From positions 1-64,000 of the forward strand of contig NZ_JABTEX010000004.1 of NCBI RefSeq assembly GCF_015711645.1: DNA of 64,000 nucleotides. Direction: 5' to 3'. Below, piece after piece: positions 1-64,000 of the stretch. The notes below the pieces were generated by a model. The model searched no databases. It had not been told where the DNA came from and saw nothing but the letters and a program-made list of their open reading frames with translations. Positions within the stretch are counted from its first letter, which is position 1; every line of letters starts with the position of its first letter. The translations under genes were made by a program, and so were the position numbers. Origin of the DNA: Planomonospora sp. ID82291. Its GTDB lineage: Bacteria; Actinomycetota; Actinomycetes; Streptosporangiales; Streptosporangiaceae.

Positions 1-433
1 GGCTCTCTGCGGTGCCCGGCCCTGAGCTCCTTCCTGACAGAGCGGCCGCAGGCGACGGCGAACCGCCCTGAACGGCCCTGGACGGATCGCTTCAGCGCCG
101 GTGAGGACACCGGGCGGCCGGGAGAGGAAGCCGCTACGGCCCGCATGAGTGTGACGGTGCAGCGGTGCACGGAGGCGGGCCGGTGGTCCTGTCGGCGTAT
201 AAAGCACCGAACCCCGCGCGCCCGAGCCCAGGCCGGAGGCCGGAGACCACCAGGGCTCAGCTGAGACGGCCGGCAGGACCACCGGCCCGCCTCCGTGCGC
301 ACCCACCCCGGCCACCACGAACCACCGGCCCACCCGCAGCGCACCCCCACCCCGGCGACCGCGCGAACGGGACCCGGCCGAACCACCGCGCGAACGGGAC
401 CGGATCCCGGCGAAGGAGGAGGCGGTGGGGTGG
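1..433. other. Left-edge region with no assigned gene
   Basis: No reading frame here looks like a protein I can recognise. A short plus-strand frame closes with TGA at 69-71 and could be the tail of a gene to the left. A minus-strand frame from an ATG near 145 runs off the edge; it is equally weak. The region is dominated by a long inverted repeat (167-298, listed separately). It also holds a 16-bp direct repeat reading CCGCGCGAACGGGACC at 359-374 and 386-401. It lies beyond the 3' end of the phosphatase gene, so the structure may act in transcription termination. Confidence 0.5.
167..298. repeat. 25-bp perfect inverted repeat with 82-nt spacer
   Basis: The arm at 167-191 (starting GCACGGAGGCGGGCC) is the exact reverse complement of the arm at 274-298. 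The spacer holds a nested pair GAGCCC/GGGCTC and a CTCAGCTGAG palindrome. The structure could be a large stem-loop or cruciform, or the terminal repeats of a small non-autonomous element. No target-site duplication is evident beside the arms. Confidence 0.75.
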
Positions 434-1621
434 TCAGTCGGCGGGGTGGGCGGTGCGGTGGCGGAGGAGGAGCATGGCGGCGTCGTCGGCCAGCGGGCGG
501 CCGACGTGGCGGAGGAGGTCGGCGCGCAGGGCGTCCAGGGCGAGCTGGGGGTCGGCACCGTCCAGCAGGTGGGCGCGGGAGTCCAGGGGATAGAAGCGGC
601 CCGAGCGGTCCCGCGCCTCGATGACCCCGTCGGTGTAGAAGAGGACCTGGTGACCGGGTGCGAACGGGATCTGGTACGGCACCGGCTCCCCGGCCTTCAA
701 CGCGCCCATGCCCAGGGGGAGCGCGTCCTCCGGCGGCTCGGCGAACCAGTGGCCGCCGGCGGCGGTGAGCACCATGGGCGGCGGGTGACCGCAGTTCAGG
801 ACGGTGATGGAGGCGCCGCCGGTGATCTCGGCGAGCACGGCGGTGACGAACTGCTCGCCCGACAGCTCCCGGCTCAGCGCGTTCTCCAGGCGGGACACCA
901 CGCCCTGGAGCTTGGACTCGTCGTAGGCGGCCTCCCGGAAGGCGCCGAGCACCACCGCGGCCGTCTCGACGGCCTCCAGCCCCTTGCCCTGGACGTCGCC
1001 CACGATGATCCGGACCCCGTGCGGGGTGGTGACCACCTCGTACAGGTCACCGCCGATCCGGGCCTCGGCCGTGGCGGAGGTGTAGGAGACGGCGACGCCG
1101 ATCCCCGGCCCGGCGCGGCGCGGCACCGGCCGGAGCAGGACGCGCTGGGCGGCCTCGGCCACCGAGCGGACGTCGGCGAGCCGCCGCTCGTGGCGGAGCC
1201 GCCCGGCGCTGGCCAGGACGCTGGCCATGGTCACGCCGAGGATGGCGATGACGGTGACGTTGGTGCGGGAGGTCCAGAGGATGTCGTTGTAGGCGCCGAG
1301 GGCCACGCCGAGCAGGAGGGCGATGACGCCGACGAGCGTGGTGCGGGCCAGGCCGCACGCCACGCTGGCGAAGGCGGGTCCCAGGGCGAGCAGGGGGAGG
1401 AGCCCGGTCGTCGGGCCCGTACCGAAATCGATCAGGGCCACGACGGCCATCACGATGAACGGCAGCAGCTTCAGGACGGCGTGCGTCTTGCCGGTCTCGA
1501 CGGAGGAGAGGAGCCTGCCGAGGGCGCGGGCCCTGGCCGAGGAGAGCGAGGCGCCCAGGGAGGCGAGCCGTTTTTCCGGGCGTGGTGGAGAGCGATCCTG
1601 GCGGTCGTCTCTCCTGAGCAT
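434..1621 (-). CDS. Membrane-anchored SpoIIE/RsbU-type PP2C serine phosphatase
   Basis: This is a 395-residue protein with about four hydrophobic segments between residues 50 and 138, followed by a PP2C-type SpoIIE domain from about 175 to the end. The metal-binding landmarks are present: GGDLYE (about 190-195), GDVQGKG (208-214), TDGVIEARD and a late DDAAMLLL. Family members dephosphorylate anti-sigma-factor antagonists and so release alternative sigma factors in stress or sporulation control. No partner anti-sigma or STAS gene is adjacent, so its target is unknown. The ATG start sits just after a GGTGAG ribosome-binding site. It is transcribed in the same direction as bldD, which lies upstream. 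Confidence 0.85.
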   Translation of the reverse strand: MLRRDDRQDRSPPRPEKRLASLGASLSSARARALGRLLSSVETGKTHAVLKLLPFIVMAVVALIDFGTGPTTGLLPLLALGPAFASVACGLARTTLVGVIALLLGVALGAYNDILWTSRTNVTVIAILGVTMASVLASAGRLRHERRLADVRSVAEAAQRVLLRPVPRRAGPGIGVAVSYTSATAEARIGGDLYEVVTTPHGVRIIVGDVQGKGLEAVETAAVVLGAFREAAYDESKLQGVVSRLENALSRELSGEQFVTAVLAEITGGASITVLNCGHPPPMVLTAAGGHWFAEPPEDALPLGMGALKAGEPVPYQIPFAPGHQVLFYTDGVIEARDRSGRFYPLDSRAHLLDGADPQLALDALRADLLRHVGRPLADDAAMLLLRHRTAHPAD

Positions 1622-1769
1622 CTCACCACGTCTCGTTAAACAGCGTGTTTGTTTTTTCCTACCACAGCGATGGGCATCGGCGGTGGACTACACGCGGAGT
1701 TCGACGCGGGAACGCATCCGTGGCCGGATGGGTACGCCGGAGCCGGCGTACCCATGAGACGGCCGGGGA

Positions 1770-2264
1770 TCAGAACGAGTCGACGGCGCGGCGCGCCTCG
1801 GGGTCCAGGACGCCCCAGTTGATGAGCTCCTCGGTGAGCTCGCTGGGGGACTTGTCGTAGATCACGGCGAGGGAGCGCAGGTCCTCCTGGCGGATGGACA
1901 GCACCTTGCCGTTGTAGTCGCCACGCTGGCTCTGGATGGTCGCCGCGTAACGGGCGAGCGCACCGGCCTTCTCCTTGGGAAGCTGGGAGAGGCGCTCAAG
2001 GTCGATGACAAGCTTCGGCGTGGGGCCCAGCGGGCTCGGGGCCGCGCCTCCGGGCAGCAACTCCGAGACGGGCACCCCGTAGAAATCCGCGAGCTCGGCA
2101 AGCTTCTGCACCGTGACCGCACGGTCGCCACGCTCGTAGGAGCCGACGACGACCGCCTTCCAACGTCCTCGGGACTTCTCTTCGACTCCGTGCAGGGACA
2201 ACCCCTGCTGGGTGCGAATGGCGCGGAGTCGTGCACCCAGCGACTTGGCGTATTCAGACGGCAT
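1770..2264 (-). CDS. bldD: Developmental transcription regulator BldD
   Basis: This 164-residue protein has an N-terminal XRE-type helix-turn-helix (about 9-65, with the SYERGDR turn) and a C-terminal ligand domain. In Streptomyces, BldD represses sporulation genes when cyclic di-GMP bridges two C-terminal domains through RGD-X8-RQDD. The same arrangement is visible here: RGD at 114-116 and RQED at 125-128, one conservative change. Length and the whole sequence fit the family. The 291-bp gap upstream should carry its promoter; TACATT on the minus strand about 20 bases before the gene is a possible -10. A GGDEF-EAL protein at 41-44 kb in this window could feed its ligand pool. Confidence 0.95.
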   Translation of the reverse strand: MPSEYAKSLGARLRAIRTQQGLSLHGVEEKSRGRWKAVVVGSYERGDRAVTVQKLAELADFYGVPVSELLPGGAAPSPLGPTPKLVIDLERLSQLPKEKAGALARYAATIQSQRGDYNGKVLSIRQEDLRSLAVIYDKSPSELTEELINWGVLDPEARRAVDSF

Positions 2265-2555
2265 CGTGTGGCCCCCCGGCTCTCTAATGTACTGCTTTCA
2301 CTTGATTGTGCTACCTCACGTCGTATGCTCCGGTCACCGGGTCGGCGCCCAGGGGTAGGCGCCTCGCGCGACCGGAGAGTGAGGACCCGTCCGGCGATGT
2401 CACGACGTGTGGTTACGGACAGTGACGGTAAAGGGATGGGCGCAGAAGGTCAAGCTGATTGGAAAAAAGAGGTCGAATCCGATCCGGTGTGATCTGTGCA
2501 AAACGTCGCTCTTATCCCTTCTGGAAGGGCGGGCCCTCCCGTCGGTCCGCGGCTC

Positions 2556-3986
2556 TCATCGTTCCTCCGTCGCCGTCCCGGCGCGGTGGAGGCGGGAGTG
2601 GCGGTAGCCGTACAGGAAGTAGACGGCCAGGCCGACCGCGGTCCACAGGGCGAAGGCGATCCAGGTGCTCCCGTCCAGCTGGAGCATCAGCAGGACGCAG
2701 AAGCCCGCGCCGAGGAGCGGGGTGAGGGGGGAGAACGGGGCCCTGAAGCTGCGCGGCAGCTCGGGGCGGGTCCGGCGGAGCACCAGGACCCCGACGTTGA
2801 CCAGGGCGAAGGCGAACAGGGTGCCGATGCTGGTGGCCTCGGCCAGCTGCCCGAGGGGGATGAGTCCGGCCAGGACGCTGACGAACAGGCTGACGATGAG
2901 CGTGTTGGCGGCCGGCACCCGGCGGCGCGGGTCGACCCGCTGGAAGATCTTCGGGATCAGGCCGTCGCGGGACATCGCGAACAGGATGCGGGTCTGGCCG
3001 TACAGGACGGTCAGGACCACGCTGGCGATCGCGATGACCGCGCCGAAGGAGACGACGAGCGCCGGCCAGGTCGCGCCCGTCGCCTGGCCGGCGATCAGGG
3101 CGAGGGAGGCCTCGGTGCCGTCGGAGTCGAACTCCCGCCACGGCATGGCCGCGACGGCGGCCAGCGCCACCAGCACGTAGACGACGGTGACCAGGGCGAG
3201 GGAGATGATGATCGCCCATGGCAGGTCCCGGGTGGGGTTGCGGGCCTCCTCGCCGGCGGTCGAGGCGGCGTCGAAGCCGATGTAGGAGAAGAACACCTGG
3301 CCGGCGGCCGCGGTGACGCCCGCGACGCCCATCGGGGCGAACGGCGCCAGGTTGCCGGCCCGGAACGCGGTGAAGGCGACCGCGCAGAAGAAGAGCAGCA
3401 CCGCTATCTTGACGAGGACGAAGAACGCGTTGACCGCGGCGCTCTCCGAGGCGCCGCGCAGCAGCAGCCAGGTCGCCAGCGCGACGATCAGGACGGCGGT
3501 GACGTTGACCACGCCGCCCTGGTCGCCGGGGGAGTGGATGATCGCCGCGGGCAGCCGCAGGCCGGACACGTCCTCGATGAAGCGGTTGAGATACTCTCCC
3601 CAGCCGACCGCGACCGCCGCCACCGAGACGGCGTACTCCAGCATCAGGCACCAGCCGCACACCCACGCGGTGAACTCGCCCAGCGTCGCGTAGGCGTAGG
3701 AGTAGGAGGAGCCGGAGACGGGGATCGTCCCGGCCAGTTCGGCGTAGGACAGGGCGGAGAACAGCGCGGTCAGCGCCGCCAGCGCGAACGAGGCGACCAC
3801 CGCGGGCCCGGCCAGGGGAACGGCCTGGCCGAGGATGACGAAGATGCCGGTGCCGAGCGTGGCGCCGACGCTGAGCATGACGAGCTGCCACAGGGTCATG
3901 GTCCGGCGCAGCCGGGCGCCCTCGCCCTGACCGCCCTCGGCGACGAGGTCGGCGATGGGCTTGGTACGGAGCAGCCGGTACGGCAC
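2556..3986 (-). CDS. APC-superfamily amino-acid permease
   Basis: A 476-residue integral membrane protein with about twelve hydrophobic helices. It has the APC hallmark near the N-terminus (LSVGATLGTGIFVILG) and a YAELAGTIPVSGSSYSYAY segment typical of the cationic amino-acid transporter/YfnA branch. I chose the GTG start (VPYRLLRTK) because AAAGGA lies about 10 bases before it. It follows the ornithine carbamoyltransferase gene by about 160 bp on the same strand, after arcA. Arginine or ornithine is therefore the likely substrate. It is not the classical ArcD antiporter; the substrate assignment is inference from context. Confidence 0.85.
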   Translation of the reverse strand: MPYRLLRTKPIADLVAEGGQGEGARLRRTMTLWQLVMLSVGATLGTGIFVILGQAVPLAGPAVVASFALAALTALFSALSYAELAGTIPVSGSSYSYAYATLGEFTAWVCGWCLMLEYAVSVAAVAVGWGEYLNRFIEDVSGLRLPAAIIHSPGDQGGVVNVTAVLIVALATWLLLRGASESAAVNAFFVLVKIAVLLFFCAVAFTAFRAGNLAPFAPMGVAGVTAAAGQVFFSYIGFDAASTAGEEARNPTRDLPWAIIISLALVTVVYVLVALAAVAAMPWREFDSDGTEASLALIAGQATGATWPALVVSFGAVIAIASVVLTVLYGQTRILFAMSRDGLIPKIFQRVDPRRRVPAANTLIVSLFVSVLAGLIPLGQLAEATSIGTLFAFALVNVGVLVLRRTRPELPRSFRAPFSPLTPLLGAGFCVLLMLQLDGSTWIAFALWTAVGLAVYFLYGYRHSRLHRAGTATEER

Positions 3987-4150
3987 GGCGGACGGGTCCT
4001 TTCTCTCGGGGGGCGTGGAGTGGTCCGCCGCGGGGGGACGGCGGGACCGGTGGATCACAGGATGCTGGTCGGCGGCCGGGTCGCGTTGGGCGTGGTGACG
4101 GTGCCCGCGGTCCCCTCCAGCCCCGCTGGGGCGACCCGGACGCGCATCGC

Positions 4151-5155
4151 TCAGCTCCCCAGGGTGGCGACCATGACGGCCTTGATCGTGTGCAGCCGGT
4201 TCTCGGCCTGGTCGAAGACGATGGACCGCGGCGACTCGAAGACCTCCTCGGTCACCTCCAGCGCCTCCAGGCCGGTCTTGGCGTACAGGTCCTCGCCGAC
4301 CTGGGTCTCCCGGTTGTGGAAGGCCGGCAGGCAGTGCAGGAACTTCACCGCCGGGTTGCCGGTCGCCTTCACCAGCTCGGCGTTGACCTGGTACGGCAGC
4401 AGCAGCCCGATGCGCTCGTCCCACACCTCCTTCGGCTCTCCCATCGAGACCCACACGTCGGTGTAGAGGAAGTCGACGCCCCGCACGCCCCCGGCGACGT
4501 CGGCGGTGAGGGTGAGCCGGGCGCCGGTCTGCTCGGCGAGCTCGCGCGCCGGGCGCACCACCGTCTGCTCGTCCGGCCACAGCGCCTCGGGCGCGACGAT
4601 CCGCACGTCCATGCCGAGCATCGCGCCGGTGACCAGCAGCGAGCTGCCGACGTTGTTGCGGGCGTCGCCGAGGTAGGCGTAGGAGATCTCCCCCAGCGGC
4701 TTGTCGCTGTGCTCGCGCATGGTGAGCACGTCGGCGAGCATCTGCGTGGGGTGCCACTCGTCGGTGAGGCCGTTCCAGACCGGGACCCCGGAGTAGGCGG
4801 CCAGCTCCTCCACGTGCGCCTGCCTGCGGCCGCGGAACTCGATGCCGTCGTACATCCGGCCGAGCACCCGTGCGGTGTCCTTGACCGACTCCTTGTGGCC
4901 CATCTGCGAGCCGCTCGGGTCGAGGTAGGTGACGTGCGCGCCCTGGTCGTGGGCGGCGACCTCGAACGCGCAGCGGGTGCGGGTGGAGGTCTTCTCGAAG
5001 ATCAGCGCGATGTTCTTGCCCGTCAGCCGCTGCCGCTCGGTGCCGGCGTACTTGGCGGCCTTGAGGCCGGCCGCCAGATCGATCAGGTGGCGGAACTCGT
5101 CGGGAGTGAAGTCGAGCTCCTTCAGGAAGCTCCGGTTGCGAAGGTTGAATGCCAT
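4151..5155 (-). CDS. arcB: Ornithine carbamoyltransferase
   Basis: This 334-residue enzyme interconverts ornithine plus carbamoyl phosphate and citrulline plus phosphate. The carbamoyl-phosphate motif STRTR is at 57-61, followed by the WHPTQ motif and the HCLPAFH ornithine-side motif near residue 270. Its position directly after arginine deiminase suggests the catabolic role (citrulline phosphorolysis), so I use arcB rather than argF; sequence alone does not separate the two. AAGGACG precedes the ATG by about 9 bases. The spacing to arcA is 48 bp, consistent with one transcript. Confidence 0.92.
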
Positions 5156-5203
5156 GGTGCGTCGTCCTTAGGTGATGGTGGGGAGCCGGTCGGCCGGGCG
5201 GGA

Positions 5204-6451
5204 CTAGATGCCGTCGCGCTCGATCGGGCAGCTCATGCAGCGCGGTCCGCCGCGTCCCCGGCCCAGTTCGCTGCCGCGGATGGTGATGACCTCGATGCCG
5301 TTGGCGCGCAGGTGGTTGTTGGTGGTGGTGTTGCGCTCGTAGGCCACGACCACGCCCGGCTCGATGGCCAGCACGTTGCAGCCGTCGTCCCACTGCTCGC
5401 GCTCGGCGGCGTGCACGTCCTGGGTGGCGGTCAGCACCTTGATGTCGTCCAGGTCCAGCGCGTCGGCGATGGCCTTGTGCATGTCCTCCGGCGCGTGATC
5501 GGTGATCTTGAGTTCCTTCTCGCCGCCGCCCGGTTCGATCGTGTAGGACGGCAGCATGCCGAGTCCGGCGTACTTGGTGAACACGTCGACGTCGACCTGC
5601 GTCATGACCGTGTCCAGGTGCATGAACGCGCGCGCCTTCGGCAGGTCCAGCGCGACGATCTTCTTGGCCCCGCCCCTGCCGAACAGGCTGCAGGCGAGCA
5701 TCTCCACGGCCTGGGGCTGGGTGCGCTCGCTCATCCCCACCAGGACCGCGCCGCGGCCGATGACCAGCACGTCGCCGCCCTCGATGGTGGCCGGGGCGAC
5801 GGCGGTGCCGGGCATCCACACGTGGTAGCCGTTCTCGGCCTCCGGCCGGTCGTAGCCGCCGGCGAACATCGGGTGGTAGCGGTAGAGCGCCTCGTAGTTG
5901 ACGGTCTCGCGCCGGCGGGCCTTCTTGCGCATCGCGTTGATCGAGACGCCGTCGTAGATCCAGCACGAGGTGTCGCGGGTGAACAGGTGGTTGGGCAGCG
6001 GCGGCAGGATGAAGTCGTCCATGTCCATGGCGTGGAAGGTCAGGCTCCGGGGCTCGGGGGAGAACTCCAGGAACTCGCGCTTGGTGAGGCCGCCGGTGAG
6101 GAAGGGCTGGAGCGTGGCCGGGTCCATCGCGTCGAGCGTGTTGCGGACGGCGTCGGTGGCCAGCGGCCCGAACCGGTGCGCGTCCACGCTGCCGTCGAGG
6201 ATGTGCTTGCGCGCCTCGGGCAGCTCGGTGATCGTGCGCATCAGGTCGGAGAGCATGTGGACCGTGACGCCGCGGTCCCGCAGGACCTGCTGCCACTCCT
6301 CGTGCTCCTCCATGGCGCGCTGCACCCACAGCACGTCGTCGAAGAGCAGGTCGTCCTTGTTGGTCGGGGTCAGGCGCTTCAGGGCCAGCGCGGGCCGGTG
6401 CAGCAGCACCTGGCGGAGCCTGCCCACCTCGGAGTCGACGTGGAAGGTCAT
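5204..6451 (-). CDS. arcA: Arginine deiminase
   Basis: This 415-residue enzyme hydrolyses arginine to citrulline and ammonia. Recognisable landmarks are the [13 protein letters not shown] loop, [12 protein letters not shown], and the C-terminal RCMSCP segment, whose first cysteine (Cys405) sits where the family nucleophile is. The length is normal for bacterial ArcA. GAGGAG lies 8 bases before the ATG. It is the first gene of the arcA-arcB-permease run. No carbamate kinase (arcC) is present anywhere in this window, so the ATP-yielding step must be encoded elsewhere or be absent. Confidence 0.95.
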
Positions 6452-6915
6452 GTCCGGGCTCCTCGTTCGGTGTGAGGCGGGTCAGGAGGACGGAGCCGGA
6501 GCCCCGCCCCGCGGGCCGCACCCGCCTCGTCCGGCCTCGGCCCAGGGGGAGCCCGGGGTTCCGGCGAGCGTCGTCGGGAGGCCGATGGCGATCGTTTCGG
6601 TGCCGGTGCCGGTGCCGGTGCCGTCCGTCGTCCGGGAGGCGGCCGGTACGGCAGGGACGGCCGGGACCGCGGTGACGGGGGCGGCCGTCACGGAGCCTCC
6701 GGCGGACCGGCCCGCGGTGTCCCCGGCGCGTGCGGCCGGTCCCCGCCGGTGCGAACCGGATGTCTCCCCCATCGCGCGCCCCCTGACGCAGATTTGCGGC
6801 ATTGTCCGTATTCACGGGCAATGCTGGCTGAGATTCCCAAGCGGGGACGGGGCGAAACGTACGGCCTCCGCCGGGGCGGAGGCCGTCGATGCGGGGGAGG
6901 CCGGGGAGCCGGGGA
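6452..6915. other. Intergenic region upstream of arcA, with short tandem repeat
   Basis: No convincing gene is seen between arcA and the DUF3040 gene. A minus-strand frame of 106 codons (6482-6802) is rich in Ala, Pro, Thr and Gly and lacks a clear ribosome-binding site, so I do not call it. The hexamer TGCCGG is repeated almost four times at 6601-6623. A symmetrical element at 6799-6824 (separate entry) lies at the far end and may mark the arc promoter. Confidence 0.5.
6799..6824. promoter_or_regulatory. Candidate operator upstream of the arc cluster
   Basis: GCATTGTCCG and CGGGCAATGC flank a 6-base centre (TATTCA), matching as an inverted repeat at 9 of 10 positions. The size and symmetry fit a dimeric regulator site. 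It could control the leftward arc genes. No regulator gene is adjacent, so the binder is unknown. Confidence 0.4.
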
Positions 6916-7173
6916 TCAGGCCCGGGGCAGGGCGTGCGAGGTCGCCGCGGAGGCGTTCCCGGTGTTCCCGAGAGCCGGGACGGCCACCGCCAGCACGACC
7001 AGGACCACGGCCAGCATCGCCACGAGGAACAGGTGGCGGCGGGAGGGCAGGACTTCCGCGGTGATGGCGCCGCCCGCGAAGGAGCGGAGGGAGTGCGCCA
7101 GGTCGGGCTCCTCCGCCCGGATCAGGCCGGCGATCCCGGCGAGGGCGCGCTTCTCGCGAGCGGACAGACCCAT
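6916..7173 (-). CDS. DUF3040 small membrane protein
   Basis: An 85-residue protein beginning MGLSAREKRALAGIAGLIRAEEPDLAHSL, the characteristic DUF3040 opening, in which a short amphipathic head precedes the membrane part. One strong hydrophobic segment (HLFLVAMLAVVLVVLAVAV) lies at about 50-70. The ATG is preceded at 8 bases by GGAGGA, which fixes the start inside a much longer open frame. The family is widespread in actinobacteria with no known function. It is divergent from pyrR and shares the gap between them. A second, two-helix DUF3040 gene lies at 57.1 kb. Confidence 0.8.
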   Translation of the reverse strand: MGLSAREKRALAGIAGLIRAEEPDLAHSLRSFAGGAITAEVLPSRRHLFLVAMLAVVLVVLAVAVPALGNTGNASAATSHALPRA

Positions 7174-7263
7174 GCGTGCTTCCTCCAGGCGGTAGGCGGG
7201 GTCCAAGTTTTTTACCTCTTCTCCTGATTTTTTCCAAGCGGGGGCACGGTAGATCTTTCCTCC

Positions 7264-7355
7264 GGTCCGCCGGGTCCTCGGTCCTCGGTCCGCCGGGTCC
7301 TCGGTCCTCGGTCCGCCGGGTCCTCGGTCCTCGGTCCGCCGGGTCCTCGGTCCTC
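7264..7355. repeat. Four perfect 23-bp tandem repeats
   Basis: The unit GGTCCGCCGGGTCCTCGGTCCTC is made of near-repeated GGTCC/CCTC pieces and occurs four times head to tail without a mismatch (7264-7286, 7287-7309, 7310-7332 and 7333-7355). It lies between the divergent DUF3040 and pyrR genes and codes for nothing apparent. A length-variable minisatellite is the simplest reading. There are no unique spacers, so it is not a CRISPR array. Confidence 0.9.
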
Positions 7356-7484
7356 GGCCCTCGCCCGGCAGGGCCGGCGCCGCTGTACCGCCGGTGATCC
7401 CGCCCGGCGCGGCGGCGGTCCCCGTTCGCGGGCCGGCGCCGGCCGGCGAACGGGCGCCGGGTTCGGGACGGTGCCGGCGGCCGG

Positions 7485-7562
7485 CGTGATCGTGATCACG
7501 TTTTGTGACTATTAGTGCAATAAACGCCCGATTCTGAGCGGCCGTCCTCCTGCTGATACCTT
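7485..7562 (+). promoter_or_regulatory. Palindrome and candidate pyr promoter region
   Basis: CGTGATCACG at 7491-7500 is a perfect palindrome, with an extra CGTGAT half-site directly before it. An AT-richer stretch follows. TACCTT (7557-7562) could serve as a -10, with TTCTGA about 19 bases upstream as a poor -35; transcription would then begin only a few bases before the PyrR loop. The promoter call is tentative. Confidence 0.35.
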
Positions 7563-7576
7563 GAGGGCGTCGACTC

Positions 7577-9125
<1,549 letters not shown>

Positions 9126-9129
<4 letters not shown>

Positions 9130-10436
9130 GCTCGGAGACCAGCGTGACCACCGTCATCAAGGGCGCCCGGATCCTCGGCGGCGAGCCGGCCGACATCCTG
9201 ATCGACGGCGGCGTCATCGCCGCGGTCGGGCCGGACCTGAGCGGCGAGGCGACCGTCGAGGCGGCGGGCCTGATCGCCCTGCCCGGCCTGGTGGACCTGC
9301 ACACCCACCTGCGCGAGCCGGGCCGCGAGGACGCCGAGACCGTCGAGAGCGGCACCCGCGCCGCGGCCCTCGGCGGCTTCACCGCCGTGCACGCCATGGC
9401 CAACACCTCCCCGGTCGCCGACACCGCGGGCGTCGTCGAGCAGGTCTGGCGGCTGGGCCTGGCGGCCGGCCACTGCGACGTGCAGCCGGTCGGCGCGGTC
9501 ACCGAGGGCCTCGGCGGCGAGCGGCTGGCCGAGCTCGGCGCGATGGCCGACTCCGCCGCCCGGGTCCGGGTCTTCTCCGACGACGGCAGGTGCGTCTCCG
9601 ACGCGGTGCTCATGCGCCGCGCCCTGGAGTACGTCAAGGCCTTCGACGGCGTGGTCGCCCAGCACGCCCAGGAGCCGCGGCTGACCGAGGGCGCGCAGAT
9701 GAACGAGGGCGCGGTCTCCGGCCGGCTCGGCCTGACCGGCTGGCCCGCGGTCGCCGAGGAGGCGATCATCGCCCGCGACTGCCTGCTCGCCGCGCACGTC
9801 GGCTCCCGCCTGCACGTCTGCCACGTCTCCACGGCGGGTTCGGTGGAGATCATCCGCTGGGCCAAGTCCAAGGGGTGGAACGTCACCGCCGAGGTGACCC
9901 CGCACCACCTGCTGCTCACCGACGACCTCGTCGAGGACTCGCCGGTCGGCGCCTACAACCCGATCTACAAGGTGAACCCGCCGCTGCGCACCCGCGCCGA
10001 CGTCGAGGCGCTGCGCGCGGCCCTGGCCGACGGCACGATCGACGTGGTGGCCACCGACCACGCCCCCCACCCGGTCGAGGACAAGGAGACCGAGTGGGCC
10101 GCGGCGGCGATGGGCATGATCGGCCTGGAGACGGCGCTGGCGGTGGTCCAGGAGGCCATGGTGGAGACCGGCCTGCTCGACTGGGCCGGCGTGGCCGAGC
10201 GCATGTCGTACGCCCCGGCCAGGATCGGCCGGCTGTCCGGCCACGGCCGTCCGCTGGAGGCCGGCTCGCCGGCCAACATCACCCTCTACGACCCGTCGGT
10301 GCGCGCGCAGGTGGACCCGTCCTCCTACGCCTCCAAGAGCCGCAACACCCCCTATGAGGGCCGGTCCCTGCCCGGCCGGGTCGTGGCCACCTTCCTGCGG
10401 GGCCGCCCGACCGTCCTCGACGGCAAGCTCGCGTGA
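9126..10436 (+). CDS. pyrC: Dihydroorotase
   Basis: 436 residues. It cyclises carbamoyl-aspartate to dihydroorotate. The metal-binding [10 protein letters not shown] motif occurs at about 57-66, with later histidines in HAQEP, VCHVST and ATDHAPHP, the pattern of the longer type I dihydroorotases. GTG at 9126 overlaps the pyrB stop by 4 bp and is preceded by GGGGAGAA. A downstream GTG at 9144 (VTTVIKG) is the alternative and would remove six residues. The downstream gap to carA is about 110 bp and carries a palindrome. Confidence 0.97.
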
Positions 10437-10513
10437 CGATCGCGCCCGCCCGCGCCGGGCTGGCGGGCGTCCCACATCGTGGAGGCGCCCCCCGCCCGCG
10501 CGCCGGATATTTC

Positions 10514-10529
10514 ATACTTTCAGAAGTAT
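10514..10529. promoter_or_regulatory. Palindrome ATACTT-TCAG-AAGTAT before carA
   Basis: A perfect 6-bp inverted repeat with a 4-base centre lies in an AT-rich island inside otherwise GC-rich sequence, about 13 bases before the earliest possible carA start. It could be an operator or part of a secondary promoter inside the pyr operon. It would also form a small RNA hairpin just before the carA start. Confidence 0.4.
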
Positions 10530-10541
10530 TGACCGAGATGA

Positions 10542-11805
10542 GTGGGATGTTCTGTGAGTGAGCGAAGCGAGCGGACCGGAGGCCGCGCGGCGGACGACGG
10601 CGGGGCCGGGACCGCGGTCCTCGTGCTGGAGGACGGGCGCGTCTTCCACGGGACCCCGTACGGCGCCCGGGGCGAGACCTTCGGCGAGATGGTCTTCAAC
10701 ACCGGGATGACCGGCTACCAGGAGACCCTCACCGACCCCTCCTACCACCGCCAGATCGTCGCGATGACCGCGCCGCACATCGGCAACACCGGCGTCAACG
10801 ACGACGACCCCGAGTCGTCCCGCGTGTGGGTGGCGGGCTACGTGGTCCGCGAGCCCGCCCGGGTGCACTCCAGCTGGCGCGCCACCCGCTCCCTGGACGA
10901 CTACCTCGCCGACTCCGGCGTCGTCGGGATCGCCATCCCCGGCACCCGCGCCCTCACCCGCCACCTGCGCGAGCGCGGCGCGATGCGCGCCGGGATCTTC
11001 TCCGGCGGGGCGCTGGCCCCGGCGGAGGAGCTGCTGGAGCGGGTCCGCCTCAGCCCCCCGATGGAGGGCGCCGACCTGGTCGGGCAGGTCTCCACCGCCG
11101 AGCCGTACGTGATCCCGGCCGTCGGCGAGAGGAAGTACACGGTGGCGGCCGTGGACCTGGGCATCAAGTCCATGACCCCGCACCGGATGGCCGAGCGCGG
11201 CTGCGAGGTGCACGTCCTGCCCGCCACCGCCACCGCCGCCGACATCCTCGCGCTCGACCCCGACGGGGTGTTCTTCTCCAACGGCCCCGGCGACCCGGCC
11301 ACCGCCGACGGGCCCGTCGAGGCGCTGCGCGGCGTGCTGGACGCGGGCCGGCCGTTCTTCGGCATCTGCTTCGGCAACCAGATCTTCGGCCGCGCCCTGG
11401 GCCTGGGCACCTACAAGCTGCGCTACGGGCACCGCGGGGTCAACCAGCCGGTCCAGGACCGGCGCACCGGCAAGGTGGAGATCTCCGCGCACAACCACGG
11501 CTTCGCCGTGCGGGCCCCGCTCGACGGCCCGTTCGACACGCCGTACGGCCCGGCGGAGGTCAGCCACGTCAACCTCAACGACGACTGCGTCGAGGGGCTG
11601 CGGCTGGTCGGCCGGCCCGCCTTCAGCGTCCAGTACCACCCCGAGGCCGCGGCCGGCCCGCACGACTCCGCGGGGCTCTTCGACCGGTTCTGCGCTCTGA
11701 TGGAGCGGTCGAGGGGACGAGCGAGCGGAGTGGCCGGCGAGGGACGAGCGGTCCGCGCAGCGAGCGAGGAGCCGGGCGCGACCACGGACACAGGGGAGAA
11801 CGAGA

Positions 11806-11813
<8 letters not shown>
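10542..11813 (+). CDS. carA: Carbamoyl-phosphate synthase small subunit
   Basis: The glutaminase subunit supplies ammonia to CarB. The C-terminal class I amidotransferase half shows the nucleophile in FFGICFGNQ (GNQ where many relatives have GHQ) and the His/Glu pair in YHPEA. Homology begins only at [14 protein letters not shown], so the first 20 or so residues are variable. The start is uncertain: GTG at 10542 gives 423 residues, while GTG at 10554 ([10 protein letters not shown]) is equally likely, and neither has a strong ribosome-binding site. Both termini carry GCGAGCG-type repeats that encode Ser/Glu/Arg-rich tails outside the conserved fold. It overlaps carB by 8 bp. Confidence 0.95.
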
Positions 11814-15099
<3,286 letters not shown>

Positions 15100-15114
15100 T
15101 GCCCTGAGCGGGAG

Positions 15115-15990
15115 GTGAGCAAGACGCCTGTCACTCCGGTACAGGTCACGGGCACGGTGCTGACGACGCGCCGGGTCGACGCCTACCATGCGCTGACCGT
15201 GGTCGCGCCCGGCATCGTCGAGCGGTTCCGCCCCGGCCACTTCGTGGGGGTGGCCGTGGGCGGACCGGGGACGTCGATGCTGACGCGCCGCGCCTTCTCC
15301 GTCCACGACGTCAAGCCCGACTACGGCGGCACGGTGGAGTTCGTCTTCACCGCCGGCGGTCCGGGCACGACCTGGCTGGCCGAGCGCCGCGCCCGCGACA
15401 CGCTGGACCTGGTGGGCCCGCTCGGCCGCCCGTTCCCGCTGCCCCGGGACCCGGTGACCTGCGTCCTGGTCGGCGGCGAGTACGGCTCGGCGATGCTCTT
15501 CGCGGTCGCCGACGCCCTCCAGCGGCGCGGCTGCCGGGTGGACTTCGTGCTCGGCGCGGCCTCGGCCGACCGGGTCTTCGGCGCGCTGCGCGCCCGCCGG
15601 ATGGGGGAGACCACCACGCTGACCACCGAGGACGGGTCGCTGGGCATGCGCGGCCGGGTGACCGACGTGCTGCCCGGGGTGATCGCCGACGTCCGCGCCG
15701 ACGCGGTCTACGCCTGCGGCCCCATGGAGACGCTGCGCGGGGTGACCGCCGTGGCCGTCGAGTTCGACATCCCCGTCCAGGTGGCCGTGGAGGAGCGGAT
15801 GGCCTGCGGGATCGGCGTGTGCATGACGTGCGTGCTGCCGGTCATCGGGGACGACGGCGTCACCCGGATGGTCCGCGCCTGCGTCGAGGGCCCGGTCTTC
15901 CGGGGCGAGCGCGTCCGCTTCGACGACGTGGGAACGATCCCGTTCGACGCGCTGGGGGCGCCCGGTGGAGGCACACGGCATGCCGGTTGA
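15115..15990 (+). CDS. pyrK: Dihydroorotate dehydrogenase electron-transfer subunit PyrK
   Basis: 291 residues of the ferredoxin-reductase-like family that pairs with type 1B dihydroorotate dehydrogenase and passes electrons to NAD. It has an N-terminal FAD domain (RRAFSVHDV) and an NAD domain. A C-terminal [2Fe-2S] cluster site follows in MACGIGVCMTC, with a fourth Cys in VRACVEG. The GTG start has GGGAG pressed against it, an unusually short spacing; no better start is visible, and reinitiation from carB is possible. It overlaps pyrD by 11 bp. Confidence 0.92.
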   Translation: MSKTPVTPVQVTGTVLTTRRVDAYHALTVVAPGIVERFRPGHFVGVAVGGPGTSMLTRRAFSVHDVKPDYGGTVEFVFTAGGPGTTWLAERRARDTLDLVGPLGRPFPLPRDPVTCVLVGGEYGSAMLFAVADALQRRGCRVDFVLGAASADRVFGALRARRMGETTTLTTEDGSLGMRGRVTDVLPGVIADVRADAVYACGPMETLRGVTAVAVEFDIPVQVAVEERMACGIGVCMTCVLPVIGDDGVTRMVRACVEGPVFRGERVRFDDVGTIPFDALGAPGGGTRHAG

Positions 15991-16954
15991 CATGCGGACC
16001 TACCTCGGGCACGTGGAGCTGGCCAACCCGATCACCACCGCCGCCGGGTGCGCGGCCTCCGGCGCCGAGCTGGCCCAGTTCTTCGACCTGGGCCGGCTGG
16101 GGGCGGTGACCACCCGGTCGATCACGATGGCGCCCAGGGCGGGCCGGCCGACCCCCCGGATGGCCGAGACCCCTTCGGGCCTGCTGTCCGCCGTGGGGCT
16201 GCAGGGGCCCGGGGTGGACGCGTTCCTGGCGCGGGAGCTGCCCTGGCTGGCCCAGCGCAACGTCAGGACCGTGGTGTCCATCGGCGGCGGCACCGTCGCC
16301 GAGTACACCGCGCTGGCCCGCAGGCTCACCGACGCCCCCGGCGTGACCGCCGTGGAGGTCAACCTGTCGTGCCCCAACATCGAGGATCGCGGGCGCGTCT
16401 TCGCCCTCGACGGCGCGGCCTCGGCGGAGGTGGTCGCCTCGGTGCGCTCGGTGATGCGCTACGACGTGCCGGTGGTGGCCAAGCTCTCCCCGGACGCGCT
16501 GGACGTGGTGGCCGTCGCCCGCGCGTGCGTGGACGGGGGCGCCGACGCGCTGTCCATGATCAATAATCCGCTCGGCATGAGCGTCGACACCGACGCCATG
16601 CGTCCCGCGCTCGCCGCGGTCACCGGCGGCCTGTCGGGACCGGCGATCCGGCCGCTGGCCGTACGATGCGTCTGGCAGGTCCACGCGGCGCTGCCCGGCG
16701 TGCCCATCATCGGCATGGGCGGCGTGCTGACCGGCCGGGACGCCTTCGAGTTCGTCCTGGCCGGCGCCTGCGTCGTCGCGGTGGGCACCGCGCTGTTCCA
16801 CGACCCCTACGCCGGTCTGCGCGTCGTGCGCGAGCTGGAGGAGATCCTGGCGGCGCGGGGGTTCCACCGGCTGGCCGACGCGGTCGGACTGGCCCACCGC
16901 CCGCCGGGGGCGACCACCCGGCACCGTACGGACTTCGAGGAGAGCCCGCTGTGA
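15980..16954 (+). CDS. pyrD: Dihydroorotate dehydrogenase, class 1B catalytic subunit
   Basis: 324 residues, an FMN-dependent TIM barrel oxidising dihydroorotate to orotate. The active-site cysteine of class 1 enzymes is visible in [11 protein letters not shown], and FMN-binding glycines occur in [16 protein letters not shown] start at ATG 15980 because GGTGGAG sits 9 bases upstream; an in-frame GTG at 15965 would add five residues. Pairing with pyrK supports class 1B rather than the membrane class 2 enzyme common in proteobacteria. It overlaps pyrF by 4 bp. Confidence 0.95.
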
Positions 16955-17664
16955 TCCCCGCCCCCATCGCCGTCGCCCTGGACGCGCCCGACCTGGAGAC
17001 CGCGGCCCGCTGGGCGAGCCTGGTGACCCCGCACGTCAGCACCGTCAAGATCGGTCTGGAACTCTACCTGCGCTACGGGCCGGACGTCATCGCCTCGGTG
17101 CGGGGGGCGAGCGGCGTGCAGGTGTTCCTCGACCTGAAGCTGCACGACATCCCCAACACCGTGGCGGGCGCGGCGCGGTCGGTGGCCCGGCTCAAGCCCG
17201 CCATCCTGACCGTGCACGCGGCCGGGGGGGCCGCGATGGTCCGCGCGGCGGTGGAGGCCGCCCCCGCGGCGCGCATCGCGGCCGTGACGGTGCTCACGTC
17301 GCTCTCAGAGGCCGATCTTGAGCGGGCCGGTGTCGCGGGACCCCCCGGCGACGCCGTGCGCCGTCTGGCGGTCCTGGCCGTCGGGGCGGGCGCCCAGGCG
17401 CTGGTGTGCTCCCCCCGGGAGGTGGCCGCGGTGCGGGCGGAGGTCGGGCCGGGCGTCACGCTCATCACGCCGGGCGTGCGCCCGGAGGGGGCCGACACCC
17501 AGGACCAGGCGAGGGTGGCCACGCCCGAGCGGGCGCTCGCCGACGGCGCCGACCTCCTCGTGATCGGCCGTCCGATCACCGGTTCGGCGGACCCCGGCGC
17601 CGCGGCCGCCGGCATCGCCGCGGCGCTCCGCAAGGCCTCCGCCGGCGCGGTCCGGAACCTGTGA
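16951..17664 (+). CDS. pyrF: Orotidine 5'-phosphate decarboxylase
   Basis: 237 residues. It catalyses the last step to UMP. The catalytic Asp-Lys-Asp array is visible as [10 protein letters not shown] near residue 60, and the phosphate-binding end as VIGRPITGS. Its length fits the short (type 1) branch; some actinobacteria carry a longer type 2 form. The GTG start overlaps the pyrD stop by 4 bp, after GAGGAGAG. It is the last gene of the operon. pyrE, needed between PyrD and PyrF, is not in the window. Confidence 0.96.
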
Positions 17665-17775
17665 TCTTCGTCGCGGAAAACCCCGGGCCGGGCGTCATTC
17701 GACCGACAATGAGCGATCCATCTACTACGCAGGGTGAAGAACGGGGCTTTCTGGGCGCGGAAACCGGGGTTGACG

Positions 17776-17804
17776 TTGCTTGGATCGCGATGACCAGCTA
17801 GTTT
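17776..17804 (+). promoter_or_regulatory. Candidate mihF promoter
   Basis: TTGCTT (17776-17781) and TAGTTT (17799-17804) are separated by 17 bases and lie about 47 bases before the mihF GTG. This suits a principal-sigma promoter in the 186-bp gap after pyrF. A better -35 hexamer, TTGACG, overlaps it at 17770 but has no matching -10. Confidence 0.4.
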
Positions 17805-17850
17805 CCCTTCCCGTCCGAGTACATCGACAGGAAATTCGAGGTGACCCGGC

Positions 17851-18174
17851 GTGGCTCTTCCTCCCCTTACCCCCGAGCAGCGCGCCGCAGCCCTGGAAAA
17901 GGCTGCCAAGGCCCGCCGAGAGCGTGCCGAGGTCAAGAACCGCCTGAAGCACGGTGCGGTCTCTCTGACTGAGGTGCTCAAAGACGGGCAGGCCGATGAC
18001 GTCATCGGCAAGATGAAGGTGTCGGCCCTTCTGGAGTCGCTCCCCGGCGTGGGCAAGGTCCGCGCCAAGCAGCTCATGGAGCGGCTGGGCATCGCCGAGT
18101 CCCGCCGCGTGCGGGGCCTGGGCGCCAACCAGCGCGCCTCCCTGGAGCGTGAGTTCGGCGGGGCCGAGAGCTAG
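17851..18174 (+). CDS. mihF: Integration host factor, actinobacterial type (mIHF/sIHF)
   Basis: 107 residues starting at GTG with the conserved opening [18 protein letters not shown] basic helix follows, then a helix-two-turn-helix DNA-binding region with [32 protein letters not shown] split across about 62-93. The family is a nucleoid protein that binds and bends DNA without clear sequence preference and supports phage integration and development. It is unrelated to E. coli IHF. The position directly before gmk is conserved in actinobacteria. Confidence 0.95.
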
Positions 18175-18245
18175 GACTAGTCTCGGTTCCACAGTTCGCA
18201 CGCTTCGCCCCGCCCAGGCGGGGACCGCACCACGGGGGGTCTGGA

Positions 18246-18962
18246 GTGACCGGAACGTCAACCGGAGCATCGCGGCCCGACGGAGGCCGGGTTCCGGATG
18301 AGACCGCGCAGAGCGGATCCGGTGGCTCCACACCCCCGGCCGGGGACCCGGAGGAGGCGCGAGCCTCCGCCGGGCCGACCGGCAACCGCCTGACGGTCCT
18401 GTCCGGGCCGTCGGGCGTCGGCAAGTCCACGGTCGTCGCCGAGCTTCGGCGGGCGCACCCCCAGGTGTGGCTGTCGGTCTCGGTGACCACCAGGAAGCCC
18501 CGCCCCGGCGAGACCCACGGGGTGGAGTACTTCTTCGCCGACGACGCCGAGTTCGACCGCCTCGTCGCCTCCGGAGGGCTGCTGGAGTGGGCCGAGTTCG
18601 CCGGCAACCGGTACGGCACGCCCCGCGCGCCCGTCCTCGACAAGCTCGCAGCCGGGATCCCCACCCTGCTGGAGATCGACCTGCAGGGCGCCCGCCAGGT
18701 CCGCGCGACCATGCCGGAGGCGCTGCTGGTCTTCCTGGCCCCGCCGAGCTGGGAGGAGCTGGAGAAGCGCCTGCGCGGGCGCGGCACCGAGCCGGAGGAC
18801 GTCATCGCCCGCCGGCTGGCCGCCGGCCGGATCGAGATGGCGGCCGAGCGGGAATTCGACCTGACGCTGGTGAACACGTCGGTCCAGGACGTGTGCCGGC
18901 GGCTGATAGCCTTGCTGGCTGGTGCTCCCGAGGCTTCGAGCCCCGGACGTTCAACTAGCTAG
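18246..18962 (+). CDS. gmk: Guanylate kinase
   Basis: Phosphorylates GMP to GDP. The P-loop GPSGVGKS lies near residues 55-62; [13 protein letters not shown] and GVEYFF form the GMP site. With the GTG start at 18246 the protein has 238 residues, including about 45 Gly/Ser/Pro-rich residues before the conserved core. This is longer than the usual 185-210, so either the extension is real or translation starts internally. It ends 11 bp before rpoZ. Confidence 0.94.
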
Positions 18963-18973
18963 GGGGACACGAC

Positions 18974-19237
18974 GTGGCAACCAACGCCGCATACAGCGAA
19001 GGCATCACCCACCCGTCGATCGACGCGCTGCTCGACATCGTCGACAGCAAGTACAGCCTGGTGATCTTCGGATCCAAGCGGGCCCGCCAGATCAACGCCT
19101 ACTACTCCCAGCTGGGCGAGGGCCTGCTGGAGTACGTCGGCCCGCTGGTGGAGACCCACGCGCAGGAGAAGCCGCTGTCCATCGCGCTGCGCGAGGTCAG
19201 CGAGGGCCTGCTCACCGCCGAGCCCATCGAGGGCTGA
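18974..19237 (+). CDS. rpoZ: RNA polymerase omega subunit
   Basis: 87 residues. Omega assists assembly of beta-prime into RNA polymerase and mediates ppGpp effects in some bacteria. The conserved core [20 protein letters not shown] and the basic [10 protein letters not shown] stretch are present. GTG start with AGGGGGAC about 6 bases before it. The gmk-rpoZ-coaBC order is conserved across actinobacteria. Confidence 0.96.
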
Positions 19238-19248
19238 CGACCCGCCCG

Positions 19249-20475
19249 ATGCGAACGTCCCAGGGCGCGCCCGCCCGGCCGAGCGTCGTGCTCGGGGTGA
19301 GCGCCGGCATCGCCGCCTACAAGGCCTGCGAGCTGCTCCGCCTGTTCACCGAGTCCGGCCACGACGTCCGCGTCGTCCCGACCCGGGAGGCGCTCCGCTT
19401 CGTCGGCGAGCCCACCTGGGCGGCGCTCTCCGGCAACCCGGTGACCGCCGACGTCTGGGACTCCGTGCACGAGGTGCCGCACGTGCGCATCGGCCAGGGC
19501 GCCGACCTGGTGGTGGTGGCCCCCGCCACCGCCGACGTGCTGGCCAAGGCCGCGCACGGCATCGCCGGCGACCTGCTGACCACCACCCTGCTGACCGCGC
19601 GCTGCCCGGTGGTGTTCGCCCCGGCGATGCACACCGAGATGTGGGAGCACCCGGCGACGCAGGCCAACGTGGCCGTCCTGCGCGAGCGCGGCGCGCTCGT
19701 CCTCGACCCGGCCGTGGGACGCCTGACCGGCGCCGACACCGGCCGCGGGCGGCTGCCCGACCCCGCGGAGATCTTCGAGGTCTGCCGCCGGGTCCTGTCC
19801 GGCCGCCCCCTCGACCTGGCCGGGCGCCACGTGGTCGTCTCCGCGGGGGGCACCCGCGAGGCCATCGACCCGGTCCGCTTCATCGGCAACCGCTCCTCGG
19901 GCCTGCAGGGGTACGCCCTGGCCCGGACGGCCGCCGCCCGCGGCGCCCGGGTCACGCTGGTCGCCGCCAACGTCGCGCTGGCCGACCCCGCGGGGGTCGC
20001 GGTGGTCCGGGTCGAGTCGGCGCTCCAGCTGCGCGAGGCCGTGCTGGAGGCGGTGGCCGACGCCGACGCCGTGGTCATGGCCGCGGCGGTGGCGGACTTC
20101 CGGCCCGCGGCGCGGAGCGGTTCGAAGATCAAGAAGACCGCGGCCGAGCCCGACGCCGTCCACCTGGTGAAGAACCCGGACATCCTCGCCGAGCTGGGGG
20201 AGCGCCGCCGCGCGGGCGCCGCGCCGTACCCCGTGGTGATCGCCGGGTTCGCGGCGGAGACCGACGACGTGCTCGCCAACGGGCGGGCGAAGCTCGCCCG
20301 CAAGGGCTGCGACCTGCTCGTCGTCAACCAGGTCGGAGAGGGCCTCGCCTTCGGCACCCCCGACAACGCGGCGGTGGTCCTGTCCGCGGACGCGGAGCCG
20401 GTGGAGATCCCGCGCGGGCCCAAGGAGGCGCTGGCCGACGCGGTCTGGGACCTGGTGGCCGAGCGGCTTCCCTGA
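19249..20475 (+). CDS. coaBC: Bifunctional phosphopantothenoylcysteine synthetase/decarboxylase
   Basis: 408 residues, the normal length for the fused coenzyme A enzyme. The N-terminal flavoprotein decarboxylase (about 1-190) has the catalytic His in PHVRIG (His79). Its PAMHTEMW segment (125-132) corresponds to the PxMNxxMW substrate clamp, with His at the Asn position. The C-terminal synthetase (about 195-408) has the SAGGTREAIDPVR and ISNRSSG-like RFIGNRSSG nucleotide motifs and the KIKK segment. ATG at 19249 is the first start after rpoZ, 11 bp away. Confidence 0.95.
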   Translation: MRTSQGAPARPSVVLGVSAGIAAYKACELLRLFTESGHDVRVVPTREALRFVGEPTWAALSGNPVTADVWDSVHEVPHVRIGQGADLVVVAPATADVLAKAAHGIAGDLLTTTLLTARCPVVFAPAMHTEMWEHPATQANVAVLRERGALVLDPAVGRLTGADTGRGRLPDPAEIFEVCRRVLSGRPLDLAGRHVVVSAGGTREAIDPVRFIGNRSSGLQGYALARTAAARGARVTLVAANVALADPAGVAVVRVESALQLREAVLEAVADADAVVMAAAVADFRPAARSGSKIKKTAAEPDAVHLVKNPDILAELGERRRAGAAPYPVVIAGFAAETDDVLANGRAKLARKGCDLLVVNQVGEGLAFGTPDNAAVVLSADAEPVEIPRGPKEALADAVWDLVAERLP

Positions 20476-20556
20476 GCCGCTTGCCGGAGATCGCCTCCCG
20501 GCGGATACTGCCTGCGACAGAGCGATCCGCGACGCCGTGTCAGGGAGGGGTCCGAG

Positions 20557-20925
20557 ATGCCGGTGCCGGCCTCCGTCAGGGCGCGCTGCCGCGCGCTGCT
20601 CCCTCCCGGGCAGGACATCCGCTACGTCCTGCCGGCGCTGTCGGTGGGGCCGCCGGGGACGGCGGCCTTCCTGGTCGTGGTCTCCGACCAGGCGATCCAC
20701 GTGCTGTCCACGGCCTTCTTCGACCGGAACGTGCCGACCGCGATCCACTCCACCCACGCCCGGCGGACCCGGATCGGTCCGGTGGAGTTCGCCGCGGGCG
20801 CGGCCATCGAACTCGGCGGCACGGTGTTCGAGATCGACGAGGAGTACGCCGCGGTGGTCCACGCCGCCGACGCCGAGGTCTTCGCGCCCGAGACGCTGCC
20901 GCCCGACCCGCTCCCCGACCTGTGA
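20557..20925 (+). CDS. Unrecognised 122-residue protein
   Basis: I do not recognise this protein. It starts at ATG behind GGGAGGGG, has good GC3 bias, and contains a compact alpha/beta-looking region: YVLPALSV, FLVVVSDQAIHVLST, then TRIGPVEFAAGAAIELGGTVFEIDEEYAAVVHAAD (quoted in pieces). The hydrophobic strands and lack of charge clusters suggest a small soluble domain, perhaps PH-like (a bacterial PH domain reads ITDRRLLV at a comparable place); that is a guess. The last five codons and stop are part of a 27-bp tandem repeat, and the 3' coding end is duplicated in inverted orientation about 140 bp downstream. Confidence 0.75.
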   Translation: MPVPASVRARCRALLPPGQDIRYVLPALSVGPPGTAAFLVVVSDQAIHVLSTAFFDRNVPTAIHSTHARRTRIGPVEFAAGAAIELGGTVFEIDEEYAAVVHAADAEVFAPETLPPDPLPDL

Positions 20926-21054
20926 CCGGTCGGCCCGCTCCCCGACCTGTGACCGCCCGACCCGCTCCCCGACCTGTGACCGGTCGGCCCGCGCAGGGCG
21001 GGGCCGTGCGATGAGCGCCCGGGAGCGGTTCGGGTGCGAAGACCTCGGCGTCGG
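20867..21054. repeat. Inverted duplication of the gene's 3' coding end
   Basis: CCGACGCCGAGGTCTTCGCG (20867-20886, continuing to 20891) recurs as its reverse complement at 21030-21054 with one mismatch in 25. Read on the minus strand, the copy again encodes Asp-Ala-Glu-Val-Phe-Ala-Pro-Glu, followed by a similar Pro-Leu-Pro. The pair encloses the 27-bp tandem repeats and could fold as a long-range hairpin between this gene and metK. Confidence 0.8.
20907..20987. repeat. Three 27-bp tandem repeats starting in the gene's last codons
   Basis: The unit CCCGCTCCCCGACCTGTGA plus CCGGTCGG occurs at 20907-20933, 20934-20960 (two or three changes) and 20961-20987. The first copy carries the final Pro-Leu-Pro-Asp-Leu codons and stop, so the gene's terminus has been copied twice beyond its stop. 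Confidence 0.85.
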
Positions 21055-21212
21055 GAGGGCGGATCCCCCGGGCGCACCGCCTTCCCGCGGGCCGGAGGCG
21101 GGAGGGAGAATCGCGGACGGCCGGTGAGCGGCTAGACTTCGGCGAAGCGCTCGCGGTGCGCCCCCGCACCGGAGCCCCGTCGCCAGCAGCCGCTGCATGA
21201 GGAGCCACTGAC

Positions 21213-22400
21213 TTGTCCCGTCGCCTGTTCACCTCCGAGTCGGTCACCGAGGGCCACCCGGACAAGATCGCAGACCAGATCAGCGACGCGATTCTCGACG
21301 CCATGCTCAAGGGAGACCCCAAGAGCCGGGTCGCGGTCGAGACGCTGATCACCACCGGTCAGGTCCACGTCGCCGGAGAGGTGACGACGGAGACCTACGT
21401 AGACATCCCGGGTCTCATCCGCGAGAAGATCCTCGAGATCGGCTACGACGCCTCGCACAAGGGCTTCGACGGCGCCTCCTGCGGTGTGTCGGTGTCCATC
21501 GGCGCGCAGTCCCCCGACATCGCGCAGGGCGTCGACGCCGCCTACGAGGCCCGCGAGGGCGAGGCCGGCGACGAGTTCGACCGCCAGGGCGCCGGCGACC
21601 AGGGCCTCATGTTCGGTTACGCCTGCCGGGAGACCCCCGAGCTGATGCCGCTGCCGATCCAGCTCGCGCACCGCCTGGCCGAGCGCCTGTCGCAGGTCCG
21701 CAAGGACGGCACGGTCCCCTACCTGCGCCCCGACGGCAAGACCCAGGTCACCATCGAGTACGACGGCGACACGCCGGTCCGCCTCGACACGGTGGTCGTC
21801 TCCACCCAGCACGCGGCCGAGATCGACCTCAAGGAGATGCTCGCGCCGGACATCAAGGAGCACGTGGTCGACCCGGTCCTGGCCGGGCTGGAGCTGGAGA
21901 CCGAGGGCTACCGGCTGCTGGTCAACCCGACCGGTCGCTTCGAGATCGGCGGCCCGATGGGCGACGCCGGACTGACCGGTCGCAAGATCATCGTCGACAC
22001 CTACGGCGGCATGGCCCGCCACGGCGGCGGCGCCTTCTCCGGCAAGGACCCGTCCAAGGTCGACCGCTCGGCCGCCTACGCCATGCGCTGGGTCGCCAAG
22101 AACATCGTGGCCGCCGGTCTGGCCGACCGCGCCGAGGTCCAGGTCGCCTACGCCATCGGCAAGGCCCACCCGGTCGGCGTGTTCGTCGAGACCTTCGGCA
22201 CCGAGAAGACCGACGTCGCCGCGATCCAGGCCGCCGTGCTCCAGGTCTTCGACCTGCGCCCGGCCGCGATCATCCGCGACCTCGACCTGCTCCGCCCGAT
22301 CTACTCGGAGACCTCTGCCTACGGCCACTTCGGCCGGCCGGAGTTCTCCTGGGAGGCCACCGACCGCGCCGACGCCCTGCGCGCCGCCGCCGGCCTGTAG
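21213..22400 (+). CDS. metK: S-adenosylmethionine synthetase
   Basis: 395 residues. It makes SAM from methionine and ATP. Signatures present: [13 protein letters not shown] (ATP-site His), [12 protein letters not shown], and the P-loop-like [15 protein letters not shown]. The start is TTG (reads Ser-Arg-Arg-Leu-Phe-Thr next), preceded by GAGGAG at about 10 bases. I found no SAM riboswitch signature in the 160 bases before it. A strong hairpin terminator follows immediately. Confidence 0.97.
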
Positions 22401-22407
22401 TCCCTGT

Positions 22408-22454
22408 ACGGCCAGAGCCCCCGGTGGAGCCGTTCCACCGGGGGCTCTGGCCGT
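22408..22454 (+). terminator. metK terminator hairpin, 21-bp perfect stem
   Basis: The arm at 22408-22428 pairs without mismatch with 22434-22454 around a 5-base loop (GCCGT). The stem begins 8 bases after the metK stop. There is no long T-tract, as is usual for GC-rich actinobacterial terminators. Confidence 0.9.
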
Positions 22455-22506
22455 GTCACCGCTCCCGCCGGCGGACCACGGGCCGGCTCGCGCCTAGTCT
22501 CTGGCC

Positions 22507-23961
22507 ATGTCCTCTCTGCTGCTGCGCAACGCGCGGATCGGCCCCGGCGGCCCGCTCCGCCACGTCCTGATCGCCGCCGGCCGGGTCGAGCAGGTGCTCC
22601 GGCCCGGTGACGGCGCCCCTCTCCGCGAGGAGTCGGCCGACCTGGAGGGGGCCACGCTCCTGCCCGGCCTGTGGGACGCGCACGTGCACTGCGTGCAGTG
22701 GGCGCAGGCCCGGCGCCGGATCGACCTGAGCGGCGCCCGGTCGGCGCGCGAGGCGGCCGCCCTGGTGGCCCCGCACGCCGGGGAGGCCGGCGTCACCACC
22801 GGCTACGGCTTCCGCGACGCCCTGTGGCCGGACGCGCCGCACAAGTCGCTGCTGGAGGCGGCGGCCCCCGGCCGGGCGGTCGTGCTGGTCGGCAACGACC
22901 TGCACACCGCCTGGTTCAGCCCCGCGGCGCTGGCGGTGATCGGCCGGGGCGGGCATCCCACCGGGGTGCTGCGGGAGCAGGACTGCTACAACGCGATGGC
23001 GGAGCTGCCCGCGCCGCCGCAGGAGGAGCTCGACCGCCAGGTGGCCGAGGCGGTCACCGCCGCCGCGGCCAGAGGCGTGGTCGGCCTGATCGACTTCGAG
23101 TTCGCCGACAACGTCGCCGACTGGACGCGGCGGGCACGGCGGCACCGGATCGACGCCCGGGTGCGCTGCTCGATCCCGGGGGACCGGCTGGAGGAGGCGA
23201 TCGGGCGGGGGCTGCGCACCGGGCAGGAGGTGGCCGGATCGGGCGGGTTGCTGGAGGTCGGGCCGGTGAAGATCTTCACCGACGGCTCGCTGAACACCCG
23301 GACCGCCTACTGCGAGCACCCCTATCCGGGCACGGACTCCCACGGCCTGCTGGAGACGGCGCCGGACGAACTGCACCGCCTGATGGCGCGGGCCGCCGCG
23401 CACGGCCTGCATCCGGCCCTGCACGCCATCGGCGACCTGGCGGTGGGCATCGCGCTGGACGCCTTCGAGCGGGTCGGCTGTCCGGGCCGGATCGAGCACG
23501 CCCAACTGGTCCGCCCGGCCGACTTCGCCCGGTTCGCCCGTCCCGGCCTGGTCGCGGGCGTGCAGCCCGCGCACGCCCCCGACGACCGGGAGGTGGCCGA
23601 CCGGCACTGGTCCGGCAGGACCGGCAGGGCCTTCGCCTACGCCGGTCTGCTCGCGGCCGGCGCGACGCTGGAACTGGGCTCCGACGCCCCGGTGGCGCCG
23701 CTGGACCCGTGGGACGGGATCGCCTCCGCCGTGGAGCGCACCGACGACGGGCGTCCGCCGTGGCACCCCGAGCAGGCGATCGGCCTGCCGGAGGCGCTGG
23801 CGGCGGCCTGCGGGGGCCGCAGCGGCGTACGGCCGGGCGATCCCGCGGATCTGGTGATCGTCGAGCGGGACCCGGCCGCCCTGCGCGGGGAGGAGCTCCG
23901 TCGCACGGAGGTCCTGGGGACCCTGCTCGGCGGCCGGTGGACCCACCGGCGGTCCGTCTGA
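22507..23961 (+). CDS. Amidohydrolase family 3 (YtcJ-like) hydrolase
   Basis: 484 residues. The metal-dependent amidohydrolase fold is shown by the LPGLWDAHVH strand-1 motif (His59, His61), a Lys candidate in GPVKIFTDGSLN, the HAIGDLAV His, the IEHAQL His and the final LGSDAPVAPLDPW Asp. These mark the YtcJ-like branch, whose members hydrolyse N-acyl amides or formamides; the substrate here cannot be read. It stands between the metK terminator and priA without overlap, and its ATG lacks a strong ribosome-binding site. Confidence 0.85.
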   Translation: MSSLLLRNARIGPGGPLRHVLIAAGRVEQVLRPGDGAPLREESADLEGATLLPGLWDAHVHCVQWAQARRRIDLSGARSAREAAALVAPHAGEAGVTTGYGFRDALWPDAPHKSLLEAAAPGRAVVLVGNDLHTAWFSPAALAVIGRGGHPTGVLREQDCYNAMAELPAPPQEELDRQVAEAVTAAAARGVVGLIDFEFADNVADWTRRARRHRIDARVRCSIPGDRLEEAIGRGLRTGQEVAGSGGLLEVGPVKIFTDGSLNTRTAYCEHPYPGTDSHGLLETAPDELHRLMARAAAHGLHPALHAIGDLAVGIALDAFERVGCPGRIEHAQLVRPADFARFARPGLVAGVQPAHAPDDREVADRHWSGRTGRAFAYAGLLAAGATLELGSDAPVAPLDPWDGIASAVERTDDGRPPWHPEQAIGLPEALAAACGGRSGVRPGDPADLVIVERDPAALRGEELRRTEVLGTLLGGRWTHRRSV

Positions 23962-24032
23962 GGCGCGGCGGCGGTGATCCGGGTGGCGGTCCCGGCGGAT
24001 CGGTGAGAGGCGCCCGCGAGGTCTGGTAGGAC

Positions 24033-26114
24033 ATGGGGGTGACCCACACGACCCTCTCCCCGGACGACGGCGCCCTGCTCCCGCTGGACGCCGTCCGCGA
24101 GCGGCCCGCCCCCGCGCCGCGGAGCGCCGGGCCGGTGCGGGGCGTGCCGGAGCCGGCCGCGGAGCTGCCGGTCGCGCGGGTCGCCGTGGACACGCCGCTG
24201 CCCCACCTGGACCGGCCGTTCGACTACCTCGTCCCGGCACCCCTGGACGCCGCGGCCGTCCCGGGCTGCCGGGTCCGGGTGCGCTTCGCGGGCAAGCTCG
24301 TCGACGGGTTCCTGCTGGAGCGGGCGGAGACGAGCGGGCACCCGGGGAAGCTGGCCCGGCTGGAGCGGGTGGTCTCCGCCGAGCCGGTGCTGACCCCGGA
24401 GATCGCGGCGCTGGCCCGCGCCGTCGCCGACCGCTACGCCGGGACCCTGGCCGACGTCCTGCGCCTGGCCGTCCCGCCGCGCCACGCCAGGGTCGAGGCC
24501 GAGCCGTGCGCCCGCGAGCCGGAGGAGGCGCCTCTGGAGGCCGCCGGGCCGGGTCCGTGGGCGCACTACCCGGGCGGGGAGGCGTTCCTGGCGGAGCTGG
24601 CCGCCGGGCGCGCCCCGCGGGCGGTGTGGACCGCGCTGCCGGGGACCGGCCCGCGCGGCCCGGAGTGGCCGGAGGCGGTGGCGGTGGCGGTGCGCGAGAC
24701 GCTGCGCGGCGGCCGGGGCGCGCTCGTGGTCGTCCCCGACGGCAAGGACGTGGCGCTGGCCGGGGCGGCGCTGGAAGAGGTCCTGGGCGCGGGGCGGCAC
24801 GTGGCGCTCACCGCGGACCTGGGGCCCGCCGAGCGCTACCGGCGCTGGCTGCGGGTGCTGCGCGGCCAGGCCCGGGTGGCGCTGGGCACCCGGGGGACCG
24901 CGTTCGCCCCGGTGCGGGACCTGGGCCTGGCGGTCGTCTGGGACGACGGCGACGACCTGCACGCCGAGCGGCTGGCGCCGTACCCGCACACCCGCGAGGT
25001 CCTGGCGCTGCGGGCCCACCGGGGGGCGGCGGGCCTGCTCGTCGGCGGCCACGCCCGCACCGCCGAGGCCACCCGGCTGGTGGCCACCGGCTGGGCGGCC
25101 GCCCTGGCCGCGCCGCGCGAGGCGGTCCGGGCCCGGGCCCCGCGGGTACGGCCGGCCGGCGACGACGCGGAGCTGGCCAGGGACGAGGCGGCGCGGGCGG
25201 CCCGGCTGCCCAGCCTCGCCTGGCGCACGCTCCGGGCCGGTCTGGAGGACGGCCCGGTGCTGGTGCAGGTCCCCCGGCGGGGCTACCTGCCCGCGCTGTC
25301 GTGCCAGGACTGCCGGGCCGCGGCGCGCTGCGGGCACTGCGCGGGACCGCTCGCGCTGCGCGGCGGCCACGCGGCGCCGTACTGCCGCTGGTGCGGGCGG
25401 ATCGCGGGGGAGTGGCGCTGCGCGGCCTGCGGCGGGAGGCGGGTGCGGGCCCGGGTCGTGGGCGCCCGCCGGACGGCCGAGGAACTGGGGCGGGCCTTTC
25501 CCTCGGTCCCGGTCAGGACGTCGGGCCGGGACGGCGTGCTGGCCGCGGTCGGACCGGCCAGGGCGCTGGTGGTGGCCACCCCGGGGGCCGAACCGGTGCC
25601 GGAGGGCGGTTACGCGGCGGCGGTGCTGCTGGACGGGTGGGCCCTGCTGGGCCGGCCGGACCTGCGGGTGGCCGAGGAGACGCTGCGCCGGTGGTTGAAC
25701 GCCGCCGCCCTGCTGCGGCCCGGGGCCGAGCTGGTCGTGCTGGCCGACTCCTCGCTCTCCGTCGTGCAGGCGCTGCTGCGCTGGGACCCGGTCACGCACG
25801 CCGAGCGGGAACTGGCCGACAGGACAGAACTCGGTTTCCCCCCGGCGATGCGGATGGCGACGCTGACCGGGTCCCCGGCGGCGGTCAGGGAGATGCTGGG
25901 GGAGACCGCGCTGCCGGAGGGGGCGCGGGTGCTCGGCCCGGTGCCCGTGGAGACGCCCCGGGGCGATCAGGTGCGGGAACGCGCCATCGTGCGGGTGCCG
26001 TGGGGGGCCGCCCCGGTGCTCGCCTCGGCGCTGAAGGGGGCCGCCGGCGTGCGGTCGGCGCGTAAGGCGCCGGAGGTGGTCAGAGTATGCATCGACCCTA
26101 TGGACGCCATTTGA
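24033..26114 (+). CDS. priA: Actinobacterial PriA (primosomal protein N', helicase motifs lost)
   Basis: 693 residues. The N-terminal 3'-DNA-end-binding domain (RVAVDTPLPHLDRPFDYLVP, about 50-70) is typical of PriA, as are the paired zinc-binding cysteines in the region SCQDCRAAARCGHC, YCRWCG and CAACGG (about 425-470). No Walker A GxGKT appears where the helicase P-loop should be; the equivalent stretch reads WTALPGTGPRGPEW. Actinobacterial PriA proteins are known to lack the ATPase motifs, so this is probably a DNA-binding replication-restart factor rather than a helicase. ATG at 24033 follows GGTAGG. Confidence 0.88.
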   Translation: MGVTHTTLSPDDGALLPLDAVRERPAPAPRSAGPVRGVPEPAAELPVARVAVDTPLPHLDRPFDYLVPAPLDAAAVPGCRVRVRFAGKLVDGFLLERAETSGHPGKLARLERVVSAEPVLTPEIAALARAVADRYAGTLADVLRLAVPPRHARVEAEPCAREPEEAPLEAAGPGPWAHYPGGEAFLAELAAGRAPRAVWTALPGTGPRGPEWPEAVAVAVRETLRGGRGALVVVPDGKDVALAGAALEEVLGAGRHVALTADLGPAERYRRWLRVLRGQARVALGTRGTAFAPVRDLGLAVVWDDGDDLHAERLAPYPHTREVLALRAHRGAAGLLVGGHARTAEATRLVATGWAAALAAPREAVRARAPRVRPAGDDAELARDEAARAARLPSLAWRTLRAGLEDGPVLVQVPRRGYLPALSCQDCRAAARCGHCAGPLALRGGHAAPYCRWCGRIAGEWRCAACGGRRVRARVVGARRTAEELGRAFPSVPVRTSGRDGVLAAVGPARALVVATPGAEPVPEGGYAAAVLLDGWALLGRPDLRVAEETLRRWLNAAALLRPGAELVVLADSSLSVVQALLRWDPVTHAERELADRTELGFPPAMRMATLTGSPAAVREMLGETALPEGARVLGPVPVETPRGDQVRERAIVRVPWGAAPVLASALKGAAGVRSARKAPEVVRVCIDPMDAI

Positions 26115-26163
26115 GCAGTTTCCCCGATTCGCGGTGCTGACAGTAAGCCGTTAATTTCTCCCT

Positions 26164-27813
26164 GTGTCGATTGAATGGGTGAATCGGGCCATCGACGATC
26201 TTCGGGCGTGGGGGCGTGCGCACGGCCGCGAGGTCGACGCGGACGAGGCGCGTCTGCTCTGCGACTACGCCAGCGACTACCTGGATGTGAACGAGCTGGG
26301 GGATTTCACCTCGGTCACTTTCGAGGAGCTGCTGCTCAACATCTATCCGCGCAAGGTCATCGCCCCTCCGGAAAGCGCTCCGGAGACGGTCGCCGCCGCC
26401 CGGACCCTCGTCGACTTCCTCCTGGAGACCGAGGAGATCGGCGGGAAGATGGCCGCGCGCATGCGCGCCACCCTGGACCGGATCGAGCCCGAGATGCCCG
26501 TCGCCCTGGCCGACACCTCCCGGTTCGGCATGGCCAAGAGCCTCTTCAGCGCGATGGGCGCCGACGCGCTGGACGGCGAGCCGGACTCCCCGCCCGCCGA
26601 GGACGGCCGGCAGGGGGAGTTCTGCGAGTGCCCGGGCTGCTCCCCCCTGCCGCCGGTACGGCTGGCCCCCCGCGAGGCGCTGGCCGAGGCCGCGCTGCGG
26701 GTCCCCCTGCTGACCGACGTCCGCCGCCTGGTCCAGTGGATGCTGGCCGGAGGGCGCACGCCGACCCGCAAGGGCGCCCTGCGGGTGCGCGACGCCGCCG
26801 AGGCGAGCGCGCAGCTGGCCGTCGGCGACCCCGCGTTCCTGTGGGACCTGGCGGTGCACACCGGCCTGGTCGAGACGGAGGGCACGGCGGTCTTCGACGG
26901 CGAGGACCCCGACCCCCTGGAGGTGTGGGCCGCGACGGTGCGGTTCGCGGTGGAGCAGGAGACCGGCGGGGCCTTCAGCGGCGACCGGCTCGTCGACGAG
27001 GAGCTCTACACCCTGCTGGACCTGTTCTACCGGGTGCAGGCGCCGGTGCCGGTGCCCGTCGTCCAGGAGTACCTCGAAGACGAGATCGGCCTGGCCGACG
27101 AGGGCGCCGAGATCGACCTGGAGGAGGCCGGGCGGCGGCTGGCCTACTGCGGGCTGCTCCGGCAGGGCGAGGGGACGCTGGAGCTGACCCCGCTGGCGGT
27201 CTGGGGCCTGCACGAGCTCTACGACGTCTTCGGCATCGACGCACCCGAGGCGCCCGACCTGGCCGCGGCCGACGCGGACGGGCTCATCGAAGGGCTGCTG
27301 GCCGGCGTGCTCCCCGAGGTGGCCGAGTCCGACATCGCCGGCTGGCTGGCCCGCCGGAGTCCCGCCGAGGCCGCCGCCGAGCTGCTGGCGGCGGCCTCGG
27401 GCGCGCCCGCCGCCGCCCGGGGGGTCGCGGTCACGATCGTCGACCGGCTCGGCGCGGAGGCGGAGGAGTCCGTCCGGGACTTCCTCCAGGACGCCGAGCT
27501 GCGCCCGCACGCCGTGCACTGGCTGTCGGCGCGCGGCCTGGCCGCCCCGACGCTCACCCCGGACGAGCTGCTCTGGATGAGCGTGGACATGCTCGCCCTG
27601 GCCCTGCCCGCGGCGGAGGAGGACCCGGAGGGGTTCGCCGAGAACATGGCCGCCTCCGGCCCTCCGTCGCACGTGATCGAGGAGATGTGGCGGGTGGACC
27701 ACCCCGACGCCGTCGACGTGCTGGAACTCCTCGGACGCTCGCTGCCGGACCAGAACGCGGCCAAGGCCGCCCGCAAGGCGGCCTTCAAGGCCCGTTCGCG
27801 CGCGATCGGCTGA
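26164..27813 (+). CDS. Unrecognised 549-residue protein, CxCPxC paralogue 1
   Basis: I do not recognise a named family. It starts at GTG (Ser-Ile-Glu-Trp next). The N-terminal 150 residues are helical and acidic and absent from its neighbour. A Cys154-Glu-Cys156-Pro-Gly-Cys159 cluster follows, a plausible metal site. A long alpha-helical part then shows repeat-like segments (SPAEAAAELLAAASGAPAAARG and the following helix), suggestive of HEAT-type repeats. It ends in a basic KAARKAAFKARSRAIG tail. From the cysteine cluster on it aligns along its length with the next gene. There are no transmembrane helices. It lies 50 bp after priA. Confidence 0.8.
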   Translation: MSIEWVNRAIDDLRAWGRAHGREVDADEARLLCDYASDYLDVNELGDFTSVTFEELLLNIYPRKVIAPPESAPETVAAARTLVDFLLETEEIGGKMAARMRATLDRIEPEMPVALADTSRFGMAKSLFSAMGADALDGEPDSPPAEDGRQGEFCECPGCSPLPPVRLAPREALAEAALRVPLLTDVRRLVQWMLAGGRTPTRKGALRVRDAAEASAQLAVGDPAFLWDLAVHTGLVETEGTAVFDGEDPDPLEVWAATVRFAVEQETGGAFSGDRLVDEELYTLLDLFYRVQAPVPVPVVQEYLEDEIGLADEGAEIDLEEAGRRLAYCGLLRQGEGTLELTPLAVWGLHELYDVFGIDAPEAPDLAAADADGLIEGLLAGVLPEVAESDIAGWLARRSPAEAAAELLAAASGAPAAARGVAVTIVDRLGAEAEESVRDFLQDAELRPHAVHWLSARGLAAPTLTPDELLWMSVDMLALALPAAEEDPEGFAENMAASGPPSHVIEEMWRVDHPDAVDVLELLGRSLPDQNAAKAARKAAFKARSRAIG

Positions 27814-27853
27814 GCCGTACATCCGTGGTGCTCTTGTGGAGTAAGTTTCACGG

Positions 27854-29254
27854 GTGGCAAAGAGCGGGAACACCGGCAACGTCTTCGATCTCGGCGAACT
27901 GCGGAGGCTGGTCGACGAGTTGGGGACCGCGCCTCAGGAGGCGCGGGCGGCCGTGCTCGGCGAGGCCGTCGCGGAGGACGCGGGGTCCGCTGGAGACGCC
28001 GACTGCGACTGCCCGAGCTGCGGCGCCGAGGCGCTGAGCTTCCCGCCGGTCGAGCTCGCCCCCGACGCCGAGCTCGCCCGGGCGGTGCTCGCGGTCCCCC
28101 TGGTGCGGGACGCCCAGCGGCTGGCGGCCTGGACCGGCACCCGGCAGGTGACCCCCGAGTGCCTGCTGCCCGACCCGTTCCTGGCGGCCGCCGAACTCGG
28201 CCTGCCCGATCCCGCCCGGCTCCACCTGCTCTGGGTCGTCGCGGTCAACACCGGCATGCTGCGGATCTCCCGGGGCACGGCCGCCCCCGGGCCGCTCGTC
28301 CTGAGCGGTGACCTGCCTGCGCGGGCGCTGCTGGAGTTCTGGGACGGCGTGGTCATGGACGTGCTGGACCGGGCCGACGAGAGCCTGACGGGCTCCGCCG
28401 TGGTGGACGAGCACCTCGCCGAGATGCTCGCGACGATGTACGCCATGAGCGACGGGCTGTCCCCCGCCACCCTGGTCAAGGGCATCCTGCAGTCGCACGA
28501 GGTGGCCTGCGAGGCCCGCCCGGCGCAGATGCGGCAGCTGGCGGCCTCCCTGCCGGCAGAGCTGGGAGCGGCGCTGGACCTGCTCGGCTACTGCGGCCTG
28601 GTCGAGCGGTCGCCGGTGGGCTGGCCCCGGCTGACCCCGCTCGGCGTGTGGGCGGTCCGCCAGGACCTGATGCGGGAGGGCCACGACGCGCCCACCGGCG
28701 CGGAGGTCGCGGTCTTCGCCGACCTCGGCGCGGGCGAGCTCGTCGAGGCGATCGTCAAGGGCTCCGCCGCGCCCAGCGCCGTCACCGTGTGGCTGGAGTC
28801 GCGCACCCCCGAGGCCGCCGCCCGGGAGCTGCTCGGGGTCGCCGCCTCCGGCGCGGCCGGGCAGCGCGGCGTGGTGAGCACGATCCTGGAGGAGCTCGGG
28901 CCCGAGGCCGAGGCCCCCGTCCGGGAGGCCCTCGCCGAGCCCTCGCTGTGGCGCTACGCGGCCTCCTGGCTGCACATCCGCGACCTGCCCGCGCCCACCC
29001 TCACGCCCGCCGACAGCACCTGGATCGCGGTCGACACGCTCGCCTCGCTGATCCACCAGGGCCGGGCCCCCGAGGGGATGGGCGAGTTCGCCGCGCTCGA
29101 ACCGGGTGAGGACCTGGTCCGCCTGGTCGAGGAGATGGCCCTCGTCGAGCACCCCGACGCGATCGTGGTGCTCGACATGCTCGGCGCGCACCACGCCGAC
29201 GCCGCCGTGGCCAAGGCCGCGCGCAAGGCGGTCATGAAGGCCCGCTCCCGGTAG
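27854..29254 (+). CDS. Unrecognised 466-residue protein, CxCPxC paralogue 2
   Basis: Clearly a paralogue of the preceding gene. Cys51-Asp-Cys53-Pro-Ser-Cys56 is followed by the same order of features: VPLVRDAQRLAAW, a Tyr-Cys-Gly-Leu segment (LLGYCGLVERS versus RLAYCGLLRQG), TPLGVWAV, RTPEAAARELLGVAASG, LPAPTLTPADSTWIAVDTLA, EHPDAIVVLDMLG and a basic AKAARKAVMKARSR end. It lacks the 100-residue N-terminal extension of its partner. The GTG start is 40 bp after the previous stop, so the pair is probably co-transcribed. Function is unknown; nucleic-acid or protein scaffolding is possible given the basic tails. Confidence 0.8.
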   Translation: MAKSGNTGNVFDLGELRRLVDELGTAPQEARAAVLGEAVAEDAGSAGDADCDCPSCGAEALSFPPVELAPDAELARAVLAVPLVRDAQRLAAWTGTRQVTPECLLPDPFLAAAELGLPDPARLHLLWVVAVNTGMLRISRGTAAPGPLVLSGDLPARALLEFWDGVVMDVLDRADESLTGSAVVDEHLAEMLATMYAMSDGLSPATLVKGILQSHEVACEARPAQMRQLAASLPAELGAALDLLGYCGLVERSPVGWPRLTPLGVWAVRQDLMREGHDAPTGAEVAVFADLGAGELVEAIVKGSAAPSAVTVWLESRTPEAAARELLGVAASGAAGQRGVVSTILEELGPEAEAPVREALAEPSLWRYAASWLHIRDLPAPTLTPADSTWIAVDTLASLIHQGRAPEGMGEFAALEPGEDLVRLVEEMALVEHPDAIVVLDMLGAHHADAAVAKAARKAVMKARSR

Positions 29255-29420
29255 ACCGGCTCCGGGGCGGTCCTGCGGCGGTGCGGGGCGGTCCCGCAGC
29301 CGGCCGGGGGCGTCCGGAGGGCGGTCCCGCAGCCGCCGGGGGGCCGTCCGGTCGCGGGCGCGAGCGCGGTCCGCACCGCCGGGGCCCCTAAACTGGGGGG
29401 ATTCCGTGGAAGGAGCCCAG

Positions 29421-29969
29421 TTGGCCATTCAGTCAATCCGCCTCTTCGGCGACCCGGTGCTGCGCACGCCCGCGGAGCCGGTGAAGGACTTCGACAAGGA
29501 GCTGCGCAAGCTCGTCAAGGACCTCACCGACACCATGATGGACGCGCCCGGCGCGGGTCTGGCCGCACCGCAGATCGGGGTCGGGCTGCGGGTCTTCACC
29601 TACTACGTCGACGACCGGCTCGGTCACCTGATCAACCCGAACCTCGACCTGTCCGAGGACATGGACGAGGAGGGGGAGGAGGGCTGCCTGTCCTTCCCCG
29701 GCCTGTCCTATCCGACGCCGCGGGCGATCCGCGCGGTGGCCAAGGGCTTCGACATGTACGGCGAGCCGGTCACCCTGGAGGGCACCGACCTGATGGCCCG
29801 CTGCTTCCAGCACGAGACCGACCACCTGGACGGCATCCTGTTCATCGACCGGATGGACGCCGCGCAGCGCAAGCTGGCGATGCGGGAGATCCGCCAGGCC
29901 GAGTGGAGCGGGCTGTCCGCGCCCGCGTTCAAGTTCTCCCCGCACGCCACCCACGGGAAGGCTCTGTAG
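29421..29969 (+). CDS. def: Peptide deformylase
   Basis: 182 residues. It removes the formyl group from nascent N-termini. The three metal motifs are present: [19 protein letters not shown] and QHETDHLDG (HExxH). The start is TTG, chosen because GGAAGGAG lies 5 bases before it and the reading Ala-Ile-Gln-Ser-Ile-Arg-Leu-Phe-Gly matches family N-termini; a GTG 15 bases upstream would place the ribosome-binding site inside the gene. fmt follows after 5 bp, placing formylation and deformylation in one unit. Confidence 0.96.
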
Positions 29970-29974
29970 GAACC

Positions 29975-30904
29975 GTGCGCCTGGTCTTCGCTGGAACCCC
30001 GGACACCGCCCTGCCCTCGCTGCGCGCGCTGCTCGACTCGCCGCGCCACGACGTCGTCGCCGTCGTCACCCGCCCGGACGCCCCGTCGGGCCGGGGGCGC
30101 AAGGTCCATCCCAGCCCCGTGGCCGAGCTGGCCGAGGAGGCGGGCATCGAGGTCCTCAGACCGCCGAAGGCGGGTGATCCGGCGTTCCTGGAGCGGCTGC
30201 GCCGGATCGGGCCGGACGCCTGCCCGGTGGTCGCCTACGGGGCCCTGCTGCCCCAGTCGGCGCTGGACGTCCCGCGCCACGGCTGGATCAACCTCCACTT
30301 CTCGATCCTGCCCGCGTGGCGGGGGGCCGCCCCCGTGCAGCACGCCGTACTGCACGGTGACGAGATCACCGGCGCGAGCACCTTCCAGATCGTCAAGGAG
30401 CTGGACGCCGGACCCGTCTACGGCGTGGTCACCGAGAAGATCCGCGCCACCGACACCAGCGGTGGGCTGCTGGCCCGGCTGGCCGAGTCCGGCGCCGAGC
30501 TGCTGGCGGCCACCCTCGACGGGATCGAGGACGGCACGCTGGCGGCCCGGCCGCAGCCCGCCGAGGGGGTGAGCCTCGCCCCGAAGATCAACGTCGAGGA
30601 CGCCCGGATCGACTGGACCGCCCCGGCGATGCGGGCGGACCGCCTGATCCGCGCCTGCACCCCCGCCCCCGGCGCGTGGACCGAGTTCCGCGGTCAGCGG
30701 ATCAAACTGGGCCCGGTGCGGCCCGCGCCCGATGCGCCGGCGCTCGCCCCCGGCCGGATCTCGGCGGCCAAGGACTCCGTCCTGGTCGGTACGGCCACGC
30801 ATCCGGTGGAGCTGGGCGAGGTGCAGCCGCAGGGCAAGCGCCTGATGACCGCGGGGGAGTGGGCCCGCGGCGTACGGCCCACCGACGAGGATCGGCTGGT
30901 CTGA
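29975..30904 (+). CDS. fmt: Methionyl-tRNA formyltransferase
   Basis: 309 residues. It formylates initiator Met-tRNA. The formyl-transfer active site is visible in [20 protein letters not shown] (Asn and His), and an Asp downstream, with the C-terminal tRNA-binding domain from about 205. The GTG start (Arg-Leu-Val-Phe-Ala-Gly-Thr-Pro next) follows GTAGGAA, 5 bp after def. rsmB begins 4 bp later. Confidence 0.96.
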
Positions 30905-30908
30905 GCGG

Positions 30909-32471
30909 ATGAGCGATCGGGGGAGCGGCGGAGCTCCGCGCGGCGGAGGCCGTGACGGGAACCGGGACGGTGTCTCCGGCGGGAGCCGGGGCGGAGGCCG
31001 TCCGCGCGGTGGGTCCGGCGGCGCGGGGCAGGGCTCCGGCGGTGGCGGTGGCCGGGGCCAGGGGCCGGGCGGTCGCGGCCGGGGGCCCGCGGGGGGCCGC
31101 GGCGGCGGCGGGAACCGGGGCGGACGTCCGTCCCGGCCGGTCCACGACGAGGCCCGCAACACCGCCTACGACCTGCTGCGCGCCGTGGACGAGCGGGACG
31201 CCTACGCCAACCTGCTGATGCCCGCGCTGCTGCGCGAGCGCCGCCTGTCGGGACGCGACGCGGCGCTGGCGACCGAGCTGGCCTACGGCACCCTGCGCGG
31301 ACTGGGCACCTACGACGAGGTCATCGCCGCCTGCAGCGACCGGGCCCCGGAGGAGCTGGACCCGCCGCTGCTGGACGCGATCCGGCTGGGCGTGCACCAG
31401 CTGCTCAAGACCCGTGTGCCCCCGCACGCGGCCGTCGGCACGACCGTCGACCTGGTCCGGCTCCGGGTCGGCGCGGGCCCGGCGAAGTACGCCAACGCGG
31501 TGCTGCGCAAGGTCTCCACCCGCTCCCTGGAGCAGTGGCTGCCGATCGTCGCGCCGGACGCGGCCGACGACCCGGTCGGCCATCTGGCGGTGGCGCACAG
31601 CCACCCCCGGTGGATCGTCACCGCGCTGCGCGACGCCGTCGGCGGGGACGCAGGGGAGACGGCCGCCCTGCTGGCCGCAGACAACGAGCGCCCCCGGGTC
31701 GCCCTGGTCGCCCGTCCGGGCCGGTCGTCGGTGGAGGAACTGCTCGACTCCGGGGCCGAGCCGGCCGCGTTCTCCCCCTACGGGGCCTACCTGCCCGAGG
31801 GCGATCCGGGCGCGGTCCGCGCCGTGGCCGAGTCGCGCGCCGCCGTACAGGACGAGGCGAGCCAGCTCGTGGCGCTCGCCCTCACCCGGGTCCCGGTGGC
31901 GGGCGGCGACTCCCGCTGGCTCGACATGTGCGCCGGACCGGGCGGGAAGGCGGGTCTGCTGGACGCCCTGGCCGCCGAGGGCGGCGCCCGGCTGCTCGCC
32001 GCCGAGCTCCAGCACCACCGCGCCCGCCTGGTCCGGCAGACCACCCGGGACGCCGCGGTGGTCGCCGCCGACGGGCGGGTCCCGGCCTGGCGGCCCGGGG
32101 TCTTCGACCGGGTCATGCTCGACGCCCCCTGCACCGGTCTGGGCGCCCTGCGCCGCCGCCCGGAGGCCCGCTGGCGGCGCGATCCCCGCAGCCTCCCCGA
32201 GCTGGGCCGGCTCCAGCGCGCGCTGCTGGCCTCCGCCCTCGACGCCGTCCGCCCCGGCGGCGTGGCGGCCTACGTGACCTGCTCGCCGCACCTGGCCGAG
32301 ACGGTCGCCGTGGTCGGCGACGTGCTGCGCGACCGCGACGACGCCGAGGCGCTGGACGCCCGCGCGTACCTGCCGGAGGTCGAGGGGCTGGGCGAGGGCC
32401 CGTACGCCCGGTTCTGGCCGCACCGCCACGGCACCGACGCCATGTTCCTCGCCCTGCTGCGCCGCCGCTGA
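30909..32471 (+). CDS. rsmB: 16S rRNA m5C967 methyltransferase RsmB (Sun/Fmu)
   Basis: 520 residues. It uses SAM to methylate C5 of a 16S rRNA cytidine. The first 75 residues are an unusual Gly/Arg/Ser-rich low-complexity tail (RGG-like), beyond the typical length and suggestive of RNA contact. An NusB-like domain follows (about 78-215), then the methyltransferase with LDMCAGPGGKAGLLDALA, and the catalytic cysteines in DAPCTGLG and YVTCSPH. The ATG is 4 bp after fmt. The def-fmt-rsmB-rpe order is a common actinobacterial arrangement. Confidence 0.94.
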   Translation: MSDRGSGGAPRGGGRDGNRDGVSGGSRGGGRPRGGSGGAGQGSGGGGGRGQGPGGRGRGPAGGRGGGGNRGGRPSRPVHDEARNTAYDLLRAVDERDAYANLLMPALLRERRLSGRDAALATELAYGTLRGLGTYDEVIAACSDRAPEELDPPLLDAIRLGVHQLLKTRVPPHAAVGTTVDLVRLRVGAGPAKYANAVLRKVSTRSLEQWLPIVAPDAADDPVGHLAVAHSHPRWIVTALRDAVGGDAGETAALLAADNERPRVALVARPGRSSVEELLDSGAEPAAFSPYGAYLPEGDPGAVRAVAESRAAVQDEASQLVALALTRVPVAGGDSRWLDMCAGPGGKAGLLDALAAEGGARLLAAELQHHRARLVRQTTRDAAVVAADGRVPAWRPGVFDRVMLDAPCTGLGALRRRPEARWRRDPRSLPELGRLQRALLASALDAVRPGGVAAYVTCSPHLAETVAVVGDVLRDRDDAEALDARAYLPEVEGLGEGPYARFWPHRHGTDAMFLALLRRR

Positions 32472-32527
32472 CCGACCGCCCGCCCGCGGGCGCGCCTCCG
32501 CCCCGCCGGAGGGATCCGCCGGTTCCG

Positions 32528-32610
32528 CTCCCGGGCGGTGTCCGCCGGGTCCGCGGCGCGGCGGGCGGGTTCACTCCCGGGCGGTGTCCGCCGGGTCCGC
32601 GGCGCGGCGG
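32528..32610. repeat. 37-bp direct repeat at the CGNR gene 3' end
   Basis: CTCCCGGGCGGTGTCCGCCG and the next 17 bases occur identically at 32528-32564 and 32574-32610. The second copy is the last coding segment of the CGNR gene (minus strand), so the gene's terminus is duplicated just beyond its stop, in the gap after rsmB. Confidence 0.85.
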
Positions 32611-33209
32611 CTGCGGTAGGAGCGCATCGCCACCTGAGCTCCGCAGCGCCTCGGACTGCAGTACGCCGCCGAGCAGTTGCGGGTGCGGTCGTAGAACCCG
32701 AGATGGCAGGGCGGGTTCCGGCAGGCCTTCACCCGCGTCCAGGTGCCGTCCCTGGCGAGCTCGGCCACGGCCGCGAGCAGGCCGCCGAACGCTCCGGGCA
32801 TGCCCTCCCGGGCCGGGACGAGCCGTACGTCGTGCGCCGTGACGACGGGCGACAGAGGGTACAGCGCGCCGCTCCGCCGCAGGTGGGCCTCCGCCTCCTC
32901 CAACGCCGTGCCGCTCTCGCCCGGCCCGCCGCCGACAGGCTCCCCGGCGTGGGCGAGCAGGACGACGACCAGCGCCTGCCGCAGCTCCCGGGCGGCCGCG
33001 GCGTCCGCCTCGGTGACCAGGGCCCCGTCGTGGAGCAGGCCGGTGGCGTGCAGCCACCGGGCCGTCGTCGAGGCGTCGGCCAGTCGCTCCTCCCGTCCGT
33101 CGATCGGGCGGGTGTTGACGAAGTCGAGCACGAGATCCGCCGCCTCGAGCGGGCTGAGCGGACTGTGCCGTCCCTGATCGGTGGCCACGCCCACATGATA
33201 GTCGGACAT
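32571..33209 (-). CDS. CGNR zinc-finger / ABATE-domain regulator
   Basis: 212 residues. The N-terminal ABATE-like domain (LDFVNTRPIDG) precedes a C-terminal zinc finger of the CGNR family: VKACRNPPCHLGFYDRTRN, then CSAAYCSPRRCGAQVAMRSYRSRR. The name-giving CGNR is CGAQ here, but the four cysteines remain. Members are thought to be DNA-binding regulators of stress or catabolic genes. The ATG has no visible ribosome-binding site, so a leaderless message is likely. It is divergent from the SDR gene and shares its 79-bp promoter gap, which makes that dehydrogenase a natural candidate target. Confidence 0.8.
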   Translation of the reverse strand: MSDYHVGVATDQGRHSPLSPLEAADLVLDFVNTRPIDGREERLADASTTARWLHATGLLHDGALVTEADAAAARELRQALVVVLLAHAGEPVGGGPGESGTALEEAEAHLRRSGALYPLSPVVTAHDVRLVPAREGMPGAFGGLLAAVAELARDGTWTRVKACRNPPCHLGFYDRTRNCSAAYCSPRRCGAQVAMRSYRSRRAADPADTARE

Positions 33210-33242
33210 TGAGTGAAGCAATTTAGTCCATAACATCGCCCG

Positions 33243-33288
33243 GTGATCACGTTTGATAGTTATGAGCAAACGTTGTACGGTCACAACC
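33243..33288 (+). promoter_or_regulatory. Leaderless SDR promoter with GTGATCAC palindrome
   Basis: TTGATA (33253-33258) and TACGGT (33276-33281) are spaced by 17 bases, placing the transcription start at about 33288, essentially on the ATG at 33289. A GTGATCAC palindrome (33243-33250) abuts the -35, and a wider CATAAC/GTTATG pair encloses it. The palindrome is a candidate operator for the divergent CGNR protein. Confidence 0.5.
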
Positions 33289-34182
33289 ATGTCGACCAAC
33301 ACAGAGATCAACGCGGAGATCAACGCGGAGACCGTGACCACTCCCGCCCCCCGTTCCTGGTTCGTCACCGGAGGCTCCTCCGGCATCGGCCGGGAGCTGG
33401 CGCTCGCCGCCCTCGGCCGCGGTGACCGCGTCGCCGCCGCGGCCCGGCGCGTCGACGGCCTGGCGGATCTCGCCGAACGCTTCCCCGGCAGGTTCCTCGC
33501 CCTGGAGCTCGACGTCCGCGACGAGGCCGCGGTGCACCGCGGCGTCGAGCGGGCCGTCGCCGCGTTCGGCCGCCTCGACGTGGTGGCGAACAACGCGGGG
33601 TACGGGCTCTTCGGGGCCGTCGAGGAGGTGACCGACGCGCAGGCCAGGGCCGTCTTCGACACGAACGTCTTCGGCGTCCTGAACGTGCTGCGCGCCGTGC
33701 TGCCGGTGCTGCGGGCCCAGCGCTCGGGGCACGTCCTGCAGGGCTCGTCGGTGTACGGGCAGGTGGCCCATCCGGGGGTGGGCCTGCTGGCCGCGACCAA
33801 GTACGCGGTGGAAGGCCTGTCGGACGCCCTGGTGGCCGAACTGGCACCGCTCGGGATCAAGGTGACGCTGGTCGAACCGGGCTACGCGGCCACCCCGTTC
33901 CTGTCGAACCTCGCCTTCGCCGAACCGGTGGCCGACTACGACCCGACGGTGCGCGCCGTGCAGACCTCCCTCGGCGGCCTGCCGCCGGAGGCGTTCGCCG
34001 ACCCGGCCGAGGTGGCCCGGGCCGTGCTGGCCGTGGTGGACGCCGACCGTCCTCCGCTCCGTCTCACGCTGGGCGGCCAGGCGGAGGGCGACGTGCGGGC
34101 CGCCCTCGCCGCGCGGCTGCGCGACCTGGACGAGTGGGCGGCCGTGACCCGGGAGGTCGGCCGGTCGCAGGTCGCCTCCTGA
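33289..34182 (+). CDS. Short-chain dehydrogenase/reductase
   Basis: 297 residues. Classical SDR features: the NAD(P) motif TGGSSGIGR (about 25-33), NNAGYG, a Ser in QGSSVYGQ, and the TKYAVEG Tyr-x-x-x-Lys-like site, which here reads Ala-Thr-Lys-Tyr-Ala-Val; the catalytic Tyr-Lys pair needs alignment to place. The substrate is unknown. I choose ATG 33289 because the promoter spacing predicts a transcript starting there; ATG 33262 and TTG 33253 are in frame but would lie inside the promoter. The repeated Glu-Ile-Asn-Ala segment at the N-terminus is poorly conserved-looking. Confidence 0.85.
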   Translation: MSTNTEINAEINAETVTTPAPRSWFVTGGSSGIGRELALAALGRGDRVAAAARRVDGLADLAERFPGRFLALELDVRDEAAVHRGVERAVAAFGRLDVVANNAGYGLFGAVEEVTDAQARAVFDTNVFGVLNVLRAVLPVLRAQRSGHVLQGSSVYGQVAHPGVGLLAATKYAVEGLSDALVAELAPLGIKVTLVEPGYAATPFLSNLAFAEPVADYDPTVRAVQTSLGGLPPEAFADPAEVARAVLAVVDADRPPLRLTLGGQAEGDVRAALAARLRDLDEWAAVTREVGRSQVAS

Positions 34183-34287
34183 CCTCCGGCGGCGCGGCGG
34201 CGGTGATCCGGTGCGGTGCCGGATCGGCGGGTGGAGGCCGGAGCCGCCGCCGGGGTGCCTCGTGGGGAGGCGTCCCGGCGCGACCGG

Positions 34288-34866
34288 TCAGGCACGGGTG
34301 AGGGTGAAGGCGATGCCGTCACCCAGGCCCCGGCCGTAGGCGAGCTGGATGAGCAGTTCGACCGCCGGCTCGGTGTAGCGGGCGTTGGCCAGCGGGCCGG
34401 CGTCCACGGCGTCGAAGCCGAGCTGCGCGCCGAGGTCGAGGACGGCCTGCTTGGCGGTCTCGTCGTCTCCGGCGACCGGCAGGAAGCGGCCGGCGCCGTC
34501 CTGGCCCAGGTGTCCGGCGAAGACGGTGTTGAAGGCCTTCACGACACGGGCGCCCGGCAGGGCGGCGGCCACCCGCTCGCCGCCGGAGACGGTGTGCCCG
34601 ACGGTCAGCGACATGAAGTCGGGGGCCAGCGGGTTCGTGGCGTCGACCACGACCTTGCCCGCGAGCGCGGCCCTGACCCGGGTGTCCAGGGATTCGACGG
34701 CGGCGAACGGCACCGCCAGGACCACGACGTCGGCCTGCGCCGCCTGTGCGGCCGTACGCTCCGGGCCGGTGGAGGTGTCGGCGGTGACGACCTCGTGCCC
34801 GACCGCGGTGAGGCGGGAGGCCAGGGCGGAGCCGACGTTGCCGGAGCCGAGAATGCCGATCTTCAT
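34288..34866 (-). CDS. F420-dependent NADP reductase-like dinucleotide-binding protein
   Basis: 192 residues opening MKIGILGSGNVGSALASRL, a Rossmann fold like that of F420:NADP oxidoreductase and related NADPH-binding proteins. ADVVVLAVPFAAV and VVKAFNTVFA are typical of the group. It may transfer hydride between NADP and F420 or act as an NADPH-dependent reductase; key F420 contacts cannot be judged by eye. The ATG follows AAAGG. The gene is divergent from the MarR regulator and its promoter region carries three palindromic operators, so it is probably the regulated target. Confidence 0.8.
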   Translation of the reverse strand: MKIGILGSGNVGSALASRLTAVGHEVVTADTSTGPERTAAQAAQADVVVLAVPFAAVESLDTRVRAALAGKVVVDATNPLAPDFMSLTVGHTVSGGERVAAALPGARVVKAFNTVFAGHLGQDGAGRFLPVAGDDETAKQAVLDLGAQLGFDAVDAGPLANARYTEPAVELLIQLAYGRGLGDGIAFTLTRA

Positions 34867-34884
34867 GGGGAGCGCCTTTCCATG

Positions 34885-34968
34885 ATGCTTCGAATTCGAA
34901 GCATGCGGTCACTTTGCTTCGAATTCGAAGCATGGGGGGACTGTACATGTGCTTCGAATTGGAAGCAA
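34885..34968. promoter_or_regulatory. Three palindromic operators in the reductase/marR divergent promoter
   Basis: ATGCTTCGAATTCGAAGCAT (34885-34904) is a perfect 20-bp palindrome. The core GCTTCGAATTCGAAGC recurs exactly at 34916-34931, and once more with one change (GCTTCGAATTGGAAGC) at 34951-34966. Centres are 29 and 35 bp apart. The size and symmetry suit a MarR-family dimer, and the regulator gene begins about 20 bases after the last site. Confidence 0.9.
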
Positions 34969-34986
34969 CCGGGTATGGTGAGGCGC

Positions 34987-35481
34987 ATGGGCGAACCGCG
35001 CTGGCTGGACGAGACCGAACTGCGTGCCTGGACCGGGTTCCTGGAGACCTCCGACCTGCTCCACCGCACGGTCGAGCGGCAGCTTCGCGAGGTCGGCGGG
35101 ATCACCACGGTGCAGTACGACATCCTGCACCGGCTCAACGAGAGTCCCGAGAAGCGGTTGTGCATGACCGACCTGGCCGAGCGCCTGGTCTCCTCCCGCA
35201 GCGGCATCACCTATCAGGTCGCCCAGCTGGAGAAGGCGGGCCTGCTGCGCCGCGAGGACGCCCCCGACGACGAGCGCCGGGTGCTCGCCGTCATCACCGA
35301 GGAGGGGCGCCGGGTGCTGGAGAGGACCGCGCCCGGTCACGTCGAGGCGGTCCGCGCGGGACTCCTCGACGCCCTGACCCCCGACCAGGTCGCCCGGCTG
35401 GCCGACATCATGGACGCCGCCCGGGCGCACCTGCGCGGCACCGTCGAGCTCCATCCGCCGCGCAGGACGCGTTCCCGGTGA
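34987..35481 (+). CDS. MarR-family transcriptional regulator
   Basis: 164 residues. A winged helix-turn-helix of MarR type: [28 protein letters not shown] (recognition region, about 60-88) followed by a wing with [19 protein letters not shown], the usual D-x-R-x-x DR-type motif. It probably binds the three palindromes upstream and represses both itself and the divergent reductase until a ligand is bound. In-frame ATG at 34975 (four residues longer, with GGAAG before it) is the alternative start; ATG 34987 matches common family N-termini (GEPRWLD). Confidence 0.88.
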
Positions 35482-35602
35482 ACGGTCCCGCGGCCGCGGC
35501 CGCGGCCGCCCCGGCGCGCCGGCGGGCCGAGGAGCCGGGAGGGCGCGCCGCGGGCGGCCGGTGGAGGCGGCCGGAGGGGCGCCCCATAGACTCGGGAGCA
35601 CC

Positions 35603-36259
35603 ATGGCCGTACAGATCTCGCCCAGCATCCTGTCCGCCGACTTCGCCCGCCTCGCCGAGGCGGCCGCGGCGGTGTCCAACGCCGACTGGCTGCACGTCGA
35701 CGTGATGGACAACCACTTCGTGCCCAACCTGACGCTCGGCCTGCCGGTCGTCGAATCCCTGCTCAAGGCCACGTCCCTGCCGCTGGACTGCCACCTGATG
35801 ATCGAGGACCCGGACCGCTGGGCCCCCGCCTACGCCGAGGCCGGCGCGGGCAGCGTGACGATCCACGCCGAGGCCGCCCGGGCCCCGGTCCGCACGCTGC
35901 GCCAGATCCGAGCCGCGGGGGCCCGCTCCGGGTTCGCGCTGAACCCGGCCACCGCGATCGAGCCGTACGAGGACCTGCTCGGCGAGATCGACATGCTCCT
36001 GCTGATGACCGTCGAGCCCGGGTTCGGCGGGCAGCGCTTCCTCGACGTGGTCCTGCCGAAGATCCGCCGGGCCCGCGCGCTCATCGAGCGGCACGGCGGG
36101 CAGATCTGGCTCCAGGTCGACGGCGGGGTCGCGGCCGAGACCATCGAGCGTTGCGCGGAGGCGGGCGCCGACGTGTTCGTCGCGGGCAACGCCGTCTACG
36201 GCGCCGGCGACCCGGCCGCCGCGGTGGACGCCCTGCGGGCCCTGGCCGCCGGGGCCTGA
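35603..36259 (+). CDS. rpe: Ribulose-phosphate 3-epimerase
   Basis: 218 residues. It interconverts ribulose 5-phosphate and xylulose 5-phosphate. The TIM-barrel signatures are clear: [25 protein letters not shown] (metal His/Asp), [16 protein letters not shown] and QVDGGV. The ATG follows GGGAG. Ribulose 5-phosphate is also the substrate of the DHBP synthase half of ribBA downstream, so the neighbourhood with the riboflavin genes makes metabolic sense, though a 1.4-kb gap and another gene intervene. Confidence 0.95.
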
Positions 36260-36479
36260 GCGCCGGCGCGGGATCCGGCGGGCCGAGCCGGGGCGCGGAT
36301 CCCGGGTTCGGGCGCGGGTCCGGGGAAAGGCGTGCGGGGCGTTCCGTCGTTCCAGCGGGTCCGGGGATGCGGCCAGGCCGTGACGGGCCCGCTGCTTTCA
36401 TGTCCGGATGATGTGGCTTTCATGGTAGGTGTCGCGGTAGAAGGGTAGGGTAACCAGTCACTTACAAGGGAGGTGGCCC

Positions 36480-37286
36480 ATGGACCACGGACTCTTCGGG
36501 CCGGGCTCGGTGACCTGGCGGGTGATGGGCGAGCCGATCCTGCTCGTCGGCGGTTTCCGGGCGCTGCTCATGCAGGGGTTGCACCCGCGCGCCATGCGCG
36601 GGGTCGCGCAGAACTCCGCGCTGATGGACCCCAACGAGGCCTGGGCCCGCTTCCAGCGGACCACCGAGTTCGTCCGGGTGCGGACCTACGGCACGCTGGA
36701 GGAGGTCGAGCGGGCCGGCGCCCGGGTCAGGAAGATCCACTCCATGCTCACCGCCGTCGATCCCGACACCGGGGAGACCTTCCGGCTGGACGACCCCGAG
36801 GCGCTGCTGTGGGTGCACGTCGGCGAGGTCGACTCCTACCTGTCGGTGGCCCGGCGCGCCGGGGTGCGGCTGACCGACGCCGAGGCCGACCGGTTCGTCG
36901 CCGAGTGGCGCCGCGCCGCCGAGGTGGTCGGGCTGCGGGCCGACGACGTGCCGGGCTCGGTCGGCGAGATGCGCGACTACATCCGGGCCTGCCGGCCGGG
37001 CCTGTACTTCGCCCCCGAGGTCCCGCACCCGATCCGCCAGTCGTTCAGCGCGCCGCTCCCGCTGTACCTCCTGCCGCTCAAGCCGGTCTTCCCGGGATTC
37101 GTCCTGTTCGCCTTCGCGACGCTGCCGCGCTGGGCCCGCAGGCTGTACGGCCTGCCCGCCACGCCGCTGGAGGACCTGTGGGCGACGGCGGCGCTCAGGA
37201 CCCTGCAGACGGGCATCGGCCTGGTCCCCGAACCGGTCAGGTACCCTCCGGACGCCCGCCGGGCCCGGCGCCTGGACGCGGCCTGA
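36480..37286 (+). CDS. DUF2236 / MpaB-type oxygenase-like protein
   Basis: 268 residues resembling the DUF2236 (MpaB/latex-clearing protein) group of haem-b-binding oxygenases or peroxidases. Typical stretches: GLFGPGSVTWRVMGEP, LLMQGLHPRAMRGV, RTYGTLEEVERAGARVRKIH, LLWVHVGEVDSYL. The histidines in LHPRA and WVHVGE are candidate haem or metal ligands. A hydrophobic segment near residues 195-215 (LYLLPLKPVFPGFVLFAFA) may touch the membrane. Strong GGGAGGTGG precedes the ATG. It sits alone between rpe and the riboflavin riboswitch; the substrate is unknown. Confidence 0.82.
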   Translation: MDHGLFGPGSVTWRVMGEPILLVGGFRALLMQGLHPRAMRGVAQNSALMDPNEAWARFQRTTEFVRVRTYGTLEEVERAGARVRKIHSMLTAVDPDTGETFRLDDPEALLWVHVGEVDSYLSVARRAGVRLTDAEADRFVAEWRRAAEVVGLRADDVPGSVGEMRDYIRACRPGLYFAPEVPHPIRQSFSAPLPLYLLPLKPVFPGFVLFAFATLPRWARRLYGLPATPLEDLWATAALRTLQTGIGLVPEPVRYPPDARRARRLDAA

Positions 37287-37340
37287 GGCACGCCCGCCGG
37301 GCGCGGGCCCGTCCACATGCCGGATGGGGTCCCGCCCGGT

Positions 37341-37369
37341 TTGCCGGGCATGGCACACTGATGTACGGG
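37341..37369 (+). promoter_or_regulatory. Candidate rib operon promoter
   Basis: TTGCCG (37341-37346), 17 bases, then TACGGG (37364-37369) with an upstream TG give a plausible promoter whose start would lie about 30 bases before the FMN riboswitch. Confidence 0.35.
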
Positions 37370-37407
37370 AGCCGTGCCGTACGGCCGGCGACCCGTGAGA
37401 CAGAGCA

Positions 37408-37534
37408 GCGTGCTCCGGGGTCGGTGAAAGTCCGAACCGGCGGTTACAGTCCGCGACCCGGTCGAAGCCATCGACCGGTTGACCCGGTGGAATTCCGGGA
37501 CCGACGGTTAAAGTCCGGATGGGAGGAAGCGCGC
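37408..37534 (+). promoter_or_regulatory. FMN riboswitch (RFN element)
   Basis: The conserved RFN blocks appear in order: GCTCCGGGGTCGGTGAAAGT, CCGAACCGGCGGTTACAGTC, a variable hairpin, GACCCGGTGGAATTCCGG, GACCGACGGTTAAAGTCCGG, ATGGGAGGAAGC. The closing helix pairs GCGTGC (37408-37413) with GCGCGC (37529-37534). It would sense FMN and turn down the riboflavin genes. The 22-bp perfect palindrome at 37566-37587 and a CCCTCCGC stretch able to pair with part of the ribE ribosome-binding site suggest a translational or mixed expression platform. Confidence 0.97.
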
Positions 37535-37565
37535 GAGCGGACAGTGCCGTCGAGGCACCCTCCGC

Positions 37566-37587
37566 TGACGGGTCCGTGGACCCGTCA
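37566..37587 (+). terminator. Perfect hairpin in the riboswitch expression platform
   Basis: TGACGGGTCC (37566-37575) and GGACCCGTCA (37578-37587) are exact complements with only two bases between them, so the working hairpin has about 8 bp and a 6-base loop. There is no T-tract after it. It could be the FMN-controlled terminator or a switch hairpin acting on the ribE ribosome-binding site 35 bases further on. Confidence 0.5.
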
Positions 37588-37638
37588 TCCCCGGGGCCCG
37601 CCGTGGCAGGAAGCTACTGGCGAGGAGGAGCCCCCCGG

Positions 37639-38243
37639 ATGTTCACCGGAATCGTCGAGGAACTCGGCGAGATCGCGGCGATCGAGCCGCTCAGGGACGC
37701 CGCGCGCATGTCGGTCCGCGGCGCGATCGTCACCGCCGACGCCGCGCACGGCGACTCCATCGCGGTCAACGGCGTCTGCCTGACCGTGGTCGGCGTCGAC
37801 GGCGCGGTGTTCACCGCCGACGTCATGAAGGAGACGCTGGACCGCAGCTGCCTGGGCGCGCTGCGCCCCGGCTCCCCGGTCAACCTGGAGCGCGCCGTCC
37901 GCGCCGACCAGCGGCTCGGCGGCCACATCGTGCAGGGCCACGTGGACGGCACCGGCGTGCTGCTCTCCCGCGAGCCCGGCGCGCACTGGGAGGTCGTGCG
38001 GATCTCCCTGCCGGCCGGCCTGGACCGCTACGTGGTGGAGAAGGGCTCCATCGCGGTGGACGGCGTCAGCCTGACCGTGGTGGACACCGGCGGCGACGCG
38101 TTCTCGGTCAGCCTGATCCCCACCACCCTGGGACTCACCACCCTCGGCGCCAAGCGGCCCGGCGACCCGGTGAACCTGGAGGTCGACGTGATCGCCAAGC
38201 ACGTGGAGAAGCTCGTCGGCGCCTACGCGCGGGGAGGCCGGGC

Positions 38244-38247
<4 letters not shown>
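37639..38247 (+). CDS. ribE: Riboflavin synthase alpha chain
   Basis: 202 residues. It dismutates two lumazines to riboflavin. Two internally repeated lumazine-binding barrels are visible: [12 protein letters not shown]...VNGVCLTV and the second [14 protein letters not shown]...VDGVSLTV. The ATG follows GAGGAGGAG about 9 bases upstream. It is the first gene after the FMN riboswitch and overlaps ribM by 4 bp. No ribD gene precedes it. Confidence 0.96.
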
Positions 38248-40623
<2,376 letters not shown>

Positions 40624-40863
40624 CCCCGCGCCGGGCCGGCCCGGCCGCCCTCCCCGTCCGGCGCCGCCCGAGGGGGCGCCCCGCCCGGTACCGGGCCGCC
40701 CCACGCCCGGCACCGCCCGAGGGGGCGGCCGGGGCGTGCGGTAGGTTGCGACCGCGGGCGTCCGGCGGCCCTCCGCGCGGCGGCCCCCGGTACGGCGGCC
40801 GGTCGGACCGGCGGTCCGGCGACCCGTCCGACCAGCGGTTCCCCGAGGGAAAGTGATCGTCAA
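40624..40863 (+). terminator. GC-rich repeat/hairpin region after ribH
   Basis: Two near-copies of CCGGC(G/A)CCGCCCGAGGGGGCG occur about 50 bases apart, each able to fold on its CGCCC/GGGCG arms. No gene is seen. The structures probably end the rib transcript and precede the next gene's promoter. Confidence 0.45.
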
Positions 40864-41322
40864 GTGAGCCCGGAGAACGTCGTCCCGCCCCCGCTGCCCG
40901 TCGTGTGGCGGCCGAAGACGGGGCGGATCGTGGCCTACGGCTTCGCGGCCGTGCTCATGGCGGGCGCGGTGGTGATGGCGGTCCTCCTGCCGCCGCCGTT
41001 CACCCTCGCCGACAAGGTCGCGGTGGTCGCGCTGGCCGGGGCGGTCGCCGGGGTGCTGCACCTGCTGGGGCGGTGCCGGGTGGAGGCGGACGAGCAGGGG
41101 ATCACCCTGGTCAACGCCCTGCGGGTGCACCGCTACGCGTGGCCCGAGGTGATCGCCGTCACCCTGGTCGAGGGTGAGCCGTGGGCGCGGATCGACTTCG
41201 CCGACGGGACGGCCATCGGAGCCATGGGACTGCAGGGATCGGAGAAGGGGCGCACCGTGCGCCAGGTGCGCGAACTCGCCGCGCTCATCCGTGAGCGCGG
41301 CGAGGCCGAGGAGCACGGCTGA
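40864..41322 (+). CDS. PH-domain membrane protein
   Basis: 152 residues. Two adjacent hydrophobic helices (about 24-42 and 50-68) are followed by a small domain reading CRVEADEQGITLVNALRVHRYAWPEVIAVTL, the pattern of actinobacterial bacterial-PH domains (PH_6-like). These are membrane proteins of unknown role. GTG start with GAGGGAAAG about 8 bases upstream. It converges on the GGDEF-EAL gene with only 8 bases between the stops. Often found next to ribH in actinobacteria, from memory. Confidence 0.75.
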   Translation: MSPENVVPPPLPVVWRPKTGRIVAYGFAAVLMAGAVVMAVLLPPPFTLADKVAVVALAGAVAGVLHLLGRCRVEADEQGITLVNALRVHRYAWPEVIAVTLVEGEPWARIDFADGTAIGAMGLQGSEKGRTVRQVRELAALIRERGEAEEHG

Positions 41323-41330
41323 CGGGTCCG

Positions 41331-43751
41331 TCAGCCGGCCAGGGCGGGCGGCTCCCACGAGGCCGCGCCGAGGTTCTCGCGGCGGCCCTCCAGGATCTGC
41401 TCGATGTTCCCCGGGGAGAGCGGCGGCGCGAAGTGGAAGCCCTGCGCCAGCCGGTAGCCCAGCTCGTGCAGCCGCTCGGCCTGGGCCGCGGTCTCCACGC
41501 CCTCGGCCACGGCGCTCAGCCGCAGCGCCCGGGCGATGTGCAGCAGCGAGGTGGCGATCGCCGCCTGCTCGGTGTTCCCGGTCACCCCGTCGATGAACAG
41601 CTTGTCCACCTTGAGCACGTCCACCGGGCAGGTGCGCAGCAGGCCGAGCGAGGAGTGCCCGGTGCCGAAGTCGTCCAGGGCGATCGCGACGCCGAGCTCC
41701 TGGACGGCGTGCACGGTCTCCACCGCGAGCCCCCCGTCGAACACGGACGTCTCGGTGATCTCCACCACCAGGTCGGCCGGGCTCAGCCCGGTCTCGGCCA
41801 GCACCTCGGCGACCGTCTCGGCGAAGGACTGCTCCCGCAGCTGCCGCGCCGAGACGTTCACGCTCATCTTCACCGGTGCGGCCGGGCCGTACCGGTGCTT
41901 CCAGTCGGCCATCTGGCGGCAGGCCTCCCGCAGCACCCAGGCGCCGAGCTCGACGATCATCCCGGTGCGCTCGACGACCGGGATGAACTCCGCCGGGGAG
42001 ACCAGCCCGCGCTCCGGGTGGCGCCAGCGCACCAGCGCCTCCACTCCGGACAGCTCGCCGCCGGGCAGCGTGACGACCGGCTGGTACAGCAGGAACAGCT
42101 CGCCCCCGTCCAGAGCCCGCCGCATCTCCGCCTCCAGCCGGGCGTGCTCGAGGGCGCGGACGTCCAGGTCCGGGGTGTAGCGCACGTACCGGCTCTTGCC
42201 CCGCTCCTTGGCGGTGTACATGGCCACGTCGGCGCAGCGCAGCAGCTCGCTGGCGCCCGCGTCCCGCGCGCTGTCGACCAGGCCCACGCTGGCCTGCACG
42301 AGCAGCTCGTGGCCGTCGACGCCGACCGGCGTCCGGAGCGTCCGGATGATCCGCTCGGTGATCTGCCCGGCCTCGGCGGGCGTGACGTCGATCAGCAGCA
42401 CGGCGAACTCGTCGCCGCCCAGCCGGGCGACCGTGTCGTACCACCGCACGCACGCCCGGAGCCGGTGGGCGACCGCCACCAGCAGGGCGTCGCCCACCGC
42501 GTGCCCGAGCCGGTCGTTGACCGCCTTGAAGTCGTCCAGGTCGATCAGGGCCAGCGCGGAGCCGCGGAGCCCGGTGTCGGCGAGCGCCTCGGCGGTGCGC
42601 TCGGCGAACAGGGCCCGGTTGGCGAGCTGGGTCAGCGTGTCGTGGGTGGCCTGGTGGGACAGCTGCCGCTGCAGGCTGGCGTTGTCGCGGAAGGCCACGA
42701 TCTGGCGGATCACCACCAGGGTGGTGAGGGCGATCGTCGCGGCCGCGATCACGCGGATCTCCGGCTCCGGCCGCTGGGCGGAGACCAGCAGCAGGACGTC
42801 GACCGCCGCGATCGCGCCGTACGGCAGCAGGCTGAACGACCGCCGTCGCGGAGCGGCGGCCGACCTGGACGTGGCGTGCTTCTGCCGCTCCACGGCCAGG
42901 CCGATGCAGAAGGCGATGAGCGGGAGGCTGAAGTGGGTGGTGGTGAGGTGGGTCTCGTCCTTGATGAGCGGGGAGAGCCCGCCGCTCAGCGCCGCCACGA
43001 CGAACGACATCCCCAGGGCCACCAGGACGTTGCGGGGCAGCGGCCCGGCCCCGGCCAGCGCCACCTTGACCGCGGCGAGCACCTCGACGAAACCCAGCGC
43101 GGCCAGCAGCGGGGCGGACCAGGACGAGTGCGCGACGTCGAGCAGGTGCGGCGCGGTGCGCAGCATCAGGTACCAGGCGAACAGCACCGCCGCCAGCATG
43201 ACGATCCCCGCGTCCAGCCCCAGCGTCAGGAGCGCCTGCCGGGAGCGCCGCCCGATGGGCAGCCGCAGCAGGGCCCAGATGGTGATCAGCAGGGCGACCA
43301 GGTACAGCGCCAGGGCGAGCGGCCCGATGTACGGGGCCGTCCCCCCGGTCAGGGCGAGCATGTCGTGGGCGTTGCTCGCCAGCCCGGCCGTGAGCAGGCC
43401 CACGGCCAGGCTCAGGTGCCGCCAGAACGACCGCGCGGCACGCGACAGCTCCGCGGAGCGGGAGACGTCCGCGCAGGCGAGCGTGGCGAGCGCGCTGGAG
43501 CCGACCACCGGGATCCAGGGCACGACGGGCCAGGGGGGAACGCTCACCATCCCGAGGGCGAACCAGCCGAGGCCGAACACGGCGAGCGCACCGAGGGCGA
43601 TCTGTATCGGCTGGCGCCGGACGCGCTCCGGGACGATGCGCGACAGCGCAGTCCGGCCTTGCAGGTCACCCGCCATCGCGTGTTCTCCGTCGTCTCTGGG
43701 CGTCTCGGTGCGGACACACCCATCGGCGGGAGGACCCCGGTCCTGAGGCAT
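41331..43751 (-). CDS. Membrane GGDEF-EAL cyclic di-GMP enzyme
   Basis: 806 residues. About nine hydrophobic helices fill residues 48-350, then a GGDEF domain with the intact site RLGGDEF (445-449) and a product-inhibition I-site R436-x-x-D439 exactly five residues before it, then an EAL domain from about 535 with GVEALVRWRH (571-573), ITETSV, DDFGTGHSSL, KVDKLF and EGVET. Both cyclase and phosphodiesterase activities look possible. It may tune the signal read by BldD. ATG 43676 (MAGDLQGRT), with GGAG before it, is an alternative start; ATG 43751 has GGGAGGG close by. Confidence 0.9.
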   Translation of the reverse strand: MPQDRGPPADGCVRTETPRDDGEHAMAGDLQGRTALSRIVPERVRRQPIQIALGALAVFGLGWFALGMVSVPPWPVVPWIPVVGSSALATLACADVSRSAELSRAARSFWRHLSLAVGLLTAGLASNAHDMLALTGGTAPYIGPLALALYLVALLITIWALLRLPIGRRSRQALLTLGLDAGIVMLAAVLFAWYLMLRTAPHLLDVAHSSWSAPLLAALGFVEVLAAVKVALAGAGPLPRNVLVALGMSFVVAALSGGLSPLIKDETHLTTTHFSLPLIAFCIGLAVERQKHATSRSAAAPRRRSFSLLPYGAIAAVDVLLLVSAQRPEPEIRVIAAATIALTTLVVIRQIVAFRDNASLQRQLSHQATHDTLTQLANRALFAERTAEALADTGLRGSALALIDLDDFKAVNDRLGHAVGDALLVAVAHRLRACVRWYDTVARLGGDEFAVLLIDVTPAEAGQITERIIRTLRTPVGVDGHELLVQASVGLVDSARDAGASELLRCADVAMYTAKERGKSRYVRYTPDLDVRALEHARLEAEMRRALDGGELFLLYQPVVTLPGGELSGVEALVRWRHPERGLVSPAEFIPVVERTGMIVELGAWVLREACRQMADWKHRYGPAAPVKMSVNVSARQLREQSFAETVAEVLAETGLSPADLVVEITETSVFDGGLAVETVHAVQELGVAIALDDFGTGHSSLGLLRTCPVDVLKVDKLFIDGVTGNTEQAAIATSLLHIARALRLSAVAEGVETAAQAERLHELGYRLAQGFHFAPPLSPGNIEQILEGRRENLGAASWEPPALAG

Positions 43752-43776
43752 TCGCCCTCCCGGCCGGGCCGAGGGC

Positions 43777-44454
43777 TCAGGTCTCCTCGGAGAAGCGCTC
43801 CGCCTGGTCGGTGTCGCCCGCGACGAGCAGGGTGTCGCCGGAGCCGATGACGGTCTGGGAGGTGGCGTAGGTGAACTTCTCGCCGGGCTTCTTGACCGCC
43901 ACCACGGTCACGCCGTACTCCGTGCGGATGCCGAGGTCGCCCAGCGTCCTGCCGGCCGCCCAGCCGGGGGCCTTGGTCTTGATCAGGGCGTATTCCTCGT
44001 CGACCTCCACGTAGTCGAGCATCCGGCCGGTGACCAGGTGCGCGACCCGCTCGCCCATGTCCGCCTCGGGCTGCACCACGTGGCGGGCGCCGACCCGCTG
44101 CAGGATCCGGGCGTGCTGGCGGCTGATCGCCTTGGCCCAGATGTCGGACACGCCGAGGTCGGTCAGGATCGAGGTGGTCAGGATGCTCGACTCGATGTCG
44201 GTGCCGATGCCGACGACCGCCCGGCCGAACTCGGCCACGCCCAGCTGGGTCAGCGCCTCGGGGTCGGTGGAGTCGGCGCAGACGACGTGGGTGAGCCGGC
44301 CGGAGAACTCCTGCACGTTCCTGGAGTCGCTGTCCACGCCGAGCACCTCGACGCCGCGGACGACGAGCTCGGCCGCCAGCGACCCGCCGAAGCGGCCCAG
44401 GCCGATGACCACGACGGCGGCGTCGTGGTCGACGCGGTTCTTCTTCTCAGCCAA
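43777..44454 (-). CDS. Potassium uptake regulatory subunit (KtrA/TrkA type)
   Basis: 225 residues with an RCK N-domain (VIGLGRFGGSLAAEL nucleotide-binding turn at about 16-30, then VDSDSRNV) and an RCK C-domain from about 140. It is a cytosolic gate that binds nucleotide and controls the TrkH/KtrB channel encoded just upstream. TTG start (Ala-Glu-Lys-Lys next) with GGAGGAG about 11 bases before; it overlaps the channel gene by 8 bp, which supports coupled synthesis. Confidence 0.9.
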   Translation of the reverse strand: MAEKKNRVDHDAAVVVIGLGRFGGSLAAELVVRGVEVLGVDSDSRNVQEFSGRLTHVVCADSTDPEALTQLGVAEFGRAVVGIGTDIESSILTTSILTDLGVSDIWAKAISRQHARILQRVGARHVVQPEADMGERVAHLVTGRMLDYVEVDEEYALIKTKAPGWAAGRTLGDLGIRTEYGVTVVAVKKPGEKFTYATSQTVIGSGDTLLVAGDTDQAERFSEET

Positions 44455-45820
44455 CGAGGGGACGCTCCTCCGGGTAGCGGAACCTGCGGGTCTGGACGTG
44501 CAGGGCCAGCGCGGCGCCGAGGGTGACCGGGCCCAGCCGGCCGATGAACATCAGGACCGTCAGGACCAGGTGCCCGGCGGTGCCGACCTGGGCGGTGATC
44601 CCCGTGGAGAGCCCGACGGTGCCGAACGCGGAGATCACCTCGAACAGTACGCGGTCGAGCGCGAACGGGGTCAGCATCATCATCACCAGCGTGCCGGTGA
44701 CCACCGACGCCACGCTGACCAGGGCGATGGTGAGCGCCTGGCGCTGCAGCTGCTCGGAGATGCGGCGGCGGCCCGCGGTGACGTCGGGCTCGCCGCGCAG
44801 CTCGGCCAGGATGACGTAGCCCAGCAGGGCGAACGTGGTCACCTTGATGCCGCCGCCGGTGCTGGCGCTGCCGGCGCCGATGAACATCAGCACGTCGCTG
44901 ATCAGCCAGGAGTTCTCGTGCATCTGGGAGGTGTCGACGGAGTTCAGGCCGCCGCTGCGGGTCATCGCGCTGTGGAAGAAGCCGGCCAGGATCCGCAGGC
45001 CGGGGGAGAGCGGGCCGAACGTCGCGGGGTTGCTCCACTCGGAGATCGTGATGGCCAGGGCGCCGCCGAACAGCAGGATCGCGGTCATCCCGAGTGTGAT
45101 CTTGGCGTGCAGGGACCACCGGGACGGCCGCCGCCAGTGCCGCCGCAGCACGGCGTAGACCGGGAAGCCCAGGCCGCCGACGACCACGGTCAGCGCCAGC
45201 GGCAGGCAGACCCACACGTCGCGGACGAACCGCATCACGCTGTCGGGCCAGAGCGCGAACCCCGCGTTGGTGAACGCCGAGACCGCGTGGAAGACCCCGT
45301 GGTAGACGGCGCGGCCGAACGGCTCGCCGTACCCGATCATGAAGCGGCCGGCGAGGATCGCGGCCGTCACCGCCTCCACCGCCAGCGTGACCTTGACGAC
45401 GCCCACGATCACCTGGCGGATGTCACCGGGGCCGAGGGACCCGGTCTCGGCCTGGGTGCTGAGCCGGGTGCGCAGCCCCAGCCTGCCGGAGACGAGCAGC
45501 GCGAGGACCGAGGCCAGCGACATGATCCCGAAGCCGCCGATCTGCATCAGCACCAGGATGACGACCTCGCCGAAGGTCGTCCAGTGCCCCGCGGTGTCGA
45601 GCACGGCCAGGCCGGTGACGCAGACCGCCGAGGTCGCGGTGAACAGCGCTGCGGTCCACGAGGCCTCCTGGCCCGGCGCGACGGCGATGGGCAGGCAGAG
45701 CAGTCCGGTGCCCGTGCAGACCACCCCGAGGAACGCCAGGACGACCACTCTCGACGGCGAGGTGACCCGCCCGGCCGGATTGCTCACCGGGAGAGGATAC
45801 CGGCGTCCGGGACCGATCAT
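44447..45820 (-). CDS. Potassium channel subunit (KtrB/TrkH type)
   Basis: About 457 residues, four membrane-pore-membrane repeats. The four selectivity loops are visible: SAVCVTGL, AFTNAGFAL, SGGLNSVD and FGTVGLSTG. The mobile intramembrane loop is the Gly-rich GAGSASTGGGIKVTTF. It imports K+ (or Na+-coupled K+) with the RCK subunit downstream. The start is unsure: ATG 45820 is taken here, GTG 45787 (VSNPAGRVTSPSR) would remove eleven residues, and neither has a good ribosome-binding site. It is divergent from the MoxR gene with about 86 bp between. Confidence 0.9.
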   Translation of the reverse strand: MIGPGRRYPLPVSNPAGRVTSPSRVVVLAFLGVVCTGTGLLCLPIAVAPGQEASWTAALFTATSAVCVTGLAVLDTAGHWTTFGEVVILVLMQIGGFGIMSLASVLALLVSGRLGLRTRLSTQAETGSLGPGDIRQVIVGVVKVTLAVEAVTAAILAGRFMIGYGEPFGRAVYHGVFHAVSAFTNAGFALWPDSVMRFVRDVWVCLPLALTVVVGGLGFPVYAVLRRHWRRPSRWSLHAKITLGMTAILLFGGALAITISEWSNPATFGPLSPGLRILAGFFHSAMTRSGGLNSVDTSQMHENSWLISDVLMFIGAGSASTGGGIKVTTFALLGYVILAELRGEPDVTAGRRRISEQLQRQALTIALVSVASVVTGTLVMMMLTPFALDRVLFEVISAFGTVGLSTGITAQVGTAGHLVLTVLMFIGRLGPVTLGAALALHVQTRRFRYPEERPLVG

Positions 45821-45906
45821 CAGGACCCGGGCGTCCGGACGGCCGCCGCGCGGTGATCGCGGTGCGGCCCTGGATTCCCCGGTTCTCCGGCGCGTAGTCT
45901 GAGGCG

Positions 45907-46797
45907 GTGCTGAGGCGGACAATCACGGCATCGGATCTCGCCTCGCCCGGGCAGCTGGCCGAGCTGCTCGACCGGCGGGCCTACCTGGCCGACGAGGGTC
46001 TGGCGACGGCGGCGTTCCTCGCGCTGCGGATGGGCCGCCCGCTGTTCCTGGAGGGCGAGGCGGGCGTCGGCAAGACCGAGCTGGCCAGGACGCTCGCCGA
46101 CGTGCTGGACGCGCCGCTGATCCGGCTCCAGTGCTACGAAGGACTGGAGGCCTCCCAGGCCCTCTACGACTGGGACTTCGCCCGGCAGCTGTTGCACCTC
46201 AAGGCCGCCGAGGCGGGCGGGGGCGCCGACGCGGCCCGGCTGGAGGGCGAGGTCCACGACCGGCGCTTCCTGATCGCCCGGCCGCTGCTGCGGGCGGTCG
46301 AGACCCAGCCCAGCGTGCTGCTCGTCGACGAGATCGACCGGGCCGACGTGGAGTTCGAGGCGATCCTGCTGGAGGTCCTGTCCGACTTCGCGATCTCCGT
46401 CCCGGAGCTCGGCACGATCCGCGCCCGGACCCCGCCGGTGGTGGTGCTGACCTCCAACCGCACCCGTGAGGTGCACGACGCGCTCAAGCGGCGCTGCCTC
46501 TACCACTGGCTGGAGCACCCCTCCTTCGAGCGGGAGGTGGAGATCCTGCTGCGCCGGCTCCCCGAGTGCTCCCGGACCCTCGCCGAGCAGGTCGCCGGGG
46601 CGGCCGGCCGGCTGCGCGGGGCCGGCCTGGTCAAACCGCCCGGTGTCGCCGAGACCCTCGACTGGACCGAGGCCCTGCTCGCCCTGGGCGCGCGGGAGCT
46701 GGACCCCGGGGCGGCGGCGGCCACGCTGGGCGCGCTGCTCAAGCACCGGGAGGACCACGAGGCCGTGCGCGGGAACGGACTGCTCGGTGCCCCCTGA
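45907..46797 (+). CDS. MoxR-type AAA+ ATPase (CoxD-like)
   Basis: 296 residues. Walker A GEAGVGKTE (about 51-59), Walker B LLVDEIDRAD, sensor-1 VVLTSNRTREVHDALKRR with the arginine finger. The tail order and partners (VWA protein, XdhC) match CoxD, which together with CoxE inserts sulfur/molybdenum into CO dehydrogenase-type hydroxylases. It may be a general chaperone for another molybdenum hydroxylase here. GTG start; overlaps the VWA gene by 11 bp. Confidence 0.85.
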   Translation: MLRRTITASDLASPGQLAELLDRRAYLADEGLATAAFLALRMGRPLFLEGEAGVGKTELARTLADVLDAPLIRLQCYEGLEASQALYDWDFARQLLHLKAAEAGGGADAARLEGEVHDRRFLIARPLLRAVETQPSVLLVDEIDRADVEFEAILLEVLSDFAISVPELGTIRARTPPVVVLTSNRTREVHDALKRRCLYHWLEHPSFEREVEILLRRLPECSRTLAEQVAGAAGRLRGAGLVKPPGVAETLDWTEALLALGARELDPGAAAATLGALLKHREDHEAVRGNGLLGAP

Positions 46798-47905
46798 GGC
46801 CGGGGCGGCGCCGGAGGCCGCGCCAGGGGGGCTGGTGGCGGTCATGACGGGGTTCGCCAGGAGCCTGCGGGCCGCGGGGGTCCCCGCCGACCACGAGCGG
46901 ACCCGGAACCTGCTGCGCGCCCTGACCCACCTGGACGCCGCCCGCCCCGGCGACGTGTACTGGGCGGGCCGCGCCACCCTGTGCGCCTCCGCCGACGACC
47001 TGCCCCGCTACGACCGGGTCTTCCGGGCCTACTTCGGCGGGGCGCGTCCGGGCCGCGCGCGGGGGGAGGCGGTCACCGTCACCCGGCACACGGCGCTGCC
47101 CGGCGGGACCTCCGGCGAGCCCGGCGGCGACCCTCCCCTGGCCGCCGGGGCGAGCGCGACGGAGGTGCTGCGCGGCCGCGACGTGGCCGGGCTGACCGCG
47201 GCGGAGCTGGCCGAGGTGCACCGGCTGCTCGCCCTGCTCCGGGCCGGGCGCGAGCAGCGCGTCTCCCGCAGGTTCCGGCCGGCGCGCCGGGGGCGGATCG
47301 ACGTCCGGCGGACGGTGCGCGAGGCCCTGCGCCGGGGCGGGGACCCCGCCCGGCTGCACCGCCGCGCCAGGAGGACGCGGCCCCGGCGGGTCGTGCTGGT
47401 GGTGGACGTGAGCGGCTCCATGACCCCCTACGCCGACACCCTGCTGCGCCTGGCCCACGCCCTGGTCGCGTCCGAGCCGGGGGCCACCGAGGTGTTCAGC
47501 GCGGGCACCCGCCTGACCCGGCTCACCGCCGAACTGCGCCACCGCGACCCGGACCGGGCCATGGAGGCCGTCTCGCGGGCGATCCCCGACTGGAGCGGCG
47601 GGACCCGGCTGGGGGAGGAGCTGCGGGAGCTGCTGCGCGGCGGCGACGCCCGGGGCGCGACCGTGGTGATCGCCTCCGACGGCTGGGAGCGCGGTGACGC
47701 CTCGCTGCTCGGGGCGCAGATGGCCCGGCTGTCGCGGACGGCGCACCGGGTGGTCTGGGTCAACCCGCACCGGGGCCGGGAGGGCTACCGGCCGCTCACC
47801 GCGGGGATGCGCGCGGCCTGGCCGTCCATCGACGACTTCGTGGCGGGGCACAGCCTGGCCGCGTTCGAGGAACTGGCCCGGCTGCTGGGAGGCGCCCGTG
47901 CGTGA
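46787..47905 (+). CDS. VWA-domain protein (CoxE-like)
   Basis: 372 residues. A VWA domain in the C-terminal half carries an intact MIDAS DVSGSM and downstream Thr/Asp residues (SGGTRLGEEL, IASDGWERGD). The N-terminal helical part (FARSLRAAGVPADHERTRNLLRAL) is the CoxE signature. It is the partner of the MoxR ATPase before it. The start is uncertain: GTG 46787 is used; an internal ATG at 46843 (MTGFARSLR) is a common family start. It overlaps xdhC by 8 bp. Confidence 0.83.
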   Translation: MPPEAGAAPEAAPGGLVAVMTGFARSLRAAGVPADHERTRNLLRALTHLDAARPGDVYWAGRATLCASADDLPRYDRVFRAYFGGARPGRARGEAVTVTRHTALPGGTSGEPGGDPPLAAGASATEVLRGRDVAGLTAAELAEVHRLLALLRAGREQRVSRRFRPARRGRIDVRRTVREALRRGGDPARLHRRARRTRPRRVVLVVDVSGSMTPYADTLLRLAHALVASEPGATEVFSAGTRLTRLTAELRHRDPDRAMEAVSRAIPDWSGGTRLGEELRELLRGGDARGATVVIASDGWERGDASLLGAQMARLSRTAHRVVWVNPHRGREGYRPLTAGMRAAWPSIDDFVAGHSLAAFEELARLLGGARA

Positions 47906-49034
47906 CGTGCTGTCGCAGATCGTCCGCTGGTGGGAGGCGGGGGAGACCTTCGGGCTGGCCACCGTGGTGGCCACCTTCCGCAGCGCGCCCCGCCCGCCCG
48001 GCGCGTCGATGGCCGTGCTCGGCGGGGAGGCCGAGGGCAGCGTCTCGGGCGGCTGCGTGGAGGGGGCCGTCTACGAGCTGGCGGGCGAGGTGGCCGCCTC
48101 CGGCGCGCCGGTTCTGCAGCGGTACGGCGTGAGCGACGACGACGCGCTCTCGGCCGGCCTGACCTGCGGCGGCGTCCTCGACGTGTTCGTGGAGCCGGTC
48201 TCCCGGCGGACCTTCCCCCAGCTGGGGGAGATCGCGGCCTCCGTGCGCGGGCACGAGCCGGTGGCGGTGGCGACGGTGCTGTCGGGGCCCGGCCGGATCG
48301 GGGCCCGCCGGGTGGTCTGGCCGGACCGCTCGTCGGGCTCACTGGGTCCGGCCCGGCTGGACGAGGCGGTCGACGACGACGTGCGGGGCATGCTCGCGCA
48401 GGGCCTCACCGGCGTCAGGCGGTACGGCGCGCACGGCGAGCGGCGCCTGGACGAGCTGGCCGTCTTCGTGCACTCCTTCGCCCCGCCGCCCCGCATGCTG
48501 GTCTTCGGGGCGATCGACTTCGCCGCCGCGGTGGCCGGGATCGGGAAGTTCCTCGGCTACCACGTGGTGGTGTGCGACGCCCGGCCGGTCTTCGCCACGG
48601 CCAAGCGCTTCCCCGAGGCCGACGAGGTGGTCGTCAGGTGGCCGCACGACTACCTGACCTCGGCCGCGGTGGACGAGCGGACCGTGATCTGCGTGCTCAC
48701 CCACGATCCGAAGTTCGACGTCCCGCTGCTGGAGGTGGCGCTGCGCACCCCCGCGGGCTACGTCGGGGCGATGGGGTCGCGCCGTACCCACGCCGACCGG
48801 CTGGAGCGCCTGCGCCGGGCGGGGCTGACGGAGGCCGAGCTGGCTCGGCTCCGCTCGCCGATCGGCCTGGACCTGGGTGCCCGGACCCCCGAGGAGACCG
48901 CGGTCTCCATCGCCGCCGAGCTGATCCAGCTCCGCTGGGGCGGCTCGGGCCGGCCGCTCACCGGTGGATCCGGCCGCATCCACGGTGCGGGGCACGGTGG
49001 CGGTCACGGTGAGGGGCATGGTGAGGGCGCGTGA
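47898..49034 (+). CDS. XdhC/CoxF-family molybdenum-cofactor maturation protein with His-rich tail
   Basis: 378 residues. The N-terminal XdhC_CoxI domain (TVVATFRSAPRPPGASM, SGGCVEG with a conserved Cys, LTCGG) and a C-terminal Rossmann domain (MLVFGAIDFAAAVAGIGKFLGY, GAMGSRRTHADR) are clear. The family binds sulfurated molybdenum cofactor and delivers it to xanthine- or CO-dehydrogenase-type enzymes. The last 20 or so residues are a Gly/His-rich tail (HGAGHGGGHGEGHGEG), unusual for the family and possibly metal-binding. GTG start with GGGAGG 5 bases before. mobA-like gene overlaps by 4 bp. Confidence 0.88.
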   Translation: MRDVLSQIVRWWEAGETFGLATVVATFRSAPRPPGASMAVLGGEAEGSVSGGCVEGAVYELAGEVAASGAPVLQRYGVSDDDALSAGLTCGGVLDVFVEPVSRRTFPQLGEIAASVRGHEPVAVATVLSGPGRIGARRVVWPDRSSGSLGPARLDEAVDDDVRGMLAQGLTGVRRYGAHGERRLDELAVFVHSFAPPPRMLVFGAIDFAAAVAGIGKFLGYHVVVCDARPVFATAKRFPEADEVVVRWPHDYLTSAAVDERTVICVLTHDPKFDVPLLEVALRTPAGYVGAMGSRRTHADRLERLRRAGLTEAELARLRSPIGLDLGARTPEETAVSIAAELIQLRWGGSGRPLTGGSGRIHGAGHGGGHGEGHGEGA

Positions 49035-49654
49035 ACCCGGCCGACCGCGGAGGCGGGTGCGCGGGGCTGCTGCTGGCGGCCGGGTCGGGCTCGCGGCTGG
49101 GCGGGCCGAAGGCGCTGGTGGAGTTCGGCGGGGAACGGCTGGTGGACCGGGGGGTCCGGACGCTCCGCGACGGCGGCTGCCGTCCGGTGGTGGTGGTGCT
49201 GGGCGCGGCGACCGCGCAGGTGCGCGGGGCCGTGACCGTGCGCAACCCCGGCTGGCGCTCCGGGATGGGCTCGTCGCTCCGGCTGGGTCTGGAGGTGCTG
49301 CCGCCGGACGCCGGGCACGTGGTGGTGGCGCTGGTGGACCAGCCGCTCATCGGGGCGGCCGTGGTCGGGCGGCTCGTCCGGGCGGGGCGGGACGGCGCCC
49401 CGATCGCGGTCGCCACCTACGGCGGCGCGCGGCGGAACCCGGTGCTGATCGCCCGGGAGCACTTCGCGGGGGTCGCGGAGCTCGCCGTGGGCGACGTCGG
49501 GGCCAGGCCGTTCCTGCGCGCCCACCCCGAGCTGGTCGTCGAGGTGCCCTGCGACGGCCTGGGCGACCCCGCCGACATCGACACCCCCGCCGACCTCGAG
49601 AAACTGTCGGCGCCGCGACAGGCCCCGAGCCGCGGCGCGTCAGCGTCGCGATAG
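49031..49654 (+). CDS. MobA/MocA-like NTP transferase
   Basis: 207 residues. It opens with the nucleotidyltransferase signature GLLLAAGSGSRLGGPKALV, has ALVDQPLIG for the metal-binding Asp, and ends ADIDTPADLEKL. The family attaches CMP or GMP to molybdopterin; placement directly after an XdhC gene favours the cytidylyltransferase (MocA-type) used for hydroxylases. GTG start, 4-bp overlap with the XdhC gene. It converges on the EEP hydrolase gene with a 15-bp overlap of the 3' ends. Confidence 0.85.
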   Translation: MNPADRGGGCAGLLLAAGSGSRLGGPKALVEFGGERLVDRGVRTLRDGGCRPVVVVLGAATAQVRGAVTVRNPGWRSGMGSSLRLGLEVLPPDAGHVVVALVDQPLIGAAVVGRLVRAGRDGAPIAVATYGGARRNPVLIAREHFAGVAELAVGDVGARPFLRAHPELVVEVPCDGLGDPADIDTPADLEKLSAPRQAPSRGASASR

Positions 49655-50560
49655 ACGCAGCGAGGCGACCGCCGCACGGTGGTCGCTGCCGACGGCGGGC
49701 TCGACGCCCGCGCTGGTCGCGGTGAGTCCCCGGTAGAGGATGTGGTCGGGGCGGGTGATCGGGAACGAGGAGGGCCAGGTGAACCCGAACCCCGTCCCGG
49801 CCTCCTCCTGGGCGTCGGTGAGCGGCGGGACCAGATCGGCGCGCTTGCGGTCGGTGGTGGCGGTGTTGAGGTCGCCGAGCAGCAGCAGGCGCTCGCTGTC
49901 GTCGGCGTCGACGAGCCGCCGGGCGTGGGCCAGCGTCCGGTCGCGCTGGGTCGTCTCGCCGGGCCGCGCCGAGGCCAGGTGCACGACGTAGACGGTCACC
50001 CTCCCCTTGGGGGTCTCCACCACGGCCCGCAGCGCCCGCACCCAGTCCAGGCCGATGTCGGCCTGGCTCCGCTCGACGATGGGGAAGCGGCTCCACAGCC
50101 CGACCGTGCTGATCTGCACCTTGTGCGGGAAGAGGGCGTCGAGCTCCGCGGCGGCCGGGCCGCCGGGGGTCAGCTCCTGGGCGGCGAACAGGTCCCGGCC
50201 CTTGGCGACGGTCCGCACGGCCAGTCCGGAGGAGCCGTTGACCACGCCCACGTTGAGCGTGGCGACGGACAGGTCGCTCGGCCCGCCGGGCGCGGTGCGC
50301 AGCAGGTCCGGACCGAACAGGACGCCCCAGACCGCCGCCGGGAGCAGGGCCGCGGCGGCGGCCGTCCGGGATCTGGCGAGCAGCGCGCCGAGGAGCAGGA
50401 CGGGCACCGCGGTCCCCAGCCAGGGGAGCAGGCTCTCCAGCACCGGGGTGAACCCGCCGAACTCCGGCAGCAGCCCGTGCCCGCCGAGGACCAGGGCCAC
50501 CGTCACCGCCACCGTCACCACCACCGCGACGATCACCCGTCTCAGCACACCGCTCCTCAT
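49640..50560 (-). CDS. Membrane-anchored endonuclease/exonuclease/phosphatase-family hydrolase
   Basis: 306 residues. Three hydrophobic helices (about 8-28, 36-58, 62-80) precede an EEP domain facing presumably outward: VATLNVG, AAQELTP (metal Glu), VVHLASARP, LLLGDLNTAT (Asp/Asn) and VGSDHRAAVA (Asp/His) give the full catalytic set. This DNase I/sphingomyelinase-like fold hydrolyses phosphodiesters; the substrate is unknown. ATG 50560 (MRSGVLRR) is taken as the start; the ribosome-binding site GGCGGGCGG is weak. The frame stays open upstream for 41 codons that look noncoding. Confidence 0.8.
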   Translation of the reverse strand: MRSGVLRRVIVAVVVTVAVTVALVLGGHGLLPEFGGFTPVLESLLPWLGTAVPVLLLGALLARSRTAAAAALLPAAVWGVLFGPDLLRTAPGGPSDLSVATLNVGVVNGSSGLAVRTVAKGRDLFAAQELTPGGPAAAELDALFPHKVQISTVGLWSRFPIVERSQADIGLDWVRALRAVVETPKGRVTVYVVHLASARPGETTQRDRTLAHARRLVDADDSERLLLLGDLNTATTDRKRADLVPPLTDAQEEAGTGFGFTWPSSFPITRPDHILYRGLTATSAGVEPAVGSDHRAAVASLRLSRR

Positions 50561-50718
50561 CCGCCCGCCGTTCGGGAAAGGCGTTCCATGCCCCGGAACG
50601 CGTAGGGTACTCGCCCCGGGCCCGGGGGTTGGTGTGCGGCGGCGGAGTCGATAGCCTTTGTTGCGGAGACAACGGAACAACATTCGGTTTCGTCGGCGTG
50701 CGGAAGGACGATCTCACG

Positions 50719-51759
50719 ATGCGTATCGGTATGGCCCTGAACTACTCGGGGGGCTTCAAGGAGACGGTGGCCGAGCTGGCCGACTACGAGAAGGCCGGTC
50801 TCGACATCGTCTTCGTCGCCGAGGCCTACAGCTTCGACGCGGTCAGCCAGATGGGCTACATCGCGGCCAGGACCGAGCGGCTGCAGATCGCCTCGGGCAT
50901 CCTGCCCGTCTACTCGCGGACGCCGACCCTGCTGGCGATGACCGCCGCGGGCATGGACTACGTCTCCGACGGCCGCTTCACCCTCGGGCTGGGCGCCTCC
51001 GGACCGCAGGTCATCGAGGGCTTCCACGGCGTGCCGTACACCGCGCCGCTCGGCCGGACCCGCGAGGTCATCGAGATCTGCCGCCAGGTCTGGCGCCGCG
51101 AGCGCGTCGAGCACCAGGGCAGGCACTACACGATCCCGCTCCCCGCCGACCAGGGCACCGGCCTGGGCAAGCCCCTCAAGCTCATCAACCACCCGGTCCG
51201 CGAGCGCATCCCCGTCGTGATCGCCGCCATCGGCCCCAAGAACGTCGAGCTCGCCGCCGAGATCGCCGAGGGCTGGGAGCCGATCTTCTACATGCCGGAG
51301 AAGGCCGCCGACGTCTGGGGGCCCTCGATCGCGGCGGGCAAGGCCAAGCGCGCCCCCGAGCTCGGCGAGCTGGACGTCATCGCCCAGGCGAGCCTCGCCA
51401 TCGGCGAGGACGTCGCGGGCTGGCTGGAGCTCGGCCGCCCGATGGCCGCCCTCTACATCGGCGGCATGGGCGCCAAGGGCAAGAACTTCTACAACGACCT
51501 CGCCCGCCGCTACGGCTACGAGAAGGAGGCCGAGCAGATCCAGGAGCTGTACCTGTCCGGCAAGAAGGACGAGGCCGCCGCCCTCGTCCCGCAGGAGCTG
51601 CTGGAGTCGATGTCGCTGATCGGCTCGGAGGGCTTCGTCCGCGACCGGCTCCAGGCGATGCGGGAGTCCGGCGTGACGACGATCAACGTCACCCCGCTCG
51701 GCCGCACGCACGACGAGCGCATCCGGCTCATCGAGAAGGTCAAGGAGCTCGCCTCCTGA
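50719..51759 (+). CDS. LLM-class F420-dependent oxidoreductase
   Basis: 346 residues of the luciferase-like monooxygenase (bacterial luciferase) TIM-barrel group: GLDIVFVAEAYSFDAVSQMGYIA, LGLGASGPQVIEGFHGVPY, IPVVIAAIGPKNVELAAEIAEGW are typical of the F420-using actinobacterial branch. Substrate unknown. ATG 50719 with GGAAGGA 10 bases before; in-frame GTG 50698 is possible. A strong terminator follows. With the F420-NADP reductase-like gene at 34.3 kb it implies an F420-producing host. Confidence 0.86.
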   Translation: MRIGMALNYSGGFKETVAELADYEKAGLDIVFVAEAYSFDAVSQMGYIAARTERLQIASGILPVYSRTPTLLAMTAAGMDYVSDGRFTLGLGASGPQVIEGFHGVPYTAPLGRTREVIEICRQVWRRERVEHQGRHYTIPLPADQGTGLGKPLKLINHPVRERIPVVIAAIGPKNVELAAEIAEGWEPIFYMPEKAADVWGPSIAAGKAKRAPELGELDVIAQASLAIGEDVAGWLELGRPMAALYIGGMGAKGKNFYNDLARRYGYEKEAEQIQELYLSGKKDEAAALVPQELLESMSLIGSEGFVRDRLQAMRESGVTTINVTPLGRTHDERIRLIEKVKELAS

Positions 51760-51760
51760 C

Positions 51761-51808
51761 GGAGCGTCCCGGGGTCCCGGCCGCGACCGGGACCCCGCTC
51801 CCGTCTTT
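51761..51808 (+). terminator. Terminator after the LLM gene
   Basis: CGGGGTCCCGG (51770-51780) pairs perfectly with CCGGGACCCCG (51787-51797) around a 6-base loop, with outer GGAG/CTCC pairing and a TCTTT stretch just after. It begins one base after the stop codon. Confidence 0.85.
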
Positions 51809-51882
51809 CGACGGACTCCGCACGACGGGGGTCCGGACCCTTCCGGGGACCCCTGTGACCTATGTCACCTGACATGGGAGGA

Positions 51883-51999
51883 ATGTCCCCGTGGCCGGGG
51901 ATGTTCCCACCCTCCGTGAGGTTCTCCCTGACGTCCGTGCGGCTGGTCGAGCGGCTCCACGTCGACCTGTGCCGCCTCAACGGCGATCTCTGTCGCTAG
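51883..51999 (+). CDS. Cys-containing leader peptide before the symporter
   Basis: A small frame ending ...VRLVERLHVDLCRLNGDLCR and stop. Actinobacteria carry a group of short 'putative leader peptides' with a conserved His-Val-Asp-Leu-x-Arg block and Cys near the end, found before sulfur and cysteine genes, where ribosome stalling on Cys codons can control the downstream gene. This sequence has HVDLCR and a second LCR at the end. The start is uncertain: in-frame ATGs at 51862, 51874, 51883 and 51901 give 45 to 32 residues, and GGGAGG lies just before 51883. It begins after the LLM terminator and ends 76 bp before the symporter. Confidence 0.7.
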   Translation: MSPWPGMFPPSVRFSLTSVRLVERLHVDLCRLNGDLCR

Positions 52000-52075
52000 A
52001 ACGCGCCTTCGAGTCCTTTTCCTCACCCGCATGACCGTGTCCGCTCCGGCATGCCCTTTCTCGGAAGTCACGTTC

Positions 52076-53380
52076 GTGAAGAGATTCTCCTTCTCCCTGC
52101 AGCTCCTGCTGGGTCTCGTCGTCGGCGTCGCCCTGGGCCTGGTCGCCCGCGCCGGCGAGGTCGCCTGGCTCGCCACCACGCTGACCCAGGTCGGCTCGAT
52201 CTTCGTCCAGCTCCTCAAACTCGCCGTCCCGCCGCTGGTCTTCACCGCCGTCGTGGTCAGCGTGGCCAACCTGCGCAACGTCAGCGGCGCCGCCCGGCTC
52301 GCGGGCAGGACGCTCGGCTGGTTCATGGTCACCTCGCTCGCCGCGGTGGCCGTCGCCATCGGCCTCGGCCTGCTGATCGACCCCGGCCGGGGCGTCACCG
52401 TCGCGCTCGACGGCGCCAAGGCCGTGGACCTCGAAGGCGCCGGAACCTGGACCGACTTCCTGACCGGCATCATCCCGACCAACATCGTCACCGCGTTCAC
52501 CGAGCTCAACGTCCTGCAGATCGTCTTCCTGGGGGTCGTCCTCGGCGCCGCGGCGATGGCGGCCGGGGAGAAGGCCGAGCCGTTCCTCGCCCTGAGCCGC
52601 TCGGTCCTGGAACTGGTCCAGAAGGCCCTGTGGTGGGTCATCCGGCTGGCCCCGATCGGCACCGCGGGCCTGATCGGCAAGTCCGTGGCCACCTACGGCT
52701 GGGACCTGCTGGCCCCGCTGGCCAAGCTCAGCGCGGGGGTGTACGCCGGCTGCCTCGTGGTCCTGCTGGTGATCTACCCGGCGCTCCTCGCCCTCGTCGG
52801 CAGGGTCAACCCGCTCACCTTCTACCGCAACGCCTGGCCCGCGATCGAACTGGCCTTCGTCTCCCGCTCCTCGGTCGGCACCATGCCGCTGACCCAGCGC
52901 GTCACCGTCGAGCGCCTCGGCGTCGACCGCGACTACGCCTCCTTCGCGGTGCCGTTCGGCGCCACCACGAAGATGGACGGCTGCGCCGCCGTCTACCCGG
53001 CGCTCGCCGCGATCTTCGTGGCCCAGGTCTTCGGCGTCCCGCTCGGGATCGGCGACTACCTGCTGATCGCGTTCGTCTCCGTGGTCGGCTCCGCCGCCAC
53101 CGCGGGCCTGACCGGCGCGATCGTGATGCTCACGCTGACCCTGAGCACGCTCGGCCTTCCGCTGGAGGGGGTCGGCCTGCTGCTGGCCATCGACCCGATC
53201 CTCGACATGATCCGCACCGCCACCAACGTCGCCGGCCAGATGGTCGTCCCGGTCCTAGTGGGCAGGTCGGAGGGGCGGCTGGACGAGGAGGTCCTGAACG
53301 CCCCGCCGCAGTCCCTGGAGGAGCCGCCCGCCGCGGCGCGCGGGAGCCGGGAGGCGACCCCCGAGCCCGCCCTGGCCTAG
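52076..53380 (+). CDS. DAACS-family symporter (dicarboxylate/amino acid or cystine)
   Basis: 434 residues with eight or so helices and re-entrant hairpins of the glutamate-transporter fold. HP1-like SRSSVGTMPLTQ, the unwound TM7-type GATTKMDGCAAVYPA and the HP2-like VGSAATAGLTGAIV with a final DPILDMIRTATNV are present. DAACS members carry glutamate, succinate, Ser/Thr or, in the TcyP branch, cystine. The Cys-containing leader peptide upstream argues for a sulfur amino-acid role. I choose GTG 52076 (KRFSFSLQ) with GGAAG 10 bases before; ATG 52031 would add fifteen poorly conserved residues. The last 40 residues are an Ala/Glu/Pro tail. Confidence 0.85.
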   Translation: MKRFSFSLQLLLGLVVGVALGLVARAGEVAWLATTLTQVGSIFVQLLKLAVPPLVFTAVVVSVANLRNVSGAARLAGRTLGWFMVTSLAAVAVAIGLGLLIDPGRGVTVALDGAKAVDLEGAGTWTDFLTGIIPTNIVTAFTELNVLQIVFLGVVLGAAAMAAGEKAEPFLALSRSVLELVQKALWWVIRLAPIGTAGLIGKSVATYGWDLLAPLAKLSAGVYAGCLVVLLVIYPALLALVGRVNPLTFYRNAWPAIELAFVSRSSVGTMPLTQRVTVERLGVDRDYASFAVPFGATTKMDGCAAVYPALAAIFVAQVFGVPLGIGDYLLIAFVSVVGSAATAGLTGAIVMLTLTLSTLGLPLEGVGLLLAIDPILDMIRTATNVAGQMVVPVLVGRSEGRLDEEVLNAPPQSLEEPPAAARGSREATPEPALA

Positions 53381-53796
53381 CGGCCCGCACCGGCCGTGCG
53401 GCCCGCGTCCGATCGGGGCGCGGGCCGTACGGCGGCGCGGAGTCCGGTGGGTCCCGCGTCCGACCGGGGCGCGGGCCGTACGGCGGGTGCGGAGCCAGGA
53501 GGTCCTGCGGCGGAACCGGGGCGCGGGTGCGGGCGCGATGGAGAACCGGAGCGCGGGTGCGGGCACGGTAGACTAGACGATCGAGTTCCGATCACCGATC
53601 CGCCCCGGGTCCGCCCCGAGGGACAGGACCCGCGGGGGACCCCGCAGTGCCCCTGAGGGACCCTGCGGGGACAAGGCGCTCAGGGCGCCCCCCGCGGGGG
53701 AGGCGCCCCTGACGCGTGAGGACGGGCCGGAGCTCCCCACACCGGACGACCAAAGAGCTGCTCGTCCCCAAGAGCGGCCGTACGCAGGAGAAACCA
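53381..53796. other. Repeat- and hairpin-rich gap before efp
   Basis: No gene is seen. A 32-bp segment starting CGCGTCCGATCGGGGCGCGG recurs 51 bp later (53404-53435 and 53455-53486, one change). A related CCGG...CGCGGGTGCGGGC piece occurs twice after it. Two hairpins follow: CCCCGCAG/CTGCGGGG at 53640-53670, and an imperfect CAGGGCGCC/GGCGCCCCTG at 53681-53711. They may terminate transcription from the symporter; the efp promoter probably lies around 53560-53630, but I could not fix it. Confidence 0.6.
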
Positions 53797-54357
53797 GTGG
53801 CGACGACGAACGACCTCAAGAACGGTCTCGTGCTCAAGCTCGAGGGCGGTGAGCTCTGGACGGTTGTGGAGTTCCAGCACGTCAAGCCCGGCAAGGGCGG
53901 TGCGTTCGTTCGCACCAAGCTCAAGAACGTGCTGTCCGGCAAGGTCGTCGACAAGACCTTCAACGCCGGCGTCAAGGTCGAGGTGGCCAACGTCGACAAG
54001 CGCGAGATGCAGTTCTCCTACATGGACGGCGAAGAGTTCGTCTTCATGGACACCGAGACCTACGACATGCTCCACGTCTCGCGCGCCGCGGTCGGCGCCG
54101 CCGCCGACTACCTGCTGGAGAACATGCTCGCCACCGTGGCGATCAACGAGGGCAACGTGCTCTACGTCGACCTGCCCGCGGCCGTCGAGCTCACCATCGC
54201 CGAGACCGAGCCGGGCCTGCAGGGCGACCGCTCCACCGGCGGCACCAAGCCCGCCAGGCTGGAGACCGGCGCGGAGATCAAGGTCCCGCTGTTCATCACG
54301 ACCGGCGAGAAGGTCAAGGTCGACACCCGCACCGGCGATTACCTCGGCCGCGCCTGA
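53797..54357 (+). CDS. efp: Translation elongation factor P
   Basis: 186 residues, three beta-barrel domains. EF-P relieves ribosome stalling at polyproline. The loop contacting the peptidyl-transferase centre reads [16 protein letters not shown], with the modifiable-position Lys (about residue 33) present; no dedicated modification gene is nearby. The end [23 protein letters not shown] (in pieces) is canonical. GTG start with AGGAGA 8 bases before. nusB begins within its stop codon (TGATG). Confidence 0.96.
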
Positions 54358-54767
54358 TGTCGGCACGCGGCAAGGCGCGCAGGCGCGCGCTGGACGTCCT
54401 GTTCGAAGCCGAGGCGCGCGGCGAGGACCCGCTCCGGGTGCTCGCCGAGCGGCTGGAGCGGGCCGACCCGCCGGTCAACGAGTACACCTCGACGATCGTC
54501 GAGGGCGTGTGCCGGCACCGGTCGCGCATCGACGAGCTGATCACCACCTACGCCGAGGGCTGGACGCTCGACCGCATGCCCGCGGTCGACCGCAACCTGC
54601 TGCGCGGCGGCACCTACGAGCTGCTCTGGATGCCGGACGTCCCCGAGGGCGTCGTCATCAGCGAGTGGGTCGGCCTGGCCTCCGAGCTGTCGACGGACGA
54701 GTCCCCGCAGTTCGTCAACGGCCTGCTGGCCCGGTTCAAGCAGCTCAAGCCCTCTCTGGCACTGTAG
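54357..54767 (+). CDS. nusB: Transcription antitermination factor NusB
   Basis: 136 residues, all helical. NusB with NusE binds boxA in rRNA leaders. Recognisable: ARRRALDVLFEAEARG, RNLLRGGTYELLWMPDVPEGVVISEWV (in pieces) and the FVNGLLARF end. The ATG shares its A with the efp stop (TGATG), showing tight coupling. In Streptomyces, from memory, efp-nusB sits directly beside bldD and pyrR; here about 46 kb separate them from pyrR. Confidence 0.95.
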   Translation: MSARGKARRRALDVLFEAEARGEDPLRVLAERLERADPPVNEYTSTIVEGVCRHRSRIDELITTYAEGWTLDRMPAVDRNLLRGGTYELLWMPDVPEGVVISEWVGLASELSTDESPQFVNGLLARFKQLKPSLAL

Positions 54768-54779
54768 GTTCCGCGGCTC

Positions 54780-54806
54780 CGCAGGGGGTTTCGCCCCTCC
54801 TGCGGA
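54780..54806 (+). terminator. Hairpin after nusB
   Basis: CCGCAGG (54780-54786) pairs with CCTGCGG (54800-54806), with inner GGG/CCC pairing, 13 bases after the nusB stop. No T-tract. Confidence 0.65.
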
Positions 54807-54888
54807 CGGGCGGGCGCCCGGGCGCGTCGCCGGTTGCACCGGCGCGGCGTAGGCTGGGCTCGTCACCGACGAAGGAGGCGATCGGAAG

Positions 54889-55647
54889 TTGCATGCCGTA
54901 GGCACCTCACGGCAGCCGGGGGCTCCGGCGGTCCGCACCGCCGTCGTCTGGGACGTCCTGCGGACGGCGCTGGCCGATCGCGTGGCCGTGACCGGCCGCA
55001 CCCGTCTCGACATCGTCGACGCCGGCGGCGGCACCGGGGGCTTCGCCGTGCCGCTCGCCGCACTCGGGCACGCCGTCACGGTCGTGGACCCCAGCCCCGA
55101 CTCGCTGGCCGCGCTGGAGCGCCGCGCGGCCGAGGCGGGCGTGGGCGTCCGCGCGCTGCAGGGGGACGCGTCCGACCTGGGAGACCTCCTCCCCGCAGAC
55201 GGCACCGACCTGGTGCTCTGCCACAGCGTGCTGGAGTACGTCGAGGACCCCGGCGGGGCGCTGGCCGCGATGTCCCGCCTGCTGCGGGAGGGCGGCATGG
55301 TCAGCGTGCTGGCCGCCAACCCGCTCGCCGCCGCGCTGCACCGCTCCGTCTCCGGCCGGTTCGACGAGGCCCTGACGGCGCTCGGCGACCCCGAGGGCCG
55401 CTGGGGCGACCGCGACCCCACGCCCCGGCGCTTCACCCGGGAGTCCCTGGTGCGGCTCCTCGGCACCTCGGGTCTGCGACCGGGCGAGGTCCACGGCGTG
55501 CGCGTCTTCGCCGACCTCGTGCCCAGCCGCCTGCTCGACGGCGAGCCCGGAGCGGCCGCCGCGCTGATCGCCCTGGAGCAGGCCGCGGCCGAGCACCCCG
55601 TCCTCCGGGACATCGCCTCCCAGCTGCACATCCTCGGCCGCCGATGA
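54889..55647 (+). CDS. Class I SAM-dependent methyltransferase
   Basis: 252 residues. The SAM-binding motif I LDIVDAGGGTGGFAVPLA (about 43-58) is followed by an acidic end of strand 2 (VVDPSPDSL) and the motif DLVLCHSVLEYVEDP. The second half includes AANPLAAALHR and a C-terminal helical cap. The substrate is unknown; the sequence resembles the CmoA/ubiE-like small-molecule or tRNA group only in general. The start is TTG with GGAGG 10 bases before. It stands between nusB and dinB, and shares strand but not overlap. Confidence 0.82.
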   Translation: MHAVGTSRQPGAPAVRTAVVWDVLRTALADRVAVTGRTRLDIVDAGGGTGGFAVPLAALGHAVTVVDPSPDSLAALERRAAEAGVGVRALQGDASDLGDLLPADGTDLVLCHSVLEYVEDPGGALAAMSRLLREGGMVSVLAANPLAAALHRSVSGRFDEALTALGDPEGRWGDRDPTPRRFTRESLVRLLGTSGLRPGEVHGVRVFADLVPSRLLDGEPGAAAALIALEQAAAEHPVLRDIASQLHILGRR

Positions 55648-55684
55648 GGTCCGCGCCGAACGGGTGTTCGCATAGGATGGCGCC

Positions 55685-56923
55685 GTGTCGAGGAAACAGC
55701 AGGTGCCCCGGCCCGGTGGCGACCTGGGCGGGGACGACAGCGGCTGCCCGATCCTCCATGTCGACATGGACGCCTTCTTCGCGAGCGTCGAGCTGCGCGA
55801 GCGGCCCGACCTCGTCGGCACGCCCGTCATCATCGGCGCCCCCGGCCCGCGCGGCGTCGTGCTCAGCGCCACCTACGAGGCGAGGAGGTACGGCGTGCAC
55901 TCGGCGATGCCCATGACGCGGGCACGTCGGCTGTGCCCGCGGGCCACGGTCATCCCGCCGAGCCACGGCAGGTACTCCGAGGTCTCCCGGGGCGTCATGG
56001 AGATCTTCCGGACCGTCACCCCCGAGGTGGAGCCGATCGCCTCCGACGAGGCCTTCCTGGACGTCTCGGGGGCGCGCCGCCGGCTCGGCCCGCCGGCCGC
56101 GATCGCCGCCATGATCCGCGAGCGGGTCGCCGCCGAGCACCGCATCACCTGCTCGGTCGGGGTGGCGAGCAGCAAGTTCGTGGCCAAGCTCGCCTCGCAG
56201 CACTGCAAGCCCGACGGGTTGTTCGTGGTGCCGGCCGACAGGGTGGTGGACTTCCTGCACCCGCTGCCGGTGGCGGTCCTGTGGGGCGTGGGGGAGCGCA
56301 CGGAGCGCTCCCTGGCACGGCTCGGCGTCGCGACCGTCGGCGACCTGGCCAGGACCCCGGTGGAGACCCTCCAGCGCGAGCTGGGCCGGTCCTCCGGCGC
56401 CCACCTGGCCGCGCTGGCCTGGGGCCGCGACGACCGGCGGGTCACCCCGCACGTGCCCGACAAGAGCATCGGCGCCGAGGAGACCTTCGCCGCGGACGTG
56501 GACGACCCGGTGGAGATCCGCAGGGAGCTGCTCCGCCTGTCGGAGCGGGTCGCCGCGCGGCTCCGGGAGGGCGGTCACGCCGGCCGCACGGTCAGCGTCA
56601 AGCTCCGCCGCGCCGACTTCACCACCCTCTCCCGGTCCCGGACCCTGGCCGAGCCCACCGACGTCGCCCGGGAGCTGTACTCCGTCGCCTGCGAGCTGTA
56701 CGCCGCCTCCGGCCTGGAGGGCGCCCTGATCCGCCTGGTCGGGGTGCGGGTGGAGAACCTCCTCCCCGCCGACGGCGCCCCCCGGCAGCTCGCCCTCGGC
56801 GAGCGGGAGACGGGCTGGCGGGAGGCCGAGCGGGCGATGGACCGGGCGGCGCGGAGGTTCGGCCGCGACGCGGTGCTGCCCGCCTCGCTCGTCCGCCCCC
56901 GACCCGAGGAGGGAAGGCCGTGA
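55685..56923 (+). CDS. dinB: DNA polymerase IV (Y-family)
   Basis: 412 residues. It performs translesion synthesis. Catalytic acids are in ILHVDMDAFFASVE (Asp) and ASDEAFLDVSG (Asp-Glu); the YEARRYGVHSAMPM steric-gate region and the ITCSVGVASSKFVAKLAS palm are normal. A HhH thumb (LWGVGERTERSLARLGV) and little finger follow. The QLALG stretch near the end (about residue 378) fits a beta-clamp-binding motif. GTG start; weak ribosome-binding site. No SOS box was recognised by eye upstream. Confidence 0.93.
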   Translation: MSRKQQVPRPGGDLGGDDSGCPILHVDMDAFFASVELRERPDLVGTPVIIGAPGPRGVVLSATYEARRYGVHSAMPMTRARRLCPRATVIPPSHGRYSEVSRGVMEIFRTVTPEVEPIASDEAFLDVSGARRRLGPPAAIAAMIRERVAAEHRITCSVGVASSKFVAKLASQHCKPDGLFVVPADRVVDFLHPLPVAVLWGVGERTERSLARLGVATVGDLARTPVETLQRELGRSSGAHLAALAWGRDDRRVTPHVPDKSIGAEETFAADVDDPVEIRRELLRLSERVAARLREGGHAGRTVSVKLRRADFTTLSRSRTLAEPTDVARELYSVACELYAASGLEGALIRLVGVRVENLLPADGAPRQLALGERETGWREAERAMDRAARRFGRDAVLPASLVRPRPEEGRP

Positions 56924-57070
56924 TCGCACCTCCGGTTTGGACTACGTTGGACGTTTTCTTTCGTCTACGTCTACAGCCTCGTATTCTGGGGATAACCGAC
57001 CGCGAGGTTCGGACACCCCGTGTCGTCCGTCACCGTTTTCCCCGTCCTGGGGCTGTCCTTGGGAGGCGCC

Positions 57071-57475
57071 GTGCCGCTCTCTGAGCACGAGCAGCGCCTG
57101 CTCGACCAGATCGAGCAGGCCCTCTACGCCGAGGACCCGAAGTGGGCCAATACCGTAAGGATCAGTGATCCGCGCAGTCACTACAAGCGGCGTCTGGTGA
57201 AGGCCTCCATCGGCTTCGTCCTCGGCGTCGTCCTGTTGATGGTCGGCGTTGTGATCAACCTCATCCCCCTCGGCGTCGGCGGTTTCGTGGTCATGCTCGC
57301 GGCGTGCTTGTGGGGTCTGTCCAGTTGGAAGCGGATGAACGGGTTCGGTGAGGGCTCCTCGTCCCCGGCTCCCCGCGGGCAGCGGGGAGGCAAGGCGGCC
57401 GGCCGCGGCGGCTCCCGTCAGAGCTTCATGGAGCGGATGGAAGAGCGCTGGCGCCGCCGCCACGACGAGCGCTGA
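57071..57475 (+). CDS. DUF3040 membrane protein
   Basis: 134 residues opening VPLSEHEQRLLDQIEQALYAEDPKWANT, the DUF3040 signature, then two close hydrophobic helices (about 49-70 and 74-92) and a basic Gly/Ser/Arg-rich tail. Both ends are probably cytosolic. The GTG start is fixed by GGGAGG 4 bases upstream. The family is common next to dinB and the division cluster in actinobacteria. A terminator follows at 57508. Confidence 0.88.
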   Translation: MPLSEHEQRLLDQIEQALYAEDPKWANTVRISDPRSHYKRRLVKASIGFVLGVVLLMVGVVINLIPLGVGGFVVMLAACLWGLSSWKRMNGFGEGSSSPAPRGQRGGKAAGRGGSRQSFMERMEERWRRRHDER

Positions 57476-57507
57476 CCTCCGCCGCCGGGTTTTCGCGGGC
57501 CATCGGA

Positions 57508-57533
57508 TGAGCCGCCCCTCACGGGGCGGCTCA
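57508..57533 (+). terminator. Terminator after DUF3040, 11-bp perfect stem
   Basis: TGAGCCGCCCC (57508-57518) and GGGGCGGCTCA (57523-57533) are exact complements around TCAC, 32 bases after the stop. Confidence 0.85.
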
Positions 57534-57554
57534 CGGTTACCGGGACGTCTCCGC

Positions 57555-57710
57555 GCGCCCGGTGACCGGATGACGGTTCCTGACCGGATGACGGTTCCGC
57601 CGTTCCCCGCAGGTGGAAAGACCCCTGGCGGGCCGGTGGATACGGACCCCTGACGGGCCTCTGACGGTGGGAAGGCCCTCTGACGGGCCTCTGACGGGCC
57701 TCTGACGGCG
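57555..57710. repeat. Short tandem repeats between convergent genes
   Basis: TGACCGGATGACGGTTCC occurs twice in tandem near 57562-57597. GCCTCTGACGG occurs several times between about 57648 and 57710, with GGGAAGGCCC interspersed. No coding frame. The gap from 57476 to 57780 otherwise holds only terminators. Confidence 0.75.
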
Positions 57711-57739
57711 GGAAGGCCCCGGCGACGCCGGGGCCTTCC
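57711..57739. terminator. Bidirectional terminator, 13-bp perfect stem
   Basis: GGAAGGCCCCGGC (57711-57723) pairs perfectly with GCCGGGGCCTTCC (57727-57739) around GAC, followed by CCCTTTCCC. It lies between the ends of the convergent DUF3040 and transglutaminase genes and could serve both. Confidence 0.85.
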
Positions 57740-57780
57740 CCTTTCCCGGGCCTGCCTCGCTCCCGCCGGGTGCCTCCCCG

Positions 57781-60210
57781 TCAGGCGTCCCTGCGGGCCG
57801 GGAGCCTGATCCGGATGTTCCCCAGCCGGTCGAACCCGTCGAGCATCCGCGCTCCCGCCGTCCGGATCCGCAGCAGCGTGGACGGGGGGAACAGCACGGC
57901 CCGGATCCGCCTTCCGCGCGACACGGCGGCGGCCAGGGCCCGCCGGACGCGCCGGACGTCCTCGCCCAGGGGGCCGGTCTCGCCGGGCGTCCTGGCGAAG
58001 AGCAGGCGCTCCACCGCCGCGGCGATCCTCGTCACCGAGGCCGTCGCCTCGGCGTCGAACCCGTACTGCCGTGCCAGGCGCCGGGCCAGCGCCCGCGGGC
58101 TCTCGCTCGGCTCCCGCACCATGCCGTAGTCGCACAGGGCGTCGTCGAGTTCCGCCCAGGCCGCCGACACCGCCGCCTCCGCGGTCCTGTCCCGGTCGGC
58201 CCTGACCGCCGTGACACCGGCCGCCGCCGAGGACTCCCGGACCGGCCCGGACGGACGGGAGTAGAGGCGCCGGCGCCGCCGCCGCGTCATGTGGCCGATC
58301 AACGCCGGGATCAGGAGGGTCAGCACGGCGAGGGCCGTCCCGATCCCCGCCTTCGCGGCGGTCGGCATCCCCTCGTCCACCAGCAGCGGCGCGCCGCCGG
58401 ACTCCCGGTCGAACGCGGGGTTGCGGCGGGCGGCGGACGGCCCGCTCGACGCGCCGGCGCCGGTGGGGCCGGCGCTGGGGGTCGCGGACGGCTCGTCGCC
58501 GGCGTCGGTGAGGACCTCGGGGTAGGTGTAGAAGGGCCGGGAGGCGCTGGCCTGCCCGGTCGGGCCCGCCGGAGTGGGCTCGAAGCGGAGCCAGCCCGCG
58601 CCCTCGAAGTAGAGCTCGGGCCAGGCGTGCGAGTCGTGCGCCCGCACGTTCCACCGGCCGGAGAGGCTGGCGCCGCCGGTGTAGCCGATGGCGACGCGGG
58701 AGGGGATGCCCAGGGTCCGGGCCAGCACCGCCATCGAGGCGGCGAACTGCTCGCAGTAGCCGGACTTGCTGAAGAACAGGAAGTCCAGCAGGGCGGAGCC
58801 GTTGTGACCCTGCGTGGCCAGGCTGTAGGTGAACCCGCCCGTGGTGGTGAAGAACTCCTGGAGCAGGAGCGCCTTCTCGTAGGGGGTGGTACCCTCCCCG
58901 GTCTGCTCCTGGGCCAGCCGCCGGAGCTCCGAGGGCAGGTCGTCCGGGAGCGCCAGGTACCTCCTCCGGATCTCCTCCGGCGCCTGCCCCGCGGACTTGA
59001 GCATGGCCGCCGTGGGCTTGGGTTCGGTGCTGACGACCTCGTAGTCGACTCCTCCGGCGGTGTCGCTGTGGGAGAACACCATGAGCGTGTCCCGGTCGGG
59101 CCGCCAGTCCCCGTCGATCCGGATCGTGCCCGGCGGGTACGGCAGCGGCAGGAACTTCAGGTCCCTGACCTCGTCGCTCACCGAGATCCGGGTGGTGACC
59201 GGGGCGGCGGGCACGCTCGGGCTCTGTCCCGGGGCCGGAGGCAGGGGCCCCTCGGAGGTGCGGTCCTCGGGCCGCCCGGTCGGCTTCGTCATCGTCCACT
59301 GTTCGCCGTCGAAGACGTCCAGCGAGTACAGCCGCAGATAGCGGGGGGCGTTGTCGCTGGTCAGGTAGGTGAGGACGGTGGAGTTGGCCGGCAGCTCCAG
59401 CTCCCGGCGCAGGTTGGCCACCGGGTCGGGGAAGCTGATCGCGCTGCCGCTCCCGCCCTTGCCGCCGCCCACGCCGAAGCCGAACAGCGGGTCGGGCTCC
59501 AGGGTGGGCAGCAGCGAGGGCAGCAGGATGGCCAGGGCGATCGCGGTGAAGCCGACCCGCTTGCCCGACAGCCGCAGGGCGGAGGGGTCGTCGGCGGGAC
59601 GGGGGGCCACGAAGGAGGGCGCCCGGCGCACCAGCACCGTCCGCCCCCAGTGGCCGACCCGTTCCCGCCCGTCGGCGACCAGCAGCCCCAGGAAGCCCAG
59701 TGCGCCGAGGACGACCGTCCACCAGCCGAGCGGGTCGTCGAGGAACGAGGCGGGGACCACGAACAGCGACAGCAGCGGCAGACCCGCCAGTGCGGCCCGC
59801 CGGAGCCGTACCGCGAGGAAGTCCACGCAGATCGCGATCAGTCCGACGCCGCTGCAGGTCAGCAGGGTGATCCCGGCGCCGGCGGGGACCGGGACCGCGA
59901 ACCGCTGGATGTCGGTGAACCCGTCGGCCGCCAGTCCCGCCAGCCCGAGGAGCGCATCCTTGGTGGGCACCACCCGGGCCCAGGCCTCCCTGCCGGTGAA
60001 CACCGCCGTCAGGTAGACCCCGACGGCCGCCAGCTGCGCCACCGGGACCAGCCGGGACGGCAGCGCGTAGCGGGTGGCCAGCATGCCGACCCCGGTCACC
60101 GTGAGGATGATCCCGAGGCTCGTCCAGAACCAGGCGCCCCCCTGGAAGAGGGGATGGAGCGCGATCGCCACCGCTCCGGTGGCCACGCCCGACATGATGG
60201 GAAGTCTCAT
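57781..60210 (-). CDS. TgpA-like membrane transglutaminase/protease
   Basis: 809 residues. About seven hydrophobic helices in residues 8-235, then a large extracytoplasmic transglutaminase-like domain, one late helix (about 640-658) and a cytosolic DUF4129-like tail. The catalytic set is Cys486 (SGYCEQFA), His528 (SHAWPELYF) and an acid in LRFEPTP (Glu544, where many relatives have Asp). Function in cells is unknown; it is always found with MoxR and DUF58 genes, as here. ATG 60210 overlaps the DUF58 stop by 4 bp, which fixes the start inside a longer frame. Confidence 0.88.
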   Translation of the reverse strand: MRLPIMSGVATGAVAIALHPLFQGGAWFWTSLGIILTVTGVGMLATRYALPSRLVPVAQLAAVGVYLTAVFTGREAWARVVPTKDALLGLAGLAADGFTDIQRFAVPVPAGAGITLLTCSGVGLIAICVDFLAVRLRRAALAGLPLLSLFVVPASFLDDPLGWWTVVLGALGFLGLLVADGRERVGHWGRTVLVRRAPSFVAPRPADDPSALRLSGKRVGFTAIALAILLPSLLPTLEPDPLFGFGVGGGKGGSGSAISFPDPVANLRRELELPANSTVLTYLTSDNAPRYLRLYSLDVFDGEQWTMTKPTGRPEDRTSEGPLPPAPGQSPSVPAAPVTTRISVSDEVRDLKFLPLPYPPGTIRIDGDWRPDRDTLMVFSHSDTAGGVDYEVVSTEPKPTAAMLKSAGQAPEEIRRRYLALPDDLPSELRRLAQEQTGEGTTPYEKALLLQEFFTTTGGFTYSLATQGHNGSALLDFLFFSKSGYCEQFAASMAVLARTLGIPSRVAIGYTGGASLSGRWNVRAHDSHAWPELYFEGAGWLRFEPTPAGPTGQASASRPFYTYPEVLTDAGDEPSATPSAGPTGAGASSGPSAARRNPAFDRESGGAPLLVDEGMPTAAKAGIGTALAVLTLLIPALIGHMTRRRRRRLYSRPSGPVRESSAAAGVTAVRADRDRTAEAAVSAAWAELDDALCDYGMVREPSESPRALARRLARQYGFDAEATASVTRIAAAVERLLFARTPGETGPLGEDVRRVRRALAAAVSRGRRIRAVLFPPSTLLRIRTAGARMLDGFDRLGNIRIRLPARRDA

Positions 60211-61484
60211 GAGCCGCCCCCGGTGAGTGCGAATCGCCCGCGCTGCGCCGCGTCCGGCCACACGTCCGCGATCGAGGCGCCCGCGGGCAGCCGGACGATG
60301 CGCCAGCCCGCCCCGGCGAGCACCGCCTGCGCGGCCCGGTACTCCCGGCCGTCGCCGAGATCGGGCCGCTCCCAGCCCGCCACGTCCAGCAGCACGGCCA
60401 CGCCGGTGACGTTGCCGTGCCTGAGCCGGGCCAGGGACTGCGCCTCCTGCAGGGTGACGCCGCCGAGCACCGCCACGATCAGCCCGTCTCCGCCGCCCTG
60501 GCGCAGCGCGGTGACGCCGTACTCCAGCGACCGCGCCGAACTGGCCCGGATCACGGAGAGGGCGTCCAGCAGCGACCAGCTCAGCCCGGTGTCGGTGAGG
60601 TGCCCGATGCCCTGCGCGGTCTCCTGCGCGGTGCCCTGGTCGGTGACCAGGCGCAGGCCCAGTCCCTCGTGGGCCAGGTGGACGCCGATGGAGGCCGCGG
60701 CCGAGACCGCCGTCTCGAAGGAGGACCGGGGCCCCTCGCCGCGGTGCGCGTGCCTGCGGGTGTCCAGCAGCAGGGCGCCCCGGCTCTGCCACTGCTGCTC
60801 CTCGCGCCGCACCATCAGCTCGCCGTGCCGGGCGGTCGAGCGCCAGTGCACCCGCCGCAGGTCGTCGCCCTGCCGGTACTCGCGCGGCGCGACGTCGTCG
60901 TCGCCCGCCGCCGCCACACTCCTGGTACGGCTGTCGCCGCCGCCCGTCCACTCGCCGGACAGGCGGACGTGGGGCAGCGGCACCACCTGGGGGATCACCA
61001 CCAGCGTGTCGCTGACGGTGAACGACCGGGTCAGCTCCACCAGGCCGAAGGGGTCGCTGATCCGGATCGAGAGCGGCCCGATGGGGAAGCGGCCGCGCAG
61101 GTCGGAGCGGACCCGGTAGTCGATCTCCCGGACGCCCCGCGGCTCCACCTGGTCCAGGACGAACCTGGGCCGGGCGCCGAGCGCGTAGGGGACGGTGTCC
61201 TCGATCATCAGCAGGCCGGTGGGCAGCCGGGTGACGTTCTCCAGCCGGAGGGTCACGGCGGCCTCGCTGCCGACCTCGGCCCGGGGCGGGTCGAGACGCC
61301 GCGCGCAGCTCAGCCGGTAGCGGGTGCGCGCCACCACCGCGGCCGCGACCAGGGGGAGGGAGACGACCAGCACTCCGACGCGGAGCAGGTCGTGCTCCCC
61401 GATGAAGAAGGCGCAGGCCAGCGCCGCGGACCCGGAGGCCAGGAAGGACCGGCCGCGCGTGGTGAGCGCCCTGAGCCCGGTCAT
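60207..61484 (-). CDS. DUF58-domain protein
   Basis: 425 residues. Two N-terminal hydrophobic helices (about 13-30 and 34-52), a beta-rich segment, then the DUF58 signature REYRQGDDLRRVHWRSTARHGELMVR split near residues 210-236. DUF58 proteins have a VWA-like fold and work with a MoxR ATPase on envelope or metal-insertion tasks. 4-bp overlap with the transglutaminase gene; the MoxR gene lies 94 bp upstream. Confidence 0.88.
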   Translation of the reverse strand: MTGLRALTTRGRSFLASGSAALACAFFIGEHDLLRVGVLVVSLPLVAAAVVARTRYRLSCARRLDPPRAEVGSEAAVTLRLENVTRLPTGLLMIEDTVPYALGARPRFVLDQVEPRGVREIDYRVRSDLRGRFPIGPLSIRISDPFGLVELTRSFTVSDTLVVIPQVVPLPHVRLSGEWTGGGDSRTRSVAAAGDDDVAPREYRQGDDLRRVHWRSTARHGELMVRREEQQWQSRGALLLDTRRHAHRGEGPRSSFETAVSAAASIGVHLAHEGLGLRLVTDQGTAQETAQGIGHLTDTGLSWSLLDALSVIRASSARSLEYGVTALRQGGGDGLIVAVLGGVTLQEAQSLARLRHGNVTGVAVLLDVAGWERPDLGDGREYRAAQAVLAGAGWRIVRLPAGASIADVWPDAAQRGRFALTGGGS

Positions 61485-61578
61485 CGCGTCACCCTCCCGT
61501 GCGGCCGGACGGCCGCGGGCGCCCGGCCGCGTCGGCCGCCGGGGGCGCGGGCCCGCCCGTCCCGCGGGCTCGTCGGGC

Positions 61579-62556
61579 TCATCGGGCCTGCGCCTCGGGC
61601 ACGGGCACCCGGCGGACCAGCTCGGTGATCACCTGCTCGGGCGGGCGGCGCTGGCCCTGGGCCTCGACGCTGGGCAGCAGGCGGTGGGCCAGCACGGGCA
61701 GGCACAGCTCCTGCAGGTCGTCGGGGATGACGTAGTCGCGCCCGGCGAGCGCGGCGTGCGCCCGGGCTGCGCGGACCAGCTGCAGGGTGGAGCGCGGGGA
61801 GGCGCCGAGCCGCAGGTCGGGGGAGTGGCGGGTGGCGGTGACCAGGTCGATCGCGTACTTCTTGATCGGCTGGGAGACGTAGACCCCGCGCACCGCCTCG
61901 ATCAGGGCGCGGACCTCGGCGGTGGTGGCGACCGGCTCCAGCTTGTCGATCGGGGAGGCGGCGCCGTGCACGTCGAGCATCTCCAGCTCGGCGGCCGGCT
62001 CCGGGTAGCCCATCGCGATCCGTGCGGTGAAGCGGTCGCGCTGCGCCTCGGGGAGGGGATAGGTGCCCTCCATCTCGATCGGGTTCTGGGTGGCGATCAC
62101 CATGAAGGGCGCGTCGAGCGGATAGGTGGTGCCGTCGACGGTGACCTGGTGCTCCCCCATGCACTCCAGCAGGGCCGACTGCGTCTTGGGGGAGGCGCGG
62201 TTGATCTCGTCGCCGACCACGATGTTGGCGAACACCGGTCCCGGCTTGAACTCGAACTCCCTGGTCTGCTGGTTGTAGGCGCTCACTCCGGTGATGTCGC
62301 TGGGCAGCAGGTCGGGGGTGAACTGGACACGACGCACCGGGCAGTCGATGGACCGCGCCAGGGCCTTGGCGAGCATGGTCTTGCCGACGCCGGGCACGTC
62401 CTCGATGAGCAGATGGCCTTCCGCCAGCAGGACGGTCAAGGTCAGGCGGATGACGTCGCTCTTGCCCTCGATGACCGATTCGATCGCCTCGCGGATCCGG
62501 TGCGCGGTGGCCACCAGGTCGTCGAGCCGAGGTGAGACGTCATGGGTTACTGCCAC
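61579..62556 (-). CDS. MoxR-family AAA+ ATPase
   Basis: 325 residues. Walker A EDVPGVGKTM (about 53-62), Walker B IVVGDEINRASPKTQSALLE, sensor-1 ATQNPIEMEGTYPLPEAQRDRF with the arginine finger, and the lid domain. It is the chaperone-like member of the MoxR-DUF58-transglutaminase trio. GTG 62556 (AVTHDVSPRLDD) is chosen because GGAGG lies 5-6 bases before it; upstream in-frame starts give a Pro/His-rich extension that is not typical. It is divergent from mraZ. Confidence 0.92.
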   Translation of the reverse strand: MAVTHDVSPRLDDLVATAHRIREAIESVIEGKSDVIRLTLTVLLAEGHLLIEDVPGVGKTMLAKALARSIDCPVRRVQFTPDLLPSDITGVSAYNQQTREFEFKPGPVFANIVVGDEINRASPKTQSALLECMGEHQVTVDGTTYPLDAPFMVIATQNPIEMEGTYPLPEAQRDRFTARIAMGYPEPAAELEMLDVHGAASPIDKLEPVATTAEVRALIEAVRGVYVSQPIKKYAIDLVTATRHSPDLRLGASPRSTLQLVRAARAHAALAGRDYVIPDDLQELCLPVLAHRLLPSVEAQGQRRPPEQVITELVRRVPVPEAQAR

Positions 62557-63039
62557 CAGGCCTCCATGAGGGTGCGGCGGTTGCGCGCCGGGGGTACGTG
62601 TTGCGGGGGGCCGATGTGGCCCCTCTCCCATTGTGAGTGCCGACACTACGTCTCCGCGGGTTCCTCGGCGACTTTATGCGGTCATTGAGGTCTATTTCGG
62701 GTGAATAGCCCACAGTGTGTGCGGCGAATGTTTGTTTTCCGGGCACCCCGGGTCCGCGTCCCGTGCCGATCCGCGACCTCTTCTGGATGCGTTCTCCTCT
62801 CCGTGCCTCCCGCTCCTTCGGCCGCTGGTCCATCCGGCGTGCCGTGCCGGTCCGTGTGTCCGGCACGTGCGTCCGTGCCGTGCCGGTCCGTGTGTCCGTC
62901 CTGTGGACCCGTCCGGGTTCCGCCGCCCCGTCGACACGCCCGCGGCGCTTGACGGCCCGCTCGCCCGCTCCACTCTGCTCCACCCCTGCTGACCTGCGAG
63001 AACACTGGCCGATCCGAGCGGGGATCCGGCTGGAATCAG
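62557..63039. other. Gap between moxR and mraZ with a direct repeat
   Basis: No gene is supported. GTGCCGGTCCGTGTGTCCG occurs twice, near 62844-62862 and 62880-62898, with CGTGCCGTGCCGGTCC-type pieces around them. The stretch near 62690-62740 is unusually AT-rich for this window (TTTCGGGTGAATAG, TGTTTGTTTTCCGGG) and may hold the moxR promoter on the minus strand. Confidence 0.5.
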
Positions 63040-63094
63040 TTGACGGTGGGGAGAAGTGGAGTATGGTGGTGCGCAGTGGAGGGCCGAGCTGTGG
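63040..63094 (+). promoter_or_regulatory. mraZ promoter and MraZ operator (GTGG repeats, 10-bp period)
   Basis: TTGACG (63040-63045), 16 bases, TATGGT (63062-63067) form the promoter. GTGG occurs at 63046, 63056, 63066 and 63076, exactly 10 bp apart, and again at 63091. MraZ of several bacteria binds direct repeats of this kind with one-turn spacing and represses its own promoter; here the repeats cover the spacer, -10 and start, so autorepression is expected. Confidence 0.85.
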
Positions 63095-63142
63095 AGAGAG
63101 TGCAGCGCCGAGCGTTCCACTGGGTACGGGAGGTGGGGGCCG

Positions 63143-63574
63143 ATGTTCCTCGGCACTCACCATCCGCGCCTCGATGACAAGGGACGGCTGTTCCTGCCGG
63201 CGAAGTACCGTGAGGAGCTGGCGGAGGGTCTGGTGATCACCAAAGGCCAGGAGCGCTGCCTCTACGTATTTCCCGTAGAGGAGTTTCAGCGCATCACCGA
63301 GGCTCTGCGAACCGCGCCGGTGACCGCGAAGGCGGTCCGCGATTACAGCCGTGTCTTCTTCGCCGGTGCGTCCGACGAGTTCGCTGACAGACAAGGCCGG
63401 GTCACCATCCCGCAGGCTCTGCGTGAGTACGCCCGCCTGCAGCGCGACTGCGTGGTCATCGGAGCCAACACCCGGTTGGAGATCTGGGACGCGCAGGCCT
63501 GGGACGTCTATCTGGCCGATCAAGAGCAGGCCTTCGCCGATCTGTCGGAGGAGGTGCTGCCAGGGATTCTGTGA
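63143..63574 (+). CDS. mraZ: Transcriptional regulator MraZ
   Basis: 143 residues. Two SpoVT-AbrB-like halves: [23 protein letters not shown] and [22 protein letters not shown], each with the D-x-x-G-R-(L/V) motif. It opens the division and cell wall cluster and represses it and itself through the repeats at 63046-63079. ATG with GGGAGGTGGGGG just before. The next gene, expected to be rsmH, lies at or past the right edge. Confidence 0.96.
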
Positions 63575-63955
63575 TTCCACGGTCGACTCATCGGTGAACA
63601 CGTCGTTCGGCGAGGTCTCCACCCGCAACCAGCCGCGCACCAGCTGATGCACCTTCCCCGGTGTCAGGTGGCGCGCGGACACGCGGGTGCGGATGGGGAC
63701 CTGGCCGGACGGCCCGGGGTGGGGGCCTGTCAGAGCCTGCTTCGCAAACCCCGTACTCTGCGGTGGCGGCGCCGGGACGGCGTCCCCCCGCGTTGCCACC
63801 TCGCTCCACCAGAAGCCTCGCCCGGCCCGCGCCCGTCGCGGGCCGGGCGAGGCTGGTCGGCGTCCGGGCCGGGGCGCCCCGTCGCCGTGCGGCGGACCCG
63901 TCCGGGACGGCCGGGTGAGGCGGGCGAGGTCCGCGAAGCAGGTTCCACGACACCG
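63575..63955. other. mraZ-rsmH gap with strong hairpin
   Basis: No gene is supported. CCTGCTTCGC (63736-63745) recurs inverted as GCGAAGCAGG (63933-63942), and the pair encloses a 17-bp hairpin (63815-63853, separate entry). TACTCT near 63755 might be a -10. A separate promoter for the rest of the cluster probably lies here. Confidence 0.5.
63815..63853 (+). terminator. 17-bp perfect hairpin after mraZ
   Basis: The arm 63815-63831 (GCCTCGCCCGGCCCGCG) pairs without mismatch with 63837-63853 around CCCGT. It would end or attenuate mraZ transcripts before rsmH. There is no T-tract, and it lies 240 bases after the mraZ stop. Confidence 0.7.
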
Positions 63956-64000
63956 ATGAACGTCCGCCGCGTATCCGCGAGCGGGGCGGCGAAGGGGGGG
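63956..64000 (+). CDS. Possible start of rsmH, cut by the window edge
   Basis: An ATG opens a frame reading Met-Asn-Val-Arg-Arg-Val-Ser and running to the edge. Gene order after mraZ predicts rsmH (16S rRNA m4C1402 methyltransferase) here, and actinobacterial RsmH often has a variable N-terminal extension. Fifteen codons are too few to confirm it, and the ribosome-binding site is not evident. Confidence 0.25.
   Translation, partial: MNVRRVSASGAAKGG

What the first reader, a model, noticed from the sequence alone, without database searches (positions are those of the whole stretch)
51862..53380. Cys-containing leader peptide before a DAACS symporter: possible cysteine-responsive transporter control
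A short frame, isolated behind a strong terminator, ends in RLHVDLCRLNGDLCR and stops 76 bp before the symporter start. The His-Val-Asp-Leu-x-Arg block with terminal Cys codons matches a class of actinobacterial leader peptides found before sulfur genes, where cysteine supply is sensed by translation. A DAACS transporter is an uncommon target and would fit cystine uptake (TcyP is of this family). Seen: frame, motif, spacing. Known: leader peptides and cysteine attenuation in actinobacteria. Inferred: the transporter's substrate and the mechanism.
Basis: partly seen in the sequence, partly recalled or inferred. Interest (0 to 1): 0.65.

Follow-up and report, generated by a model that had tools for sequence, protein, structure and literature searches.

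The report
Cysteine leader peptide before amino-acid transporter
A short, evolutionarily conserved peptide that ends in a fixed cysteine codon sits in front of a possible cystine transporter gene, behind what looks like a thiol-stress promoter, so the bacterium probably makes more transporter when cysteine runs short or its thiols are oxidised.

Summary
The peptide frame lies upstream of 73 of 95 distinct symporter loci examined and of all 20 more distant homologues fetched. It resembles NCBIfam NF042934 "putative leader peptide" (25.1 bits, cut-off 27). Of four other such leaders in this genome three precede sulfur-type genes. Two corrections: the start is almost certainly GTG 51916 (27 codons), not ATG 51862; and in front lies GGAAT-N18/19-GTT, the SigR/SigH thiol-stress promoter type, at a fixed place in 51 of 57 loci, so the leader is probably leaderless. 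New: the Cys codon 11 codons after His is UGU in 71 of 73 symporter leaders, and in 60 of the 61 Cys there among 63 leaders from wider family scans, while the other conserved Cys is mostly UGC. The HVDLCR block is kept at the amino-acid level (pN/pS 0.17). Most likely, ribosomes slow at UGU when Cys-tRNA is short and the symporter is switched on. How stalling reaches the symporter is unresolved; cystine as substrate is plausible, not shown.

The parts
51761..51801 (+). GC-rich hairpin after the upstream LLM-type oxidoreductase gene (terminator-like, poor U-tract)
   Evidence: strand folding -35.1 kcal/mol; not called by the scanner; the gene's name is from reading its translation
51854..51869 (+). 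CRP-like palindrome TGTGA-N6-TCACC upstream of the promoter
   Evidence: GTGA-N6-TCAC at -59..-62 in 39 of 57 loci; the name CRP is a resemblance recalled from memory
51880..51884 (+). -35 GGAAT of a SigR/SigH-type promoter
   Evidence: GGAAT-N18/19-GTT at -36/-37 from the leader start in 51 of 57 loci; 0.001 per sequence in base-composition shuffles
51903..51905 (+). -10 GTT of the same promoter (spacer 18)
51916..51999 (+). leader peptide ORF, 27 codons, GTG start (VRFSLTSVRLVERLHVDLCRLNGDLCR*), probably leaderless
   Evidence: the longer reading 51862-51999 matches NF042934 at 25.1 bits
51970..51972 (+). first Cys codon (H+4), TGC
   Evidence: of 73 symporter leaders: TGC 61, TGT 5, not Cys 7
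51991..51993 (+). position-locked Cys codon (H+11), TGT; proposed stall codon
   Evidence: TGT in 71 of 73 symporter leaders and in 60 of 63 leaders from family scans (TGC 1, not Cys 2)
52000..52062 (+). C-rich, G-poor linker with CCTCAC (52021-52026) and small hairpin GCATG 52029-52033 / CATGC 52050-52054
52063..52067 (+). Shine-Dalgarno GGAAG of the symporter
   Evidence: aligned
52076..53380 (+). DAACS (SDF, PF00375) symporter, GTG start, 434 aa; possible cystine importer
   Evidence: PF00375 E 9.1e-104 (on the frame from 52031); residue comparison with E. coli TcyP/GltP/DctA/SstT

Best explanation
The unit is a two-input control region for a DAACS amino-acid symporter. A SigR/SigH-type promoter (GGAAT-N18-GTT) starts a transcript at or within a couple of nucleotides of the GTG of a 27-codon leader peptide, so thiol-oxidative stress raises transcription. 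A ribosome translates the leader; when Cys-tRNA is scarce it slows or stalls at the wobble-read UGU codon 26, with the conserved R-L-H-V-D-L-C-R segment then in the upper exit tunnel, and this lets the downstream symporter be expressed, bringing in cystine or a related sulfur amino acid. Shown by comparison: leader frame and core under amino-acid selection, promoter motif at a fixed place, UGU locked. Inferred: start site, SigR dependence, stalling, direction of the response, link to expression, substrate.
For: Frame upstream of 73 of 95 distinct symporter loci (81 of 103 rows before 8 more repeats were removed) and of 20 of 20 homologues at 50-61% identity. pN/pS 0.166 over codons 12-20 with pS as high there (0.385) as elsewhere (0.36), i.e. 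amino-acid rather than RNA constraint. H+11 codon TGT in 71 of 73, against TGC 137: TGT 12 in 36 long GC3-rich frames of the window, with H+4 (TGC 61, TGT 5) as internal control. GGAAT-N18/19-GTT at -36/-37 in 51 of 57, and GGAA[C/G]-N18/19-GTT at -35 to -37 in 5 of 5 of the ~51% homologue class; a SigR/SigH-type sigma gene with an RsrA-type anti-sigma gene beside it in this genome. NF042934 similarity; sibling leaders in this genome before DUF4395/rhodanese, sulfite reductase and TauD-type genes. Precedent: leaderless short ORFs with Cys codons regulate downstream genes by cysteine supply in M. smegmatis (passage in PMC9031893; original paper not held). SigH consensus GGAAT-N18-19-GTT (passages in PMC10012870).
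Against: No experiment. A model in which the stalled ribosome frees the symporter SD gained little support: 15 of 53 loci open by >0.5 kcal/mol against 6 for a control position; mean change 0.24 kcal/mol. No conserved intrinsic terminator was recognised; the four linker-hairpin pairs show only 5 double-change cells in 53 sequences. The C-rich linker is also seen in 13 orthologues without the leader (mean C-G 0.25 vs 0.29), and only 13 of 48 leader loci exceed the 95th percentile of other intergenic regions. 22 of 95 loci lack the strict motif (8 of these have a looser form). In the 15 leaders of the ~58% homologue class GGAA is kept but GTT at the right place is not evident. 6 of 57 loci lack the promoter pattern. 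Two sigma genes pass the SigH_actino cut-off, so which one would act is open. GltP scores slightly above TcyP (165 vs 154 bits).
Confidence: 0.7

Rival explanations
1. Rho-dependent attenuation of the TnaC kind: a ribosome that finishes the leader exposes a C-rich rut-like linker and Rho ends transcription before the symporter; a ribosome held at UGU near the stop codon masks it. This is a rival for the last step only.
For: The first 60 nt after the leader stop have a C-G excess averaging 0.28; 53 of 57 loci exceed the 95th percentile of 60-mers of the window, flanking controls about 0.01. Rho was proposed, as a weak prediction, for cys operon leaders in mycobacteria (passages in PMC1262725).
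Against: Against other intergenic regions the excess is modest (13 of 48 over the 95th percentile), and 13 orthologues without the leader have it too.
Confidence: 0.35
2. Translational attenuation by RNA refolding: a structure formed when the leader is free hides the symporter SD, and a stalled ribosome prevents it.
For: A passage of PMC13236596 describes stalling in a uORF that unmasks an SD and says that cysteine genes of M. smegmatis are regulated by translation attenuation; CCTCAC-like sequence, complementary to the leader start GTGAGG, is in 44 of 57 linkers against 13.6 expected, often about 21 nt after the stop.
Against: Masking the stall site gives no consistent opening; the longest pairing of leader start to linker is no longer than in shuffles (5.91 vs 5.94); linker fold z -0.82 in the window.
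Confidence: 0.3
3. The UGU codon senses tRNA-Cys modification (A37 thiomethylation, needing sulfur and Fe-S clusters) rather than charging alone.
For: Only one synonym is tolerated at H+11 although one tRNA is expected to read both codons (recalled, not checked); hypomodified tRNA relieving trp attenuation in enterobacteria is recalled from memory; a KorA-type oxidoreductase is another target.
Against: No direct evidence; the UGU lock could be simple slow wobble decoding.
Confidence: 0.12
4. The peptide is a small functional protein unrelated to control of the symporter, or a relic of common descent.
For: Amino-acid-level selection is what a functional peptide would show.
Against: The same block before unrelated genes and a position-locked synonymous codon, which a free peptide would not need.
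Confidence: 0.05

Closest known systems
NCBIfam NF042934 cis_reg_atten, 'putative leader peptide'
   Same: R-x-H-V-D-L-x-R block in a short ORF upstream of genes; E 9.7e-6; the family matches at E<=1e-4 in 99 of 148 genomes of the class, at E<=1e-3 in 5 of 60 drawn from the phylum
   Different: 25.1 bits, below the cut-off 27 (a leader 109 nt upstream of a 57% identical symporter in G012 scores 34.8); target is a DAACS symporter and the promoter motif is SigR-type
Cysteine-responsive leaderless polycysteine sORFs of M. smegmatis (Canestrari et al. 2020; not held, known from passages of citing papers); NCBIfam NF042933 Ms5788A family
   Same: probably leaderless short ORF with Cys codons upstream of the regulated gene
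   Different: two separated Cys codons, no poly-Cys run; NF042933 match only 12.6 bits against cut-off 45
Candidate cys-operon leader peptides of Seliverstov et al. 2005 (PMC1262725, passages)
   Same: actinobacterial leader with Cys codons and no conserved terminator
   Different: there runs of Cys codons, before cys operons and cbs
uORFC-8-2 motif before cysS of Rhodobacterales (PMC8632094, passages)
   Same: short uORF with two conserved Cys codons, read as ribosome-mediated attenuation
   Different: other phylum, intrinsic terminator, tandem Cys codons, and UGC dominates, the opposite of the UGU lock here
SigR/SigH regulons of thiol-oxidative stress (S. coelicolor, C. glutamicum)
   Same: GGAAT-N18/19-GTT promoter motif; SigR/SigH-type sigma and RsrA-type genes in this genome
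   Different: here the motif is placed to start a leader peptide; dependence on the sigma factor untested
E. coli TcyP cystine/sulfocysteine symporter
   Same: DAACS family, 32% identity; shared GCAxxYPA insertion in TM7, shortened HP2 tip, Arg of TM8 kept
   Different: the tree did not group the window protein with TcyP; GltP scores slightly higher; D312 is kept in the window protein and lost in TcyP (GltPh numbering recalled)

Membership tests
NF042934 cis_reg_atten leader peptide | profile score at or above curated cut-off (27 bits) | tested here: not met
   25.1 bits, 25.5 bits in the genome scan; a symporter leader in G012 reaches 34.8
NF042934 cis_reg_atten leader peptide | short ORF with HVDLxR block directly upstream of a gene, conserved among relatives | tested here: met
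   73 of 95 distinct loci, 20 of 20 further homologues fetched
Cysteine-responsive attenuator (mycobacterial polycysteine sORFs) | contiguous Cys codons | tested here: not met
   two Cys codons seven codons apart
Cysteine-responsive attenuator (mycobacterial polycysteine sORFs) | expression of the downstream gene responds to cysteine | not testable with these tools
   needs a reporter or starvation experiment
Leaderless mRNA | transcription start at the leader start codon | tested here: inconclusive
   promoter geometry predicts a start 0-2 nt before GTG (inference); no 5'-end data
SigR/SigH-dependent promoter | GGAAT-N18/19-GTT at a fixed place, conserved | tested here: met
   51 of 57 loci; consensus from passages of PMC10012870
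SigR/SigH-dependent promoter | loss of transcription without the sigma factor | not testable with these tools
   candidate sigma and anti-sigma genes are present
TcyP-type cystine symporter | phylogenetic grouping with TcyP | tested here: inconclusive
   the four E. coli proteins group together, with long branches; two rows of that tree were apparently read in a wrong frame
TcyP-type cystine symporter | cystine transport | not testable with these tools
   needs an uptake assay
TnaC-like Rho attenuation | rut-like C-rich region after the leader stop, Rho dependence | tested here: inconclusive
   C-rich linker, but not distinctive against intergenic controls

The most novel reading that the evidence does not exclude
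The whole actinobacterial HVDL leader family is a nascent-chain-assisted sensor: the R-x-VDLxR segment, at a fixed distance in the exit tunnel, makes the ribosome sensitive to one position-locked, wobble-read UGU codon eleven codons after the His/Ala, so that even leaders with a single Cys respond to Cys-tRNA supply (or to its sulfur-dependent modification); before the DAACS symporter it is combined with a thiol-stress promoter as a two-input switch for cystine uptake.
Probability: 0.35. Interest if true: 0.8.

Novelty: new variant of a known kind. Interest (0 to 1): 0.6.

Why it matters
It would tie cysteine sensing by a leader peptide to the thiol-stress sigma factor at one transporter gene, and it exposes a feature seen throughout the leaders sampled (one Cys codon almost always UGU, at fixed distance from the conserved block) that makes the unexplained amino-acid conservation of these leaders directly testable: a single synonymous change, UGU to UGC, separates a codon/tRNA role from a peptide role.

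Tried and rejected
Intrinsic-terminator attenuation: the scanner found none in 51700-52200, and the U-tract after the linker hairpin varies between relatives (by eye). SD sequestration relieved by a stalled ribosome: no consistent effect. GTGAGG:CCTCAC pairing: motif enriched (44 of 57 vs 13.6) but pairing length not above shuffles. Rut site: strong against window background, weak against intergenic and no-leader controls (of the 22 no-motif loci 13 were used as control, the 8 with a looser frame and L073 were left out). TcyP grouping by tree: not supported (L139 and L149 were apparently in a wrong frame and L152 had a spurious N-terminus). Rfam: only an FMN riboswitch elsewhere in the window.

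Rows dropped. One search matched 226 of 297 genomes, but only the 30 best loci were fetched; one search kept the best 80 of 579. Of these 110, 7 duplicates were dropped (103 left, 81 with the frame) and 8 further repeats (73 with the frame; no repeats among the 22 without it); the window itself is one of the 73. In one search minus-strand loci were read in the wrong orientation; corrected. The symporter-start pattern was too strict and was redone (57 of 73 passed, 16 set aside; alignment part) used 53 of these 57, the four longest linkers left out. The 20 more distant homologues are a hand-picked part of those listed. In one search, of 83 loci 5 scored too low (two of them, L171 and L174, show TGT at H+11), 15 repeated a peptide already counted and 63 remained: TGT 60, TGC 1 (L125, a CCCC run), no Cys 2 (L126, L165). 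A first pass found 26 of 29 and a stricter one 22 of 40, TGT in each of these. The scoring rewarded Cys at H+11 but is blind to its codon. Downstream genes of these 63 were examined only for L001-L004.

Papers: the listings showed nothing on HVDL leaders before DAACS genes or on a UGU preference in such leaders (open-licence PMC only; titles, starts of abstracts, and passages of the few papers opened).

Full report
Observation. The frame 51862..51999 (+) and the C-terminal block RLHVDLCRLNGDLCR are there. It lies between an LLM-type oxidoreductase gene (name from reading the translation), followed by a strong hairpin with a poor U-tract (51761-51801, -35.1 kcal/mol; not called by the scanner), and a DAACS symporter (PF00375, E 9.1e-104). 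The leader stop is 76 nt before GTG 52076, the likely symporter start.

More than chance. NCBIfam NF042934 'putative leader peptide' matches with E 9.7e-6 and 25.1 bits, just under its cut-off of 27. In the whole genome five loci stand out (E 2.0e-6 to 1.5e-4) from the rest (0.8 and worse). The other four lie upstream of a DUF4395/rhodanese pair, a nitrite/sulfite reductase, a TauD-type dioxygenase and a KorA-type 2-oxoacid:ferredoxin oxidoreductase (names by reading the translations, not by a family scan).

Conservation. From 110 symporter loci (the best 30, the best 80) 7 duplicates were dropped; 81 of the 103 rows left have the H-[VILAF]-D-[LMVI] frame within 450 nt upstream. Eight further repeats among these leave 73 of 95 distinct loci, the window included. 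Of the 22 without it, 8 have a looser form such as PYIDLCR or YVDLRR; the rest include Kitasatospora, Micromonospora and Solirubrobacter loci. All 20 homologues at 50-61% identity that I fetched have a leader too, in other dresses (..VTNIWGLTRRRHIDLCRVASQAC.. or ..LVARLHVDLCRLASVLCRG).

Start and promoter. Conservation starts at a GTG/ATG 14 codons before the His (57 of 60 Streptosporangiaceae-type loci), i.e. GTG 51916; the frame before it contains a stop within 17 codons in 20 of 57. In front of this start, GGAAT-N18/19-GTT sits at -36/-37 in 51 of 57 loci; base-composition shuffles give 0.001 per sequence. The spacer letters are hardly conserved. This is the SigH consensus of C. glutamicum (PMC10012870, passages). 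The genome holds a SigR/SigH-type sigma gene (357 bits) with an RsrA-type anti-sigma gene next to it; a second sigma gene also passes the cut-off (305 bits). Geometry puts the transcript start 0-2 nt before GTG, so the leader is probably leaderless; this is inference. A CRP-like GTGA-N6-TCAC palindrome lies at -59..-62 in 39 of 57 loci. In the ~51% homologue class 5 of 5 have GGAA[C/G]-N18/19-GTT at -35 to -37; the 15 of the ~58% class keep GGAA at a similar place but show no GTT at the right distance (the latter by eye).

What is under selection. Over 55 leaders of 27 codons, pN/pS is 0.166 for codons 12-20 (x-R-L-H-V-D-L-C-R), 0.50 for codons 2-11 and 0.89 for codons 21-27, while pS is about the same throughout (0.36-0.385). 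So the block is kept as amino acids and not as RNA. Exceptions at the nucleotide level are codon 2 (AGG 53 of 55), codon 25 (CTC in 47 of 48 Leu) and codon 26 (TGT 55 of 55).

UGU. At H+11 the codon is TGT in 71 of 73 distinct symporter leaders (one TGC; one, L072, has the TGT shifted by one codon), whereas H+4 is TGC 61, TGT 5, not Cys 7. It is TGT in the 20 more distant homologues as well. Among leaders from family scans of this genome and of genomes of the phylum and class (loci; downstream genes mostly not examined), 63 distinct ones of 83 loci were scored: TGT 60, TGC 1, not Cys 2 at H+11; H+4 TGC 29, TGT 2; H+9 TGC 17, TGT 7. Neighbouring codons vary. Thirty-six long GC3-rich frames of the window use TGC 137, TGT 12. 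Several leaders have this UGU as their only Cys. In an unrelated alphaproteobacterial Cys uORF UGC dominates (PMC8632094, passage). I found no mention of the UGU lock in the searches.

Symporter. Identity to E. coli TcyP 32%, GltP 30%, SstT 27%, DctA 25%; phmmer bits GltP 165, TcyP 154, DctA 122, SstT 69. The GCAxxYPA insertion in TM7 and a shortened HP2 tip are shared with TcyP alone among the four, and the TM8 arginine is kept. The tree does not place it with TcyP. Cystine or a related sulfur amino acid is my best guess from regulation plus these features, about 55%.

From stall to expression. Three schemes were examined and none is established: SD opening by a stalled ribosome, pairing of the leader start with CCTCAC, and Rho via a C-rich linker. 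The linker hairpin GCATG/CATGC is kept in most loci (50 of 53 have G-C at the outer pair) with 5 double-change cells over four pairs, and seems absent in three short linkers (L072, L079, L084, by eye).

Verdict. A real, translated-looking leader peptide of the actinobacterial Cys-leader kind in a combination I have not seen described: DAACS target plus thiol-stress promoter motif. The latter is the most interesting result, because it extends across the leaders sampled and is testable by one synonymous change.

Noticed in passing
L004 (G000:C7:1499636-1499689): Cys leader (..FGRLHVDLCRLAAGLCRGDRPRS*) upstream of a KorA-type 2-oxoacid:ferredoxin oxidoreductase gene, an unusual target for this leader class.
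   Followed up: no
window 51854-51869: CRP-like TGTGA-N6-TCACC palindrome, kept as GTGA-N6-TCAC in 39 of 57 loci just upstream of the SigR-type promoter motif: a possible third input.
   Followed up: partly
G372:C251:3248-3485 and G473:C520:3768-3939: Two leader matches lie on opposite strands, divergent and under 200 nt apart, in each of two genomes.
   Followed up: no
leaders at H+11 (L001-L004, L123-L132, L162-L230): Position-locked UGU codon across the NF042934-type leaders sampled.
   Followed up: yes
L056, L064, L066, L070, L077, L078, L081: Some Planotetraspora, Microtetraspora, Streptosporangium and Nonomuraea loci carry an extra hairpin (like GATCGCGCTC..GAGCGCTCGATC) right after the leader stop codon (by eye).
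   Followed up: no
window 37406-37536: FMN riboswitch (RF00050, 98.1 bits).
   Followed up: no
L068 and L075: Nonomuraea jabiensis has two close symporter copies, one with an intact leader and one with a degenerate one (PYIDLCR).
   Followed up: partly
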